Under the pieces are notes generated by a model. That model was not told the DNA's origin. It saw nothing but the letters and a program-made list of their open reading frames with translations, and did not search any database. DNA of 64,000 nucleotides from Branchiostoma floridae (taxonomy: Eukaryota > Chordata > Leptocardii > Amphioxiformes > Branchiostomatidae): contig NW_023365702.1 in assembly GCF_000003815.2 (NCBI RefSeq), positions 144,828-208,827 on the forward strand, in the 5' to 3' direction. Positions 1 to 64,000 of the stretch are shown one piece after another (positions within the stretch are counted from its first letter, which is position 1; the number at the start of each line of letters is the position of its first letter). A program made the position numbers and the translations under genes.

Positions 1-72
1 GTTTTGATGTCTCTTGGACACCTTCCTCAGACATCAAAACGTGAACATTCCTCAGTAAGCAAAGTGGGAACA

Positions 73-402
73 AACCTGGAATCCAGTCTAGTTGTACTAT
101 GTGGCACGGCCTACCGTAGTTAGTATAGACTCTCTACGGGGTCAGTGCAGCTCTAAGCCGCCGGTGTAATCATTCACACCCGGTAGCATTTTCCCTGGTA
201 GGATTTTGCCCAGTGGGAGTTAATTAACAGGCCACAACTGCTGGCCGGCAATTAACTCCCACTGGGCCAAGTCTAACCGCGTGAAAATCCTACCGGGTGT
301 GAATGATTACCCCGGCGGCTGAGAGCTGCGCTGGACCCGTAGAGAGCCTAAACTAACTACGGTAACGTTAGGCCGAGCCAGTAGTGGACTGGATTCCAGG
401 TT
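73..402. repeat. Foldback MITE, ~330 bp palindrome
   Basis: The two halves are inverted copies: the left end reads AACCTGGAATCCAGTC and the right end GACTGGATTCCAGGTT. The arms share the motifs around CTCTCTACGGG, GTAATCATTCACACC and AGTTAATTAAC, with the centre near 240. It lies beyond the 3' end of the first zinc-finger gene. No coding potential is visible. The family is not recognised. Confidence 0.85.
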
Positions 403-417
403 AAGTGGGTACAAACT

Positions 418-735
418 ATACTAAATGTATCAGCTTTTTTCCAATGCCATCTCCAAAGAAGTGTGCATCATGCAAAAAACTTTATTGAACAAAAGAAATG
501 ACTATAACAAACGTGTCAGAACAATAAAACCTAAACTAACACTTCTTTCTACCATATGTAGAACTGGCTGTGTAAAAGACTTCTCTTGTATACTATAGCT
601 ATGGCTAGTACCATACTAAATGTATCCGCTTTTTCCAATGCCATCTCTAAACAAGTGTGCATCATGCAAACAACTTTATTGAACAAAACAAACTATAACA
701 AACGTGTCAGAACAAAAAAAAAAAACCAAAATAAC
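418..735 (-). repeat. Tandemly duplicated 3' end of zinc-finger gene 1
   Basis: Two copies about 190 bp apart (418-607 and 608-735) both read TACTAAATGTATC, GCCATCTC and TGTGCATCATGCAAA, then TTTATTGAAC. In minus-strand sense each copy carries the family AATAAA and its downstream sequence. The local tandem duplication gives the first gene two poly(A) sites. Confidence 0.75.
675..680 (-). terminator. Proximal poly(A) signal, zinc-finger gene 1
   Basis: TTTATT on the plus strand is AATAAA on the minus strand. It lies in the context GTTCAATAAAGTTG that ends most genes of this cluster, about 860 bp past the stop codon. A second, distal copy lies at 481-486. Confidence 0.7.
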
Positions 736-1543
736 ACTTCTATAACAATGTGAGTTTTCAAGACTTCTGTTACCCCTAAAAAGATGACAACTTAGTTCTG
801 ATAATTAGGATAATACGCACGGTTACCAATCATTTGTTCTTATGTCATTTCAAAAGTTTTCTTGTAGTTCTGGACCTTAGTCTAAACCAGCCTTGTGTCT
901 GCACCGAATATTTAACTAAAACCTGCAACTAACAACGAAAGGAACCTACAAGTATAACAGATACCTGATAACGTTAGGATTAACACTAATGTAAAATAGT
1001 GCAACGAACCATCTTAAGATCACAAATAGTTAGTAGCGATAAAACAAGGCCTATTCGCACAATAACTTCTTTCACTAATTCTGCTGTTACCAAGGTTAAG
1101 GCTAAATTATAAGCCTGAAATATAGAAACCATGAACTGTTATTCCACACTAAATGGCCAACTTGGCATTTTACAAAAGGGAATGTGCAACACTTCTGAAA
1201 AACTTCAATAAAGAACAAAACCTACACTATCATACCTGTCTAATCTAAGCTTGAGAACTTCAGATAAGAAAATAAAAGTAATACATTTCTCTTAGCAAGA
1301 TTATTACAACAACAGTTGTAGAATAATGCACATGGAGTTACAAACAGGAAGCTGCCTATACTACTAAAGTACTAAACAAAACGTGAAATATTGTTAACCA
1401 ATAAGCCATGTTTGTGAAAATCTTCCACATTTGCGATATGAAAAACTTCTCTGTTTCACACTGCTGGTTCCGGGCTTTCTTATTTGTGAGTTTGCATGTG
1501 CTTTCTAAGACTACTGGGCTGACAGAACTGCTTGCTGCTCTCG
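736..1543 (-). other. 3' UTR of zinc-finger gene 1 (no gene)
   Basis: This stretch is homologous to the 3' UTRs of the other cassettes (shared blocks around AACTTCAGATAAGAA, TTTCTTAGCAAGATTATTAC and TGGAGTTACA). It also contains the decayed last finger at about 1475-1560. I see no independent ORF. Confidence 0.65.
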
Positions 1544-2575
1544 TCACACATGTAGGGTTTCTCCCATGTGAGTTTGCATGTGTCCCTTTAGATGATCGAG
1601 CCTACTGAACTGCCTGCTGCACTCCTCACACCTGTACGGTTTCTCCCCTGTGTGAGTCCGCATGTGTTTCTTCAGATTACCCAGCTCACTGAACTGCTTG
1701 TTGCATTCGTCACACCCGTACGGTTTCTCACCTGTGTGAGTCCGCATGTGAGTTTTCAGATGACCCAGCTGACTGAACTGCCTGCTGCACTCCTCACACC
1801 TGTAGGGTTTCTCCCCTGTGTGAGTCCGCATGTGAGTCTTTAGAGCACCCAGCAGACTGAACTGCCTGCTGCACTCCTCACACTTATAAGGCTTCTCCCC
1901 TGTGTGAGTTTTCATGTGTCTCTTCAGATCCCTCCGGTCACTGAACTGCCTGTTGCACTCCTCACACCTGTAGGGTTTCTCACCTGTGTGAGGTTTGATG
2001 TGATTCTTCAGAGCACCCAGCCGACTGAACTGCCTGTTGCACTCCTCACACTTGTAGGGTTTCTCCCTTGTGTGAGTTTTCATGTGAGTCTTCAGATTAC
2101 CCAGCTGACTGAACTGCCTGCTGCACTCCTCACACCGGTAGAGTTTCTCCCCTGTGTGAGTCCGTATGTGTTTCTTTAGATCACTCAGCTCACTGAACCG
2201 CCTACTGCACTCCTCACACCTGTAAGGTTTCTCCCCTGTGTGAGTTCGCATGTGCTCCTTTAGATGATCTAAACGACTGAACTGCTTGCTGCACTCCTCA
2301 CATTTGTAGGGTTTCTCCCCTGTGTGAGTTCGCATGTGTTCCTTTAGATGATCTAAACGACTGAACTGCTTGCTGCACTCCTCACATTTGTAGGGTTTCT
2401 CCCCTGTGTGAGTCCGCTTGTGTTTCTTCAGATTACCCAGATGACTGAACTGTTTGCTGCACTCCTCACACCTGTAGCACTTCTTCCCTCTGCTAGTGTT
2501 AGGTTGCACAGAATCATCCTGTTTTGCATTTCTCCTGACGTCATCCAAACTCTGCACTTTGCTTGCCAATGCCAT
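1544..2575 (-). CDS. C2H2 zinc-finger protein, 11 fingers (gene 1), coding exon 2
   Basis: Predicted nuclear DNA-binding protein of 343 residues. A leader ([16 protein letters not shown]...) is followed from residue ~33 by 11 C2H2 fingers at a strict 28-residue spacing with TGEKPY linkers. The start is supported by a splice acceptor (CTACAG, minus strand, 2595-2590) only 14 nt upstream and by the leader shared with its paralogues. A 2-bp deletion at about 1565 (ACTCACATGGGAG where paralogues have ACTCACACAGGGGAG) shifts the frame after finger 11. The protein therefore ends GETLHV, and a 12th finger (itself with a Cys lost) is left out of frame. No KRAB, BTB, SCAN or ZAD domain is visible. Fingers 2 and 3 are identical. 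The DNA target is unknown. Confidence 0.9.
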
Positions 2576-2595
2576 TCTCTTAGCTACGTCTGTAG

Positions 2596-3060
2596 GGGAC
2601 AGATGAACTCTAATTAGTCAAGGCATGCTAATTTTTTTTAATATACCAACTTATACATTAATGTACATAAGCATTCTGTCCAATTCCATATGCATTGTCT
2701 CTGTTTTTATCACCAGGGCTAGCCCTTTGTAATAGCCATATAGGCTAGTTGGGCAGCCCTGGCTGTGTGTTCTAAAGAGCTTGACCAATAAACCAATAAA
2801 GAAATACATTAGTGCAGTTATACTGTAGTAGTCAAACTGTTTCCAGGACCTATACAGCCCAACTCAGCTCTAGGGCCAACATGCCCCCAAGGAAATTTTA
2901 CAGTAGCACACGACACGACCATCCCCACCCCCAAGTTATACAGTAGAAGCCAGTTAATATAGGAAGATAACTTTGCATTAATGCACCAGCCGGATAATTT
3001 TACGAAATAACCTGGCAAATGGGGTGTGCAATTAAGCGGCTTCTACTGTACCCTGATTAG
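2596..3060 (-). other. Intron 1 of gene 1, proximal part
   Basis: Non-coding. It is an inverted paralogue of about 47575-48090 upstream of the gene at 48109; both contain the rare block around ACTTGGGGGTGGGGATG and the GGGGGCATGTTGGCC motif. The sequence next to the acceptor is pyrimidine-rich on the minus strand. Confidence 0.6.
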
Positions 3061-3061
3061 G

Positions 3062-3675
3062 GGTGGGTACCGGTACAGACAATCCAGATACGGTCCAGGT
3101 ACAGAGAAGAAAGTAAGAGCGAAGTAGAGGGTACAGACAATCCAGATACGGTCCAGGTACAGAGAAGAAAGTAAGAGCGAAGTAGAGGAGAGATGATAGT
3201 CACTTTACCAAGTTTATACAATCAAACTTGGTCAGAGTTAGCAGAAGTATTTGTGTCGTTTTTAAGAAGACAGAGTTTTAAAACATCAGTAGAAATCGGA
3301 TGCATCAAAAATATTCATTTTTATGTCATACCTGTGACGCGAAAACGTTCGATACGGGTGTTCCGGACCGGGCCGTAACTTCCGTATCGCACAGGTTCGA
3401 AAGGCGTATCACACAGGCTTTCTTCGAGTAAATCGAACCATTTCGAATTCTGTATCACCCTCGGTCCCAGCCCTCCCACGGATCGGGCTGATACCTCGGG
3501 TGATACGGAATACACCGTGTTGTATTCTATATGTAGCGAAAAGGACCCTTGTTTTTTTTTTCATTTCATATTCTCGAGTTTTCACGGACAATTCTCTGGT
3601 CCTACTGATCTGGACCTGGACCGTACCTGTACCTGAATTTTTTTCTGTAGCAGTACCCAGCCCTACTAGAAGTAA
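3062..3675. repeat. Intronic repeat with GGGTGGGTACCGGTACAG inverted ends
   Basis: The left end is GGGTGGGTACCGGTACAG. The right end approximates its inverse (CTGTAGCAGTACCCAGCCC). Related elements occupy the intron of nearly every cassette in the window. This copy has an internal 58-bp tandem duplication (3073-3188) absent from its inverted paralogue at 47025-47572. It also contains a CG-rich stretch with repeated CGTATC/GATACG words (3340-3520). Confidence 0.6.
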
Positions 3676-4179
3676 TACTGAACCTCCCCGTATTGAGATT
3701 AGAGTAGAGTTAGTTCAAACACGTCATAATGAACACCAGATGTTGGAACGCCGGTAAGTTCCGGCCTGGGAGCGGACGAGGGGAGTTGAGGTACACCTCA
3801 CTGATATAATTTATAAAAAACGCGCCCTAAATACAAGTTTGACTTATTTCTACACCAATAAACACTGCAAAATTGACTTTGAAAGAGAAATAAATCAAAA
3901 CAGACTTGCATTTTCACGTGCCTTTGAATAAATAACCTCAGAAATTCTTATCAACGGATCCTCCGTAAACCCTCACAGGCCCCCACTGTTTACGTTTCTT
4001 TCTGCTGCATATGCATTATTACTCTACTCATCAGAATGTTCTCTCTCTATTTTGGAGAAAACTGAAACATTTCAAACATAAATTTGTATAATTCTTTCCT
4101 CTAAGATACGGTCTATATTCCAGTGAACATAGACGGCAGAAAAGTTGATTTTTTTTAACCTTTGGTAAGTTTTTTGTGC

Positions 4180-4385
4180 TCGCCTCCCAACCCCCTGAAT
4201 TACGCTGATTTCAGAAGAAGCCCCTACGTATTACGCTAAATCAAGGAAGGCAATTACGCTAAATTTGGTCGCCTCGCTACGAATTACGTAGATAAGATGG
4301 TTTTCCCTACGAGTTACGGGAAATAAAATAGGCTGCCTACGCCTTACGGAAAAGAGCATGCAGACCCTCTTTACGTTTTTCTGCA
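4180..4385. repeat. TTACG-rich degenerate repeat
   Basis: The word TTACG (with TACG/TTACGC variants) recurs about every 15-30 bases, for example in ATTACGCT, GAATTACGTAG, GAGTTACGGG and CTTACGGAAAAG. No ORF is present and no element is recognised. It lies between the intron repeat and exon 1 of gene 1. Confidence 0.5.
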
Positions 4386-4673
4386 TAATATTTCCTCTAC
4401 TCGTAGTATCAGAATATTCTATCCCTATTCTAGGTGCAGAAACTGGAAATTTTCAAACATACATTTCTATAATTTTTTCCTCTAAGCTATGATCTACTGT
4501 ATCTTCGTAGACACAGAGGACAAACAAATGTGGTTTATACCTTGGTTCCCCCCTCCCTATAAACAAGGAGGTTGCGACGCGTCGCGTTCACGAAATTTCC
4601 GAAACGGTTCACTTTCGAGCTTTCTGCCAAACCTACAGAGCTTCTAGTATCAAAATACAAGATGTCGTCTTAC

Positions 4674-4811
4674 CTGAACAAACTTGAATACCAGTAGACT
4701 TGAGCAAAACGTCCGTCGACTCCTAAAACCGCTAAATGTTGATGAGATATTCGAAACGATGAAAACCTTTCCAAACCGACGCCGTTTTTCGGGAAAACAG
4801 GAAGTTGTCCG
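4674..4811 (-). promoter_or_regulatory. Non-coding exon 1 and proximal promoter of gene 1 (truncated)
   Basis: In minus-strand sense this is the family exon 1. It ends at 4674 with TTGTTCAG followed by the donor GTAAGACG, and contains the conserved ACGGCG box and one ETS-type ACTTCCTG site. The upstream ETS/CRE half present in the paralogues is missing because a repeat (4812 onward) abuts at AGTTGTC|CGCC. No ATG lies in the exon, so translation starts in exon 2. Confidence 0.7.
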
Positions 4812-5165
4812 CCAAAATTAGTTACTCAAGCAACTGGATATGGTTTTGAAACGGTCAGACGTTTCGGATAGAGTCCACTATCCTTCGTCAGTGACACTGA
4901 AGAGATCTGGAAGAAACAGGTCTTTTATACTCTAACTATGAATGAAGACAATTTCAGATGTCCAATAGGAAAGGTTTTAAGACAATTCAGACTGAAGACA
5001 ATTTGGATTGCAAAGAAAACAAAGCTAAGCCAAAGTCAAGCTGAACACAATTTGGATTTCAAAGGATAGCAAGGCTAAGACACAGTTAATGCAAATGAGT
5101 CAATTAGCTCCTGTTGTTTACAGGAGCTTACAGGAGCGAAATTGTCTTCAAGACCAAGGTGGTAC
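4812..5165 (-). repeat. Penelope-terminus-like repeat with hammerhead-like core
   Basis: It begins CGCCAAAATTAGTTACTC. On the minus strand it contains CTGACGA, then an A, a stem GGATAG/CTATCC, then GAAACG, which resembles the hammerhead ribozyme core. The rest is AAGACAATTTGGATT-type internal repeats. The same element, in a head-to-head arrangement, sits at 45808-46214 at an identical junction within the promoter of the gene at 48109. Confidence 0.6.
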
Positions 5166-6378
5166 TATAAAATCACCCAATAAATTCGGCTAACGTAAAC
5201 TACCGGGTTCAGTCTACAACAGGCTCTCATACAGTGAACAAGGGTGCTGGAGCAGGGCTCATACCTACTCCGTAGAGTTCAAATAGTTACAGATAGATGA
5301 AGAGTTTTAGTTTGTTTGCACATAAAAAGTAAATTTGTAAGCTTTCTCTAAACAGAAATCATGTGAAGTAATGACCACAGACCCACTAAGCCCAGCCTGG
5401 AACTTTGTGGAAGGGAAACATTGGGGCACTGAGATATTATACCCTTGTTGCTGGTGGTACAAGCAATTTTACTCATTCACATTGCAAAGACGGTGCTACG
5501 ATTACAAGTTCTATTTGGAGACACGCAAAATCCAACAGGAAGCTCATAACTATTTGAAAAGAAATACAAATTTGAGAGGGACTAATCTTTACCAAAATAA
5601 ATGATCTTATTCTATATAGATACAATGAGGGTGACAGCTCTTATTTCAAAACAAGATACCACATAGCCTCTGAAAGGCAAGATCCTAATGGCAATGATAC
5701 TGACATTCAGTAACTCAGACAAAGGTAGAGAGTGCAGGAAAGAGTGCAGATGTACTTCTAGACTGAATTCAAAGGCACAAGAAATCTGGCAACATTTTGA
5801 ATTTTCAACACTGGTCTGAAATTTCTTCCTTCAAACCTAATGTTGTAGAAAATATGGTATGGTGTCTTTAGCCTTGCAGCAAGCTAATGTGTCATTTTGC
5901 TTTGTTTGACAGCATTTTGTTGACAAGTAGTGGAAAAATTTTTTCAAACAGATCTGACAGTTAATATGCTAATAACTTTCAACCTTATGTCGTAATACCA
6001 TCCCTTTGTTCCTGGCAGCAGACACTGGCTGGACTCCCCATGGCTTCTAATTAGTTTATGTGGTCTGGAGGGTCAATTCAGCTTTCAAACCTCCTGGCAG
6101 AGTTCAGCAGGGAGCATCTATATAGTTTTATGGTTATTGTGGACCCTGGGTCCAGATTTCTGGTCTTTCATGAACTTTTTGTGATCTCAATGAGCATATA
6201 ATTATAAGGATCTTTCTGTAAAGATTAATGCAGACATGACATTTCTTTCGTGGAGACTGACACTAGTCATATTTCTACGCTCCTGTGTTGCTCCTTTTGG
6301 TGATAGTCAACGTGTTTAAAATTGCAGGGTCCTTTTGAAACCAGTACCTGTGCCCCGTATCACTGAATAAAAACGGCC
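5166..6378. other. Intergenic DNA, nothing recognised
   Basis: AT-rich single-copy-looking sequence between the promoter side of gene 1 and the 3' side of gene 2. A 77-codon open frame at 5371-5604 has no recognisable motif or promoter context and I do not call it a gene. Confidence 0.5.
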
Positions 6379-6566
6379 TCCATAGCAGGCACTCATTGGT
6401 CCTTTTTTTGGCTCATATTACTTTTGCTGGTCATTTTTTTTTGTACTGGGTCAGTAATCAGCGACGGCCGACAATCAGCGACCCAGTACAAAAAGAAATG
6501 GCCAGCAAAAGTGTATTATGAGCCATAAAAAGCCCAGAGAGCCTGCTATGGAGGCTTAAACTGCTG
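6379..6566. repeat. Foldback MITE, ~185 bp
   Basis: Inverted arms GCCTCCATAGCAGGC / GCCTGCTATGGAGGC continue inward through TGGCTCATA and TTGTACTGGGTC to a centre at about 6468. There is no coding content. Confidence 0.85.
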
Positions 6567-6584
6567 ACCTAACCAAGGAGTATT

Positions 6585-6870
6585 CTCCAAGTAGAGGTTT
6601 GGTTTCAGATGTTTTTGACTTGATTTTAGGCGTTTTAACCGTTTTTCTATTTTGTATCGTTTTCTTCGTGTCATGCGGGCTCCTCAAAGTTGGTGTGATT
6701 CCGTTTCCCGACAAAAACGCCTAAAACACGTCAAAACACAGCCGGAGCCAAACCTCTGTTTGGTCAGAACTGTCGTGTCTTGTGCAGTGATGCCTTCTAG
6801 CGATCTTCAGTGTATCTGCACGCGGAAACCTGGTGCTCTGCTCATCAAATAAAAACAAATTGCAGGTACA
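6585..6870 (-). repeat. Dispersed repeat block D (minus orientation)
   Basis: This is the reverse complement of blocks at 27360-27760, 32020-32420, 53735-54110 and 59565-59985. Shared words include GGAATCACACCAAC, AGATCGCTAGAAGGCATCACTGCACA and GAGCCGAACCTCTGCTTGG (read on the opposite strand). It is probably a mobile-element remnant carried along with the duplicating cassette; its class is unknown. Confidence 0.65.
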
Positions 6871-7105
6871 TGTAGAAAGTACTGCCTCATATGGAATCTT
6901 GTTGTGTTAGTTGCTTGATTAACTGTTGTTGATCAATTAATGGTTTTAGGTGCATTCCTTATAATTTTTGCACGCTAAAGTATTTTAATTGTACTATTTG
7001 TAGCCTGGCTGTATTACAGTATACTAATAAACAACTAAGACTTTTGTTATATCTGTCTGCTTATTCAAATGCCATCTCCAGACAAGTGTAAATCAAACAA
7101 ACAAC

Positions 7106-7111
7106 TTTATT
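7106..7111 (-). terminator. Poly(A) signal, zinc-finger gene 2
   Basis: AATAAA on the minus strand in the family context GTTCAATAAAGTTG, about 960 bp past the stop of the gene at 8075-9268. Confidence 0.75.
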
Positions 7112-8074
7112 GAACAAAACAAATGTGACTGAACAAAAAAAACCAAAATAACAAACACTTCTAGTTTTCTATTACAACGTGAATTTTCAAGACAAATTCA
7201 GGTCTGAAAAAACAGGTCCTGATATTTCTTTAAAAAATGAAAACTTACTAGTAGTTCTGATGATTAGGATATCAATATTGCAATCCTTTGTTCTTACATC
7301 ATTTCAAAAGTTTTTTTCTGACAGTTAGGGACCTTAATCCAAACCAGCATTTTGTCTGCAGGAAATATTTAACAGACACTTGCAACTAACAATTAAAGGT
7401 CTCTTCATGCATCTACGTACATGAACTAAGCAAGTATAACAGATACCTAATAACGTTAAGACTAACAATAAGGTAAATGTAGATTAGTAAAACGAACCAT
7501 CTTAAGATCATAAGTAGTAGACTAGTAGTAGTGATGAAACAAGTCTTCTTCACACAATAACTGTTTTCACCAGTTCTGTCTTTACCAAGTTTACAGCTTA
7601 ACTACATGCCTGAAATATAGAACAAAATTTGTGCAACTTAAACTGTTATTCCACACTAAATGGATAACTTACAAAAGGGTATGCGAACTAAAAAAAAAGT
7701 TTAACAAAGAACAAAACCTGTTGTTATACCTTTCTAACTGATCTAAGGTTGGTTACTTCCAAAAGGAAATCAACAAGAAAATAAAATTAAAGTAATACGT
7801 TTCTTAGCAAGATTATTACAACAATACCGTAGTTAGTACAAGAATAGTCATGGAGTTTCAATCAGAAATCTGTCTATACTGCTAAACTACTCAACAAAAT
7901 GTGAAAATAATATTACTCAATTGACAAATGAACCATGTTTGCAGGCAATCTTAAAAATCTGCCTTCTGACCAACAACATATCTCTATTTCCCACTTCTGG
8001 TCTTTGCCTTTCTTATTTTACTTTGCATGTGCCTTCTAAGAAAACTGAGTTCACAGAGCTGCCTGCTGCACACC
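7112..8074 (-). other. 3' UTR of zinc-finger gene 2
   Basis: Homologous along its length to the other 3' UTRs of the family. Adjacent to the stop it retains an out-of-frame decayed 14th finger (about 8020-8075) whose sequence closely matches the tail of the gene at 48109. Confidence 0.7.
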
Positions 8075-9268
8075 TCACACTTTCTCCCCTGTGTGAGTCC
8101 GCATGTGTTTCTTTAGATGATCCAGTTGAGTGAACTGCCTACTGCACTCCTCACACTTATAGGGTTTCTCACCTGTGTGAGTTCGAATGTGAGTCTTTAG
8201 ATTACCCAGCACACTGAACTGTTTGCTACACTCCTCACACTTATAAGGCTTTTCCCCTGTGTGAGTCCGCATATGTTTCTGCAGACTTCCCAGCTCACTG
8301 AACTGCCTGCTGCACTCCTCACACGTGTAAGGCTTCTCCCCTGTGTGAGTCCGCATGTGTTTCTTCAGATGACCCAGGTCACTGAACTGCATTCTGCATT
8401 GCTCACACCTGTAGGGTTTCTCTCCTGTGTGAGTGCGCATGTGTCTTGTCAGATTACCCAGCTGACTGAACTGCTTGCTGCACTCCTCACACCTGTAGGG
8501 CTTCTCTCCTGTATGAGTCTGTATGTGTTTCTTCAGAGTACTCAGTCGACTGAACTGCCTGCTGCACTCCTCACACCTGTATGGGTTCTCCCCTGTGTGA
8601 GTCCGTTTGTGTCTCTGCAGATGACCCAGGTCACTGAACTGCATTCTGCACTCCTCACACCTGTAGGGTTTCTCTCTTGTGTGAGTGCGCATGTGTCTTG
8701 TCAGATTACCCAGCTGACTGAACTGCTTGCTGCACTCCTCACACCTGTAGGGCTTCTCTCCTGTATGAGTCTGTATGTGTTTCTTCAGAGTACTCAGTCG
8801 ACTGAACTGCCTGCTGCACTCCTCACACCTGTAGGGTTTCTCTCCTGTGTGATTCCACATATGAGTTTTAAGATCACCCAGCAGACTAAACTGCCTGCTG
8901 CACTCCTCACACCTGTACGGTTTCTCACCTGTGTGAGTGTGCATGTGCGTTTTTAGATGGCTCAGTTGACTGAACTGTCTGCTGCACTCCTCACACATGT
9001 AGGGTTTCTCTCCTGTGTGAGTGTGCATGTGAGTTTTTAGATGGCTCAGCTGACTGAACTGCTTGCTGCACTCCTCACACTTGTAGGGTTTCTCCCCTGT
9101 GTGAGTCCGCTTGTGTTTCTTCAGATAGGCTAACTTACTGAACTGCTTGCTGCATTCTTCACACTTGTAGCACTTCTCCCCTCTGCTAGTGCCAAGTTGC
9201 ACAGCACTATACTCGTTGGCATTTCTCCTGACGTCATCCAAACTCTGCAACTTGCTTGTTGATGCCAT
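8075..9268 (-). CDS. C2H2 zinc-finger protein, 13 fingers (gene 2), coding exon 2
   Basis: Predicted nuclear DNA-binding protein of 397 residues: a ~33-residue leader ([20 protein letters not shown]...) and 13 C2H2 fingers of 28 residues. The start is fixed by the shared leader and a splice acceptor (CTACAG, 9296-9291 minus) 22 nt upstream. Fingers 5-7 and 8-10 (nt 8333-8836) are near-identical triplets, an internal unequal-crossover duplication. Finger 4 has MWNH before the linker. The C terminus ends TGEKV because 8 bp (CCCTACAA in family sense) are deleted in the linker to finger 14, creating GTG-TGA. The same deletion ends the genes at 48109 and 62993. No repression or oligomerisation domain is visible. 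Confidence 0.92.
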   Translation of the reverse strand: MASTSKLQSLDDVRRNANEYSAVQLGTSRGEKCYKCEECSKQFSKLAYLKKHKRTHTGEKPYKCEECSKQFSQLSHLKTHMHTHTGEKPYMCEECSRQFSQLSHLKTHMHTHTGEKPYRCEECSRQFSLLGDLKTHMWNHTGEKPYRCEECSRQFSRLSTLKKHIQTHTGEKPYRCEECSKQFSQLGNLTRHMRTHTREKPYRCEECRMQFSDLGHLQRHKRTHTGENPYRCEECSRQFSRLSTLKKHIQTHTGEKPYRCEECSKQFSQLGNLTRHMRTHTGEKPYRCEQCRMQFSDLGHLKKHMRTHTGEKPYTCEECSRQFSELGSLQKHMRTHTGEKPYKCEECSKQFSVLGNLKTHIRTHTGEKPYKCEECSRQFTQLDHLKKHMRTHTGEKV

Positions 9269-9461
9269 CCTCCTAGTTTGAGCGCTTCGTCTGTAGGAAA
9301 AGATTATACATTAGGCAAGAGACACTCATTTTATACCAACTTGTACATTAGTGTCCTAGCCTAACTTTTTCCAACTCAATTATGTATAAATATCCTTACA
9401 AAATAAAGACTGACAAATAGAGAAGCCTCCCTCCACCATTTTAAGTTACAGAATAACTATT

Positions 9462-10312
9462 ATGGGTGGGTACAAAACCGTTTTTTTCTTGTTGGACGGG
9501 TGTGAGAAGAAACAGACCTGAAAAAAATCATTGGACCTTATTTCAGACCGATGAAAAAATGAACTGATCATACCGGCAAGCATCCATGTGTTTGGGGGCT
9601 TACTGTCCCAATTGAAAAAGTAGACATCCAACATGGCGGCGCTTATCGATGACTACGAAATCAATACAAAACTTTGCTATCGCAAACCTGTTTAAACAAG
9701 AGCGAAGTAGGATACATTTTACCACGTTTCTACACACAAATTTAGTCGAACAGAAAAAATAAACATCCAACATGGCGGTGCTTAACATGGCGGTGCTTAC
9801 TGATATCTACGAAATCAATACAGCTTTTGCTATTGCATCATTCACTTGTGTTGTAACGGACTCATGGGCAGTCTGCCGTTAATCTCTAGAATTAGCGGCT
9901 TGGCAGTACGAAAGAAGAAGAAGAAATCTGTATAAACAAGAGCGAAGTAGGATACATTTTACCACGTTTCTACAAACAAATTTAGGCTAACAGAGGCATT
10001 AGCTTTGTCGACATGATGACAGAATTCGAAAACGCCAGAAGAAATCAGATACTGTAATTTATCAAAGTTCACGGGATTTACTTTCGCGGTAGTGGAACCA
10101 CCGCGAACTGCGAACATTAAACAACCGCGAAAGTTTCTGCATTTACTACTTACTCCATCAAACCGATACATTTGTTGCAAAATTGACCATTATTTTGCCC
10201 ATTCACAAGTTTTCACAATTAGTTCCTGGTTCATGTCCGGACCTAAACCTGATCCTCTGGACCTGGACCATACCTGTACCTGAATTTTCTGTACCGGTAC
10301 CCACCCCTACTA
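9462..10312 (-). repeat. Intronic repeat of gene 2 with YY1-type sites
   Basis: Bounded by GGGTGGGTACAAAACCG and by TCTGTACCGGTACCCACCCC, like the other intron repeats. On the minus strand it holds three CCGCCATGTT-type YY1-like motifs (9628-9642, about 9768 and about 9785). A CGCGAA-type MITE remnant lies at 10050-10155, with TTTCGCGGTAGTGG and CCACCGCGAA arms. Confidence 0.6.
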
Positions 10313-10917
10313 GTAGTACTACTGAACCTCCCCGTAGAGTTAGTTCAAACACGCCATAATGAACACCAGATGCTAGAACGCAGGGAAGTCCCCGCCTGGG
10401 GTCGGACGGGGGAAGTTGAGGTACACTTTACAGATAAAAAACCGCGACCTCCATATAAATATGTCATATTCCTACATCACGAAACACTGAAAAATTGACT
10501 TTGAAAGAGTAATACATAAAAAATACTTGTATTTTTACGTGCCTTTGAATAAATAACACCAGAATGCTTATCAACGGATCTCTGTAAACCCCTCACAAGC
10601 CCCCGCTGCACTGTTTAAGTTTCTTTCTGCATTCCTCTACATATAGCTAGGAATGTTCTCTCCTTATTTCAGTTCTGTTCCAGGTGCAGAAAACTGCAAC
10701 ATTTCAAACATACATCTGTATATACATACTCTACGGTATGGTCTATCTTCCAGTAGACACAGACGAGAGTCAGACGACAAACCGGGCCATGTGGTTTACA
10801 CCTTCGTTCCCCCCTCCCCACAGAGAAGTTGCGACGCGTTCTCGAAACGCTTCTCTTTTCGAGCTTTCTGTCAAATCTACAGAGCTTCTATTAGCAAAAT
10901 ACATGAAGTAGCCTTAC

Positions 10918-11078
10918 CTGAACAAACTTGAACACCAGAAGACTTCCACAAAAACGTCCGTCGACTCCCGAAAACCGTTAAATATTGATGAGTTCTTCGA
11001 GCCGAAGAAAAGATCTTTCCACACCACGCCGTTTTCCGGAAAACAGGAAATGGCGTCACATGACCCGGAAGTATACCA
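10918..11078 (-). promoter_or_regulatory. Promoter and non-coding exon 1 of gene 2
   Basis: In minus-strand sense: ATACTTCCGGGTCATGTGACGCCATTTCCTG, given here as its two parts ACTTCCGG and TTTCCTG flanking GTCATGTGACG. ETS-like sites flank a CRE/E-box-like core, with no TATA box. Exon 1 ends TTGTTCAG at 10918, followed by GTAAGGC. The layout matches the other cassettes. Confidence 0.75.
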
Positions 11079-11404
11079 TGGCCTGGGTCAACTATCATTC
11101 CCTGGTTATTCAATTGTTGTCGCGATCACGCTAATTCAGATTTATGAAGTATACTAGTATATAATTGCTACAAAGTGTACTTTTGTCCAGATTCAGCCTG
11201 TTGCTATATTGTTACTTATTCATAGACATTCGTCATATGTAAAGCATACATATGACATTGACCGATTTTTTTTAAGCTGAACTTATACCATGGCAATATT
11301 GAAAAAAAAATACACAGAAAGATTGTCACTTTGTATGTTTTTTTTTTTGTGTGTGTACTGTACTCTTTTGTTGAATAACGTTGAGTGACAGATCGGCGTG
11401 CCTT

Positions 11405-11780
11405 CACACTACTAGTACTGCACTACTAGTACTACACTACTAGCAATACACTACTAGTACTGCACTACTAGTACTACAGTACTAGCACTGCACCACTAGT
11501 ACTACACTACCAGCACTACACTACTAGTACTGCACTACTAGTACTACACTACTAGTACTGCACTACTAGTACTGCACTACTAGTACTACACTACTAGTAC
11601 TGCACTACTAGTACTGCAATGACTAGTACTACACTACCAGTACTACACTACCAGTGCTACACTACTAGCACTACGTTACTAGTACTAAACTACTAGTACT
11701 AAGCTACTAGTACTACACTACTAGTACTACACTACCAATACTGCACTACTATTACTTCACCACTAGTACTACATACTTGT
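11405..11780. repeat. 14-bp satellite, TACTAGTACTRCAC
   Basis: About 26 tandem copies of a 14-bp unit consisting of a palindrome (TACTAGTA) plus CTRCAC, with scattered point changes. It runs directly into a GTAT microsatellite. Confidence 0.9.
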
Positions 11781-11782
11781 AC

Positions 11783-12050
11783 TACACTACATGTATGTGT
11801 GTATGTATGTGTGTGTGTATGTTTACATGTATGTACGCACGTGTGTATGCATGTGTATGTGTGTGCATGTATGCATGCGTGTATGTATATGTGTGTATGT
11901 ATGTGTGTGTATGTATGTGTGTATGTATGTGTGTACATGTATGTATGTATGTGTGTATGCATGCATGCATGTGAGTATGCATGTATGTATGTATGTGTGT
12001 GTATGTATGCATTTATCTATGCATGTATGTATGTATGTATGTCCGTATTT
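11783..12050. repeat. (GTAT)n / GTGT microsatellite
   Basis: Imperfect GTATGTGT repeat. It is the minus-strand form of the (CATA)n arrays that lie 3' of the plus-strand genes, at the corresponding place beyond the poly(A) site of gene 3. Overlapping open frames here are low-complexity artefacts. Confidence 0.9.
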
Positions 12051-12206
12051 ACATGTTTGTAAGAAGCTGACCAGCATAACTTAAGAAGGCCCGAATGGAT
12101 TGTACATGTATTGGTATGTTTTGGATATCCAGGATGAGCCTCAAAACATTCTGTACATTATATCAATAAACTGGGGCTATTGCCAAACAAATGTGCATCA
12201 AACAAC

Positions 12207-12212
12207 TTTATT
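12207..12212 (-). terminator. Poly(A) signal, zinc-finger gene 3
   Basis: AATAAA (minus strand) in the family context, about 720 bp past the stop of the gene at 12929-14443. Confidence 0.75.
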
Positions 12213-12928
12213 GAACAAAACAAATAACTATAAAAAACAAGAACAGTCTCCGAACAATAAAACCTAAAATAACACTACCATTACAATGTGAATTATCAAG
12301 ATAAATTCACACCAAGATAAACAGCTTCTGATACCCCTAAAAAACATTTAAACTTGCAAGTATAAGGTACCTGATAACCTTACCCTGATAACACTAACAC
12401 TAAGGTAAATATAAATTAGTACAACAAACTATCTAAAGATCACAAGTTGTTAGTAGTGACAAAACAAGTCTTTTTCACACAGCTGCTTTCACTAGACTAG
12501 TTCTATTGTTACCAAGGTTACAGGTAACTTACAAGCCTAAAATATAGAAATATAGAACTTCTGAAACTTGAGCCGTTATTCCACACTAAATGGACTAACT
12601 TGGCATTTTACAAAAGAGCATGTGCAATGACAAAAACAAAGTTTAATAAAGTCTTAAAGAACAAACCCTTTCTAACTAATCAAAGGTAGGGAACTTCAGA
12701 TAAGAAATCAACACGTAAATAAAAGTATTACATTTCTTAGCAAGATCATTGGACGAGATGTTACCGTAGAAGTATGTACATGGAGTTACAATCAGAAAAC
12801 TGGCTATACTACTAAACTAGTAACAAAATGTGAAAAAAAGTAAGAAATGAGCCATGTTTACAGGTAATCTTCAAAATTTGAAAGTTGTGACCAACATCTC
12901 TATTTCACACTCCTGGTCCAGGGCTTTC
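12213..12928 (-). other. 3' UTR of zinc-finger gene 3
   Basis: Homologous to the 3' UTRs of the other cassettes. No separate ORF or RNA gene is seen. Confidence 0.65.
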
Positions 12929-14443
12929 TTATTTGTGAGTTTGCATGTGCCTTCTAAGACTTCCCAGTCGACTGAATTGCCTGCTGCACTCCTCACACTT
13001 GTAGGGTTTCTCTCCTGTGTGAGTCTGCATGTGATTTTTTAAATCACCCAAAATACTAAACTGTCTGCTGCACTCCTCACACGTGTAGGGTTTCTCTCCA
13101 GTGTGAGTTCGCATATGAGTCTTCAGGTTACTCAGCGTACTGAACTGCCTGCTACACTCCTCACACCTGTAGGGTTTCTCCCCTGCGTGAGTTTGCATGT
13201 GTCCCTTTAGATGATGGAGCCTACTGAACTGCCTGCTACACTCCTCACACCTGTAGGGCTTCTCCCCTGCGTGAGTTTGCATGTGTCCCTTTAGATGATG
13301 GAGCCTACTGAACTGCCTGCTGCACTCCTCACACCTGTAGGGCTTCTCCCCTGTGTGAGTACGCATGTGTTTCTTCAGATCGCCCAGCAGACTGAACTGC
13401 CTGCTGCACTCCTCACATCGGTAGGGTTTCTCCCCTGTGTGAGTCCGCATATGTCTCTTCAGAAGGCCCAGCTCACTAAACTGCCTGCTGCACTCCTCAC
13501 ACCTGTAGGGTTTCTCCCCTGTGTGAGTTTTCATGTGTCTTTTTAGATGACCCGGCTCACTAAACTGCTTGCTGCACTCCTCACACCTGTAGGGTTTCTC
13601 CCCTGTGTGGGTCCGCATGTGAGTCTTTAGATGACCCAGCTGACTGAACTGCCTGCTGCACTCCTCACACCTGTAGGGTTTCTCCCCAGTGTGAGTTTGC
13701 ATGTGTCCCCTAAGATGATCCAGCCGACTGAACTGCCTGCTGCACTCCTCACACCTGTAGGGTTTCTCCCCCGTGTGAGTACGCATGTGGTTCTTCAGGT
13801 TAACCAGCTGACTGAACTGCTTGCTGCACTCCTCACACCTGTAGGGTTTCTCCCCTGTGTGAGTCAGCATGTGTTTCTTCAGATTACCCAGCTCACTAAA
13901 CTGCCTGCTGCACTCCTCACACCTGTACGGTTTGTGCCCTGTGTGAGTCTGCATGTGTCTCTTCAGATTACCCAGCTCAGTGAACTGTTTGCTGCACTCC
14001 TCACACTTGTAGGGTTTCTCCCCTGCGTGAGTCCGCATGTGTCTCTTTAGATGACTCAGCTGACTGAACTGTTTGCTACACTCCTCACACCTGTAGGGTT
14101 TCTCCCCAGTGTGAGATTTCATGTGAGTCTTTAGATGACTCAGCTGCCTAAACTGGCTGCTGCACTCCTCACACTTGTAGGGTTTCTCCCCTGTGTGAGT
14201 CCGCATATGTGTCTTCAGATCCCTCCGGTCACTGAACTGCTTGCTGCACTCCTCACATTTGTAAGGTTTCTCCCCTGTGTGAGTCCTCATGTGTTTCTTT
14301 AGATGACCCAGCTGACTGAACTGTTTGCTGCACTCCTCACACTTGTAGCCCGTATCTCTGCTACTGCTAAGTTGCACAGAACCATTCCTCTTAACATTTC
14401 TCCTGGCGTCACCCAAACTCTGCACGTTGCTTGTTGATGCCAT
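12929..14443 (-). CDS. C2H2 zinc-finger protein, 17 fingers (gene 3), coding exon 2
   Basis: The longest array in the window: 504 residues with the leader [20 protein letters not shown]... and 17 C2H2 fingers. All pairs of Cys and His are intact. It ends at the ancestral family terminus RRHMQTHK, so this copy appears full-length. Fingers 13 and 14 are identical and both use the variant linker AGEKP. Other variant linkers are TGHKP after finger 5 and AGEKP after finger 4. The acceptor CTACAG lies at 14471-14466 (minus), 22 nt before the ATG. Predicted role is sequence-specific DNA binding in the nucleus; the target is unknown. Confidence 0.93.
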   Translation of the reverse strand: MASTSNVQSLGDARRNVKRNGSVQLSSSRDTGYKCEECSKQFSQLGHLKKHMRTHTGEKPYKCEECSKQFSDRRDLKTHMRTHTGEKPYKCEECSSQFRQLSHLKTHMKSHTGEKPYRCEECSKQFSQLSHLKRHMRTHAGEKPYKCEECSKQFTELGNLKRHMQTHTGHKPYRCEECSRQFSELGNLKKHMLTHTGEKPYRCEECSKQFSQLVNLKNHMRTHTGEKPYRCEECSRQFSRLDHLRGHMQTHTGEKPYRCEECSRQFSQLGHLKTHMRTHTGEKPYRCEECSKQFSEPGHLKRHMKTHTGEKPYRCEECSRQFSELGLLKRHMRTHTGEKPYRCEECSRQFSLLGDLKKHMRTHTGEKPYRCEECSRQFSRLHHLKGHMQTHAGEKPYRCEECSRQFSRLHHLKGHMQTHAGEKPYRCEECSRQFSTLSNLKTHMRTHTGEKPYTCEECSRQFSILGDLKNHMQTHTGEKPYKCEECSRQFSRLGSLRRHMQTHK

Positions 14444-14596
14444 CCTCCTAGCTCTCGGGCTACGTCTGTAGGGAAAAGATACATCGTCTTTAGGCCAGAG
14501 ACACTAAATCTGTAAGTAAGTTTGTATACTAACTTGTACATTAATGTCCAAGTCAAACTGTTTCCAGGGCCTATACAGTCAAACTCCTTTGCTATA

Positions 14597-14806
14597 CTGT
14601 AAATGCATTTAAGTTCGCGGGGATTTAATTTCGCGGAAGCGGCAAAAAGGACTTTTTGCGGTGGTTTTAATTTCGCGGTAACACCATAGACTGCTGTCTA
14701 ATACCATTATAGAAAAATGTTCGCGGTGGTTTTAAGTTCGCGGTGAAATGGTCACCGCGAAAACCGCGAACATTAATCCACCGCGAACATTTCTGCATTT
14801 ACAACT
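14597..14806. repeat. CGCGAA-type MITE
   Basis: Inverted ends TAAATGCATTTAAGTTCGCGG / CCGCGAACATTTCTGCATTTA (each about 20 bases) enclose several TTTCGCGG words. It lies in intron 1 of gene 3. A shorter relative is at 10050-10155. Confidence 0.75.
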
Positions 14807-14869
14807 TATGACCAACAAGCCCCTAAGGTAAAGTCTACAGTAGCACCATACCCCCCCCCCCCCTCCCAA

Positions 14870-15987
14870 AGTCATACACCCCAGATACATGTCTATCATT
14901 GCGAGAGAGCTCGAATGCAAGCTATTACTAGTACTAGTGTCACTGATTGGTGACAAACTACTGGCTGAAATAATTTGCTTTTAGTCCATCGCTGACGTTG
15001 ATCTGATTGTATGCAGGGTTCTCCCCAGAATTTTTTTTAGCATAGTGGAGGGACGGGCAAAAATAGCACAACGGTAAGATGATTATTTTTCGGAAAACCC
15101 AATCTTATTTTCTGAAAAGTTGATTGCAATTCATGAAGTTAACAGGGACAGTTAGCACTGTTTTCATAAAAATGGGCTCATTTTGCAAGGACAGAGGGTA
15201 TCAAATACTACAAGAATAATAGCGATTCCTTTTGTTGTGTAGTGGCGATTCTGTGTTTCAACCGGCAAAGGGGACTTAACTTGTCTGTTGTTTTGTGACT
15301 GAGGCAAGGCTGAGGCTCCCGGGTTAGGGCGGGCAGGCCGCCTGCCTGGCACAGAAGCACTCAACGTTGGGAGCACTTACAACCGTGCCAGGCAGGGCAT
15401 TCCACTCCGGTACTGTGCGTGCAAAAAACGAGTTTTTGTAAATGTCTGTGCGTGCGTATATGGGTTGATATTTGTAGTTGTGACTACCCCAGGTGCGCCC
15501 TTGGGCAGGCTTGAGAATATTACTGGCGTCTATATTAATAAATATAACGTTATTGACTACTTTATAGAAAAAGGTGTCAGATGTCAGAACTGCGGGAAGT
15601 CACAACCCGGGGACGGTGTTACTACTAGTAGTATTTTCCCCTCACAGGCCCTGCTGTTTGAATAATCTGCATAACAATTGTCCCATTTTCGATGCTGAAA
15701 ACATAAACTTCAAACAAGGAGGTTAAAATCTTTTTTTTTTTCAACCTCCTTGGTTCAACGTATATCAACATTTCCTTTAGGATACGATCTATTGTCCAGT
15801 GCAGTGAATACAGACAGCAGAACCAGTAAAATTTACTGGTAAAAAGTAAAATTATTTTACTTTGAATACAACCCCCCTCCCCCTTCACGGGCCCTGCCAT
15901 CCAAGCTTGGAATTCAGCTGCAGGGCGTTCGAGCTTTCTGTCAAATCTACAGAGCTTTTAGTATCAAAATCCAAAAGGTCGTCTTAC
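14870..15987 (-). other. Intron 1 of gene 3, remaining part
   Basis: Non-coding. It includes a poly-C run (14850-14866), sequence without recognised repeats (15000-15600), and a hairpin AACAAGGAGGTTAAAA...TTCAACCTCCTTGGTT at about 15715-15755. This intron lacks the GGTACC-bounded repeat common in the others. Confidence 0.45.
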
Positions 15988-16150
15988 CTGAACAAACTTG
16001 AACACTGGTCCGGTAGAAAAACGTCAGTCGACTCCCTAAAAACAGCCCAAAATTGTGCTCTTCGTAATGGAAGAAAAACTTTCCACACCACGCCGTTTGC
16101 GAGTTCCAGAAAACAGGAAGTTGCGTCAGATGACCCGGAAGTATACTATG
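15988..16150 (-). promoter_or_regulatory. Promoter and non-coding exon 1 of gene 3
   Basis: In minus-strand sense: ACTTCCGGGTCATCTGACGC and AACTTCCTG, then the ACGGCG box, and exon 1 ending TTGTTCAG at 15988 with donor GTAAGACG. The upstream side runs into an assembly gap at 16199. Confidence 0.72.
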
Positions 16151-16198
16151 GATACGGGTCGAACAGCATCTCTTGGTTGCTCAATACATGTCGCTATC

Positions 16199-16298
16199 NN
16201 NNNNNNNNNNNNNNNNNNNNNNNNNNNNNNNNNNNNNNNNNNNNNNNNNNNNNNNNNNNNNNNNNNNNNNNNNNNNNNNNNNNNNNNNNNNNNNNNNN
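16199..16298. other. Assembly gap (100 N)
   Basis: A run of exactly 100 N. It hides the junction between the gene 3 promoter and the LINE, and probably the LINE's 5' region including any endonuclease domain. Confidence 1.
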
Positions 16299-19200
16299 CT
16301 CAGCTGAAGGACAGCAGAAGAGAGTGAAAGAGGCAAGGAAGAGATATAAACATAGAAGAGATCCAAGAAATCGAATGAGATTAGATGAGGAGAAAGAAAG
16401 ATACTACGTGATGATAGAAGAAGCTAAAAGCAAAAAAGAGGCAAGTGAGTTAAAAGAATTGAATACAAAAGATAACAAGAAGTTATGGAAGACAGTGAAC
16501 AACATACGAAAACCAAGAGAGAAAACGGTAACACAGCCAATCAGAAGAGATGATGGCACAGTAGCGTACGATGATGAGGAGATTGCAGAGGAGGTAATGA
16601 AAACATATGGAGGTGACACGGCTCTAGAATTAGATAAGGAATGGAGAGAAAAGATAGAAGAAGAAGCAAATCAATCTCTGAGAGAGGCCGCTAGAGAAGA
16701 AATGAGCCGCACAGAAGAGATGAAGAATGAATGCAGAGTAAACCGTATAAAAGAGACAAATATAAAGGAAAGAGAAACTGAAACAAGATCACATGAGGAG
16801 ACAATGGCTGAAGAAATAAATAGAGAGATCAGTGAGGAAGAAGTCTCAGAAGCAATCCAAGTAATGGAGTACAGTGCACCGAGTCCTGAAGAAAGAATTC
16901 CAGCCATTCTTCTGAAGAAAGGAGGAAATGGCCTGGTGCAGGCATTACACATGTTGCTCCAGAAGGCTTGGACAGAAGGAAAGCACCCAAAAAGCTTCAG
17001 ACAAGACCCCAAAATTCTAATCCAGAAGCCAAACAAAGAGAACTACAACAACACAAAGAGTTACAGACCAATCACATTACAGAGTATCATAGGCAAACTG
17101 CTACAAAGAGTGATGAATAACAGACTGATTTGGTTTCTTGAAGCAGGAGGTAAACTTGCAGAAACACAAGACGCATACAGAAAACAGAGAACATGTACAC
17201 AGACCATCCTCAGACTTGTACAAGACATCCAGATGGCCTGGCAAGATGGTGAAACAGTGATACTGGTAGTAATGGACCTTGAGTCATGCTACGAAAGAAT
17301 ATGGAGAGAAGGCCTATTGTGGAAACTATGGAAGATGGGTGTAGGAGGTAGGATGCTTGCCAATATACACGAGTTTCTGAACAGATGGAACAGATTCTGT
17401 GTAAATGACTACACGACAGAATGGAAGGAAACATATGTTGGCATACCACAGGGTGCTATACTTTCACCCACACTCTGCAATGCTTACACATGTGATATGC
17501 TCAAAGATGTGAGTTCTGAACATGGAGAATATGCTGATGACAACATGCTGTGGAAAAGGGGTAAGGACATAGATGCACTAGTGAGTACAATTCAGAATGA
17601 CATTGACAGTACTCTACAGTGGTGCAACAAATGGAATGCAAAGATACAAGCTGAAAAAACTGAATACATGGTATTCCAACCTCCTAAGGAGCAGAGAAAG
17701 AGAGTGGTACTACAGATGGGAAACAGCACATTGACAGAAGCAGAAGAAAAAAGATTAATGGGTATATACATGGACAGATACTTACATATGAGAGCACACG
17801 TGGAGCATCAAACCAAGAAAGCATACAAAACTCTGAAAGCAGTAGCCAGTGTGTTAGACCCAAGAACGGGACTTGACCAAAATACAGCTACACATGTGTA
17901 CAAGACACTTGTACGCCCACATGCAGAGTTTGGAGCATCCTTGATGGTTAATGCAACAGACACGGCTGTGAAGAAGTTGGAAGGAGTACAGAGACAGGCG
18001 CTGTTGAAAATCACTGGATGCCTGTCACACACTTCTACTGAGGCACTGGAGGTGCTAACAAACGTTATGCCCCTAGATATACACCTGAGAAGTATACAAG
18101 CCATGGAGTATGCCAGACTCCTAATGAAGAACAACAATACCATGATAGGACACATGATGAACAAGTGGCAAGCTACAGAGCATGAAAGAACACCTACAAC
18201 ATTGACACTGTTACACAACTGCTATAGACACAGCGTGGGTAAAAGGGCAGCGGACCCAGTTGAGGAAGAGTTTCAGTACAAAAGTGAAAATATCTCCTTC
18301 AAACCTGTACGAACTAAAAAGGTCTTCAACATACGGGAGGTACTGAGCAAAAAGGAAGGAGCTGTTGAGATACAAAAGATGCTTGGGAAGGTCACACACG
18401 AAGATGTCATCTGTTTTACGGATGGCTCAGCACTAGGAAATCCAGGCCCAACGGGCAGCGGCGCTGCAATATACCTAAAAGGACTAGACAGTATACCGAT
18501 TTGCCTGAAGAAATCAGTGTCAAGTGAAGGCAACAATTATATAGGAGAACTGCATGGTTTGTTGCTGGCGGCAGAACTCATTAAGAAAAGCAAGATACAC
18601 GGAAAGAACATATTTATACTATGTGATTGTAAATCAGCAATCGAAGCTGTATCACATGCTGGGCAACCCAGAAGCAATCAAGAAACAACCATGAAGATAA
18701 GAAAGACACTAGCTGAAATTGCAGAAAATAAGAACAATTTACAGATCCTATGGACCCCTGGTCATATGGGCATTACAGGCAATGAGATAGCAGATGGTCT
18801 TGCAAAGGAAGCAGCTAAGGAGAGTAAAAAAGAAGAACACATGATGATTGCACTTATGACAAAACAAGACATCAAGAAGGAAATCAATGAAAACTCCACA
18901 CAGAGATGGCAAAATAGATACATGCTGTCGACACAAAGTATCTTAACGCACAGTGTGATCAAGAAAGTGGGAGTAAGAAGAATGTTAAGTAGTATGACGG
19001 ATAGAAGAGGATATATACTGCTGAACCACATACTAAGCGGACACACAAGACTCAATAGCTTGGAGAAACTGACCAACCCTGAGTGCAAAACAGACCTGTG
19101 TAAACACTGCTTGGTGCCGGAAACCATAGAACATTATTTATGGGATTGTGACCTTTATTCAGAGCAGAGAGAGAGATTACAGAGAGACACATACCTCTGT

Positions 19201-19575
19201 CTGAGAGAAGAGGGAATGATGACAGTGAATCCAGAGGATCTGGAAATCTATGCAGGATCAGAGGAGGAGATTAGCAAGGAAGGAGTGGAAAAACTCCAAA
19301 CAGCCCTGATCAAATACTTGACAAGTACAAGAAGATTTGAACAATGACTGATGAGAGGGAAGATGGAGAATGAGAATAGACAACAAAAGGAATAGAAGAA
19401 TGGAAGTTTGAAGGGATACCGACAATGTGTGCAAAAGCCGACCAATTGGAAAAAGCAGCAAGAGTGTAACACATGTGTTTGGATGCACATAGAGAGAAAG
19501 GAATGAAGGAAAGCACATGAGACCATTTACCGACAACTGAAGCGGTTAGAGAGACAACAACAACAACAACAACAA
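16299..19575 (+). mobile_element. Non-LTR retrotransposon (RT + RNase H), 5' end in gap
   Basis: One open frame with RT and RNase H domains is followed by about 200 bp of 3' UTR and a tail of ACA triplets (about 19555-19575). There are no LTRs or poly(A). RNase H downstream of RT and a simple-repeat tail fit the I/ingi-like group of LINEs; the clade is an inference. The uninterrupted frame of more than 1000 codons suggests a recent insertion. Confidence 0.85.
16300..19347 (+). CDS. LINE ORF2-like polyprotein: reverse transcriptase and RNase H (5' partial)
   Basis: About 1015 codons from the gap to TGA. The N-terminal part is a Lys/Glu-rich linker. RT motifs follow in order: SYRPITLQSIIGKLL, VVMDLESCYERIW (motif A Asp), GIPQGAILSP (motif B) and EYADDNMLW (YADD catalytic pair). 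RNase H follows with CFTDGSALGNPGP, GELHGLLLAAEL, ILCDCKSA and TPGHMGITGNEIAD, which supply the D-E-D-D catalytic set. A C-terminal CKHC...HYLWDC motif resembles the zinc knuckle of many LINEs. No endonuclease is visible; it may be in the preceding gap. The protein would copy its own RNA by target-primed reverse transcription. Confidence 0.9.
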   Translation, partial: SAEGQQKRVKEARKRYKHRRDPRNRMRLDEEKERYYVMIEEAKSKKEASELKELNTKDNKKLWKTVNNIRKPREKTVTQPIRRDDGTVAYDDEEIAEEVMKTYGGDTALELDKEWREKIEEEANQSLREAAREEMSRTEEMKNECRVNRIKETNIKERETETRSHEETMAEEINREISEEEVSEAIQVMEYSAPSPEERIPAILLKKGGNGLVQALHMLLQKAWTEGKHPKSFRQDPKILIQKPNKENYNNTKSYRPITLQSIIGKLLQRVMNNRLIWFLEAGGKLAETQDAYRKQRTCTQTILRLVQDIQMAWQDGETVILVVMDLESCYERIWREGLLWKLWKMGVGGRMLANIHEFLNRWNRFCVNDYTTEWKETYVGIPQGAILSPTLCNAYTCDMLKDVSSEHGEYADDNMLWKRGKDIDALVSTIQNDIDSTLQWCNKWNAKIQAEKTEYMVFQPPKEQRKRVVLQMGNSTLTEAEEKRLMGIYMDRYLHMRAHVEHQTKKAYKTLKAVASVLDPRTGLDQNTATHVYKTLVRPHAEFGASLMVNATDTAVKKLEGVQRQALLKITGCLSHTSTEALEVLTNVMPLDIHLRSIQAMEYARLLMKNNNTMIGHMMNKWQATEHERTPTTLTLLHNCYRHSVGKRAADPVEEEFQYKSENISFKPVRTKKVFNIREVLSKKEGAVEIQKMLGKVTHEDVICFTDGSALGNPGPTGSGAAIYLKGLDSIPICLKKSVSSEGNNYIGELHGLLLAAELIKKSKIHGKNIFILCDCKSAIEAVSHAGQPRSNQETTMKIRKTLAEIAENKNNLQILWTPGHMGITGNEIADGLAKEAAKESKKEEHMMIALMTKQDIKKEINENSTQRWQNRYMLSTQSILTHSVIKKVGVRRMLSSMTDRRGYILLNHILSGHTRLNSLEKLTNPECKTDLCKHCLVPETIEHYLWDCDLYSEQRERLQRDTYLCLREEGMMTVNPEDLEIYAGSEEEISKEGVEKLQTALIKYLTSTRRFEQ

Positions 19576-20050
19576 AGTTGTTACTTAACGAGCCTCAATA
19601 ATTCATAGTACCTGACACCGACGCTTCAGACAATTTCTGCCAGTTGTTATGAATTTATAATTGTTCAATATATCATGAAGTCCTTCCTATGGTGCATTAA
19701 GCAGTGCCCATCTCTGTGTCTGAAGCCCTGGGCCACAGAACTTTGTGCAATCACTACAGCAGGAGGCCACTGGTAGTTATCTGAGCTTCAAGTGTAGTCA
19801 GTACCCTTTCCCAAATGCTGAGTGCTAAGCAGAGAAAGCAGCATGTTCAATTCTTTTGGTATCATTGACTCGGCTGTTGGTATTGAACTCACGGCATACC
19901 GACTGGTCACCCTGCCCACTTGGGCGTTGCACCGGTAACGTTAGAGAATATTATCATGATCTAGCATCCGACAAAGATTCTCACGCGGGGAGGGGGGCGG
20001 GCAAAAACTGGCGATATCTGACTTTCTAAACCTCTATCTGCACCTACTAC
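19576..20050. other. Unassigned sequence between LINE and gap
   Basis: I see no ORF, promoter module or recognisable repeat. The promoter and exon 1 of the next gene should lie here or in the gap, but the conserved ETS/exon-1 module is not seen. Confidence 0.4.
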
Positions 20051-20227
20051 NNNNNNNNNNNNNNNNNNNNNNNNNNNNNNNNNNNNNNNNNNNNNNNNNN
20101 NNNNNNNNNNNNNNNNNNNNNNNNNNNNNNNNNNNNNNNNNNNNNNNNNNNNNNNNNNNNNNNNNNNNNNNNNNNNNNNNNNNNNNNNNNNNNNNNNNNN
20201 NNNNNNNNNNNNNNNNNNNNNNNNNNN
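20051..20227. other. Assembly gap (177 N)
   Basis: A run of 177 N that removes the leader and the first part of the adjacent zinc-finger array. Confidence 1.
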
Positions 20228-20229
20228 GC

Positions 20230-21240
20230 TACAGATGTGAGGAGTGCAGTAAGCAGTTCTGTAGGTGGCGCGATCTGAAGAAACACATGCGCACTCACAC
20301 AGGGGAGAAGCCCTATAGGTGTGAGGAGTGCAGCAGGCAGTTCAGTGACTTGAGTAGGCTGAAGGTCCATATGCGCACTCACACAGGGGAGAAACCCTAC
20401 AAGTGTGAGGAGTGCAGCAGGCAGTTCAGTCGGCTGGGTCATCTAAAGGAGCACATGCGAACTCATACAGGGGAAAAGCCCTACAAGTGTGAGGAGTGCA
20501 GCAGACAGTTCAGTCGACTGGGTCATCTAAAGGGACACATGCGGACTCACACAGGTGAGAAAGGCTACAGGTGTGAGGAGTGCTGCAGGCAGTTCAGTGA
20601 GCTAGGTACTCTAAAAACTCATATGCGAACTCACACAGGGGAGAAACCTTACAGGTGTGAGGAGTGCAGCAAGCAGTTTAGTGAGCTGGGTCATCTGACG
20701 AATCACATGCGAACTCACACTGGGGAGAAACCCTACAAGTGTGAGGAGTGCAGCAGGAAGTTCAGTGAGCTAAGTAGTTTGAAGAAACACATGCGAACTC
20801 ACACAGGGGAGAAACCTTACAAGTGTCAAGAGTGTAGCAAACAGTTCAGTAGGCTGGAACATCTAAAGGGACACATGCGCACTCACACAGGGGAGAAACC
20901 CTACAAGTGTGAGGAGTGCAGCAGGCAGTTCAGTAAGCTAAGTAGTCTGAACAAGCACATGCGGACTCACACAGGGGAGAAACCCTACAAGTGTGAGGAG
21001 TGCAGCAGGCAGTTCTGTCAGATGGGCCATCTGAAAACTCACATGCGGATTCACACAGGGGAGAAGCCATACAAGTGTGAAGAGTGCAGTAGGCAGTTCA
21101 ATCAGATGGGTCATCTGAAAACTCACATGCGGACTCACACAGGTGAGAAACCACACAGGTGTGAGGAGTGCAGCAGGCAGTTCATGACGTCGAGTAGTTT
21201 GAAGAGACACATGCGGACTCACAAAGGGGAGAAACACTAA
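20230..21240 (+). CDS. C2H2 zinc-finger protein, at least 12 fingers (gene 4), 5' partial
   Basis: Twelve fingers are readable from the gap edge, the first being [19 protein letters not shown]. The leader and any earlier fingers are in the gap, so the first in-frame ATG (20287) is inside a finger and is not the true start. The fingers are intact at the Cys and His positions. Finger 12 has MTSSSLKRH contact residues unlike the others. The stop TAA comes from point changes in the linker (GAGAAACACTAATGG for GAGAAACCCTACAGG). Beyond it a decayed finger with a 5-bp deletion remains (21241-21297). Fingers 3-5 are almost identical at DNA level to fingers 5-7 of the gene at 56916. This is the first plus-strand gene after the orientation switch. 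Confidence 0.9.
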   Translation, partial: YRCEECSKQFCRWRDLKKHMRTHTGEKPYRCEECSRQFSDLSRLKVHMRTHTGEKPYKCEECSRQFSRLGHLKEHMRTHTGEKPYKCEECSRQFSRLGHLKGHMRTHTGEKGYRCEECCRQFSELGTLKTHMRTHTGEKPYRCEECSKQFSELGHLTNHMRTHTGEKPYKCEECSRKFSELSSLKKHMRTHTGEKPYKCQECSKQFSRLEHLKGHMRTHTGEKPYKCEECSRQFSKLSSLNKHMRTHTGEKPYKCEECSRQFCQMGHLKTHMRIHTGEKPYKCEECSRQFNQMGHLKTHMRTHTGEKPHRCEECSRQFMTSSSLKRHMRTHKGEKH

Positions 21241-21964
21241 TGGTGTGAGGAGTGCGACAAACAGTGATCTGGGTAATCTGAAGAGACACATGTAACAAAT
21301 AGTTGTCCATTTAATGTGGAATAACAGTTCAAGTTGCAGAAGTCTTGTTCAGGTATGTTGTGTACATAGCTGTTACCTTGGTAACAATAAAACTAGTCTA
21401 GTGAAAGCAGTTGTTGTGTGAAGAAGACTTGTTTTTGTCACTACTAACTACTACTTGTGATAGTACCTTTTATTTACTTGTTGCTTTCTTATCTGAAGTT
21501 CCTAACCTTAGATTAGTTAGAAAGGTATAACACAGTAGGTTTTGTTCTTTATCAAACTTTGTTGTTGTTTCTTAGTGCACATTCCCTTTTGCATTGTAAA
21601 ATGCCAAGTTGGCCAATTAGTGTAGAATAACAGTTCAAGTTGCAGAAGTCTTGTGCTATATTTCAGGCTTGTGGATTAGCTATAATATTGGTAACGATAG
21701 AACTGGTAAAATTGGTTATTGTGTGAAGAAGACTTGTCACTACTTACTACTAGTGATCATAAGATGTTTCATTGTAATAATCTACATTTACTTTAGTGTT
21801 AGCATTGTCAGGTATTTATTTTACTTGCTGTCAACTAGGTGTTAATTTTTTTAGGGGTATTAGAAGCAGTTTTTGATGCCTAAATTTTTCTTAAAAACAC
21901 ACATTGTAGTATTATTTTAGGTTTTAGATCTTTTACTTTTTTATTATAGTCATTTGTTTTGTTT
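21241..21964 (+). other. 3' UTR of zinc-finger gene 4
   Basis: Contains a decayed terminal finger and then family 3' UTR sequence. A stretch around TGGAATAACAGTTCAAGTTGCAGAAGTCTTG is partly repeated (21310-21400 and 21620-21720), an internal duplication. Confidence 0.65.
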
Positions 21965-21970
21965 AATAAA
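21965..21970 (+). terminator. Poly(A) signal, gene 4
   Basis: AATAAA in TGTTTAATAAAGATGTTTGATGC, the family 3' end, about 725 bp after the stop. Confidence 0.75.
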
Positions 21971-22020
21971 GATGTTTGATGCACACTTGTTTGGATCTGA
22001 CATATGAAGATACCATAGTA

Positions 22021-22158
22021 TATAGGAGAATTACACAACCAGTTTGTACTCACTTTGCGTACCTTTTAATGTCGGTGAAATGTGTCTGAAACACAATGAA
22101 TTTGAAACATATATAAGCAAAGTGAGTTCAATTTGGTTGTGCAGATGAATTCTCCTAT
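22021..22158. repeat. Foldback repeat F, 3' of gene 4 (degenerate)
   Basis: Inverted arms TATAGGAGAATT...ACACAACCAG / TTGGTTGTGCAGATGAATTCTCCTATA with inner CTCACTTTGCG / GCAAAGTGAG. Better copies lie just past the poly(A) site of other cassettes (25790, 31292, 58561). The centre here has drifted away from the hammerhead-like core. Confidence 0.7.
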
Positions 22159-22206
22159 ATCATATTTTCTCCCAAGCTGATGGAATTAGTGTTGGTCATA
22201 ATCTTA

Positions 22207-22330
22207 GTAGTTACTTGGTATAAAGTACATACATATATGCATACACATACTAGTACATACACACACACACACATACATACATACACACATACATACACAC
22301 ACACACACATATACATACATACATACAAAC
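22207..22330 (+). repeat. (CATA)n microsatellite
   Basis: Imperfect ACATACAC repeat downstream of gene 4, followed by the short hairpin CAAGGAGGTTGAAAATG...CCTCCTTG. Confidence 0.85.
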
Positions 22331-22587
22331 AAATTGTACCATAAACAAGGAGGTTGAAAATGTTACCCTCCTTGCCAAAACATTACCTTGGTGAAGGTAA
22401 TTATTTATTTCAGAATGTTGACTATCGCCACAACTAAAAGGAGCAACGCAGGAGAATTAAAAGATATGACCAGTGTCAGTCTCCAACAAAAATATGCCAT
22501 GTCTGCATTAATCTTTACATAATTCCCGATTGAGCGTGATCGCGACAACTAGTGAATAATCAGGGAGGATTGTTGACACAGGTCATA

Positions 22588-22744
22588 GTATACTTCCGGT
22601 TCATGTGACGCCACTTCCTGTTTTCTGGAGAAACGGCGTGGGCTTGGAAGTTTTCTCCGCTTCGAAGATCTTGTCAACATTTAGCGGTTTTCGGGAGTCG
22701 ACTGACGTTGTTGTGCAAGTTTGCTGGTGTTCAAGTTTGTTCAG
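22588..22744 (+). promoter_or_regulatory. Promoter and non-coding exon 1 of gene 5
   Basis: TATACTTCCGGTTCATGTGACGCC then CACTTCCTG: inverted-CGGAA ETS sites flanking an E-box/CRE-like core, without a TATA box. Exon 1 follows with the ACGGCG box and ends TTGTTCAG at 22744 with donor GTAAGA. There is no ATG in exon 1. Confidence 0.75.
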
Positions 22745-23335
22745 GTAAGACTACTTCATGTATTTTGACACTAGAAGCTCTGTAGGTTAACAGACTGCTC
22801 CAAAACTGAAGCGTTTCGAGAACGCGCTGCCGCGTTGCAACTTTTCTGTGGGGAGGGGGGAACGAAGGTGTAAACCACACGGCCCGGTTTGTCGTCTAAC
22901 TCTCGTCTTTGTCTACTGGAAGATAGACCATACCTTAGAGGAAACAATTATACAAATGTATGTTTGAAATGTTCCAGTTTTCTGCACCAGAAATAGGGAG
23001 AGAACAGTCTGATACGTGGAGGAATGCAGAAAGAAACGTAAACAGCGAGGGCCTGTGAGGGGTTTACGGAGGATGGTATAAGAATTCTGAGGTTATTCAT
23101 TCAAAAGCAAGTGAAACTGCAAGTCTGTTTTTATGTTTTACCGTTTCAGAGTAAATTCTGCCGTGTATATTGTTGAAGAAATAAGTCATACTTGTATGGA
23201 GGACGCAGTTTATATCCGCAAGGTGTACCTCAACTTCCCCCGTCCGCCCCCAGGCCGGAATTTCCCAGCGTTCCACCATCTGGTGTTCATTATGTCGTGT
23301 TTGAACTAACTCTTAGGGGAGTTTCAGTAGTACTA

Positions 23336-23945
23336 CTAGTAGGGGTGGGTACTGGTACAGAAAATTCATTTAAAGGTACGGTACAGGTCCATATTGATGA
23401 ACCTGTATTGATGTTGTAGGCATCAAGCGCCGCCATGTTGGATGTTTACTTTTTCAATCAGGGGTGCCTAAGCATTTGCACGAACCCTATGAAATTGTAC
23501 GAATGTTATGTGATACACACAAATTACTTTGCGAAAACGCACGGATATTATGAAATTCGCACGAATCACTATGTGATACACACGAACCTTCTGAGATTTG
23601 CACGAACCTTATGCAAAACGGCGGCCGGGAGAAGGCATGATTTTAAGTGTTTCTACCCGTGATATTTATATTTCAAGGCATGGAAAGGATATATACCACC
23701 ACGAAGACGTATTTGATAGCCTGTGAGCTACTGTTTTGCTTCATTTCGGCGTCTTACATCGTATTTTCCATTGCCGAAGATCGAAGCCGCCATCTTGAAA
23801 ATCCCGCTCCGTCAGTCACGTGACCCCGGCAGTGGTTGCGCAATTTCGCATAAGGTTCGATCGGTCTGAAATCAGGTGCAATGTTTTTTTTTTTTTTCGA
23901 ACTTGTCGAACAAGAAAAAAAAGATTTTGTCCCACCCCTATCCAG
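23336..23945 (+). repeat. Intronic repeat of gene 5 with YY1-type site
   Basis: Bounded by AGGGGTGGGTACTGGTACAG and by GTCCCACCCCTA. It contains GCGCCGCCATGTTGG (23427-23441), a YY1-type site. An unusual inner stretch (23462-23612) has CACGAA / TTATGNGATACACA words repeated imperfectly and is absent from the sibling repeats. Confidence 0.6.
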
Positions 23946-24120
23946 TAACTTAAAATGGTGGAGGGAGGCTTCCCTATCTGTCAATCTTTATTTTTGTTAG
24001 GAGATTTATACATTGAGTTTGGCTAGGACACTAATGTACAAGTTGGTGTACTTGAAAGATTAGTGTATCTTTCCTAACGACAATTCATCTTTTCCCTACA
24101 GACCTTGTGCTGGATCTAGG

Positions 24121-24726
24121 ATGGCATCAACAAGCAACGTGCAGAGTTCGGATGACGTCAGGAGAAATGCAGAAGAGGTTAAATCTGTGCAACATGGCAC
24201 TAGCAGACGGGAGAAGTGCTACAGATGTGAGGAGTGCAGCAAGCAGTTCAGTCGGTTAGGGCATCTAAAGCAACACATAATCACACACACTGGAGAGAAA
24301 CCCTTCAGGTGTGAGGAGTGCAGCAGGCAGTTCAGTCAGCTGGGTAGTCTAAAAATTCACATGCGGACTCACACAGGGGAGAAACCCTACAGGTGTGAGG
24401 AGTGCAGCAAGCAGTTCAGTCAGCTGGGTAAGCTGAAAATCCACATGCGGACTCACACAGGGGAGAAGCCCTACAGATGTGAGGAGTGCAGCAAGCATTT
24501 CAGTCAGCTCAGTCATCTGAAGGAACACATACGGACTCACACAGGGGAGAAACCCTACAAATGCGAGGAGTGCAGCAAGCAGTTTAGTCAGCTTCATCAT
24601 CTAAAGATACACATGCGAACTCACACAGGGGAGAAACCGTACATGTGTGAGGAGTGCAGCAAACAGTTCAGTCTGCTGGGTAATCTGAAGAAACACATGC
24701 GAACTCACACTGGGGATAAACCTTAG
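24121..24726 (+). CDS. C2H2 zinc-finger protein, 6 fingers (gene 5), truncated
   Basis: Leader [16 protein letters not shown]... followed by six intact fingers; 201 residues. The ATG lies just after the acceptor (TTTCCCTACAG, ending about 24101). A premature stop arises in the linker: GGGGATAAACCTTAGTTAAGTGTG replaces GGGGAGAAACCCTACAAGTGTG. Finger-like sequence continues out of frame for 330 bp, so this is a shortened member. The same stop-creating linker occurs at the end of the array at about 35829. It may be functional as a short protein or be on the way to a pseudogene. Confidence 0.85.
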   Translation: MASTSNVQSSDDVRRNAEEVKSVQHGTSRREKCYRCEECSKQFSRLGHLKQHIITHTGEKPFRCEECSRQFSQLGSLKIHMRTHTGEKPYRCEECSKQFSQLGKLKIHMRTHTGEKPYRCEECSKHFSQLSHLKEHIRTHTGEKPYKCEECSKQFSQLHHLKIHMRTHTGEKPYMCEECSKQFSLLGNLKKHMRTHTGDKP

Positions 24727-25052
24727 TTAAGTGTGAGGAGTGTAGCAGGCGGTTCATTTAGTTGAGTCATCTAAAAAACATGTAGAGACTCACACACGGG
24801 AGAAACTGTACAAAGGTAAGGAATGCAGCAGGCAGATTAGTCAGCTGAGTACTCTAAAGGGACACACGCAAACTCACACAGGTGAGAAACCTTACGGTTG
24901 TGAGGTGCGGAGAAACTTTTTGGTGAATTGAAGAAGCATATGCTCACACTGAAGAGAACCCCTACAAGTCTGCTGGTGAAACACATGGCAGAGCATTTAC
25001 CGCAATTCAGTCAGCTGAGTAGTCTTAGAAAGCACATGCAAACTCTCAAATA
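24727..25052 (+). pseudogene. Decayed finger tail of gene 5
   Basis: About four fingers are recognisable (GTGAGGAGTGTAGCAGGCGG, AAGGTAAGGAATGCAGCAGG and others) but with stops, frameshifts and lost His codons. It ends with the family terminus AGAAAGCACATGCAAACTC. A paralogous copy at 35832-35952 / 44007-44254 is split by an 8 kb insertion. Confidence 0.85.
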
Positions 25053-25708
25053 AGAAATCCCTGAAATCAGGAGTGTGGAATAGAGATGTTGGCCACATAG
25101 CAAGTTTGTCAATTTACATTTTTCATATTTTTTTAGTAGTTTAGACATTGTATAGTCAGCTATCTGATTGTAACTCCATGAACTGTTGTAATAATCTTGC
25201 TAAGAAAGGTTCTACTTTTATTTCTTGTCCATTTCTTATCTGAAGGTTGCAACCTTAGATTAGTTGGAAAGGTATAACACAGTAGGTTTTGTTCATTATT
25301 AATCTTTGTTTTTCTTATGGTGCATACCCTGTTATAATATGCTAAGTTGTAAATTTGTTGTGAAATAACAGTTTAAGTCGTAGAAATAATGTTCTATATT
25401 TCAGGCTTGTAGTTTAGCTCTAAGAGTCTAATCTACTAGAGGTAACAATAGAACTGGTGAAAGCAGTTATTGTGTGAGGAAGACTTGTTTCGTCATTACT
25501 TACTACTTGTGATGTTAAGATGGTTCTTTGTACTAATCTACATTTACATTAGTGTTAGCATTGTCAAGTATTCATTATACTTGCTTTCAACAAGGTTTTA
25601 ATGTCTTTAAGGGGTATCGGAAGTTGTTTTTTGGGGCCTGGATTTTTCTTGAAAACCCACATTTTTATTGTTCTGTTAGGTTTTTTATTATAGTCATTAG
25701 TTTTGTTC

Positions 25709-25714
25709 AATAAA
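25709..25714 (+). terminator. Poly(A) signal, gene 5
   Basis: AATAAA in TTTTGTTCAATAAAGTTGTTTGATGC, the family 3' end. Confidence 0.75.
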
Positions 25715-25789
25715 GTTGTTTGATGCACACTTGTTTGGATATGGCATTTGAAGAAGTCGATACATTTAGTATGGTAATAGCCATAGTAT

Positions 25790-25912
25790 ATAGGAGAATT
25801 CTTTTATACAACCTAGTTTGTACTGTACCCTACTTTGCGTACGTTTCGACGTCTTAGGAAGGTTTCTAAGAGACAAAATGAGTACAAGTTGGTTGTGTAA
25901 AAGAATTCTACG
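25790..25912. repeat. Foldback repeat F, 3' of gene 5
   Basis: Arms TATAGGAGAATTCTTTTATACAACC / GGTTGTGTAAAAGAATTCTA, each over about 20 bases, enclose a CGTTTCGACGTCTTAGGAAGG centre. It lies about 80 bp beyond the AATAAA, as in other cassettes. Confidence 0.75.
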
Positions 25913-25959
25913 TTCTACCAATCTGATGAAATTATATTCGGAAATAGCCATAGCAGTTG

Positions 25960-26150
25960 TACGTTGTACAATAAAGGGTTAATGCCTCGCCCCNNNNNNN
26001 NNNNNNNNNNNNNNNNNNNNNNNNNNNNNNNNNNNNNNNNNNNNNNNNNNNNNNNNNNNNNNNNNNNNNNNNNNNNNNNNNNNNNNNNNNNNNAGGGATT
26101 ATCTCACCATATACACCGAGGATAAGGCGGGGCATTAACGTTATTATCAT
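25960..26150. repeat. Palindromic repeat interrupted by an assembly gap
   Basis: TTAATGCCTCGCCCC before the 100-N gap (25994-26093) is the inverse of GGCGGGGCATTAA after it. The assembly probably failed at the centre of a hairpin-forming repeat. Confidence 0.65.
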
Positions 26151-26890
26151 ATAGCCTATCCAACTGACAGTTATTTCACACAAATTCCTTTATAACAAAT
26201 AAACACTTTAATACATTACATAAAAATACATTTGCAATATATATATATTGTACAATAGTGTCTATATATAATACAAACATTAAACTATTTCATCATCATC
26301 ATTTAACTAATAATTTTAACTAATCATCTGTTTGTGAGATAGCATATCAGCATCAACATGTGGCTTATTTGCAATACAAACTACATGTATTAAGTGGAGT
26401 CCTGGTATCCCCCATGCAGAGCCTTTTCACTTGGGCACGACAAAGTACGTATATATGAAGTGATTTAGGAAGGTACCGGCATAATAACGTTAGAAAGCCA
26501 TAATGAAAATGTGTAAAATCAGCATAATTCCTTTTCAAGTATCCCTATATTCCCCATGTGGAGCCCTAATTAACATAACCAATCAATCATAATATTTTTG
26601 ACAGTTATGCATGGTTTACACACAAACAACAGTACAAAAAAAATTCATGACTGTCCCCTGTATAATGGTGCGGTCCAAAAAGTGGTCGGTTATTAGAATA
26701 ACCGACCACTTTTGAGGTTACTGCCTGATAACCCATGGGAAATGGGGGCCTCTGATTGGCCAACTCCATCTGGCTATATGATAATGTAGTATAATGTATA
26801 GAAACCAGCCAGGCTTCAATCAAAACATCTTTTCTTGCCAAATTAAAAGGAATGCATCTAAACGATAAATTGTTTAATGATAGTTACTGG
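26151..26890. other. Intergenic AT-rich DNA
   Basis: No gene is seen. It holds a short AT microsatellite (26238-26250) and a perfect 17-bp-arm hairpin AAAAGTGGTCGGTTATT (26678-26713). Confidence 0.5.
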
Positions 26891-27049
26891 ATATGATTTT
26901 TATGATTTTGGAAATGGCTTTTGGAAAACGCTTCATAAAGTGTCTGGTTTATCTAATGTGCTTCTATCCAAGGCATGCTTTGAGACACATCCTGGATATC
27001 CAAAACAATGTACAATCCATTCAGGCCTTCTCGATTTATGCTGTGCATT

Positions 27050-27265
27050 CACATACAATCATAACATACATACTAACATACATACACGCAAACATATATA
27101 CACACATAATTACATACATACATACACACACAAACATATATACACACATGCAAACATACATACATACATACATACACACATACATACATACATGCACACA
27201 ACATACATACATACATACATACATGCACACAAACACAACATACATACATACATATGTACATACAA
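27050..27265 (+). repeat. (CATA)n microsatellite
   Basis: Imperfect ACATACATACAC array at the usual cassette position, followed by the AAACGCTACCAAA motif. Confidence 0.9.
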
Positions 27266-27359
27266 ACGCTACCAAACACAAAAGATTACAGTGTCACCAG
27301 CATGTTTATTTCATTAAGTCAATACATTTAAATCTTTATGAAAAGAATAAAACAACATG

Positions 27360-27760
27360 ATTCCATATAAGGGACTACTTTCTACGTCTACTTGCGATTT
27401 GTTTTTATTTGCCAAGCAAAGCACCAGATTTCTAGGTGCAGATAAGCTGAAGATCGCTAGACGGCATCACTGCACAAGACACGACAGCTCTACTTTTTAA
27501 AGGTGACCTCATTGAACCAATGACCAAGCAGATGTTTGACTTTGGCTGTATTTTGATGTGCTTTATCCGTTTTTGTCGGAAAACGGAATCACATCAACTT
27601 TGAGGATCCCGCGTGACATGAACACTACATTAAAAAAATAGAAACCCCGTTAAAGAACGCATAAAATCACGTCAAAAATAGCCGGAGCCGAACCTCTGCT
27701 TGGAGAATCCTTCATCGTTACGTCAGCAGTCTGCCGTTTTTCTTCAGTGAAACAGATACA
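27360..27760 (+). repeat. Dispersed repeat block D
   Basis: Shares GATTCCATATAAGG, AGATCGCTAGACGGCATCACTGCAC and GAGCCGAACCTCTGCTTGGAG with four other copies in the window. No coding signal; element type unknown. Confidence 0.65.
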
Positions 27761-28167
27761 GGTCTGATTTCCAACTGAGGAGGCCCACAATTTTAAGCAC
27801 GCTGACCATCACTAAAATGAGCAACACAGGAGAAGAAAAATATGACCAATGTTGGCCTCCATTATTTATTATCCTCCTCCAATATAACTATTTCAATCAT
27901 GCCTGTATTCATCTTTACAGAAAGACCTTTATTGAGACAACGGAAAGTACAGCGACGTTTCGTAAGATCTATTACAATTATATATATGAACAAACAAGTG
28001 TATACCAATGAATTATCTTAATGAAAGAATGTGTATGAATAATTAACAATATAGCAACATGTAGAATCTGGACAAAACTATCAGTTATATACGTAAATCC
28101 CAATGAGCGTGATCGCGACAACTATTGAATAACCAGGAGATGATGTTTGACCCAAGTCGTAGTACAC

Positions 28168-28320
28168 TTCCGGGTCATGTGACGCATTTTCCTGTTTACT
28201 GGAGAAACGGCGTGGTGTGGAAAGGTCATTTCTTCGTCTCGAAGAACTCATCAACTTTCGCGGTTTTAGGAAGTCGACGGACGTTGTTGTGCAAGTCTGC
28301 TGGTGTTTAAGTTTGTTCAG
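28168..28320 (+). promoter_or_regulatory. Promoter and non-coding exon 1 of gene 6
   Basis: ACACTTCCGGGTCATGTGACGC followed by TTTTCCTG, the ACGGCG box, and exon 1 ending GTTTGTTCAG at 28320 with donor GTAAGACTG. The intron runs to the acceptor at 29647. Confidence 0.78.
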
Positions 28321-28611
28321 GTAAGACTGCATCTTGTATTTTAGCACTAGAAGCTCTGTAGATTTGACAGAAAGCTCGAAAGTGAAACGTTTCGTGAACG
28401 CGTCGCGACCTCAAAAACAATATGGTTTGTTGTCTGTGTCCGCTGGAAGATAGACCATAGCTTAGAGCAAAGAAATATACAAAACTATGTTTGAAATGTT
28501 CCAGTTTTTTGCACCTTAATAGTGAGAGAAGTCAGAACATTCTGATACGTAGAGGAATGCAGAAAGAAACGTCAACAGCGGGGGCCTGTGAGGGGTTTAT
28601 GGAGAATCCGT

Positions 28612-28735
28612 TCTATCACGTTAGACTAGTATACTGATGTAAGTAGTTTGTAGTTGTTAGTTATACGTAATTTGCCATACATTGTACCTGTTACAATCGT
28701 TGTGCAATAAACTTGACTTGACTTGACTTGACTTG
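28612..28735 (+). mobile_element. Retroposon 3' fragment with (ACTTG)n tail
   Basis: Relative to the paralogous sequence GATCCGTTGATAAGAATTC, about 120 bp are inserted here. The insert ends GTGCAATAAACTTGACTTGACTTG, a 5-bp repeat tail typical of CR1/L2-like LINE or SINE ends. The class is an inference. Confidence 0.6.
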
Positions 28736-28982
28736 TTAATAAGAATTCCGGTAATACTTATTCAAAGGCAAGTGAAAATGTACGTCTGTTTTTAGGCATT
28801 TCTCTTTCAGAGTAAATTTTACCGTCTTCATTGGCGCTGTTCATGATGTAGTAACATGTCATATTTATATGAAGGGGGCGGTAAGGTGTACCTCAACTTC
28901 CCCTGTCAGCCCCCAGGCTGGAACTTCCTGCTGTTGTAGCATTTGGTGTTTATCATGGTGTGTTTGAACTACTGTAACTCTG

Positions 28983-29075
28983 TCAATCAATCAATCAATC
29001 AAATGGTTTATTTGTCAGAACGGCGTGGCAGCCAAAGGCTGAATTGTGCCCTCTTTACAAAAAAAAATAAAAAAA
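28983..29075 (-). mobile_element. Retroposon 3' fragment with (GATT)n tail
   Basis: On the minus strand, sequence containing CTGACAAATAAACCATTT ends in four GATT units. It is a second, unrelated LINE/SINE 3' end inserted in the same intron, in the opposite orientation. Confidence 0.5.
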
Positions 29076-29149
29076 AATAATGATGTATTACAATACACCA
29101 TCTCGTGCGTCACATATTGTTACATGGGGAGGTACAGTAGTACTTCTAG

Positions 29150-29457
29150 TAGGGGTGGGTACTGGTACAGGAAATACAGGTACAGGTATGGTCCAGAGGA
29201 CCAGAGGATTGTCTGTGAAAACTTGTGAATGGGCAAAACTGGGTGTTTCGCTACAAATGAATCTGAATTCTTTCTTCCTGTAAACAACACTAATGCTTTC
29301 CTTAGACCAAGTTTGATTGCAGAAACTTGGTTAGTTGGTAAGGTAACTTTCAACTCTGTTCTACTTGCTCTTGTTAGGTCTTGTTACTTTCTTCTCTGGA
29401 CCGTACCTGTACCTGGATGTTCTCTGGATGTTCTGTACTGGTACCCACCCCGAATAG
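29150..29457 (+). repeat. Intronic repeat of gene 6 (short form)
   Basis: Bounded by AGGGGTGGGTACTGGTACAGG and TACTGGTACCCACCCCG. It lacks the YY1-type segment found in the longer copies. Confidence 0.65.
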
Positions 29458-29669
29458 GGGTATAATTTAGGGGAGGGGTGCTGCTGAAGAATTTCCTTGG
29501 GGGCATGTTGGCCCTAGAGCCGAGAAGTTGGGCTGTATAGGCCCTGGAAACAGTTTGGCTAGGACACTAATGTACAAGTTGTAATACTTACAAATCTAGG
29601 GTCTTATTTGGTCTCTTGGCTAATTACAATTCATCTTTTGTCTACAGACCTAGTGCTGGAGCAAGAAGG

Positions 29670-30431
29670 ATGGCATCAACAAGCAACGTGCAGAGTTTGG
29701 ATGACGCCAGGAGAAATGCCAAAGAGGATGGTGCTGTGCAACTTAGCAGTAGCAGAGAGGAGAAGTGCTACAGGTGTGAGGAGTGCAGCAAACAATTTAG
29801 TCAGCTGTGCAATCTAAAGAGACACATGCGGACTCACACAGGGGAAAAACCTTACAAGTGTGAGGAGTGCAGCAAGCAGTTCAGTCAGCTTGGTCATCTT
29901 AGGGGACATATGCGAACTCACACAGGGGAGAAACCCTACAAGTGTGAGGAATGTAGGAAGCAGTTCAGTGAGATGGGTGATCTGACGAAACACATGCGGA
30001 CTCACACAGGGGAGAAACCCTACAGGTGTGAGGAGTGTAGCAAACAGTTCAGTCAGCTGAGTAATCTGAAGACTCACATGCAGACTCACACAGGGGAGAA
30101 ACTCTACAAGTGTGAGGAGTGCAATAAGCAGTTCAGTGAGCTGGGAAGTCTGAAGGGACACATGCGAACTCACACAGGGGAGAAACCCTACAGGTGTGAG
30201 GAGTGCAGCAGGCAGTTCAGTCACCTGAATCATCTGAAGAGTCACATGCGAACTCACACAGGGGAGAAACCCTACAAGTGTGAGGAGTGTAGCAAACAGT
30301 TCAGTGAGCTGGGTAATCTGAAGAAACATATGCGGACTCACACAGGGGAGAAACCTTACAAGTGTGAGGAGTGCAGCAGGCAGTTCAGTCAGCTCAGAAG
30401 TCTTAGAAAGCACATGCAAACTCACAAATAA
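29670..30431 (+). CDS. C2H2 zinc-finger protein, 8 fingers (gene 6), coding exon 2
   Basis: Leader [20 protein letters not shown]... and eight intact fingers, 253 residues, ending with the family terminus RKHMQTHK. The open frame extends upstream to 29616, but the acceptor (TCTACAG ending 29647) lies inside that extension. The ATG at 29670, in an AGGATGG context and shared by all paralogues, is therefore the start. The linkers are almost all TGEKP. This is one of the best candidates for an intact functional member: promoter, splice sites, terminus and poly(A) signal are all present. Confidence 0.93.
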   Translation: MASTSNVQSLDDARRNAKEDGAVQLSSSREEKCYRCEECSKQFSQLCNLKRHMRTHTGEKPYKCEECSKQFSQLGHLRGHMRTHTGEKPYKCEECRKQFSEMGDLTKHMRTHTGEKPYRCEECSKQFSQLSNLKTHMQTHTGEKLYKCEECNKQFSELGSLKGHMRTHTGEKPYRCEECSRQFSHLNHLKSHMRTHTGEKPYKCEECSKQFSELGNLKKHMRTHTGEKPYKCEECSRQFSQLRSLRKHMQTHK

Positions 30432-31230
30432 GAAATCACAGGATCAGGAGTGTGAAATAGAGATGTTGGTCATATGGCAAGTTTGTCAATTTACATTTTT
30501 CACATTTTTGTTTAGTAGTTTAGACATTGTATAGCCAGCTATCTGATTGTAACTACATGAACTGTTGTAATAATCTTGCTAAGAAACGTTTAACTTTTAT
30601 TTACTTGTTTATTTCATATCTGAAGTTCCCAACCTTAGATTAGTTAGAAAAGTAGGTTTTGTTCTTTGTGACACTTTTGTTTTGTTAGTTGGCATGCCCT
30701 TTTGTAAAATACCAAGTTGCCCATTTAGTGTGGAATAACAGTTGCAGAAATCTTGTTCTATTTCAGGCTTGTAGTTTAGCTGTAATCTTGGTAACAACAG
30801 AACTAGTTAAAGCAGTTATTGTGTGAAGACGACTTGTTACGTCACTAGTAAGTTAGTAACTACTTGTGATTTTAAGATGGGTCATTGTACTAATCTACGT
30901 TTACTGTAGTGTTAGTCTTTTATACTTGCCTAGTTCATGTAGGTAGTTGCAGGTAGGGACCTTTCATTGTTAGTTGCAACAAGGAGTGTTTGTTAAATAT
31001 TTCGTGCAGGCACAAGGCAGGTTTTGATTAAGGTCCCTAACTGCCAGTAAAACTTTTGAACAGATGAAAGAACAAAGTATTATCCTAATCGTCAGAACTC
31101 AGTTTTAATCTTTTTTTAGGACTTCTTAAGCTGTTTTAGGCCAGAATCTGTAAAATTCACATTGTAGAAGTGTTATTTGGGGTTTTATTGTTCTATTACG
31201 TTTTTGTTCTTATAATCATTTGTTTTGTTC
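30432..31230 (+). other. 3' UTR of gene 6
   Basis: Family 3' UTR, about 800 bp, with no other features recognised. Confidence 0.65.
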
Positions 31231-31236
31231 AATAAA
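31231..31236 (+). terminator. Poly(A) signal, gene 6
   Basis: AATAAA in TTTTGTTCAATAAAATGGTTTGC. Confidence 0.75.
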
Positions 31237-31291
31237 ATGGTTTGCATGATGCTCACTTGTTTGATTTGAAGAAGCCTATAATATCTATAAT

Positions 31292-31438
31292 ATATAGGAA
31301 ATTCCTTTACTCACGCAGTTTGTACTTACTTTGTGTACACACTACTTTGTACTCGTTTCGATTTCTGAGGAAGGTGTCTGAGAGACACCAAAGCTTAAGT
31401 GAGTAGAAATTGGTTGTGTAAAAGAATTCTCCTATGTT
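31292..31438. repeat. Foldback repeat F, 3' of gene 6, with hammerhead-like core
   Basis: Arms ending AGGAAATTCCTTTACTC / GTGTAAAAGAATTCTCCTA. The centre reads CTGAGGA, A, GGTGTC-TGAGA-GACACC, then AAAGC (GAAAC in sister copies). Confidence 0.7.
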
Positions 31439-31764
31439 GTACCAACCTGATGGAATTATATCCGGAAATAGCCATAGGAGTTTATTACATTGTAGTATAA
31501 TTTACAGAAACCAGTCAGGCTACAATCAAAACATTTTTTTTGCAGAAATTGAAGGAATGCATCACAACCCATAACTTGTTCAATAATAGTAATTCAAGCA
31601 GTAAGATATGATTTTGGAGACGGTCAAACGTTTCAGACTGACTGTTGTATCCCAGATGTGCTTCTACCCAAGGCATGCTTTGAGGCACATCCTGGATATC
31701 CAGAACATATCTATACATGTACAATCCATTCAGGAATTCAAGTTATGCTGTTCATCTTCTTACG

Positions 31765-31870
31765 GGTATGTACACACAAAGATACAAACATACATACACA
31801 CATACATTATGTGACATACAAACATACATACATAACACACATACGTGCATACATTCACACACATACAAAC
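31765..31870 (+). repeat. (CATA)n microsatellite
   Basis: Short imperfect ACATACAT array with interruptions, followed by AAACGCTACCAAAAGCCT as in other cassettes. Confidence 0.8.
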
Positions 31871-32019
31871 GCTACCAAAAGCCTAACCTTAGCGAATTTA
31901 ATTACTCATTTCAGAACTCAAAGACAAATGTGATGTCACCAGAATGTTTATTTCATGAAGTCAGTAGAACTAGTAGATTTAAATCTTCATGAAAGGAAAA
32001 CTAAAACACAACATGATTT

Positions 32020-32420
32020 CAATTCATAGAGGGACTACTTTCTACATGTACTTGCGATTTGTTTTTAATTGCTGAGCAGAGCACCAGATTTCCGGGTGCA
32101 GATACGCTGAAGATCGCTAGAAGGCATCACTGCACAATACACTGGACGGCTCTACTTTTTAAAGGTGACCTCATTGAACCAATGACCAAGCAGATGTTTG
32201 ACTTTGGCTGTATTTTGATACGTTTTATCCATTTTTCGTCGGAAAACGGAATCACACCAACTTGGGGGTCCCGCGTGACATAAAGAAAACAGTTCAAAAT
32301 AGAAACCCCGTTAGAGAACGCCTAAAATCACGTCAAAAAAAGCCGGAGCCGAACCTCTGCTTGGCGAATACTTCTTGGTTTGGTCAGCAGTCTGTCATTT
32401 TTCTTCAGTGACACGGTTAC
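32020..32420 (+). repeat. Dispersed repeat block D
   Basis: Same block as 27360-27760 with about the same boundaries. It is followed immediately by a foldback MITE at 32434. Confidence 0.65.
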
Positions 32421-32433
32421 AGGTACTGTACAG

Positions 32434-32634
32434 TAATCTCCAAGCAGATCCTACGGTAGCATTCATATCAAAAGCTAGCAGAGGAATGAAGCCAGCCTGG
32501 GAGTATGTATGTGACCGTTTGAATCCCTTTGGCCTGCTATTCTTCTCGGCCAGCTTTGATACTATCTTTGATACAACAACAACAACAACAACTATCTTTA
32601 TATATATGGCACCGTAGGATCTGCTTGGAAATTA
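32434..32634. repeat. MITE with TAATCTCCAAGCAGATCCTAC ends (copy 1)
   Basis: Terminal inverted repeats TAATCTCCAAGCAGATCC / GGATCTGCTTGGAAATTA enclose sequence with an (ACA)n run and TATATATA. A second copy is at 58849-59006. Confidence 0.8.
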
Positions 32635-33009
32635 CAGGTACAGGTCTGGTTTCCAAAGGAGGCCCACAGTTTTAAGCACGTTGACCTTCACCAAAAGAAG
32701 CAACACATGAGAATAAAAATATGACCAGTGTCAGTCTCTAAAAAAGAAAAGCCATGTCTACTTTCATCTTTACAGAAAGATCTTTATGGACACAAGTACA
32801 GCGACTTTCGTAAGGCCTACTACAACTACATATATATGAACAATCAAGTGTATAAAAATAAATTACCTTAATGAACGAATCTGTATATTAACAATATATC
32901 AACATGTTAAATCTGGACAAAAGTATCATTTATATACATAAATCCCCATGGGCGTGATCGCGACAACATTTAAATAACCAGGACATGATAGTTGACCCAG
33001 ACCATGGTA

Positions 33010-33164
33010 TACTTCCGGGTCATGAGACGCAACTTCCTGTTTACTGAAGAAACGGCGTGGGTTTGGAAGTTTTTCTTCGTCTCGAAGATCTCATCGACAT
33101 TTAGCGGTTTTAGCGATCCGACTGACGTTGTCGTGCAGGTCTGCTGGTGTTCAAGTTTGTTCAG
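33010..33164 (+). promoter_or_regulatory. Promoter and non-coding exon 1 of gene 7
   Basis: ATACTTCCGGGTCATGAGACGC and AACTTCCTG, the ACGGCG box, then exon 1 ending TTGTTCAG at 33164 with donor GTAAGACG. The core has GAGACG where others have GTGACG. Confidence 0.77.
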
Positions 33165-33771
33165 GTAAGACGATATCTTGTATTTTGATACTAGAAGCTC
33201 TGTAGGCTTGACAGAAAGCTCGAAAGTGAAGCGTGTCGTGAACGCGCGTTGCAACTTCTTTGGAATTGGGAGGGGGGAACCAACTTGGGGGAACAAAGGT
33301 ATGAACCACAGGGTTTGTCGTCTGTTTCCAATGGAAGATAGACCATAGCTTAGAGGAAAGAAGTATACAAATGTCTGTTTGAAATGTTCCAGTTTTTTGC
33401 ACCTAAATAGTGAGAGAAGTCAGAACATTTTGATACGTAGAGGAATATGGAGAAAGAAACGTAAACAACGGGGGCCTGTGAGGGGTTTACGGAGATCCGT
33501 TGTTAAGAATTCTGATGTTATTCATTCAAAGGCAAGGGAAAATGCAAGTCTGTTTTTATGTATTGCTCTTTTAGAGTCAATTTTACATTGTTCATTGGTG
33601 TAGAAATAAGTCAAACTTGTGTGAAGGGCGCGGTCTATATCTGTAACTAGTGTTAGGTGTACCTCAACTTCCCCCGCCCGCCCCCAGGCCGGAATTTCCC
33701 AACGTTCCACCATTTGGTGTTCATTATGGCGTGTTTGAACTAGCTCTAAGGGGAGTTTCAGTACTAGTTAC

Positions 33772-34255
33772 GGGTGGGTACCGGTACAGAAAAATCAGGT
33801 CTAGAGGATTTATTTGCAGGTCTGGACCTGAACCCGGACTTGTGAATGGGCAAATTAATGGTCCATTTTGCAACAAATGAAACTGATGGAGTATCTGATT
33901 TCTACTGGCATTTTAGAATTCTGTCATCATGTCAACAAAGCTAATGAGTCTTGACTCAGTTACTTGTGTTAGATTAAATTTGTTTGTTAAAAGAAACTTG
34001 GTAAAATGTATCCTGCTTTGCTCTTGTTAATACAGGACTGAGGTTTGTGATAGCAAAACCTGTATTGATTTCGTAGGTATCAGTTAGCGCCGCCATGTTG
34101 GATGTTTACTTTCTCAGTTGGGACGGTAAGCCCCCAAACACATGAATGCTTGCCGGTATGATCTGTTCATTTTCTAATCGGTCTTAAATCAGGTCCAATG
34201 ATTTTTTCAGGTCTGTTTTTTTCCGCACCACTCAAAAAGAGGTTTTGTATTCACC
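33772..34255 (+). repeat. Intronic repeat of gene 7 with YY1-type site
   Basis: Starts GGGTGGGTACCGGTACAG and ends near TATTCACCCCC. It contains GCGCCGCCATGTTGG (34087-34101), preceded by TTGCGATAGCAAAACC-like sequence (GTGATAGCAAAACC) as in the copies at 51090 and 62185. Confidence 0.6.
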
Positions 34256-34453
34256 CCCTTTTCGGGTACTTAAGATGGTAAAGGGAGGCTTCACTATTTG
34301 TCAGTCTTTATTTTTCTTTGGAGATTTATACATTGAGTTGGAAAAAGTTTGGCTAGGACACTAATGTACCGGTTGGTATACTAAAAAAATTAGTGTCTCT
34401 TGCCTAACAACAATTCATCTTTTCCCTACAGACGTTGTTCTCGAGCTAGGAGG

Positions 34454-35952
<1,499 letters not shown>

Positions 35953-35999
35953 TATCTTTCCTGCGCTGTGATTGGCGATGCCTATATTAGGCGAAGACC

Positions 36000-36076
36000 C
36001 AATCCCATATAAAGGCAGGATAGACTATTCACATGCAGTTTGACGGACTCCTCCCCACAGCCGGTTCGTCGACGCC
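36000..36076 (+). promoter_or_regulatory. TATA promoter in the left end of E1
   Basis: An inverted CCAAT box (GATTGG, 35970s) is followed by CATATAAAGGC (36005-36015). The same sequence is in E2 at about 43735-43750. Transcription would run rightward into E1. Confidence 0.5.
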
Positions 36077-36181
36077 ATGGCTACGGAAACACAGAAGATC
36101 CACAGAAAGACCGCCAGCAGGTTTTCGGGGTGTAGAAGAGAGACCGAGTATTTACCTCGTTTGCGTTTACAGGGAGTATAG
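36077..36181 (+). CDS. Possible small ORF after the E1 promoter, 34 aa
   Basis: ATG in a good context (GACGCCATGG), 68 bp after the TATA box. The frame reads MATETQKIHRKTASRF and onward and is rich in basic residues. It has no recognised domain. It could be a leader exon; an acceptor-like TTTACAG lies near its end. Very uncertain. Confidence 0.2.
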   Translation: MATETQKIHRKTASRFSGCRRETEYLPRLRLQGV

Positions 36182-37700
36182 AATTCGAAGATTGCCCTTT
36201 TAGTGTCATGAAGATTTCGTATTTTATTTTGCTTTGTGAAACTGCGAGAAGTTGTTGCTGCGTAGGGACGAATGTGAGTTGTCTGCGTTTTTGCACGTGT
36301 ATCACTCTTTGTCATGCTGAGGTCCGTTCTTCTCGCAGACACTGGCGTGCCGGGCATTGTGTATGGGTTATGGAAGAAAGCATGCCTCACTGCGAGAATA
36401 GACGCTTATTTTGGGCGTTTGTTAGACATCACAGGTATATGCAGTACTGTCTGACAGAACGTCGACGGAGAAGGCAAGTCACACCGCCGGCACGGCCGAC
36501 CCCAGCATGACTGACGCAGCAGCCTTGTGAATGAGCCGGACGTTCCATAGCAGAGCACCAGTAACACTGTTTTTGAGTGAGACTCACCAGGACAAGTCTG
36601 CGATATCTACGACCTTCTGAGAACTGGTAGGGAAACTTGCCGACAACAGAGAAGATAGAGTAGTTTCCTACGGGCGTAGGATTTACAAGCCAAGCAGGTA
36701 CGCAAGGTTTTGAGCTCGCCGCCATTTTTGGCGTCTTGTGGAATTTTCCATTTTGATTTGTCTTCCTACGTTGGCTGTTTTTCTAGTGGATCCCTCGGCT
36801 GTTTTCTTTCTTGTTCCTTCATGATTTTATTTTCCTGTTTTCCCCTTTTGTATGATTTTGGTGTGTTTTGTTGGTCAGCAACTATTCTGTCGTTCATTTC
36901 GTTTAGCGACTCGTAATTTGCATATGTTTGCGCATCGCACATATTTCGCGTGCGCAGGTGTGAGTGATTCTATTTGGTAAAATAGGCTTGGTATAATTAA
37001 TTTTGTGTTGTCTCATTTGAGTTAGGTATGTTGATACAGCTGAGCCACCGCTAGGACTGCCGTTTACCCCGTCTTTTCGCCATAGGAGCCTTTGTGAAGC
37101 GGTACAACGTTGTTCCAGTTTCCGCACGCTCGGAGCAGAGCCCGACCTTTTTTATCAAGAAAGAGTCGGAGGCTTCAACTTATCACTGGTAGCTCTATGG
37201 GTGAGTTACGTTCTTTGAAAGGCTTTAGACAGTATGTGGTATAGTTTTTTGTCTGCCTATCACGTTTGTTGGTTGTTGTGGAAGGAGTCGAACGTATTGC
37301 CTTATTTTACGTATTTTCCTTTTGTTTTTTTCTGTATATTTGCTTTGTTTAATTTTGAAGTTAGGTTCGGCGATTCTGGGCATTGCATTTTGTGGACCAG
37401 CCAGCATTCAGCAACCCGAAAAGCTGAGGGACCAGGCCTCAAGACGCTCGGACAGCTGTCAACCACTGCGGCAGTTTTCCTAAGGTGTGTCCTATATCTC
37501 AGCTAGAGGTTGTTATCTTGTTGCTCGTCAGGTCGGCAGACAGCCTCGAGTTTGTAGCGAGATTTCAGGTGATTTGATTTTTGTTTTTTTATGAGCCGAT
37601 TTGCTTTTTGTTGGGTTTCTCGCTTGACAGGTTCTTGGACAACCCTAGGTAGAAAAAAAAAAGTGTTTGCAGTTTTTTGTCTGGTTGGTGTCATGCAATA
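36182..37700 (+). other. E1 interior, left segment
   Basis: No supported gene. Notable sites are a YY1-type GCCGCCATTTTTGGC (36719-36733) and an NRF1-like CGCGTGCGCAGG (36947-36958). The sequence is less AT-rich than the zinc-finger introns and shares no repeat with them. Confidence 0.45.
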
Positions 37701-37739
37701 GTTTGTTGGACAATTGAACTGTTGGACAGTTTTTGTTTG

Positions 37740-39560
37740 CTGTTGTCGTACGGCATGCTGTAAACAACCCCAGAGAGATAACAAGACTGCTGGAAAGTTT
37801 TGTTGTTGTTGTCATGCGACAGGTTGTTGGACAACCCCAGGTAAGTAACAAGACTGTCGGACAGTTTTGTTTTGTAGTTGTCATGCGACAGGTTGTTGGA
37901 CAACCCCAGGTAAGTAACAAGACTGTTGGACAGTTTTGTTTGTAGTTGTCATGCGACAGGTTGTTGGACAACCCCAGGTAAGTAACAAGACTATTGGATA
38001 GTTTTGTTTGTGGATGGACGACGGGTTGTGGGATAGCACCAGGCAGGTAACAGGACTGTTGGACAGTTTTGTTTGTTGATGTACGACAGGTTGTGGGACA
38101 ACACCAGGCAAGTAACAAGACTGTTGGACAGTTTGGTTTGTTGATGTACGACAGGCTGTGGGACGGCACCAGGCAAGTAACAGGACTGTTGGACAGTTTG
38201 GTTTGTTGATGTATACGATAGGCTGTGGGACAGCACCAGGCAAGTAACAGGACTGTTGGACAGTTTTGTTTGTTGATGTGCGACAGGCTGTGGGACAGCA
38301 CCAGGCAGGTAACAAGACTGTTGGACAGTTTGGTTTGTTGATGTACGACAGGCTGTGGGACGGCACCAGGCAAGTAACAGGACTGTTGGACAGTTTGGTT
38401 TGTTGATGTATACGATAGGCTGTGGGACAGCACCAGGCAAGTAACAGGACTGTTGGACAGTTTTGTTGATGTGCGACAGGCTGTGGGACAGCACCAGGCA
38501 GGTAACAAGACTGTTGGACAGTTTTGTTTGTTGACGTACGACAGGCTGTGGAACAGCACCAGGCAGGTACAGGACTGTTGGGCAGTTTGGTTCGTTGATG
38601 TACGACAAGCTGTGGGACAGCACCAGGCAAGTAACAGGACTGTTGGACAGTTTGGTTCGTTGATGAACGATAGGCTGTGGGACAGCACTAGGCAGGTAAC
38701 AAGGTTGTTGATGAACAGTTTGGTTTGTTGATGTACGACAGGCTGTGGGACAGTACCAGGCAAGTAACAGGACTGTCGGACAGTTTGTTTGTTGATGTAC
38801 GACAGGCTGTGGGACAGCACCAGGCAAGTAACAAGACTGTTGGACAGTTTGGTTTGTTGTCGTGCGACAGGCTGTGGGACAGCACCAGGCAGGTAACAGG
38901 ACTGTTGGACAGTTTGGTTTGTTGTCGTGCGACAGGCAGTGAGACAACGCCAGGTAGAGTAACAACAGTGTACGACAGTTTTTTGTTTGCTGTTGTCGTA
39001 TGACAGGTTGTTGGACAACCCCGGGTAGGTAACAAGACTGTTGGACAGTTTTGTTTGTTGTTGTCGTGCGACAGGTTGGTTAGACAACCCCAGAGAAGTA
39101 AAAAGGCTGCTCGACAGTTTTGTGACGCTGTGCTGTAGTACGACAGATTGTTTAGCAACTCCAGGAAGCCAACAAGACTGTTGGACATTTTTTGTTTTGT
39201 TGCTGTCGTGCGACAGGTTGTTAGACAACCCCAGAGAAGTAAAAAGGCTGTTAGACAGTTTTGTGGGTTGTCGTACGATAGATTGTTTAGCAACCCCAGG
39301 TAAGCAGCAAAACTGTTGGACATTTTTGTTTGTTGTTGTCGTGTGACAGGTTGTTAGACAACCTCAGAGAATTAAAAAGGCTGTTAGATAGTTTTGTGTG
39401 TTGTTGTACGACAGATTGTTGAGTAACCCCAGGTAAGCAGCAAGACTGTTGGAAAGTTTTTGGACTAGAGAAGTAAAGAGACTGTTAGACAGTTTTCTGT
39501 TATCGCACGATACGTTGTTACAAATTTGTTACCCAGGTGTTAGTGGTTGGTCGCACGACA
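37740..39560 (+). repeat. Minisatellite, ~65-68 bp unit, about 26 copies
   Basis: The unit contains GCGACAGG, TTGTGGGACA, AC(A/C)CCAGG(T/C)AAGTAAC, AAGACTGTTGGACAG and TTTTGTTTGTTG. Central copies (38010-38940) are the most uniform and flanking ones degenerate. The antisense strand is free of stops in all three frames for hundreds of codons, because the unit lacks stops there. Units carry CAGGTAAGT or CAGGCAAGT, matching 5' splice-site consensus, after GTTGT..ACAAC hairpin potential. Confidence 0.9.
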
Positions 39561-40329
39561 GGTTGTTTAGACAAGCCTAGGTAGGTAACATGGCTGGCGG
39601 ACAATTTTTTTATTTTGTTTGTTATGCGACAAGTTGTGGGACAACCACAGGTGGAGTTTAAGACTAAAGGACAATTTTTGTGTGATATGGAGCCGTACTA
39701 TTAGTTATTGGACAGCTTCAGGCTGATAACAGGACTTGGTTTTCGTTCGGTTTGTTACTTGACAAGTCGAGGGACAACTCTAGGCTGATATAGTTGGTCG
39801 TGCGACAGGGCAGCCACATGTAGGAAATGAGAATAGTACAGTTTGGCTGGCTGACTACGACAGGTTTTGGTTAACTTCGTGATGGTACATACCGAGACTG
39901 TCCGATACTTTGGTGAGATTTGTGGCATTGCAGATTGTTGATGGACCCCGTGTAGATAACGAGAACGGCAAGCAGCTTTTAACGCGATTGAGAAAATATC
40001 TACAGAAGCACTGAAGTCGAGGCCGACAATTGTGAAGATTACGGTGTGCAATGTAGAGAATAGTACGTCGTGGATAGTTTTAGGACGGACAGCACAAGAT
40101 TAAAAGTTGGCACTTATATACGTATAACTGCAAGGAGTTTGAACTAATTACGAGTATCATTCGTTCGTTTTTCAACACGCTATTGTATCGCTATGATTCT
40201 TGGTACACGTACGTTTTCTTTGAAGTACAAGACACAGAGCAACATTGTCGTAGAACATTCGTAACCAACGACGTATTCGTTAGGTGGTACAGGTTTTCAA
40301 GAGAAAGGATAGCTTCAGAGGAGGGATCA

Positions 40330-40460
40330 GGCGTATCCCACAATGCATTGCGGTTTCCGGTCTACGCAAGATATATACGTTGGACCGGAAGTTCTATTTC
40401 ATTCGAAACTATGTCGGCGCCCCAGACGGACAGATAAGTGGTGGCTCCCGACTTTCCGTC
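40330..40460 (+). promoter_or_regulatory. ZNF143/STAF + ETS promoter-like segment in E1
   Basis: TCCCACAATGCATTGCGG (40335-40352) fits the ZNF143/STAF consensus TCCCA..ATGC..nGCG. It is followed at 40384 by ACCGGAAGT (ETS). Eighteen bases further on is ATGTCGGCGCC (40411), starting an 8-codon frame. This combination is typical of TATA-less housekeeping promoters and unlike transposon interiors. Confidence 0.45.
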
Positions 40461-43010
40461 CTGTAAGCGTAATTTGTCAGGTTGTACCGTATCCTTAAGT
40501 CACTATTCCTGACATGTGAATGCTTACAAGTTGATATTGTGCCTGTCAACCTGCGGTGTTGCCAATTTTTTCTGGTAACCTCAAATTCATGACTGCGAAA
40601 CTGGGCTGCCGACAAACAACAAACGTTTTTAGAACAATTTAGAACAGGTGTTCCATTGTACTGTTCTCTTCTTCCATGTGCCAACACAGGACTCTGATCC
40701 GTGCTCTTTCCATATATTTGTCATGAAAATCTGCATACATAAACATTGGTGTCTACATACAATAGACTTTAGTCACTAGGTGGATACATGGGGTCTTTGA
40801 TTTAAATCTAGTGGCATTTCCACAGCTGTTTTCTGGCTGTGTGGACTTGAACATCTCAACGAGGGCATATCATTTACGTGTTGTTTGACAATATGGTCCC
40901 GGGCTGATAAGAGCGCAAAAATACGGCAAGACCGAGTCCATGGCTAAGCTGCCACAAAACTGACCGGACATAGCCCAAAATGTGCAACACGTGTCCGAAA
41001 ATCACCAAAAAAGTGTAAGTTCTTGAAGCTACACGGCAGGGAGACATCCACACCGACAGTGAACAACCGTGTGGATAACTCAGTGATAGCCCCCTCCTAC
41101 CGAATCTCAAATTTCTCAGCAAAATGTGGGGACCTTAGATTATCACGGCACCCAACGCAAGCTAAGACATCATAGTACATGTTGAACATACTGAAAACCT
41201 AAGGTCCCCACGATTTTTAGTAACCGATGCGAAGATTCCGTCCGGGAGCATCATGAAATCTTGATGTTTACGTAATGCTGTTCGAAGACAAAATACCCAA
41301 ATCTAACGTATAGAATAACTGTTGTCTCCGAAGGAACACCTAAATGTAATATTCATTGCCTCTACAAAGACACTAAATAAACCTGCCCCCTAAAACTGCA
41401 CAGTCACGGAGCAGAAAGCCCTAAAACTAGGCAAGATTGGAAATCACATTCAGCCACACATGGCAAACAACCGGAAATCAGGGGTCAAAGGTAAAATTGC
41501 ATTCTGGGTAACCCCGGACCCCTCCTCTGGGATAGCTTCATCCCGAAGGACATGCAATATGATAAATATGTTACAGGAAGCATTCAGTACAACGCGCGTG
41601 GGTGTGATGCGAGGACGTCTGAAAATACCACCTCAAGTTCAGCAACTTAGACCCACCAGCCAGCTGAGAAGTACACGCAGCAAACCATATGGGAGGACGG
41701 CGCACAGGCAGGGATGGTGGCCAAGCAAAAGGATCAAGAAGTTTAAAACTAGACTTAAAATTCAGAAACAGAGAGACAACAGCCCCAGAATTTTTTTACT
41801 CTCTCGTACGTTCGAATTGTGACCTGAAGTTTCATTTTGCCTTAAAGTAACAGAAGATGTTAGAGGGCGTCTGTTAAACGCTTTCTTCGTAAAAAAAAAA
41901 GAACATCTATACTGTCTTAAAGTTCACTGTAGGTATGACCACTGTATTTGCTTGTTTTTAATTAGAACACATCAACGTCAGAAGTTGTCCAGGAAGTGAC
42001 ATGTTTTTCGTTGTAATGTTGAGAAACAACTAGTTATTAAATCGGTTTGCTGTTTTCGTCTGTCTCCATTTTCTTTACTTGGTAGTACGTTCCAGCGCTT
42101 ATGGTTTATAAGTAATTTGAAAAGGAGCATGTTTAATATAAAGTGCCATGAATAACTACAGGTTCGTGTATCTTGGGTAGTAATTTGTTGATAACTTGAC
42201 GAGGCACGAAAGTTAAAAGGCAGCAGTTATTTTGTCGTTTTATCGAAACATTTAGGCCAAAGTCTAATTTTGCTTCGTAGGTAGATCTGACATGTTTAGC
42301 TGTAATGAGTCCAAAGATGACGCTATAAAAGTTTCAGGTTAATATAGCCAGTATTAAAAGGTCACTGCTTACTTTCTAACTGTCAGCCTTTATTGGCACA
42401 CACAGGGTTAAGGCTTATTTATAGAAGACATGAAGGTTTTGCTGCACATAAAATAAAATGTCTTCAATTTATCACATATGCTTTCCAAGCCAGACCTAGT
42501 AATGCAGGGTTGGCTACCCAGCGCAAAACGGCATTGGCCAAAACTGGTTTCGTCAAGTATGTATCAATTCAAGGGTAAGTGGATTTTCCAGAGAGTTTGT
42601 TATCAGTGAAAAGCTAGAACAGTAGTGAGGAGGACTCTAACACTTCAATACAGATTTTTTGTTTAGATACAATTATCCCAATGTATGTGACGTAGCTTGG
42701 TTTGCTAAACGGCAAATATTTGAAACCGAATGTCGACATTTTTTTGTTTATACCCGAGTTCTGATAGGGAGAAATGGGATTATATTGGGTATTTATTCTT
42801 GCAATATGTCTGGGCCATTTGTGTACGTCGAATTTGGAGAGATCCGTTATACGAAAGTTACATCTCCTGCGATAATAGACCATGGTTACATACCGTTTCT
42901 ATTCTTTTTATGGGGTTGGAAGTATGTTTGGAGTTTGCAACATCTGACAGAGGACATTTCTAGTAGTTTTTAGAAGAGGACCGCCGGCGATGCAAGAAAT
43001 AAAAAGTATT
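40461..43010 (+). other. E1 interior, right segment
   Basis: No supported gene. A short inverted repeat GGGGACCTTAG / CTAAGGTCCCC (41130-41208) encloses about 60 bp. An ATG-initiated basic frame of 120 codons (41460-41822) and an open stretch at 42659-42973 followed by AATAAA (about 42999) show no recognisable motif. I list them here rather than call them genes. Confidence 0.4.
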
Positions 43011-43069
43011 AGACTGCACATTAGTTTTATTGTAGTTGATTCACTTCCGATAAGCAGGACACGAATAAA

Positions 43070-43300
43070 AGAATAATGAATGGAGGTTGGGGTAGAAAGG
43101 AATAGAGAATGATGGTGTGAAGAACTTGGCGGATGAGAGTGGGAGAAGTAAGGATGAGAGTGGGAGAGAACGATAGAGTCAAGGAAGGTTAAGATGAGAT
43201 TGGGGATAGTAGGAGGTATGGATATTTAAGAACGATGGAGTGAAGGAAAGTTAGGATGAGATTAGGAATAGTAGGAGGTATGCATATGTAAGAAGGAAGA
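43070..43300 (+). repeat. Purine-rich degenerate tandem repeat
   Basis: GATGAGATTGGGGATAGTAG (43193) and GATGAGATTAGGAATAGTAG (43254) are about 61 bp apart, with weaker GATGAGAGTGGGAGA copies upstream. The strand is nearly all A/G and GT. Confidence 0.7.
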
Positions 43301-43354
43301 ATAGTAGCGCCAATATTGTATAGTGATTGTTATGGTAGGTCTGGACCACCACCC

Positions 43355-43422
43355 ATATAAGTGGTAGAGTCCGCTAGTGGTTACGTCACGCACTGTGTGT
43401 GTGGTGCTGGTTGTTTACCATC
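43355..43422 (+). promoter_or_regulatory. TATA/CRE promoter-like segment near the right end of E1
   Basis: CATATAAGTGG at about 43352-43362 and TTACGTCA (CRE half-palindrome) at 43381-43388 precede an ATG at 43423. Confidence 0.35.
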
Positions 43423-43596
43423 ATGGAACGGTTCCATAAGAAGTTGTCAATAGACTATGTTGAGTATGTTGACTATGCGTCCACTGTCGTCCTTGAGTAT
43501 ACACCGCACGCGTTTCCTATTAGCGTGGAGTCAGCGGTTGGGCTCCTAGAACCCACACACGCACCAAGAAGCTTGGATGCCACGCAACTCAGGTAA
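43423..43596 (+). CDS. Possible first coding exon in E1, 57 aa
   Basis: The ATG lies in CATCATGG. The frame reads MERFHKKLSIDYVEYVDY and continues to TTHAPRSLDATQLR-like sequence before TAA. A splice donor CTCAG|GTAATG (43592) lies just before the stop, so it may be a 5' exon rather than a complete gene. No domain is recognised. It sits about 90 bp inside the right end of E1. Confidence 0.3.
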   Translation: MERFHKKLSIDYVEYVDYASTVVLEYTPHAFPISVESAVGLLEPTHAPRSLDATQLR

Positions 43597-43685
43597 TGAT
43601 ACTAAAAAGAAGAGGCGCGACGGAAGGCACCACCCCATAGCTTCATATGGATGAGTCAATCACTGCGCAGAAAGAATAGGTAACT

Positions 43686-44006
43686 ATCTTTCCTGCGCTG
43701 TGATTGGCGATGCCTATATTAGGCGAAGACCCAATCCCATATAAAGGCAGGATAGACTATTCACATGCAGTTTGACGGACTCATCCGCACAGCCTGGAAT
43801 CCGTCGAAGACGTGAACATGGGATAGAAGGAGTGGGGCAAGGGAAAAGAGGTAGGCACGATGGAGCGCAGTTTTCTTTTTCGCCCGCCCACCCACCCACC
43901 CACTCAGTCTGGGGAATGTTATATGTATCACATCTTCGCGCGACTCCAGGCACCACCCCATAGCTTCATATGGATGAGTCAATCACTGCGCAGAAAGAAT
44001 AGGTAA
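43686..44006 (+). mobile_element. E2: 321 bp derivative of E1, head-to-tail
   Basis: It shares its first ~105 bp (including the CCAAT and TATA boxes) and last ~70 bp with E1, with a different centre that includes a CCCACCCACCC run. It abuts E1 directly with one CT between them (GGTAA|CT|ATCTTTCC). It is probably a MITE of the same family. Confidence 0.8.
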
Positions 44007-44254
44007 CTGAGTACTCTAAAGGGACACACGCAAACTCACACAGGTGAGAAACCTTACGGTTGTGAGGTGCGGAGAAACTTTTTGGTGAATTGAAGAAGCA
44101 TATGCATATGCGGTGCAGCCAAACCAATAAATAAAGAAGCATATGCTCACACTGAAGAGAACCCTACAAGTCTGCTGGTGAAACACTTGACAGAGCATTT
44201 ACCGCAAGTCAGTCAGCTGAGTAGTCTTAGAAAGCACATGCAAACTCACGAATA
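44007..44254 (+). pseudogene. Decayed finger tail of gene 7, right part
   Basis: Resumes exactly where 35952 stopped (CTGAGTACTCTAAAGGGACAC) and is colinear with 24852-25052. It ends at the family terminus (AAAGCACATGCAAACTCACG). A 29-bp insert with a 12-bp duplication is at 44093-44145. Confidence 0.85.
44093..44145 (+). mobile_element. Minute retroposon-like insert with 12-bp TSD
   Basis: AAGAAGCATATG occurs at 44093-44104 and 44134-44145, flanking 29 bp that end CCAATAAATA. The paralogue at 24945 has one AAGAAGCATATG and no insert. Confidence 0.65.
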
Positions 44255-45088
44255 AGAAAAATCCCAGGATCAGGAGTATGGAATAGAGATGTAGGCCACA
44301 TAGCAAGTTTGTCACTTTACATTTTATATATTTTTTTTAGTAGTTTAGACATTGTATAGCCAGCTATCTGATTGTAACTCCATGAACTGTTTTAATATTG
44401 TTGCTAAGAAATGCATTACTTTTATTTACTTGTTGATTTTGTATCTGAAGTTCCCAACCTTAGATAAGTTAGAAAAGTAGGTTTTGTTCTTTGTAAAAAC
44501 TTTGGTTTTGTTATTTCGCATGCTCTTTTGTAAAATGACAAGTTGTCCATTTAGTGTAGACTAACAGTTCAAGTTGCAGAAAGCTTGTTCTATATTTCAG
44601 ACTTGTAGTTTAGCTGTAACCTTGGTAACAATAGAACTGGTGAAAGCAATTATTGATGAGGAAGACTTGTTTTGTTACTACTAACTACATCTGGTCTTAA
44701 GATGGTTCCTTGTACTAATCTATATTTACTTTACTGTTAGTTTTAACGTTAGCAGTTATCTGTTATACTTGCTTAGTTCATGTAGGTAGGTGCTGGTAGG
44801 TACCCTCACTGTTAGTTGCAGGTGTTTGTCAACCATTTCGTACAGACACAAGCCTGGTTTGGATTAAGGTCCCCGACTGCCAGAAAACTTTTGAAATGAT
44901 GTACACAATGTAATAACAAAGGATCCATAACAGTGCGTATTATCCTAATCATCAGAGCTAAGTTCATTTTAGGCGGATCAGAAGTTGTTTATCCGGGCCT
45001 GAATTTGTTCGTATTGAAAAGCCAAATAGTAATAGAAATTTTGGTTTAATTGTTTTGTTATGTTTTGTTGTAATCATTTGTTTTCTTC
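44255..45088 (+). other. 3' UTR of gene 7, displaced by E1/E2
   Basis: Family 3' UTR, about 830 bp, now 8 kb further from its coding exon than in sibling genes. Confidence 0.7.
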
Positions 45089-45094
45089 AATAAA
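45089..45094 (+). terminator. Poly(A) signal, gene 7
   Basis: AATAAA in TTTTCTTCAATAAAGTTGTTTG, nearly identical to the site at 49716. Confidence 0.7.
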
Positions 45095-45155
45095 GTTGTT
45101 TGAATGACACTTGTTTCCATATTGCATTGGAAGAAGCCGATACATTTAGCCATAG

Positions 45156-45245
45156 TATATAGGAGAATTCTTTTACACAACCAGTTTTACTCACTTTGCG
45201 TACGTTTCGATGTCAGATTAAGGTGTCTGGGCAACTCCCTGAGAC
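45156..45245. repeat. Foldback repeat F, left arm only
   Basis: TATAGGAGAATTCTTTTACACAACC and the CGTTTCGATGTC centre are present, but the right arm has been replaced by the CATA array. An almost identical truncated copy is at 49779-49868, so the truncation precedes the duplication of this block. Confidence 0.75.
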
Positions 45246-45482
45246 ACATACATGTCTATATACTAGTACATACATACATACATACACATACATACATACA
45301 TTCATACATACATACATACATACATACATACATACATACATACATACATACATGCATACACACACATACATACATGCATACACACACACACACATACATA
45401 CATACATACATACATATCTATATACTAGTACATACATACATACCTACAATCATACACACATACATACATACATTCATACAAA
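45246..45482 (+). repeat. (CATA)n microsatellite
   Basis: Long ACATACAT array, with CTATATACTAGTACATAC occurring twice. Confidence 0.9.
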
Positions 45483-45744
45483 CTACAAAAAACAAGGAGG
45501 TTGAAAATGTTACTCTCCTTGCCAAAACATTACCTTGGTGAAGGTAATTATTTATTTCAGAATATTTGCTATCACCACAACTAAAAGGAGACATACAGGA
45601 GATTTAAGATATGACCAGTGTCTCTCCAAGAAAGAAATGTCATGTCTGCATTCATCTGTACATAAATCCCGATTAAGTGTTCTCGCGCGATCGCGACAAC
45701 TAGTGAATAATCTGGGAGGATGGTTGACCCTGGTCGGGGTATAC

Positions 45745-46356
45745 TTCCGGGTCATGAAACACAACTTCCTGTTACGTCGATGTAGGTTAGACATCCAGGT
45801 AATAAGATACGCCAAAATTAGTTACTCAAGCAACTGGATATGGTTTTGAAACGGTCAGACGTTTCGAATAGAATCCACTATCCTTCGTTAGTGACACTGA
45901 AGAGATCTGGAAGAAACAGGTCTTATACTCTAACTATGAATGAAGACAATTTCGCTCCTGTAAGCTCCTGTAACTAAAACAACAGGAGCTAATTGACTCA
46001 TTTGCATTAACTGTGTCTTAGCCTTGCTATCCTTTGAAATCCAAATTGTCTTCAGCTTGACTTTGGCTTAGCTTTGTTTTCTTTGCAATCCAAATTGTCT
46101 TCAGTCTGAATTGTCTTAAAACCTTTCCTATTGGACATCTGAAATTGTCTTCATTCATAGTTAGAGTATAAAAGACCTGTTTCTTCCAGATCTCTTCAGT
46201 GTCACTAACTAATTTTGGCGGACAACTTCCTGTTTTCCCGAAAAACGGCGTGGGTTTGGAAAGTCTTTCATCGTTTCGAATATCTCATCAACATTTAGCG
46301 GTTTTAGGAGTCGATGGACGTTTTGCTCAAGTCTGCTGGTGTTCAAGTTTGTTCAG
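45745..46356 (+). promoter_or_regulatory. Promoter and exon 1 of the gene at 48109, split by a repeat
   Basis: The upstream half (ATACTTCCGGGTCATGAAACAC, AACTTCCTG, 45750-45780) is separated from a second AACTTCCTG and the rest of exon 1 (46221-46356, ending TTGTTCAG with donor GTAAGACG) by the insertion 45808-46214. The ETS pair is thus about 450 bp further from the donor than in siblings. Confidence 0.65.
45808..46214. repeat. Penelope-terminus-like foldback inside a promoter
   Basis: CGCCAAAATTAGTTAC at the left and GTAACTAATTTTGGCG-type sequence (ACTAACTAATTTTGGCGG) at the right. A truncated left arm (to about 45955) is joined head-to-head to a full inverted arm. The hammerhead-like core (GAAACG ... 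CTATCC/GGATAG ... CTRACGA) lies in the left arm on the minus strand. It shares its right junction with the copy at 4812. Confidence 0.7.
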
Positions 46357-47024
46357 GTAAGACGACATCTTGTATTTTGATACTAGAAGCTCTGTAGGTT
46401 TGGCCAAGGACGTTATATGCTTGGTTTGGCAGAAAGCTCGAAAGTTAGACCAAGGAGGTTCCGTGAACGCGTTCTTCACATTACAGGGGAGGGGGAAGGG
46501 GGTGGAGGCGAGCACAAAGAACTTACCAAAGGTAAAAAAAAAAGCAACTTTTCTGCCGTCTATGTTCACTGGAATATAGACCGTATCTTAGAGGAAAAAA
46601 TTATACAAATTTATTTTTGAAATGTTTCAGTTTTCACCAAAATAGAGAGAGAACATTCTGACAAGTAGAGAAATGCATATGCAGCAGAAAGAAATGTAAA
46701 CAGTGGGGGCCTGTGAGGGTTTACGGAGGATCCGTTGATAAGAATTTCTGAGGTTATTTATTCAAAGGCACGTGAAAATGCAAGTCTGTTTTGATTTATT
46801 TCTCTTTCAAAGTCAATTTTGCAGTGTTTATTGGTGTAGAAATAAGTCAAACTTGTATTTAGGGCGCGTTTTTTATAAATTGTATCAGTGAGGTGTACCT
46901 CAACTCCCCTCGTCCGCTCCCAGGCCGGAACTTACCGGCGTTCCAACATCTGGTGTTCATTATGGCGTGTTTGAACTAACTCTACTCTAATCTCAATACG
47001 GGGAGGTTCAGTAATACTTCTAGT

Positions 47025-47572
47025 AGGGCTTGGTACCGCTACAGAAAATTCAGGTACAGGTACGGTCCAGGTCCAGATCAGTAGGACCAGAGAATTGTCC
47101 GTGAAAACTTGAGAATATGAAATGAAAAAAAAACAAGGGTCCTTTTCGCTACATATAGAATACAACACGGTGTATTCCGTATCACCCGAGGTATCAGCCC
47201 GATCCGCGGGAGGGCTGGGACCGAGGGTGATACAGAATTCGAAATGGTTCGATTTACTCGAAGAAAGCCTGTGTGATACGCCTTTCGAACCTGTGCGATA
47301 CGGAAGTTATGGCCCGGTCCGGAACACCCGTATCGAACGTTTTCGCGTCACAGGTATGACATAGAAATGAATAGTCTTGATGCATCCGATTTCTACTGGT
47401 GTTTTAAAACTCTGTCTTCTTAAAAACGACACAAATACTTCTGCTAACTCTGACCAAGTTTGATTGTAGAAACTTGGTAAAGTGACTATCATCTCTCCTG
47501 TACTTCGCTCTTACTTTCTTCTCTGTACCTGGACCGTATCTGGATTGTCTGTACAGGTACCCACCCCTAATC
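47025..47572 (+). repeat. Intronic repeat, inverted paralogue of 3062-3675
   Basis: Same CGTATC/GATACG-rich interior (47180-47350) as gene 1's intron, in the opposite orientation and without the 58-bp tandem duplication. Confidence 0.7.
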
Positions 47573-48108
47573 AGGGTACGGTAGAAGCCGCTTAATTGCA
47601 CACCCCATTTGCCAGCTTATTTCGTAAAATTATCCGGCTGGTGCATTAATGCAAAGTTATCTTCCTGGACCGCACTGGTTTGGGGATTCCGTGCAATAAA
47701 CAGAAGTGTGCGGTAATCCGTTGTGCAATTAACTGGCTTCTACTGTATAACTTGGGGGTGGGGATGATCGTGTCGTGTGCTACTGTAAAATTTCCTTGGG
47801 GGCATGTTGGCCATAGAGCTGAGTTGGGCTGTATAGGTCCTGGAAACAGTTTGACTACTACAGTATAACTGCACTAATGTATTTCTTTATTGGTTTATTG
47901 GTTTAGCTGTTTAGAACACACAGCCAGGTCTGCCCGACTAGCCTATGGCTTTTACAAAGGGCTAGCCATGGTGATAAAAACAGAGACAATGCATATGGAA
48001 TTGGACAGAATGCTTATGTACATTAATGTATAAGTTGGTATATTAAAAAAATTATCATGCCTTGACTAATTAGAGTTCATCTTTTTCCCTACAGACGTAG
48101 CTAAGAGA

Positions 48109-48798
48109 ATGGCATTGACAAGCAAAGTGCAGAGTTTGGATGACGTCAGGAGAAATGCAAAACAGGATGATTCTGTGCAACCAGGCACTAGGAGAGAGGA
48201 ACAGTGCTACAGATGTGAGGAGTGCAGCAAGCAGTTTACAAATCTGAGCTATCTGAAGAAACACAAACGGACTCACACAGGGGAGAAACCCTACCAATGT
48301 GAGGACTGCGGCAGGCAGTTTAGAGATCTGGGTAATATGAAGAAACACAAGCGGACTCACACAGGGGACAAACCCTACAGGTGTGAGGAGTGCAGCAAGC
48401 AATTCAATAGGCTGAGTAATCTAAAAAGGCACATGCGGACTCACACAGGTGACAAACCCTACACGTGTGAGGAGTGCAGCAGGCAGTTAAGTCAGCTGGG
48501 TCATCTAAAGGGACACATGCGGACTCACACAGGGGAGAAACCCTACAGGTGTGAGGAGTGCGACAAGCAGTTCAGTACACTGTGTAATTTGAAGGCTCAC
48601 ATGCGTTCTCACACTGGAGAGAAACCCTACAGGTGTGAGGAGTGCAGCAGACTGTTCAGTGAGCTGCGTAATCTGAAGACTCACATCCGGACTCACACAG
48701 GTGAGAAACCCTACAGATGTGAGGAATGCAGCAAACAGTTCAGTCTGCTGGGTAATCTGAAGAGACACATGTTGAGTCACACAAGGGAGAAAGTGTGA
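48109..48798 (+). CDS. C2H2 zinc-finger protein, 7 fingers (gene 8), coding exon 2
   Basis: Leader [20 protein letters not shown]... and seven fingers; 229 residues. The acceptor TTTCCCTACAG ends at 48094, 14 nt before the ATG, exactly as in gene 1, whose leader, intron and promoter it shares in inverted orientation. The C-terminal end (RHMLSHTREKV) and the following decayed finger instead match gene 2, including the same 8-bp linker deletion. Finger 2 is the variant CEDCGRQFRDLGNMKKH. Finger 4 has QLS where QFS is the family norm, replacing the conserved Phe of the fold. It may be a recombinant between two sub-lineages. Confidence 0.9.
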   Translation: MALTSKVQSLDDVRRNAKQDDSVQPGTRREEQCYRCEECSKQFTNLSYLKKHKRTHTGEKPYQCEDCGRQFRDLGNMKKHKRTHTGDKPYRCEECSKQFNRLSNLKRHMRTHTGDKPYTCEECSRQLSQLGHLKGHMRTHTGEKPYRCEECDKQFSTLCNLKAHMRSHTGEKPYRCEECSRLFSELRNLKTHIRTHTGEKPYRCEECSKQFSLLGNLKRHMLSHTREKV

Positions 48799-49715
48799 GG
48801 CGTGCAGCAGGCAGTTCTGTGAACTCAGTTTTCTTAGAAGGCACATGCAAACTAAAATAAGAAAGGCAAAGACCGGAAATGTGAAATAGAGATGAGACAG
48901 GTCATGTGGCAAGTTTAATCGCCTGTAAACATGGCTAATTTTTCAATTTTTCACATTTTGTTTAGTAGTTTAGTTCTATTATAGCCAAATTTCTAATTGT
49001 AACTCAATTTACATTCTTCTACAACTATTGTTGTACTAATCTTGCTAAGAAAACTATTACTTTTATTTAGTTGTTGATTTCGTATCTGAAGTTCCCAACC
49101 TGAGATTAGATAGAGAATTATAACAGAGTAAGTTTTTTTTCTTTATTAAACAGTTTTGTCATTGCACATGCCCTTTTGTAGAAAGCCAATTTGGCCATTT
49201 AGTGTGGAATAACAGTTCAAGTTGCAGAAATCTTGTGCAGGTATTTAGTTTAGCTGTAACCTTGGTAACAATAGAACTGGTGAAAGCAGTTATTGTGTGA
49301 AGAAGACTTGTTTCGTTGCTACTAATTACTTGTGATCTTAAGATGGTTCATTGTACTAATCTTCATTTACATTAGTGTAAGTGTTAACGTTATCAGGTAT
49401 CTGTTATACTTGCTTATTTCATGTAGGTAGAAGATGCAGGTGTTTGTTAGTTGCAGCTGTTTGTTAAACATTTTATGTAGACACAAGTCTGTTTTGGATT
49501 GAGGTCCGTAACTGCCAGAAAACTTTTGAAATGATGTAAGAACAAAGGATTGATAACAGTACGTATTATCCTAATTATCAGAGCTAAGTTCATTTTAGGG
49601 GTATCAGAAGATGCTTATCCAGGCCTGAATTTGTTCGTATTGAAAAGCCAAATAGTAATAAGAAATTTTGATTTAATTGTTTTGTTATGTTTTGTTGTCA
49701 TCATTTTTTTTCTTC
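48799..49715 (+). other. 3' UTR of gene 8
   Basis: Starts with an out-of-frame decayed finger (48799-48860), then family 3' UTR. From about 49560 it is nearly identical to 44950-45260, showing that gene 7's 3' end and gene 8's 3' end come from one recent tandem duplication. Confidence 0.65.
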
Positions 49716-49721
49716 AATAAA
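49716..49721 (+). terminator. Poly(A) signal, gene 8
   Basis: AATAAA in TTCTTCAATAAAGTTG. Confidence 0.72.
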
Positions 49722-49778
49722 GTTGTTTGAATGACACAAATATTGCATTGGAAGAAGCCGATACATTTAGCCATAGTA

Positions 49779-49955
49779 TATAGGAGAATTCTTTTACACA
49801 ACCAGTTTTACTCACTTTGCGTACGTTTCGATGTCAGATTAAGGTGTCTGGGCAACTCCCTGAGACACATATACATACATGTCTATATACTAGTACATAC
49901 ACACATACATACATACATACATACATACACACACATATACATACATACAAACAAA
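49779..49955 (+). repeat. Truncated foldback F plus (CATA)n array
   Basis: Same truncated foldback arm as 45156-45245, then a shorter CATA array. Confidence 0.75.
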
Positions 49956-50142
49956 CGCTACTAAAAACAAGGGGGTTAAAAAGGTTAACCTCCTTGCCAA
50001 AAACATTACCTTATTTATTTATTTATCACCTTGGCGAAGGTAATTATTTTTTTCAGAATGTTTACTATGAATAAATGGAGCAACACAGGAGAATAAAGAT
50101 ATTCCACTGTCCGTCTCCAAGAAAGAATGCCATGTCTGCATT

Positions 50143-50251
50143 TAGCCTGACTAAAATCGCGCCCCTAGCGGCCGGCCCTAAGATTGCCGCCTCCCTAGGG
50201 GGGAGGGGGTCATTAAGCCCAGTCGGCGAGAGCTTGTGTAAACACAGGCTA
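50143..50251. repeat. MITE with TAGCCTG ends and 9-bp TSD (copy 1)
   Basis: TAGCCTGACTAAAATC ... GTGTAAACACAGGCTA, 109 bp with a GC-rich centre (GCGGCCGGCCCTA). Flanking GTCTGCATT is duplicated on both sides. Copy 2 is at 62817-62924. Confidence 0.8.
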
Positions 50252-50342
50252 GTCTGCATTCATCTTTACATAATTCCCGATTGAGCGTGATCGCGACACC
50301 TAGTGAATAATCAAGGAGGATGGTTGACCCAGGTCGAGGTAT

Positions 50343-50496
50343 ACTTCCGGGTCATGAGACGCAACTTCCTGTTTTCTGGAGAAACGGCGTGGGCTTGGAA
50401 GATTTTCTTCGTCTCGAAGATTTCATCAACATTTAGCGGTTTTAGTGAGTCTACGGACGCTTTTGAGCAAGTATACTGGTGTTCAAGTTTGTTCAG
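50343..50496 (+). promoter_or_regulatory. Promoter and non-coding exon 1 of gene 9
   Basis: ACTTCCGGGTCATGAGACGC and AACTTCCTG, ACGGCG box, exon 1 ending TTGTTCAG at 50496 with donor GTAAGACG. Confidence 0.78.
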
Positions 50497-51089
50497 GTAA
50501 GACGACCTCTTGTATTTTGATGCTAGAAGCTCTGTAGGTTTGACAGAAAGCTCCAAAACTGAAGCGTTTCGAGAACGCGATACAACTTCTCTGTGGGGAG
50601 GGGGGAACGAACCACACGGCCCGGTTTGTCGTCTGACTTTCGTCTGTGTCTACTGGAAGATATAGACCATACCTTAGAGGAAAGAATAATACGATTGCAT
50701 GTTTGAAATGTTCCAGTTTTCTCATCTCAAAAATAGGAAGAGAACATTTTGATACGTGGAGGCAATTATGCAGGAAGAAACGTAAACAACGGGGGTCTGT
50801 GAGGGGTTTATGGGGTACCCTTTGTTAGGATTTCCGATATTATTTATTCAAGGGCAAGTGAAAAGGCGTGTCTATTTTTTGTTAAATGTATTTTCTCTTT
50901 GGTAGTAAATTCTGCAGTGTTCTTTTGTGTGAAAATGTGTCACACTTGTATGATGGGCGCGGTTTTATATCCGTAACGTGTACCTCAACTTCCCCCGTTC
51001 GCCCCCAGCTCGGAGCTTCCCGCCGTTCTAGCATCTGGTGTTCATTATGGCGTGATTGAACTAACTATAAGGGGAGTTTCAGTACTAGT

Positions 51090-51548
51090 TACGGGTGGGT
51101 GCCGGTACAGAAAATTGAGGTCCAGAGGATTTATTTCCAGGTCCGGACCTAATTGTAACACTTCTGAATGGGCAAATTAATTTCGCAACAAATGAATCTG
51201 TTTGATGGAGTATCTTATTTCTACTGGCATTTTAGAATTCTGTCATCATGTCAACAAAGCTAATGACTCTGTTAGACTAAATTTGTTTGTTAAAAGAAAC
51301 TTGGTAAAATGTATTCTGCTTCGCTCTCTTTTATACAGGTTTGCGATAGCAAAACCTGTATTGATTTCGTAGGCATCAATAAGCGCCGCCATGTTTGTTT
51401 GGATGTTTACTTTCTCAATTGGGATGGTAAGTCCCCAAACACATGAATACTTGCTGGTATAATCAGATCATCATTTTCTGATCGGTCGAAAATCAGGTCT
51501 GTTTTTTCGCACCGGTCCAATAAGAAAAAACGGTTTTGTACCCACCCC
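51090..51548 (+). repeat. Intronic repeat of gene 9 with YY1-type site
   Basis: Bounded by GGGTGGGTGCCGGTACAG and TTGTACCCACCCC. It contains TTGCGATAGCAAAACC and GCGCCGCCATGTTTG (51383). Confidence 0.62.
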
Positions 51549-51732
51549 TATTCTGAGTATTCAGTAACTTAAAATGGTGAAGGAAGACTTCACTATCTGT
51601 CAGTCTATATTTTTGTTAGGAGATAATGATTTATACAATGAGTTGGAAAAAAGTTTGTCCAGGACACTTATGTACAAGTTGGTATACTTACTCTTGCCTT
51701 TTCCCTACAGACGTAGCGCTCAACCTAGGAGG

Positions 51733-52914
51733 ATGACATCAATAAGTAAGGTGCAGAGTTTGGATGCTGTCAGGAGAAATGCAGAAGAGGATGATTCTGT
51801 GCAACCTGGTAGTAGCAGAGAGAAGAAGTGCTACAGGTGTGAGGAGTGCAGCAAGCAGTTTAGTCAGCTGTGTATTCTTAAGTCTCACATGCGGACTCAC
51901 ACAGGAGAGAAACCCTACAGATGTGAGGACTGCGGCAGGCAGTTTAGAGATCTGGTTAACCTGAAGAACCACATGCGAACTCACACAGGTGAGAAACCCT
52001 ACAGGTGTGAGGAGTGCAGCAGGCAGTTCAGTTGGCTGAGTCATCTGAATAAACACAAGCGGACTCACACAGGGGAGAAACCCTACAGGTGTGAGAAGTG
52101 CAGCAAACAGTTTAGTCAGCTGGGTAATCTTAAGAGACACATACAGACTCACACAGGGGAGAAACCCTACAGGTGTGAGGAGTGCAGCAGGCAGTTCAGT
52201 CAGCTGAGCGATCTGAAGGGACACATGCGAACTCACACAGGGGAGAAACCCTACAGGTGTGAGGAGTGCGGCAGGCAGTTCAGTCATCTGGGTCATCTGA
52301 AGAAACACATGCGAACTCACACAGGGGAGAAGCCCTACAGGTGTGAGGAGTGCAGCAAGCAGTTCAGTGAGTTGAGTAAGTTGAAGATCCATATGCGTAC
52401 TCACACTGGGGAGAAACCTTACAGGTGTGAGGAGTGCAGCAGGCAGTTTAGTGAGCTGGGCCTTCTGAAGAGACACATGCGCACTCACACAGGGGAGAAA
52501 CCCTACCAGTGTGAGGAGTGCAGCAGGCAGTTCAGTCTGCTGGGCGATATGAAGAAACATATGCGGATTCACACAGGTGAGAAGCCTTACAGGTGTGACA
52601 AGTGCAGCAAGCAGTTCAGCAGGCTCGCTCATCTAAAGGGACACATGCAAACTCACACAGGGGAGAAACCCTACAGGTGTGAGGAGTGCAGCAAGCAGTT
52701 CAGTGAGCTGGGAAGTCTGCAGAAACACATGCGGACTCACACAGGGGAAAAGCCTTATAAGTGTGAGGAATGCAGCAAGCAGTTCAGTGAGCTGGGTAAT
52801 CTAAAAAGACACATGCGAACTCACACAGGAGAGAAACCCTACAAGTGTGAGGAGTGCAGCAGGCAGTTCAGTCAACCCAGAAGTCTAAGAAAGCACATGC
52901 AAACTCACCAATAA
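51733..52914 (+). CDS. C2H2 zinc-finger protein, 13 fingers (gene 9), coding exon 2
   Basis: 393 residues from the family start (MTSISKVQSLDAVRRN...). The open frame reaches back to 51574, but the acceptor TTTCCCTACAG at 51700-51710 shows that this upstream part is intron. Thirteen fingers are all intact, ending RKHMQTHQ close to the family terminus. Variant fingers are CEDCGRQFRDLVNLKNH (finger 2, like the genes at 48109), CEKC (finger 4) and CDKC (finger 10). With promoter, splice sites and a full terminus this is a good candidate for an active gene. The family poly(A) site is not found before the CATA array at 53432; an AATAAA at 53712 is possible. Confidence 0.93.
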   Translation: MTSISKVQSLDAVRRNAEEDDSVQPGSSREKKCYRCEECSKQFSQLCILKSHMRTHTGEKPYRCEDCGRQFRDLVNLKNHMRTHTGEKPYRCEECSRQFSWLSHLNKHKRTHTGEKPYRCEKCSKQFSQLGNLKRHIQTHTGEKPYRCEECSRQFSQLSDLKGHMRTHTGEKPYRCEECGRQFSHLGHLKKHMRTHTGEKPYRCEECSKQFSELSKLKIHMRTHTGEKPYRCEECSRQFSELGLLKRHMRTHTGEKPYQCEECSRQFSLLGDMKKHMRIHTGEKPYRCDKCSKQFSRLAHLKGHMQTHTGEKPYRCEECSKQFSELGSLQKHMRTHTGEKPYKCEECSKQFSELGNLKRHMRTHTGEKPYKCEECSRQFSQPRSLRKHMQTHQ

Positions 52915-53431
52915 GAAAGGCCAGGACCAATAGTATTATATAGAGATGTTGGTCACATGGAAAATTCTGGAGATTGCCGACAAACATGGATAAATTGTCA
53001 AGTGAAGTAATATTTTTTCACACTTTGTTTAGTTGTTTAGTAGTATAGCCAGTTTTTTATTGTAACTCCACGTACATTCTTCTTCTAATGAAAGGCATTA
53101 CTTTTATTTACTTTTCGATATTTCAAGTTCCCAACCTTAGATTAGTTAGAAATGTATAACACAGTAGATTTTGTTCATTATTAATCTTTGTTTTCTTATG
53201 GTGCATGCCCTGTTGTAATATGCCAAGTTTTTAATTTATTGTGAACCAACAGTTATAGAAAAAATGTTCTATATTTTAGGCTTGTAGTTTATCTCTAATC
53301 TAACGATAGAACTGGTGAAAGCAGTTAATTGTGTGAAGAAGACTTGTTTCATCATTACTAACTACTTGTGATCTCAAGATGGTTCTTTGTACTAATCTAC
53401 ATTTACTTGATTCAGTTGATTGTCAGCGGTA
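52915..53431 (+). other. 3' UTR of gene 9 (shortened)
   Basis: Family 3' UTR for about 480 bp. It then passes into the CATA microsatellite without the usual AATAAA and foldback, implying a deletion. Confidence 0.6.
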
Positions 53432-53595
53432 TATATGCACACATACATATACATACAAACATTCACATTCATACATACATACATACAAAGATACATACTC
53501 ACAAACAGACACACATACATATACACACACACTTACATATTACATACATACACACATACATATACATACACACACACATACATACATACATACAA
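53432..53595 (+). repeat. (CATA)n microsatellite
   Basis: Imperfect ACATACATA array followed by AAATGCTACCAAAAGCC as in other cassettes. Confidence 0.88.
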
Positions 53596-53734
53596 ATGCT
53601 ACCAAAAGCCTTACCTTAGCGAAGGTAATTATTCTTTTCAGAACTCGAAAGCATTCGATGTCACCAGAAGGTTTATTTCTTGTCAGTACATTTATTCTTT
53701 ATGAAAGGAAAAATAAACTACAACGTGATTCCAT

Positions 53735-54110
53735 ATAAGGCACTACTTTCTACATATACCTGCGATTTGTTTTTATTTGCTGAGCATCTAGCACTAGATT
53801 TTCGGGTGCAGATACGCTGAAGATCGCTAGAAGGCATCACTGCACAAGACGGGATCTAACGAAACCAATGACCAAGCAGAGGTTTGGCTTTGGCTATATT
53901 TTGATGTGTTTTATCCATTTTTGTCGGAAAACGAAATCACACCAACTTGGGGATTCCGCGTGACATGAAGAAAACAGTTCAAAATAGAAAGCCGGTTAAA
54001 AACGCCTAAAATCACATCAAAAACAGCTGGAGCCGAACCTCTGCTTGGAGAATCCTTTTTGGTTTGGTCAACAGTCTGCCGCTTTTCTTTAGTATTAAAC
54101 GCAGGTTACA
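53735..54110 (+). repeat. Dispersed repeat block D
   Basis: Same block as at 27360, 32020 and 59565. Confidence 0.65.
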
Positions 54111-54310
54111 GGTGCAGGTCTGGTTTCCAAAGGATGCCCGCAATTTTGACCATCACAAAAGAGAGCATCATAGGAGAATAGCAATATGACCAGTGTTAGT
54201 CTCAGTGAAATGAATGTCGTGTCTGCATTCATCTTTACATAAATCCTGTTTGAGCAATATCGCGACAACTATTGAATAACCAGGAGATGATGGTTGACCC
54301 AGGTCGTGAT

Positions 54311-54466
54311 ACACTTCCGGGTTATGAGACGCAACTTCCTGTTTTCCGGAAAACGGCGTGGTCTGGATAGATTTTTTTTCCTCTCGAAGATCTCACCAAC
54401 ATTTAGCGGTTTTAGGGAGTCTACGGATGTTTTTGTGCACGTCGTCTGGTATTCAAGTTTGTTCAG
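54311..54466 (+). promoter_or_regulatory. Promoter and non-coding exon 1 of gene 10
   Basis: ACACTTCCGGGTTATGAGACGC and AACTTCCTG, ACGGCG box, exon 1 ending TTGTTCAG at 54466 with donor GTAAGACG. A poly-G run (54567-54583) follows in the intron. Confidence 0.75.
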
Positions 54467-55013
54467 GTAAGACGGCATCTTGTATTTTGATACTAGAAGC
54501 TCTGTAGGTTTTGCAGAAAGCTCGAAAGTGAAGCGTTTCGTGAACGCGTTGCAACTTCTTTTTTTTTGGGGGGGGGGGGGGGGCAAATAAAGGTAAAAGT
54601 CACTTGGTTCTAACGTCTGTGCCGCTGGAAGATAGACCCTAGGAAATAGTAAAGAATTTTCCAAATGTTTGGTTGAAAAGTTTCAGTTTTATGCACCTAA
54701 ATATTGTAGAGTACATTCTGATACGTAGAGGAAGAAGAAGAGAAAGAAACGTAAACAGCTGGGGTCTGTGAGGGGTTTATGGAGATCCATTGATAAGTAT
54801 TCTGAGGTTATGTATTCAAAGGCATATGAAAATACAAGCCTGTTTTATATATTGTTCTTTCAGAGTCAATTTTGTAGTGTTCATTGTTGTAAAAATAAGT
54901 CATACTTACATGAAAGGCGCGGTTTACATTTGTAAGGTGTACCTCAACTTCCCCCGTCCGCCCCCAGGCCGGAACTTCTAGCATCTGGTGTTCATCATGG
55001 CGTGTTTAAACTA

Positions 55014-55492
55014 CAGTCAAACCTGCCCGACCGACCACCTCTTTTCAGCGACCACCTGGCCATTTCGACCGCTTTTTCTCGGTCCCGATTTATATTCCCA
55101 TTGACGTAAGCATTAAGCGACCTTTTCTCAACGGCCACCTGGCCAACGCGACCGGCCCAAATTGAGACCCATAACGACCGCATCATTTTCAAAATTGAGG
55201 TTTTCATCGATTTTTTATGATAACTAGCGCGATTTTGTGCCGAAATCTGCCAGTTTGTGTCGGATTTTGGGGTTAAATTTACAGTTTACAGTGTGCGTGT
55301 TGTAATTGACATTAAAGACCTCGCTTCTTTACGTGCGTGCAGTGTGCTTGCTATTTGCCACTAAACACAACGAAAACCATCTATACTTTGCATCGGGCAT
55401 GTTTTGAGTCGATACTCTTCTCAGCGACCACCTGTCCAAATCGACCGTTTTTTTCCGGTCGCCCGGGTGGTCCTCTTGGGCAGGTTTGACTG
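55014..55492. mobile_element. Tc1/mariner-type MITE, 479 bp, TA target site
   Basis: Terminal inverted repeats CAGTCAAACCTGCCC / GGGCAGGTTTGACTG with TA on both sides (55012-13, 55493-94). Subterminal GCGACCACCTG repeats are present. No transposase is encoded. TA duplication and CAGT-type ends are usual for Tc1/mariner derivatives. Confidence 0.8.
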
Positions 55493-55974
55493 TACTAGTA
55501 ACTCTACGGGGCCGTGGAGGTTCAGTAGTACTACTGCATACCTGTATACCATCTTCAGTCGAGGGAGGAGTATACTCCTGTGGTGGACTAGTGATTCCTT
55601 TGCTGTGAAATGGCAAAACGACCATTGTTTTGATTACCGCCCATTCACAAGTTTTGCAGACAATGCCCACTGGGAAAGTGGTACCACTTGGCACAAAAAT
55701 ATGTGAATTTTCATGAATTTTAGCAAAACTAACCAAGAAAATAGGGAAGAAACACACTAAATTTCAAAAGTAGTACAGTATAGCAGGGCTACTGGAGGGC
55801 CTCCGTTATTCCATCCTCTGGGGAGGACTCTGATTGATGAAGTATTCAATTTCTACTGGTATTTTAAAATTCTGTCGTCATGGAAATAATAAACACTAAT
55901 GCCTCTGCTAATTGAGACCGAGTTTGATTGTAGAAACATACGTGAATAACTTCATCAGGTTGGCAATTATTCAT

Positions 55975-56596
55975 ATAGTAAGGTTCTTTTAGCACAACCA
56001 GAAAATAACTTACTTCCAACGTTTCGGTGTCTGTCAGTCACCATCATCAGGGTGGAATGACGGGAACTACTTCTTGCTGCTACTTATAGCCGATGTAGGT
56101 GGCGTTGCAAAAGGATTCCGTGTAAAAGTTGTGACAAGGTGTACATTGGAGAGACGGGCAGGACTTTCAACACCAGACTTGAAGAACACAGAAAGGAGGC
56201 ACAAAACAGTAAAGGCAGTGCATACACAAGATCTCAGAAGAAGGCAGCAGAACAAACAGAGAACAAATCGGCAGTCACAGACCATATTCATAGAAACAAT
56301 TGCGTAATAGACTGGGAGGGGGCAAGAGTCATTGACAGAGAGGAAAACAGAAGAACTCGATGGATTAAAGAAGCAGTTTGGATCAGAATATCAGTGCCAG
56401 TCATGATCAGAGACGAGGGGGATACAAGCTGAGCCACGTCTGGGATGGCATTCTTGCTGCTGCAACGCCACCTACATCGGCTATAAGTAGCAGCAAGAAG
56501 TAGTTCCCGTCATTCCACCCTGATGATGGTGACTGACAGACACCGAAACGTTGGAAGTAAGTTATTTTCTGGTTGTGCTAAAAGAACCTTACTATA
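55975..56596 (+). mobile_element. Penelope-like element fragment with inverted terminal copies
   Basis: Left arm (55975-56112) is an inverted copy of the right arm (56458-56596); both end TATAGTAAGGTTCTTTTAGC. Between them is a GIY-YIG endonuclease frame. This is the layout of 5'-truncated Penelope-like elements whose terminal repeat is present in inverted orientation. The right arm carries CTGATGA ... GAAACG (56520-56550), resembling the hammerhead core reported for Penelope-like elements. Confidence 0.75.
56115..56432 (+). pseudogene. GIY-YIG endonuclease domain of a Penelope-like element (truncated)
   Basis: The frame reads IPCKSCDKVYIGETGRTFNT then RLEEHRKE: a CxxC plus the V-Y-I-G-E-T-G-R core, with downstream DHIHRNNCVIDWEGARVIDRE and TRWIKEAVWI. 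These are hallmarks of the Penelope-type GIY-YIG nuclease. The reverse transcriptase is absent. Near 56415 a single-base shift turns the usual C-terminal LSHVWD motif out of frame. Confidence 0.75.
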
Positions 56597-56915
56597 TGTA
56601 GAAACATAGGTAACATAACTTTTAACTCTCCTCTACTTCGCTCGTTACTTTCTCCTCTGAACTATGCCTGTACCTAGACTTTCTCTGTATGTTCTGTATG
56701 GGGTAATAGGGGTATCGCTTGGGGGGGGGGGGGTGCTGCTGTAGAATTTCCTTGGGGGCATGTTGGCCCAAGAGCCGAGGAGTTGGGCTGTATTGGCCCT
56801 GGAAACATTTTGGCTTGTACAAGTTTTGATACAAATGTACTTACACATTTAGGGCCTCTTGGCTAATTACAATTCATCTTTTCCCTACAGGCCTTGTGCT
56901 GGAGCAAGAAGGAGG

Positions 56916-57674
56916 ATGGCATCAACAAGCAACGTACTGAGTTCAAACAAAGTCAGCAGAGATGCAGAAAATGATTCTGTGCAACCTGGTACTAGCAGAG
57001 AGGAGAAGTGCTACAGGTGTGAGGAGTGCAGCACGCAGTTCAGTCGGCTGAGTAATCTGCAAAGGCACATGCGGACTCACACAGGGGAGAAGCCTTATAA
57101 GTGTGAGGAGTGTAGCAAACAGTTCAGTCAGCGGGGTAATCTGAAGACTCACATGCAGACTCACACAGGGGAGAGACCCTACAAGTGTGAGGAGTGCAGC
57201 AAACAGTTTAGTCAGCTGGCTAATCTAAAGAGACACATACAGACTCATACTGCTGATAAACCCTACATGTGTGAGGAGTGTAGCAAGCAGTTCAGTGAGC
57301 TGAGTAAGCTGAAGATTCACCTGCGGACTCATACAGGGGAGAAACCCTACAAGTGTGAGGAGTGCAGCAGGCAGTTCAGTCGGCTGGGTCATCTAAAGGA
57401 GCACATGCGAACTCATACAGGGGAAAAGCCCTACAAGTGTGAGGAGTGCAGCAGACAGTTCAGTCGACTGGGTCATCTAAAGGAACACATGCGGACTCAC
57501 ACAGGTGAGAAACCCTACAGGTGTGAGGAGTGCTGCAGGCAGTTCAGTGAGCTAGGTACTCTAAAAACTCATATGCGAACTCACACAGGAGAGAAACCCT
57601 ACAAGTGTGAGGAGTGCAGCAAACAGTTCAGTCGGCTCAGAATTCTTAGAAAGCACATGAAAACTCACAAATAA
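56916..57674 (+). CDS. C2H2 zinc-finger protein, 8 fingers (gene 10), coding exon 2
   Basis: 252 residues from the family start (MASTSNVLSSNKVSRDAEND..., a divergent leader). The acceptor TTTCCCTACAG ends at 56890; the frame open to 56859 is intronic upstream of it. Eight fingers are intact. The linker after finger 3 is TADKP. The terminus is RKHMKTHK. Fingers 5-7 differ by only about three bases in 250 from fingers 3-5 of gene 4, 37 kb away, suggesting gene conversion. The usual AATAAA is mutated to AATACA. Confidence 0.92.
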   Translation: MASTSNVLSSNKVSRDAENDSVQPGTSREEKCYRCEECSTQFSRLSNLQRHMRTHTGEKPYKCEECSKQFSQRGNLKTHMQTHTGERPYKCEECSKQFSQLANLKRHIQTHTADKPYMCEECSKQFSELSKLKIHLRTHTGEKPYKCEECSRQFSRLGHLKEHMRTHTGEKPYKCEECSRQFSRLGHLKEHMRTHTGEKPYRCEECCRQFSELGTLKTHMRTHTGEKPYKCEECSKQFSRLRILRKHMKTHK

Positions 57675-58471
57675 GAAAGCCCAGGACCAGGAGTGTGAAA
57701 TAGAGATGTTGGTCACATGGTAAATTTTGAAGATTACCTGTAAACATGGCTCATTTGTCAATGTTAATTTTTTCACATTTTGTTTAGTAGTATATTCATT
57801 TTTTCGATTGTAGCTCTATGTATTGTTGTAATGATCTTGCTATGAAAGGTATTACTTTTATTTAAGTTTTCTTTTCTTTTCTTCCTGATTTCTTGTATGA
57901 AGTCCCCAACCTTAGATTAGTTAGAAAAGTATAACAGTAAGAGTAGGTTTTGTTCTTTATTTAAGTTTTTTTGCTAATGCCCATCTAGTGTGGAATGACA
58001 ATTTTAGTTGCAAAAGTCTTGTTCTATATTTCAGTCTTGTAGCTTACCTGATGATGATGGCAGTTTCTTCGTATGATTAGACGACCAGTCTGCCTGGCCT
58101 GCACGTGACTTTTTAAGGTGAAGGAGGGGTGTGCACTTCCTTCTCCACCCTCTCGTCTACTTACGTAGCTTACCTATAACTTTGGTAACAATAGAACTTG
58201 TGAAAGCAGTTATTGTGTGAAGGAGATTTGTTTCGTCACTACTAACTTCTTTGTACTAATCTACATTTACTGTAGTGTGAATGTTAGCGTTGTCAGGTAT
58301 GTATTGATAATTATACTTGCTTTCAACTAGGTTTTAATCTTTTTTAGGGGTATCAGAAGTTGTTTTTTGAGGCCTGAATTTTTCTTGAAAACACACATTG
58401 TAGAAGTATTATTTTAGGTTTTAACTTTTATTATTCTGTTAGTTTTTTCATTGTAGTCATTTGTTTTGTTC
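57675..58471 (+). other. 3' UTR of gene 10, with 115-bp insertion
   Basis: Family 3' UTR interrupted at 58050-58164 by 115 bp flanked by an 11-bp duplication GTAGCTTACCT (58039-58049 and 58165-58175). The insert is GC-richer and has no recognised identity. Confidence 0.7.
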
Positions 58472-58477
58472 AATACA
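58472..58477 (+). terminator. Degenerate poly(A) signal, gene 10
   Basis: AATACA in TTTTGTTCAATACAGTTGTTTG, where siblings have AATAAA. AATACA is a weak variant, so 3' processing here may be inefficient. Confidence 0.55.
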
Positions 58478-58560
58478 GTTGTTTGTTTGGTGCACACTTG
58501 TTTGGAGATAGCATTTGAAGAAGCCGATACATTTAGGTATGGCACTAAGCCATAGTATGT

Positions 58561-58690
58561 AGAAGAATTCTTTTACACAACCAGTTTGTACTCACTTTGC
58601 GTATGTTTCGATATCTGAGGAAGGTGTCTGAGAGTCATCGAAATGTTAGCAAAGTGAGTAAAATTTGGTTGTGTGAAAGAATTCTCCTAT
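58561..58690. repeat. Foldback repeat F, 3' of gene 10, with hammerhead-like core
   Basis: Arms AGAATTCTTTTACACAACCAG / TTGGTTGTGTGAAAGAATTCT, each about 20 bases, enclose CTGAGGA, A, GGTGTC-TGAGA-GTCATC, GAAATG. Confidence 0.8.
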
Positions 58691-58848
58691 ATTCTACCAA
58701 CCTGATGAAACTATTTTCCGAAATCGCCATAGTAGTTTATAAGTATGATGTACAGATGACTGGGTACAAACAAAACACTTTTTTATGCTCCCAAAATTGA
58801 AAGGAACGCATCTAAAACCATGAATTCCTCAATGATAGTTATGATAGT

Positions 58849-59006
58849 TTAATCTCCAAGCAGATCCTACGGTAGCATAAGATAGTATCAAAAGCCGGCT
58901 TAGGAGTGTGTTTTGCTACATGGTAAATGTACACCTCTTGGCTGACTACACTCCTTGGCCATTTTGGTACTATCTTATGCCATTGTAGGATCTGCTTGGA
59001 GATTAA
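58849..59006. repeat. MITE with TAATCTCC ends and 9-bp TSD (copy 2)
   Basis: TAATCTCCAAGCAGATCCTAC / GTAGGATCTGCTTGGAGATTA, flanked on both sides by ATGATAGTT. It has a different centre from the copy at 32434. Confidence 0.85.
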
Positions 59007-59177
59007 TGATAGTTATGATTTTGTAATCAGACTGATTGTTTTCATCCAAGATGTGCTCCTTTCAAAGACATGATGAAGACATGCTTTGAGGCACATCCTG
59101 GATATCCAGAACATATCAATACATATAAATAAATCATTCGAGCCTTCTCAAGTTATGCTGTTCATCTGCTTAAAAGC

Positions 59178-59364
59178 ACATACATACATACTTTCAAACA
59201 TACACACAAGCATATATACATACATTAAGACACACACACACACATACATACATACACACAAACATACATACATACATACACACAAACATATATACATACA
59301 TACATATATACATACATAACACACACACTCACATACATACAAACATACATAACACACATACGTG

Positions 59365-59398
<34 letters not shown>

Positions 59399-59422
59399 CA
59401 TACATATACACACATACAAACA
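59178..59422 (+). repeat. (CATA)n / (CA)n microsatellite
   Basis: Imperfect ACATACAC array, ending in a CA run and AAACAGACGCTATCAAAAGCC. Confidence 0.88.
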
Positions 59423-59564
59423 GACGCTATCAAAAGCCTAACCTTAGCGCAGGTAATTACACATTTCAGAATTCAAAGACAAAAGAATACGTTATCACCC
59501 GAATGTTAATTTCATTAAGTTACTACATTTAAATTCTCACGAAAAGAATAAAACAACATGATTC

Positions 59565-59985
59565 CATATAAGGCACCACTTGCTACATGTACTTGAGATT
59601 CGTTTTTATTTGCTGAGCAGAGCACCGGATTTCCGGGTGCATATACGCTGATGATCGCTAGAAGGCATCACTGCACAGGACACTGGACGGGTCTTCTTTT
59701 CAAATGTGGCCTTACGGAACCAATGACCAAGCAGATGTTTGACTTTGGCTGTATTTTGATGTGTTTTATTCGTTTTTGTCGGGAAACGGAATCACACCAA
59801 CTTTGGGGATCCCGCATGGCATGAAGAAAACAGTCCAAAATTGAAACGCCGTTAAAACTCTTGAAATAACGTCAAAAACAGATTGAATCGAACCTCTGCT
59901 TGGAGAATACGTACTTCTTGGTTTGGTCAGCAGTCTGCCGTTTTTCTCCAGTGGCACGGGTACAGGTACAGGTCTGGTTTCCAAA
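59565..59985 (+). repeat. Dispersed repeat block D
   Basis: Fifth copy of the block. It ends near GGTACAGGTCTGGTTTCC as at 32640 and 54110. Confidence 0.65.
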
Positions 59986-60179
59986 GGATGCCGCAATTTA
60001 AAACACGTTGATCATCTGCAAAAGGAGCGACAGAGAGGAATAAAAATATGACCAGTGCCAGTGTCAGTCTCCAAGAAAGAAATGCCATGTCTGCACTCAT
60101 CTTTACATAAATCCCATTTGAGCGTTATCGCGACAACTATTGGATAACCAGGAGATAATGGTGATATAGGACCGTTGGT

Positions 60180-60334
60180 GTACTTCCGGGTCATATGACG
60201 CCACTTCCTGTTTTCTGGAGAAACGGCGTGGGTTTGGAAGTTTTCTTCGTTTCGAAGATCTCGTCAACATTTAGCGGTTTTAGTGAGTCTACGGACGCTT
60301 TTGTGCAAGTCTGCTGGTGTTCAAGTTTGTTCGG
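60180..60334 (+). promoter_or_regulatory. Promoter and non-coding exon 1 of gene 11
   Basis: TACTTCCGGGTCATATGACGCC and CACTTCCTG, ACGGCG box, exon 1 ending TTGTTCGG at 60334 with donor GTAAGACG. The last exon base triplet is CGG instead of CAG, which weakens the donor slightly. Confidence 0.75.
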
Positions 60335-61134
60335 GTAAGACGACATCTTGTATTTTGATACTAGAAGCTACTAGGTTTGTCAGGAAGCTCGAAAGTGAAC
60401 CGTTTCGTGAACGCGTCGCAACTTCAGTTCTTTACAGGGAGGGGGGCAAACAAGGACGACAACAATACAGGTTTAAACCACATGGTTAGTCGTCTGTATC
60501 CACTGGAACATAGACCATAGTTTGCAGGGAAGAATTGTAGAAATTTATGTTTGAAATGTTCCAGTTTTCTGCACAAAAATAGGGAGAGAACATTCTGATA
60601 CGTAGAGGTATGCAGAAAACGTAAACAGCGGGGGCCTGTGAGGGGTTTACAAAGTATCCGTTGATAAGAATTCTAAGGTTATTTATTAAAAAGACAATTG
60701 AAAATGCAAGCCTGTCTTTATGTATTCCTCCTTTGTGATCAATTTTACATTGTTCGTTGGTGTAGAAAAATTTGTCATACTTGTATGAAAGGCGCGGTTT
60801 ATATCTGTAAGGTGTACCTCAACTCCCCCCGCCACCCCCCCCCCCCACCCCCCGTGTACACTATTTGATATGCACTAGATTTCCGGCGGTTTCTAGCGAG
60901 GACCAATCAGATGACTGCTAGCAGGTCACTGACCGCCGTCGACAATTAGCCAATGGCAGCCTAGTTACGGGCTAATTGCACCTCTTGTAGCCATCTAGTT
61001 TCATGTAAATGTCCTACACTCAACCCAAGCGCATTTGAGTTGCTGTTTTGAGTTCTTCCGTACGTCTAGATCGATCAGCTTGAATATAGTTAACTTTGAA
61101 AGTTGGATGATCAAAAAGCGGAGGGACTGTAGAG

Positions 61135-61284
61135 ATGAAGTTTTACACTTTCAATGGTGCTGCGCTCGCGCTAATGGAGCGGTCGCTACGCGCCCGTTGC
61201 GACAACTGTGGAACGTCGAACTATGTTTGTGTCAAGAAGCTACAGAAGCCTCCACAACGTGTAAAAATTGTGACGAGGAAGTGA
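61135..61284 (+). CDS. Possible small ORF, 49 aa, in the 60.9-62.1 kb insertion
   Basis: ATG-initiated frame MKFYTFNGAALALMERSL... with CDNCGTSNYVCVKK, a CxxC knuckle and a basic end. An overlapping 93-codon frame starts at 61035. No family is recognised. It could be a fragment of the inserted element. Confidence 0.2.
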   Translation: MKFYTFNGAALALMERSLRARCDNCGTSNYVCVKKLQKPPQRVKIVTRK

Positions 61285-61319
61285 CTTGGGTTAGCCCTAA
61301 GAATGGACACAGATAAATG

Positions 61320-62025
61320 ATCAATGTGATTTTATTGAATTATTGAATTTAGTAGAATTAAAAGTACAGTAGACCCTTCTCTTCCGCCATAAGCCACAGG
61401 TACTTTTGTGATGAGCCGGCTGTATGGCCTCGTTATAAACAGGTCACCAATAAGTTAGTATTAGCACTTGTATTGTTATAATCAAATGTACGGTATCCAT
61501 ATTTCCTAAGAAGTTGTATACTTACCTATGTTGAGCCAGTAGATGTACTAAATGTTGAGCCAGTACACGGTCATAATATGGCATGCTGTCATGCATGCAT
61601 TTTGCAATGATGTGTGTAAAGTTTTGGGCTAATGTAACATGTGTCACATTTTACATTGTTGTTATTTCTGTAAAATATATAGTAAAAACAGCACGTAGTT
61701 CTACAACTCACAACTTGGATCTTGTAATAAGGTAAAAAGACGTCTCTAAAGACCCATGTGCAACGGCTGTAGTAAGTTGATTCTTCAGTCCGTACTTCTA
61801 TTCTATATACTAGTATTACCAGTATTTAAAGGGACCAGCTCACAAAAAAAAACTGCAAACTAAAGAAATCCCTAGAAAGATGTCCTTTGTAATGTATTGA
61901 CGGTATTTAACAGCTAGTAATCGACGGACAATAGGTGTGAAACACTCCTCCCTGACCCCCGCGTGCCACCGGTCTGGTGTTAATTGGTTACTCCGCATTT
62001 GAAGACCGGCTTCATGGGCGTTGAC
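61320..62025. other. Interior of the insertion, no gene seen
   Basis: AT-rich sequence with TGTTGAGCCAGTA repeated twice (61534 and 61554) and no open frame of note. Confidence 0.4.
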
Positions 62026-62184
62026 CTCGCTAGAAATCTACTGAATAACATTTAGAGCTAGCCCCCCCCCCCCCCCCCCCAGGCCGGGACTTCCCTGCGT
62101 TCTAACATCTGGTGTTCATTATTATGGCGTGTTTGAACTACTGTACAGTAACTCTACGGGGAGGTTCAATAGTACTTCTAGTTG

Positions 62185-62705
62185 GGTGGGTAGTACTGGG
62201 TACCGGTACAGAAAAATCAAGACCAGAGGATTTATTTACAGGTCCATACCTAAACGTAGACCTCAGCTAGTTTGTGAAAACTTGTGAATGGGCAAGACAA
62301 TGGTCCGTTTCACAACAAAATATGTATGGGTTTGATGGAGCTTGGAGGTTGGATGGAGTATATGATGTCTTCTGGCGTTTCAGAATTGTGTTATCATGTC
62401 AACAAAGCTAGTGCCTCAGTTAGACTACATTTGTTTGTAGAAACTTGTAAAATGTATTCTGCTTCGCTCTTGTTTTTACAGGTTTGCGATAGCAAAACCT
62501 GTATTGACTTCGTAGTCATCAATAAGCGCCGCCATGTTGGATGTTTGCTTTCTCAATTGGGGCGGTAAGTCCCCAAACACATGAATGCTGGCTGGTATAA
62601 TCAGTTCATTTTCTAACCGATCTAAAATCAGGTCCAATAATTTTTTTCAGGTCTGTTCTTTTCGCACCTGTCCAACAAGAAAAAATGGTTTTGTACCCAC
62701 CCCAA
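62185..62705 (+). repeat. Intronic repeat of gene 11 with YY1-type site
   Basis: From GGGTACCGGTACAG to TTTTGTACCCACCCC, with TTGCGATAGCAAAACC and GCGCCGCCATGTTGG (62526-62540). Confidence 0.65.
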
Positions 62706-62816
62706 TTCAGTAACATAAAATAATGAAGGGAAGCTTCACTATTTGTTAGTGTCTATTTATACATTGAGACAGAAATAGTTTGACTTGTACTCAAGTTGGT
62801 ATACTTACAAATTTTG

Positions 62817-62924
62817 TAGCCTGACTAAAATCATAATCCTAGCGCCCGGCCCTACAATATTGCCGCCGTCTCGGGGAGGGGGTCATTAACCCCAGCCAGC
62901 GAGAGATTGTGTAAACACAGGCTA
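62817..62924. repeat. MITE with TAGCCTG ends (copy 2)
   Basis: TAGCCTGACTAAAATC / GTGTAAACACAGGCTA, inserted just 46 bp before the acceptor of gene 11. The flanking CAAATT is repeated on each side. Confidence 0.78.
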
Positions 62925-62992
62925 CAAATTAAGGGACTATTTCCTAACGACAATCCTTTATTCCCTACAGGCGTACCGCAAAATCGAGGAGG

Positions 62993-63934
62993 ATGGCATC
63001 AACAAGCAATGTGCAGAGTTTGGATGACGTCAGGAGAAGTGCAGAAAAGGATGATTCTGTGCAACCTGGCACTAGCAGAGGGAAGAAGTGCTACAGGTGT
63101 GAGGAGTGCTGCAAGCAGTTTAGTCAGCTGGGTAATCTTAAGAGACACATGCAGACTCACACAGGGGAGAAACCCTTCAAGTGTGAGGAGTGCAGCAAGC
63201 AGTTCAGTGAGCTTGGTAAGCTGAAGATTCACCTGCGGACTCACACAGGGGAGAAACCCTACAGATGTGAAGAATGTAGCAAACAGTTCAGTCAGTTGTG
63301 TCATCTAAAAGGACACATTCGGACTCACACAGGGGAGAGCCCCTACAGATGTGAAGAATGTAGCAAACAGTTCAGTCAGTTGTGTCATCTAAAAGCACAC
63401 ATTCGGACTCACACAGGAGAGAAACCCTACAAGTGTGAGGAGTGCCACAAGCAGTTCAGTGAGCTAGGTCATCTAAAGAGACACATGCAAACTCATACAG
63501 GGGATAAACTGTACAGATGTGAGGAGTGCAGCAGGCAGTTCAGTCGGCTGGATCATCTAAAAATACACGTGCGGGCTCACACAGGGGAGAAACCCTACAA
63601 GTGTGAGGAGTGCAGAAAGGAGTTCAGTCTGCTGGATAATTTGAAGAAGCATATGCGGACTCACACAGGGGAGAAACCCTACAGGTGTGAAGAGTGCAGC
63701 AGGCAGTTCAGTCAACTGACTAATCTACAAAAACACATGCGGACTCACACAGGAGAGAAACCCTACAGGTGTGAGGAGTGCGGTAGGCAGTTCAGTGAGC
63801 TGGGAAGTCTCCAGAAACACATGCGGACTCACACAGGGGAGAAGCCCTACAAGTGTGAGGAGTGCAGCAAACATTTCAGTCGGCTGGATAATCTTAGGAG
63901 GCATATGCAAACTCACACAAGGGACAAAGTGTGA
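62993..63934 (+). CDS. C2H2 zinc-finger protein, 10 fingers (gene 11), coding exon 2
   Basis: 313 residues: leader [20 protein letters not shown]... and ten fingers with all Cys/His present. The acceptor TTCCCTACAG ends at 62970. Fingers 3 and 4 are near-duplicates (QLCHLKGH / QLCHLKAH) with a TGESP linker between. Finger 7 is the variant CRKEF. The C terminus TRDKV results from the same 8-bp linker deletion as in genes 2 and 8. A decayed last finger follows to 63996, where the family terminus ACTCACAAATAAG is reached at the window edge. The 3' UTR lies outside. Confidence 0.92.
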
Positions 63935-64000
63935 GTTGCACAGCAGGTAGTTCTATCAACTCACTCATCTTAGAAAGCATAAACAAACTCACAAATAAGA
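63935..64000 (+). pseudogene. Out-of-frame terminal finger of gene 11
   Basis: GTGTGAGTTGCACAGCAGG... to AGAAAGCATAAACAAACTC: one finger with a lost reading frame and mutated Cys/His codons, running to the window end. Confidence 0.75.

Follow-up and report, generated by a model that had tools for sequence, protein, structure and literature searches.

The insertion that interrupts a zinc-finger-derived sequence in Branchiostoma floridae consists of two elements, E1 and E2, that share their ends and differ in their interiors. With a probability of about 0.9, they are two copies of a non-autonomous transposon and, very probably, belong to one and the same family of DNA transposons. All positions given below are those of the window, that is, the whole stretch of 64,000 nucleotides that was analysed. 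E1 (35954-43683, plus strand) spans 7,730 bp and has no recognised coding capacity, and E2 (43686-44006, plus strand) is a 321-bp element in which the ends of E1 enclose a different interior. A CT dinucleotide lies between the two (43684-43685) and another at the right host junction (44007-44008, plus strand); within the window, E1, CT, E2 and CT add up to a total insertion of 8,055 bp.

The state of the host site before the insertion can be read from an uninterrupted paralogue of the target at 24.2-24.9 kb, which, as the original prediction had it, pins the insertion. When the two flanks are joined by script, they align with this paralogue in one alignment that spans the junction without a break (88.4% over 739 bp), and the paralogous empty site itself, AGTCAGCTGAGTAC, lies uninterrupted at 24839-24852 of the plus strand. 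The case for an empty site depends on the 739-bp alignment because the first 13 letters of AGTCAGCTGAGTAC are finger-repeat sequence that is present at five plus-strand places in the window, that is, also in four other finger repeats. The insertion is thus precise with respect to a paralogous, not an orthologous, empty site, in which CT occurs once, as against its presence at all three insertion junctions; reading the letters bore out the coordinates, the end sequences and the three CTs originally predicted. On the simplest reading of the aligned copies, the insertion would postdate the zinc-finger duplication that gave rise to the paralogue.

The insertion had also been predicted to split a zinc-finger array. 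The target is indeed finger-derived, but it was already decayed at this point. The same stop (...HTGDKP*) terminates the finger register in both paralogues, at 24724-24726 in the uninterrupted one and at 35831-35833 in the interrupted one, and the insertion point is located 120 bp past this common stop, so that no working finger frame was split. In the interrupted paralogue, the array loses its open frame even before this stop, at 35542 (near 35.5 kb). Judging from these frames, the target is the decayed tail of a zinc-finger stretch, and the insertion need not have damaged a gene.

The two elements are connected by their ends. The left ends are identical over the first 97 bp and match at 98.1% over 107 bp (35954-36060 in E1, plus strand), and the right ends are identical over the last 61 bp including CT and match at 95.7% over 69 bp without it (43615-43683 in E1, plus strand), whereas the interiors are unrelated; the anticipated common ends of about 105 bp on the left and about 70 bp on the right, with different interiors, are thereby confirmed. 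Within the window, these ends are present in two copies, E1 and E2. DIRS elements carry an internal complementary region, and a DIRS-like region of this kind was rejected, the E1 ends matching only each other and their E2 counterparts in the window. No exact match to the E1 end patterns was found in viral contigs or genome contigs, collections hardly expected to hold animal repeats, literature searches by terminal words and by amphioxus MITEs returned no papers, and no title recognised as concerning the E1/E2 family turned up in the other literature searches. CCAAT-like and TATA-like (ATATAAA, at about 36009) motifs were spotted by eye in the E1 left end.

The termini form imperfect inverted repeats, as predicted, although the extent originally assigned to them was too short: the arms reach about 23 bp and match, ungapped, at 19 of 23 positions. 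The left arm, CTATCTTTCCTGCGCTGTGATTG (35952-35974, plus strand), includes the junction CT as its first two letters, and the right arm (43657-43679, minus strand) reads CTATTCTTTCTGCGCAGTGATTG as the reverse complement. The gapped local alignment of the ends scores 31, compared with a maximum of 30 in 3,000 resamples under a dinucleotide model; a score of 31 is also attained by 71 of 5,000 inverted pairs drawn at random from the window, which we suppose to be finger repeats. The arms are lopsided in that the left one starts at the junction CT itself and the right one stops 4 bp (GTAA) short of its CT. Hence joined ends, as at the E1/E2 junction, where the 4 bp beyond the right arm and the CT make up GTAACT (43680-43685, plus strand), place the arms around GTAA. 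Stripped of CT and read from the outside, the termini are ATCTTTCC and TTACCTAT, which have no terminal identity, with the arms 6 bp out of register. The joined-end stretch folds far better than shuffles (z -5.8, 0/200), and so does the whole of E2 (z -3.2, 0/100); such strong folds are expected of any inverted ends and do not, therefore, favour the circular intermediate considered below. Taken alone, each end region folds no better than its 200 shuffles (z -1.29 and 0.35), and on this ground terminal hairpins of the Helitron type were rejected, although 5-bp stems are visible at both ends (GCCTATATTAGGC and CCATAGCTTCATATGG).

No transposase, reverse transcriptase or integrase had been recognised originally, and for E1 this is borne out by a six-frame Pfam search, with X at stops, in which no family reaches an E value of 1 or below; nor does any Pfam family match the open frame at 43378-43596 with an E value of 0.01 or less, and the longest stop-to-stop frame in E2 encompasses 83 aa. 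Rfam searches of 35900-44100 with an E cut-off of 1, and of the whole window with gathering scores as the cut-off, identify no RNA family, and ARAGORN, run with the bacterial code, reports no tRNA. The interior of E1, to which nothing else in the window is similar at 1e-3, contains an array of ~65-bp units (37626-39678, plus strand; 26 units aligned) with two short palindromes per unit, a nested element of ~1.2 kb (40316-41529) with 32-bp inverted ends (alignment score 34), bordered by a 9-bp duplication, GGATAGCTT (40307-40315 and 41530-41538), and a 62-bp tandem duplication (43167-43294, plus strand). E1 may carry host DNA, as was suggested, but its tandem array and nested element are accounted for just as well by the decay of a parent element.

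Within the ~65-bp array, among the 24 distinct of the 26 units, 93.8% of cells pair, a level reached by 0 of 500 shuffles and compared with at most 58.8% in slid controls, and the covariation score is above all 500 shuffles. Pairs changed on both sides number 2, which 178 of the 500 shuffles reach, and pair types number 11 (reached by 143/500); one double change is common to 10 units and may be a single event, and RNAalifold picked another fold for the array. We do not claim a structured RNA or hairpin array here, palindromic protein sites explaining the pairing equally. The array also contains splice-donor-like motifs on the plus strand (CAGGTAAGT, 3 occurrences, and CAGGCAAGT, 8 occurrences; none on the minus strand), which are not independent of each other because they are located in copied array units.

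The host left flank, GCAGGCAGATTAGTCAGCT (35935-35953, plus strand), resembles the right end of the element, GCAGAAAGAATAGGTAACT, at 13 of 19 positions; the other three of the four flank/end comparisons yielded nothing. Across the window, with both strands scanned and the insertion left out, 13/19 or better is found at 17 of 111,796 sites. With the length free to vary from 8 to 25, 33 of 110,864 sites do as well, as do 16 of the 7,349 sites that end in CT, and the paralogous empty site is among the matches in each of these scans. A fair CT-conditioned chance is near 0.01, since the likeness, which is based on one independent host site, was found after looking and four comparisons were made.

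As to how the two copies were inserted, we tentatively lean, somewhat short of even odds, towards integration of a circle by a tyrosine-recombinase-like enzyme, which we weakly prefer to a duplication of CT. Under this scenario, E1 and E2 would have been mobilised by an enzyme made elsewhere and supplied in trans, with E1 presumably arriving first, in the decayed zinc-finger remnant, and E2 later, at the right terminus of E1. The element would move as a closed circle, the ends of which, once joined in the order right arm, GTAA and left arm, would constitute an attachment-like site, and an enzyme of the tyrosine-recombinase type would join this circle to a host site that resembles the right end, with an exact match limited to CT. 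On this model, no site would suit the circle better than a right end that is already in place, and head-to-tail tandems would result. The clean junction with its empty site, the common ends, the lopsided arms around GTAA and the right-end-like target are all in line with such integration, as is the description of the fungal Starships given below. Against it, there is one independent host target, the exact direct repeat consists of CT only, the repeats described for Cryptons (see below) do not agree with those of E1, E1 contains no recombinase gene, and the junctions are explained by a CT duplication as well. The latter would make E1 and E2 non-autonomous transposons of the DDE cut-and-paste type, with a 2-bp target-site duplication, and E2 would have used the CT next to E1 as its target, the pair having this CT in common; we consider this a serious contender, if one with about one chance in three. 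It accounts for the inverted ends and for the presence of CT at each of the three junctions, as against a single CT in the empty site. Inverted repeats of DDE cut-and-paste elements are, as a rule, in register with both junctions, however, and in this case the left arm starts with CT and the right arm ends 4 bp before its CT, the termini without CT having no terminal identity. CT alone is repeated, at one host target, and about 1 in 16 sites would show such a 2-bp match by chance. The insertion of elements beside repeats via a common duplication has been described in a review (PMC12628747), and ISL2EU, a group with 2-bp duplications, is reported to duplicate AT (PMC4482050).

Two further explanations carry less weight. 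Rolling-circle elements of the Helitron2/Helentron kind, with asymmetric inverted repeats, tandem insertions without target duplication, captured DNA and internal arrays, would account for the lopsided arms, the tandem arrangement and the array in E1, but we regard this origin as improbable: the arms lie 4-6 bp from the end, compared with ~20-60 bp for the 3' arms in the published descriptions (PMC5148889, PMC4067079), the end folds do not rise above shuffles, and the target AGTCAGCTGAGTAC is not TT, T-rich or A|T. The lack of a Rep/helicase in E1 also counts against it, although a non-autonomous copy would lack one anyway. A canonical Helitron was rejected by eye in both orientations, the letters giving no 5' TC, 3' CTRR or A|T target. 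Least probable of all, and in our view very unlikely, is a one-off rearrangement in which end joining captured a DNA fragment that may have been an extrachromosomal circle. This explanation agrees with CT being the only exactly shared sequence at the junction; it is at odds with the coincidence of the boundaries at the E1/E2 junction with those at the host junction and with the presence in E2 of both E1 ends, but not of the E1 interior.

Circle integration, if it is the correct reading, can be generalized to a family of non-autonomous chordate elements that have lopsided inverted ends and whose circles a site-specific recombinase, provided in trans, integrates at right-end-like host sites, with a resident copy as the preferred next landing site; this broader proposition we consider rather unlikely as it stands. 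Should the right-end-like target hold across copies, E1 and E2 would represent an orphan non-autonomous group tied to a recombinase class, and an explanation would be at hand both for the head-to-tail pairs and for the tolerance of such dissimilar interiors, in elements of 321 bp and 7.7 kb. Should it fail, they would be a routine MITE-like pair, younger than the zinc-finger duplication.

Of the systems already described, non-autonomous DNA transposons, both MITE-type and larger, resemble E1 and E2 in the absence of recognised coding capacity (in E1), the conserved ends combined with variable interiors, the inverted ends and the precise insertion, and differ from them in that the arms of E1 and E2 start at unequal distances from the junctions. 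A short target duplication, if the repeated CT is one, would be shared with the PHIS superfamily, within which NuwaII is described as targeting C|TNA|G, with one family named NuwaII-2_BFlo, and ISL2EU as targeting AT (PMC4482050). The target in the amphioxus sequence contains CTGAG, but the duplications given for this superfamily (ISL2EU, NuwaI, NuwaII, PIF/Harbinger), namely, AT, CWG, TNA or TWA, are not seen, only CT being repeated, and assignment to PHIS was rejected. Helitron2, Helentron and HINE elements are described as having inverted repeats that are asymmetric or subterminal, as inserting in tandem and as containing repeat arrays in their centre (PMC5148889, PMC4067079, PMC12628747); compared with these descriptions, the arm position, the target and the end hairpins of E1 and E2 do not fit.

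Cryptons are DNA transposons for which circle integration at short shared repeats has been proposed, and Branchiostoma floridae is included in a table of chordate Cryptons; they are described as lacking both terminal inverted repeats and long direct repeats, their direct repeats measuring 4 or 6 bp (PMC3212892). In the case of E1, the hexamers to be compared, TCAGCT and GTAACT, agree at 3/6 positions, and the arms match at 19/23. Because of the reported absence of terminal inverted repeats from that group, we do not claim Crypton membership; the six-frame Pfam search of E1 found no Crypton tyrosine recombinase gene, which a non-autonomous copy would lack. Starships, the fungal elements that are moved by a tyrosine recombinase (PMC12257634), differ from E1 and E2 in their host range, in being far larger and in encoding a captain recombinase, which is not seen in E1. 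According to the same account, their terminal inverted repeats are asymmetric and are accompanied by direct repeats, which one named element has in imperfect form; asymmetric inverted repeats and short direct repeats, together with the carriage of extra DNA, are what E1 and E2 have in common with Starships.

The tandem array of ~65-bp units within E1, the 7,730-bp transposon-like element, occupies positions 37626-39678 and contains two palindromes in each unit. Of the cells, 93.8% are paired, and one double change, from T-A to C-G, is present in 10 distinct units. Splice-donor-like motifs (CAGGTAAGT/CAGGCAAGT) are found in this array on the plus strand only. E1 also harbors a nested 1.2-kb element (40307-41538) that is bounded by 32-bp inverted ends and is associated with a 9-bp duplication, GGATAGCTT.

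Near the right end of E1, at 43355-43600, a TATA-like motif, recognized by eye, precedes a short open frame, which terminates close to CAGGTAATG and for which a Pfam search produced no match.

Elsewhere in the window, an open frame of 1,165 codons on the plus strand (15850-19344, with an N run at 16199-16298) encompasses two Pfam domains, reverse transcriptase at an E-value of 1.1e-30 and RNase H at 1.6e-14, and, probably, represents a non-LTR retrotransposon. The 11 zinc-finger repeat arrays of the window, which span positions 1485-63928 with a period of 84 bp, lie on both strands (3 on the minus strand, all within the first 14.4 kb, and 8 on the plus strand) and, together, look like an expanded gene cluster.
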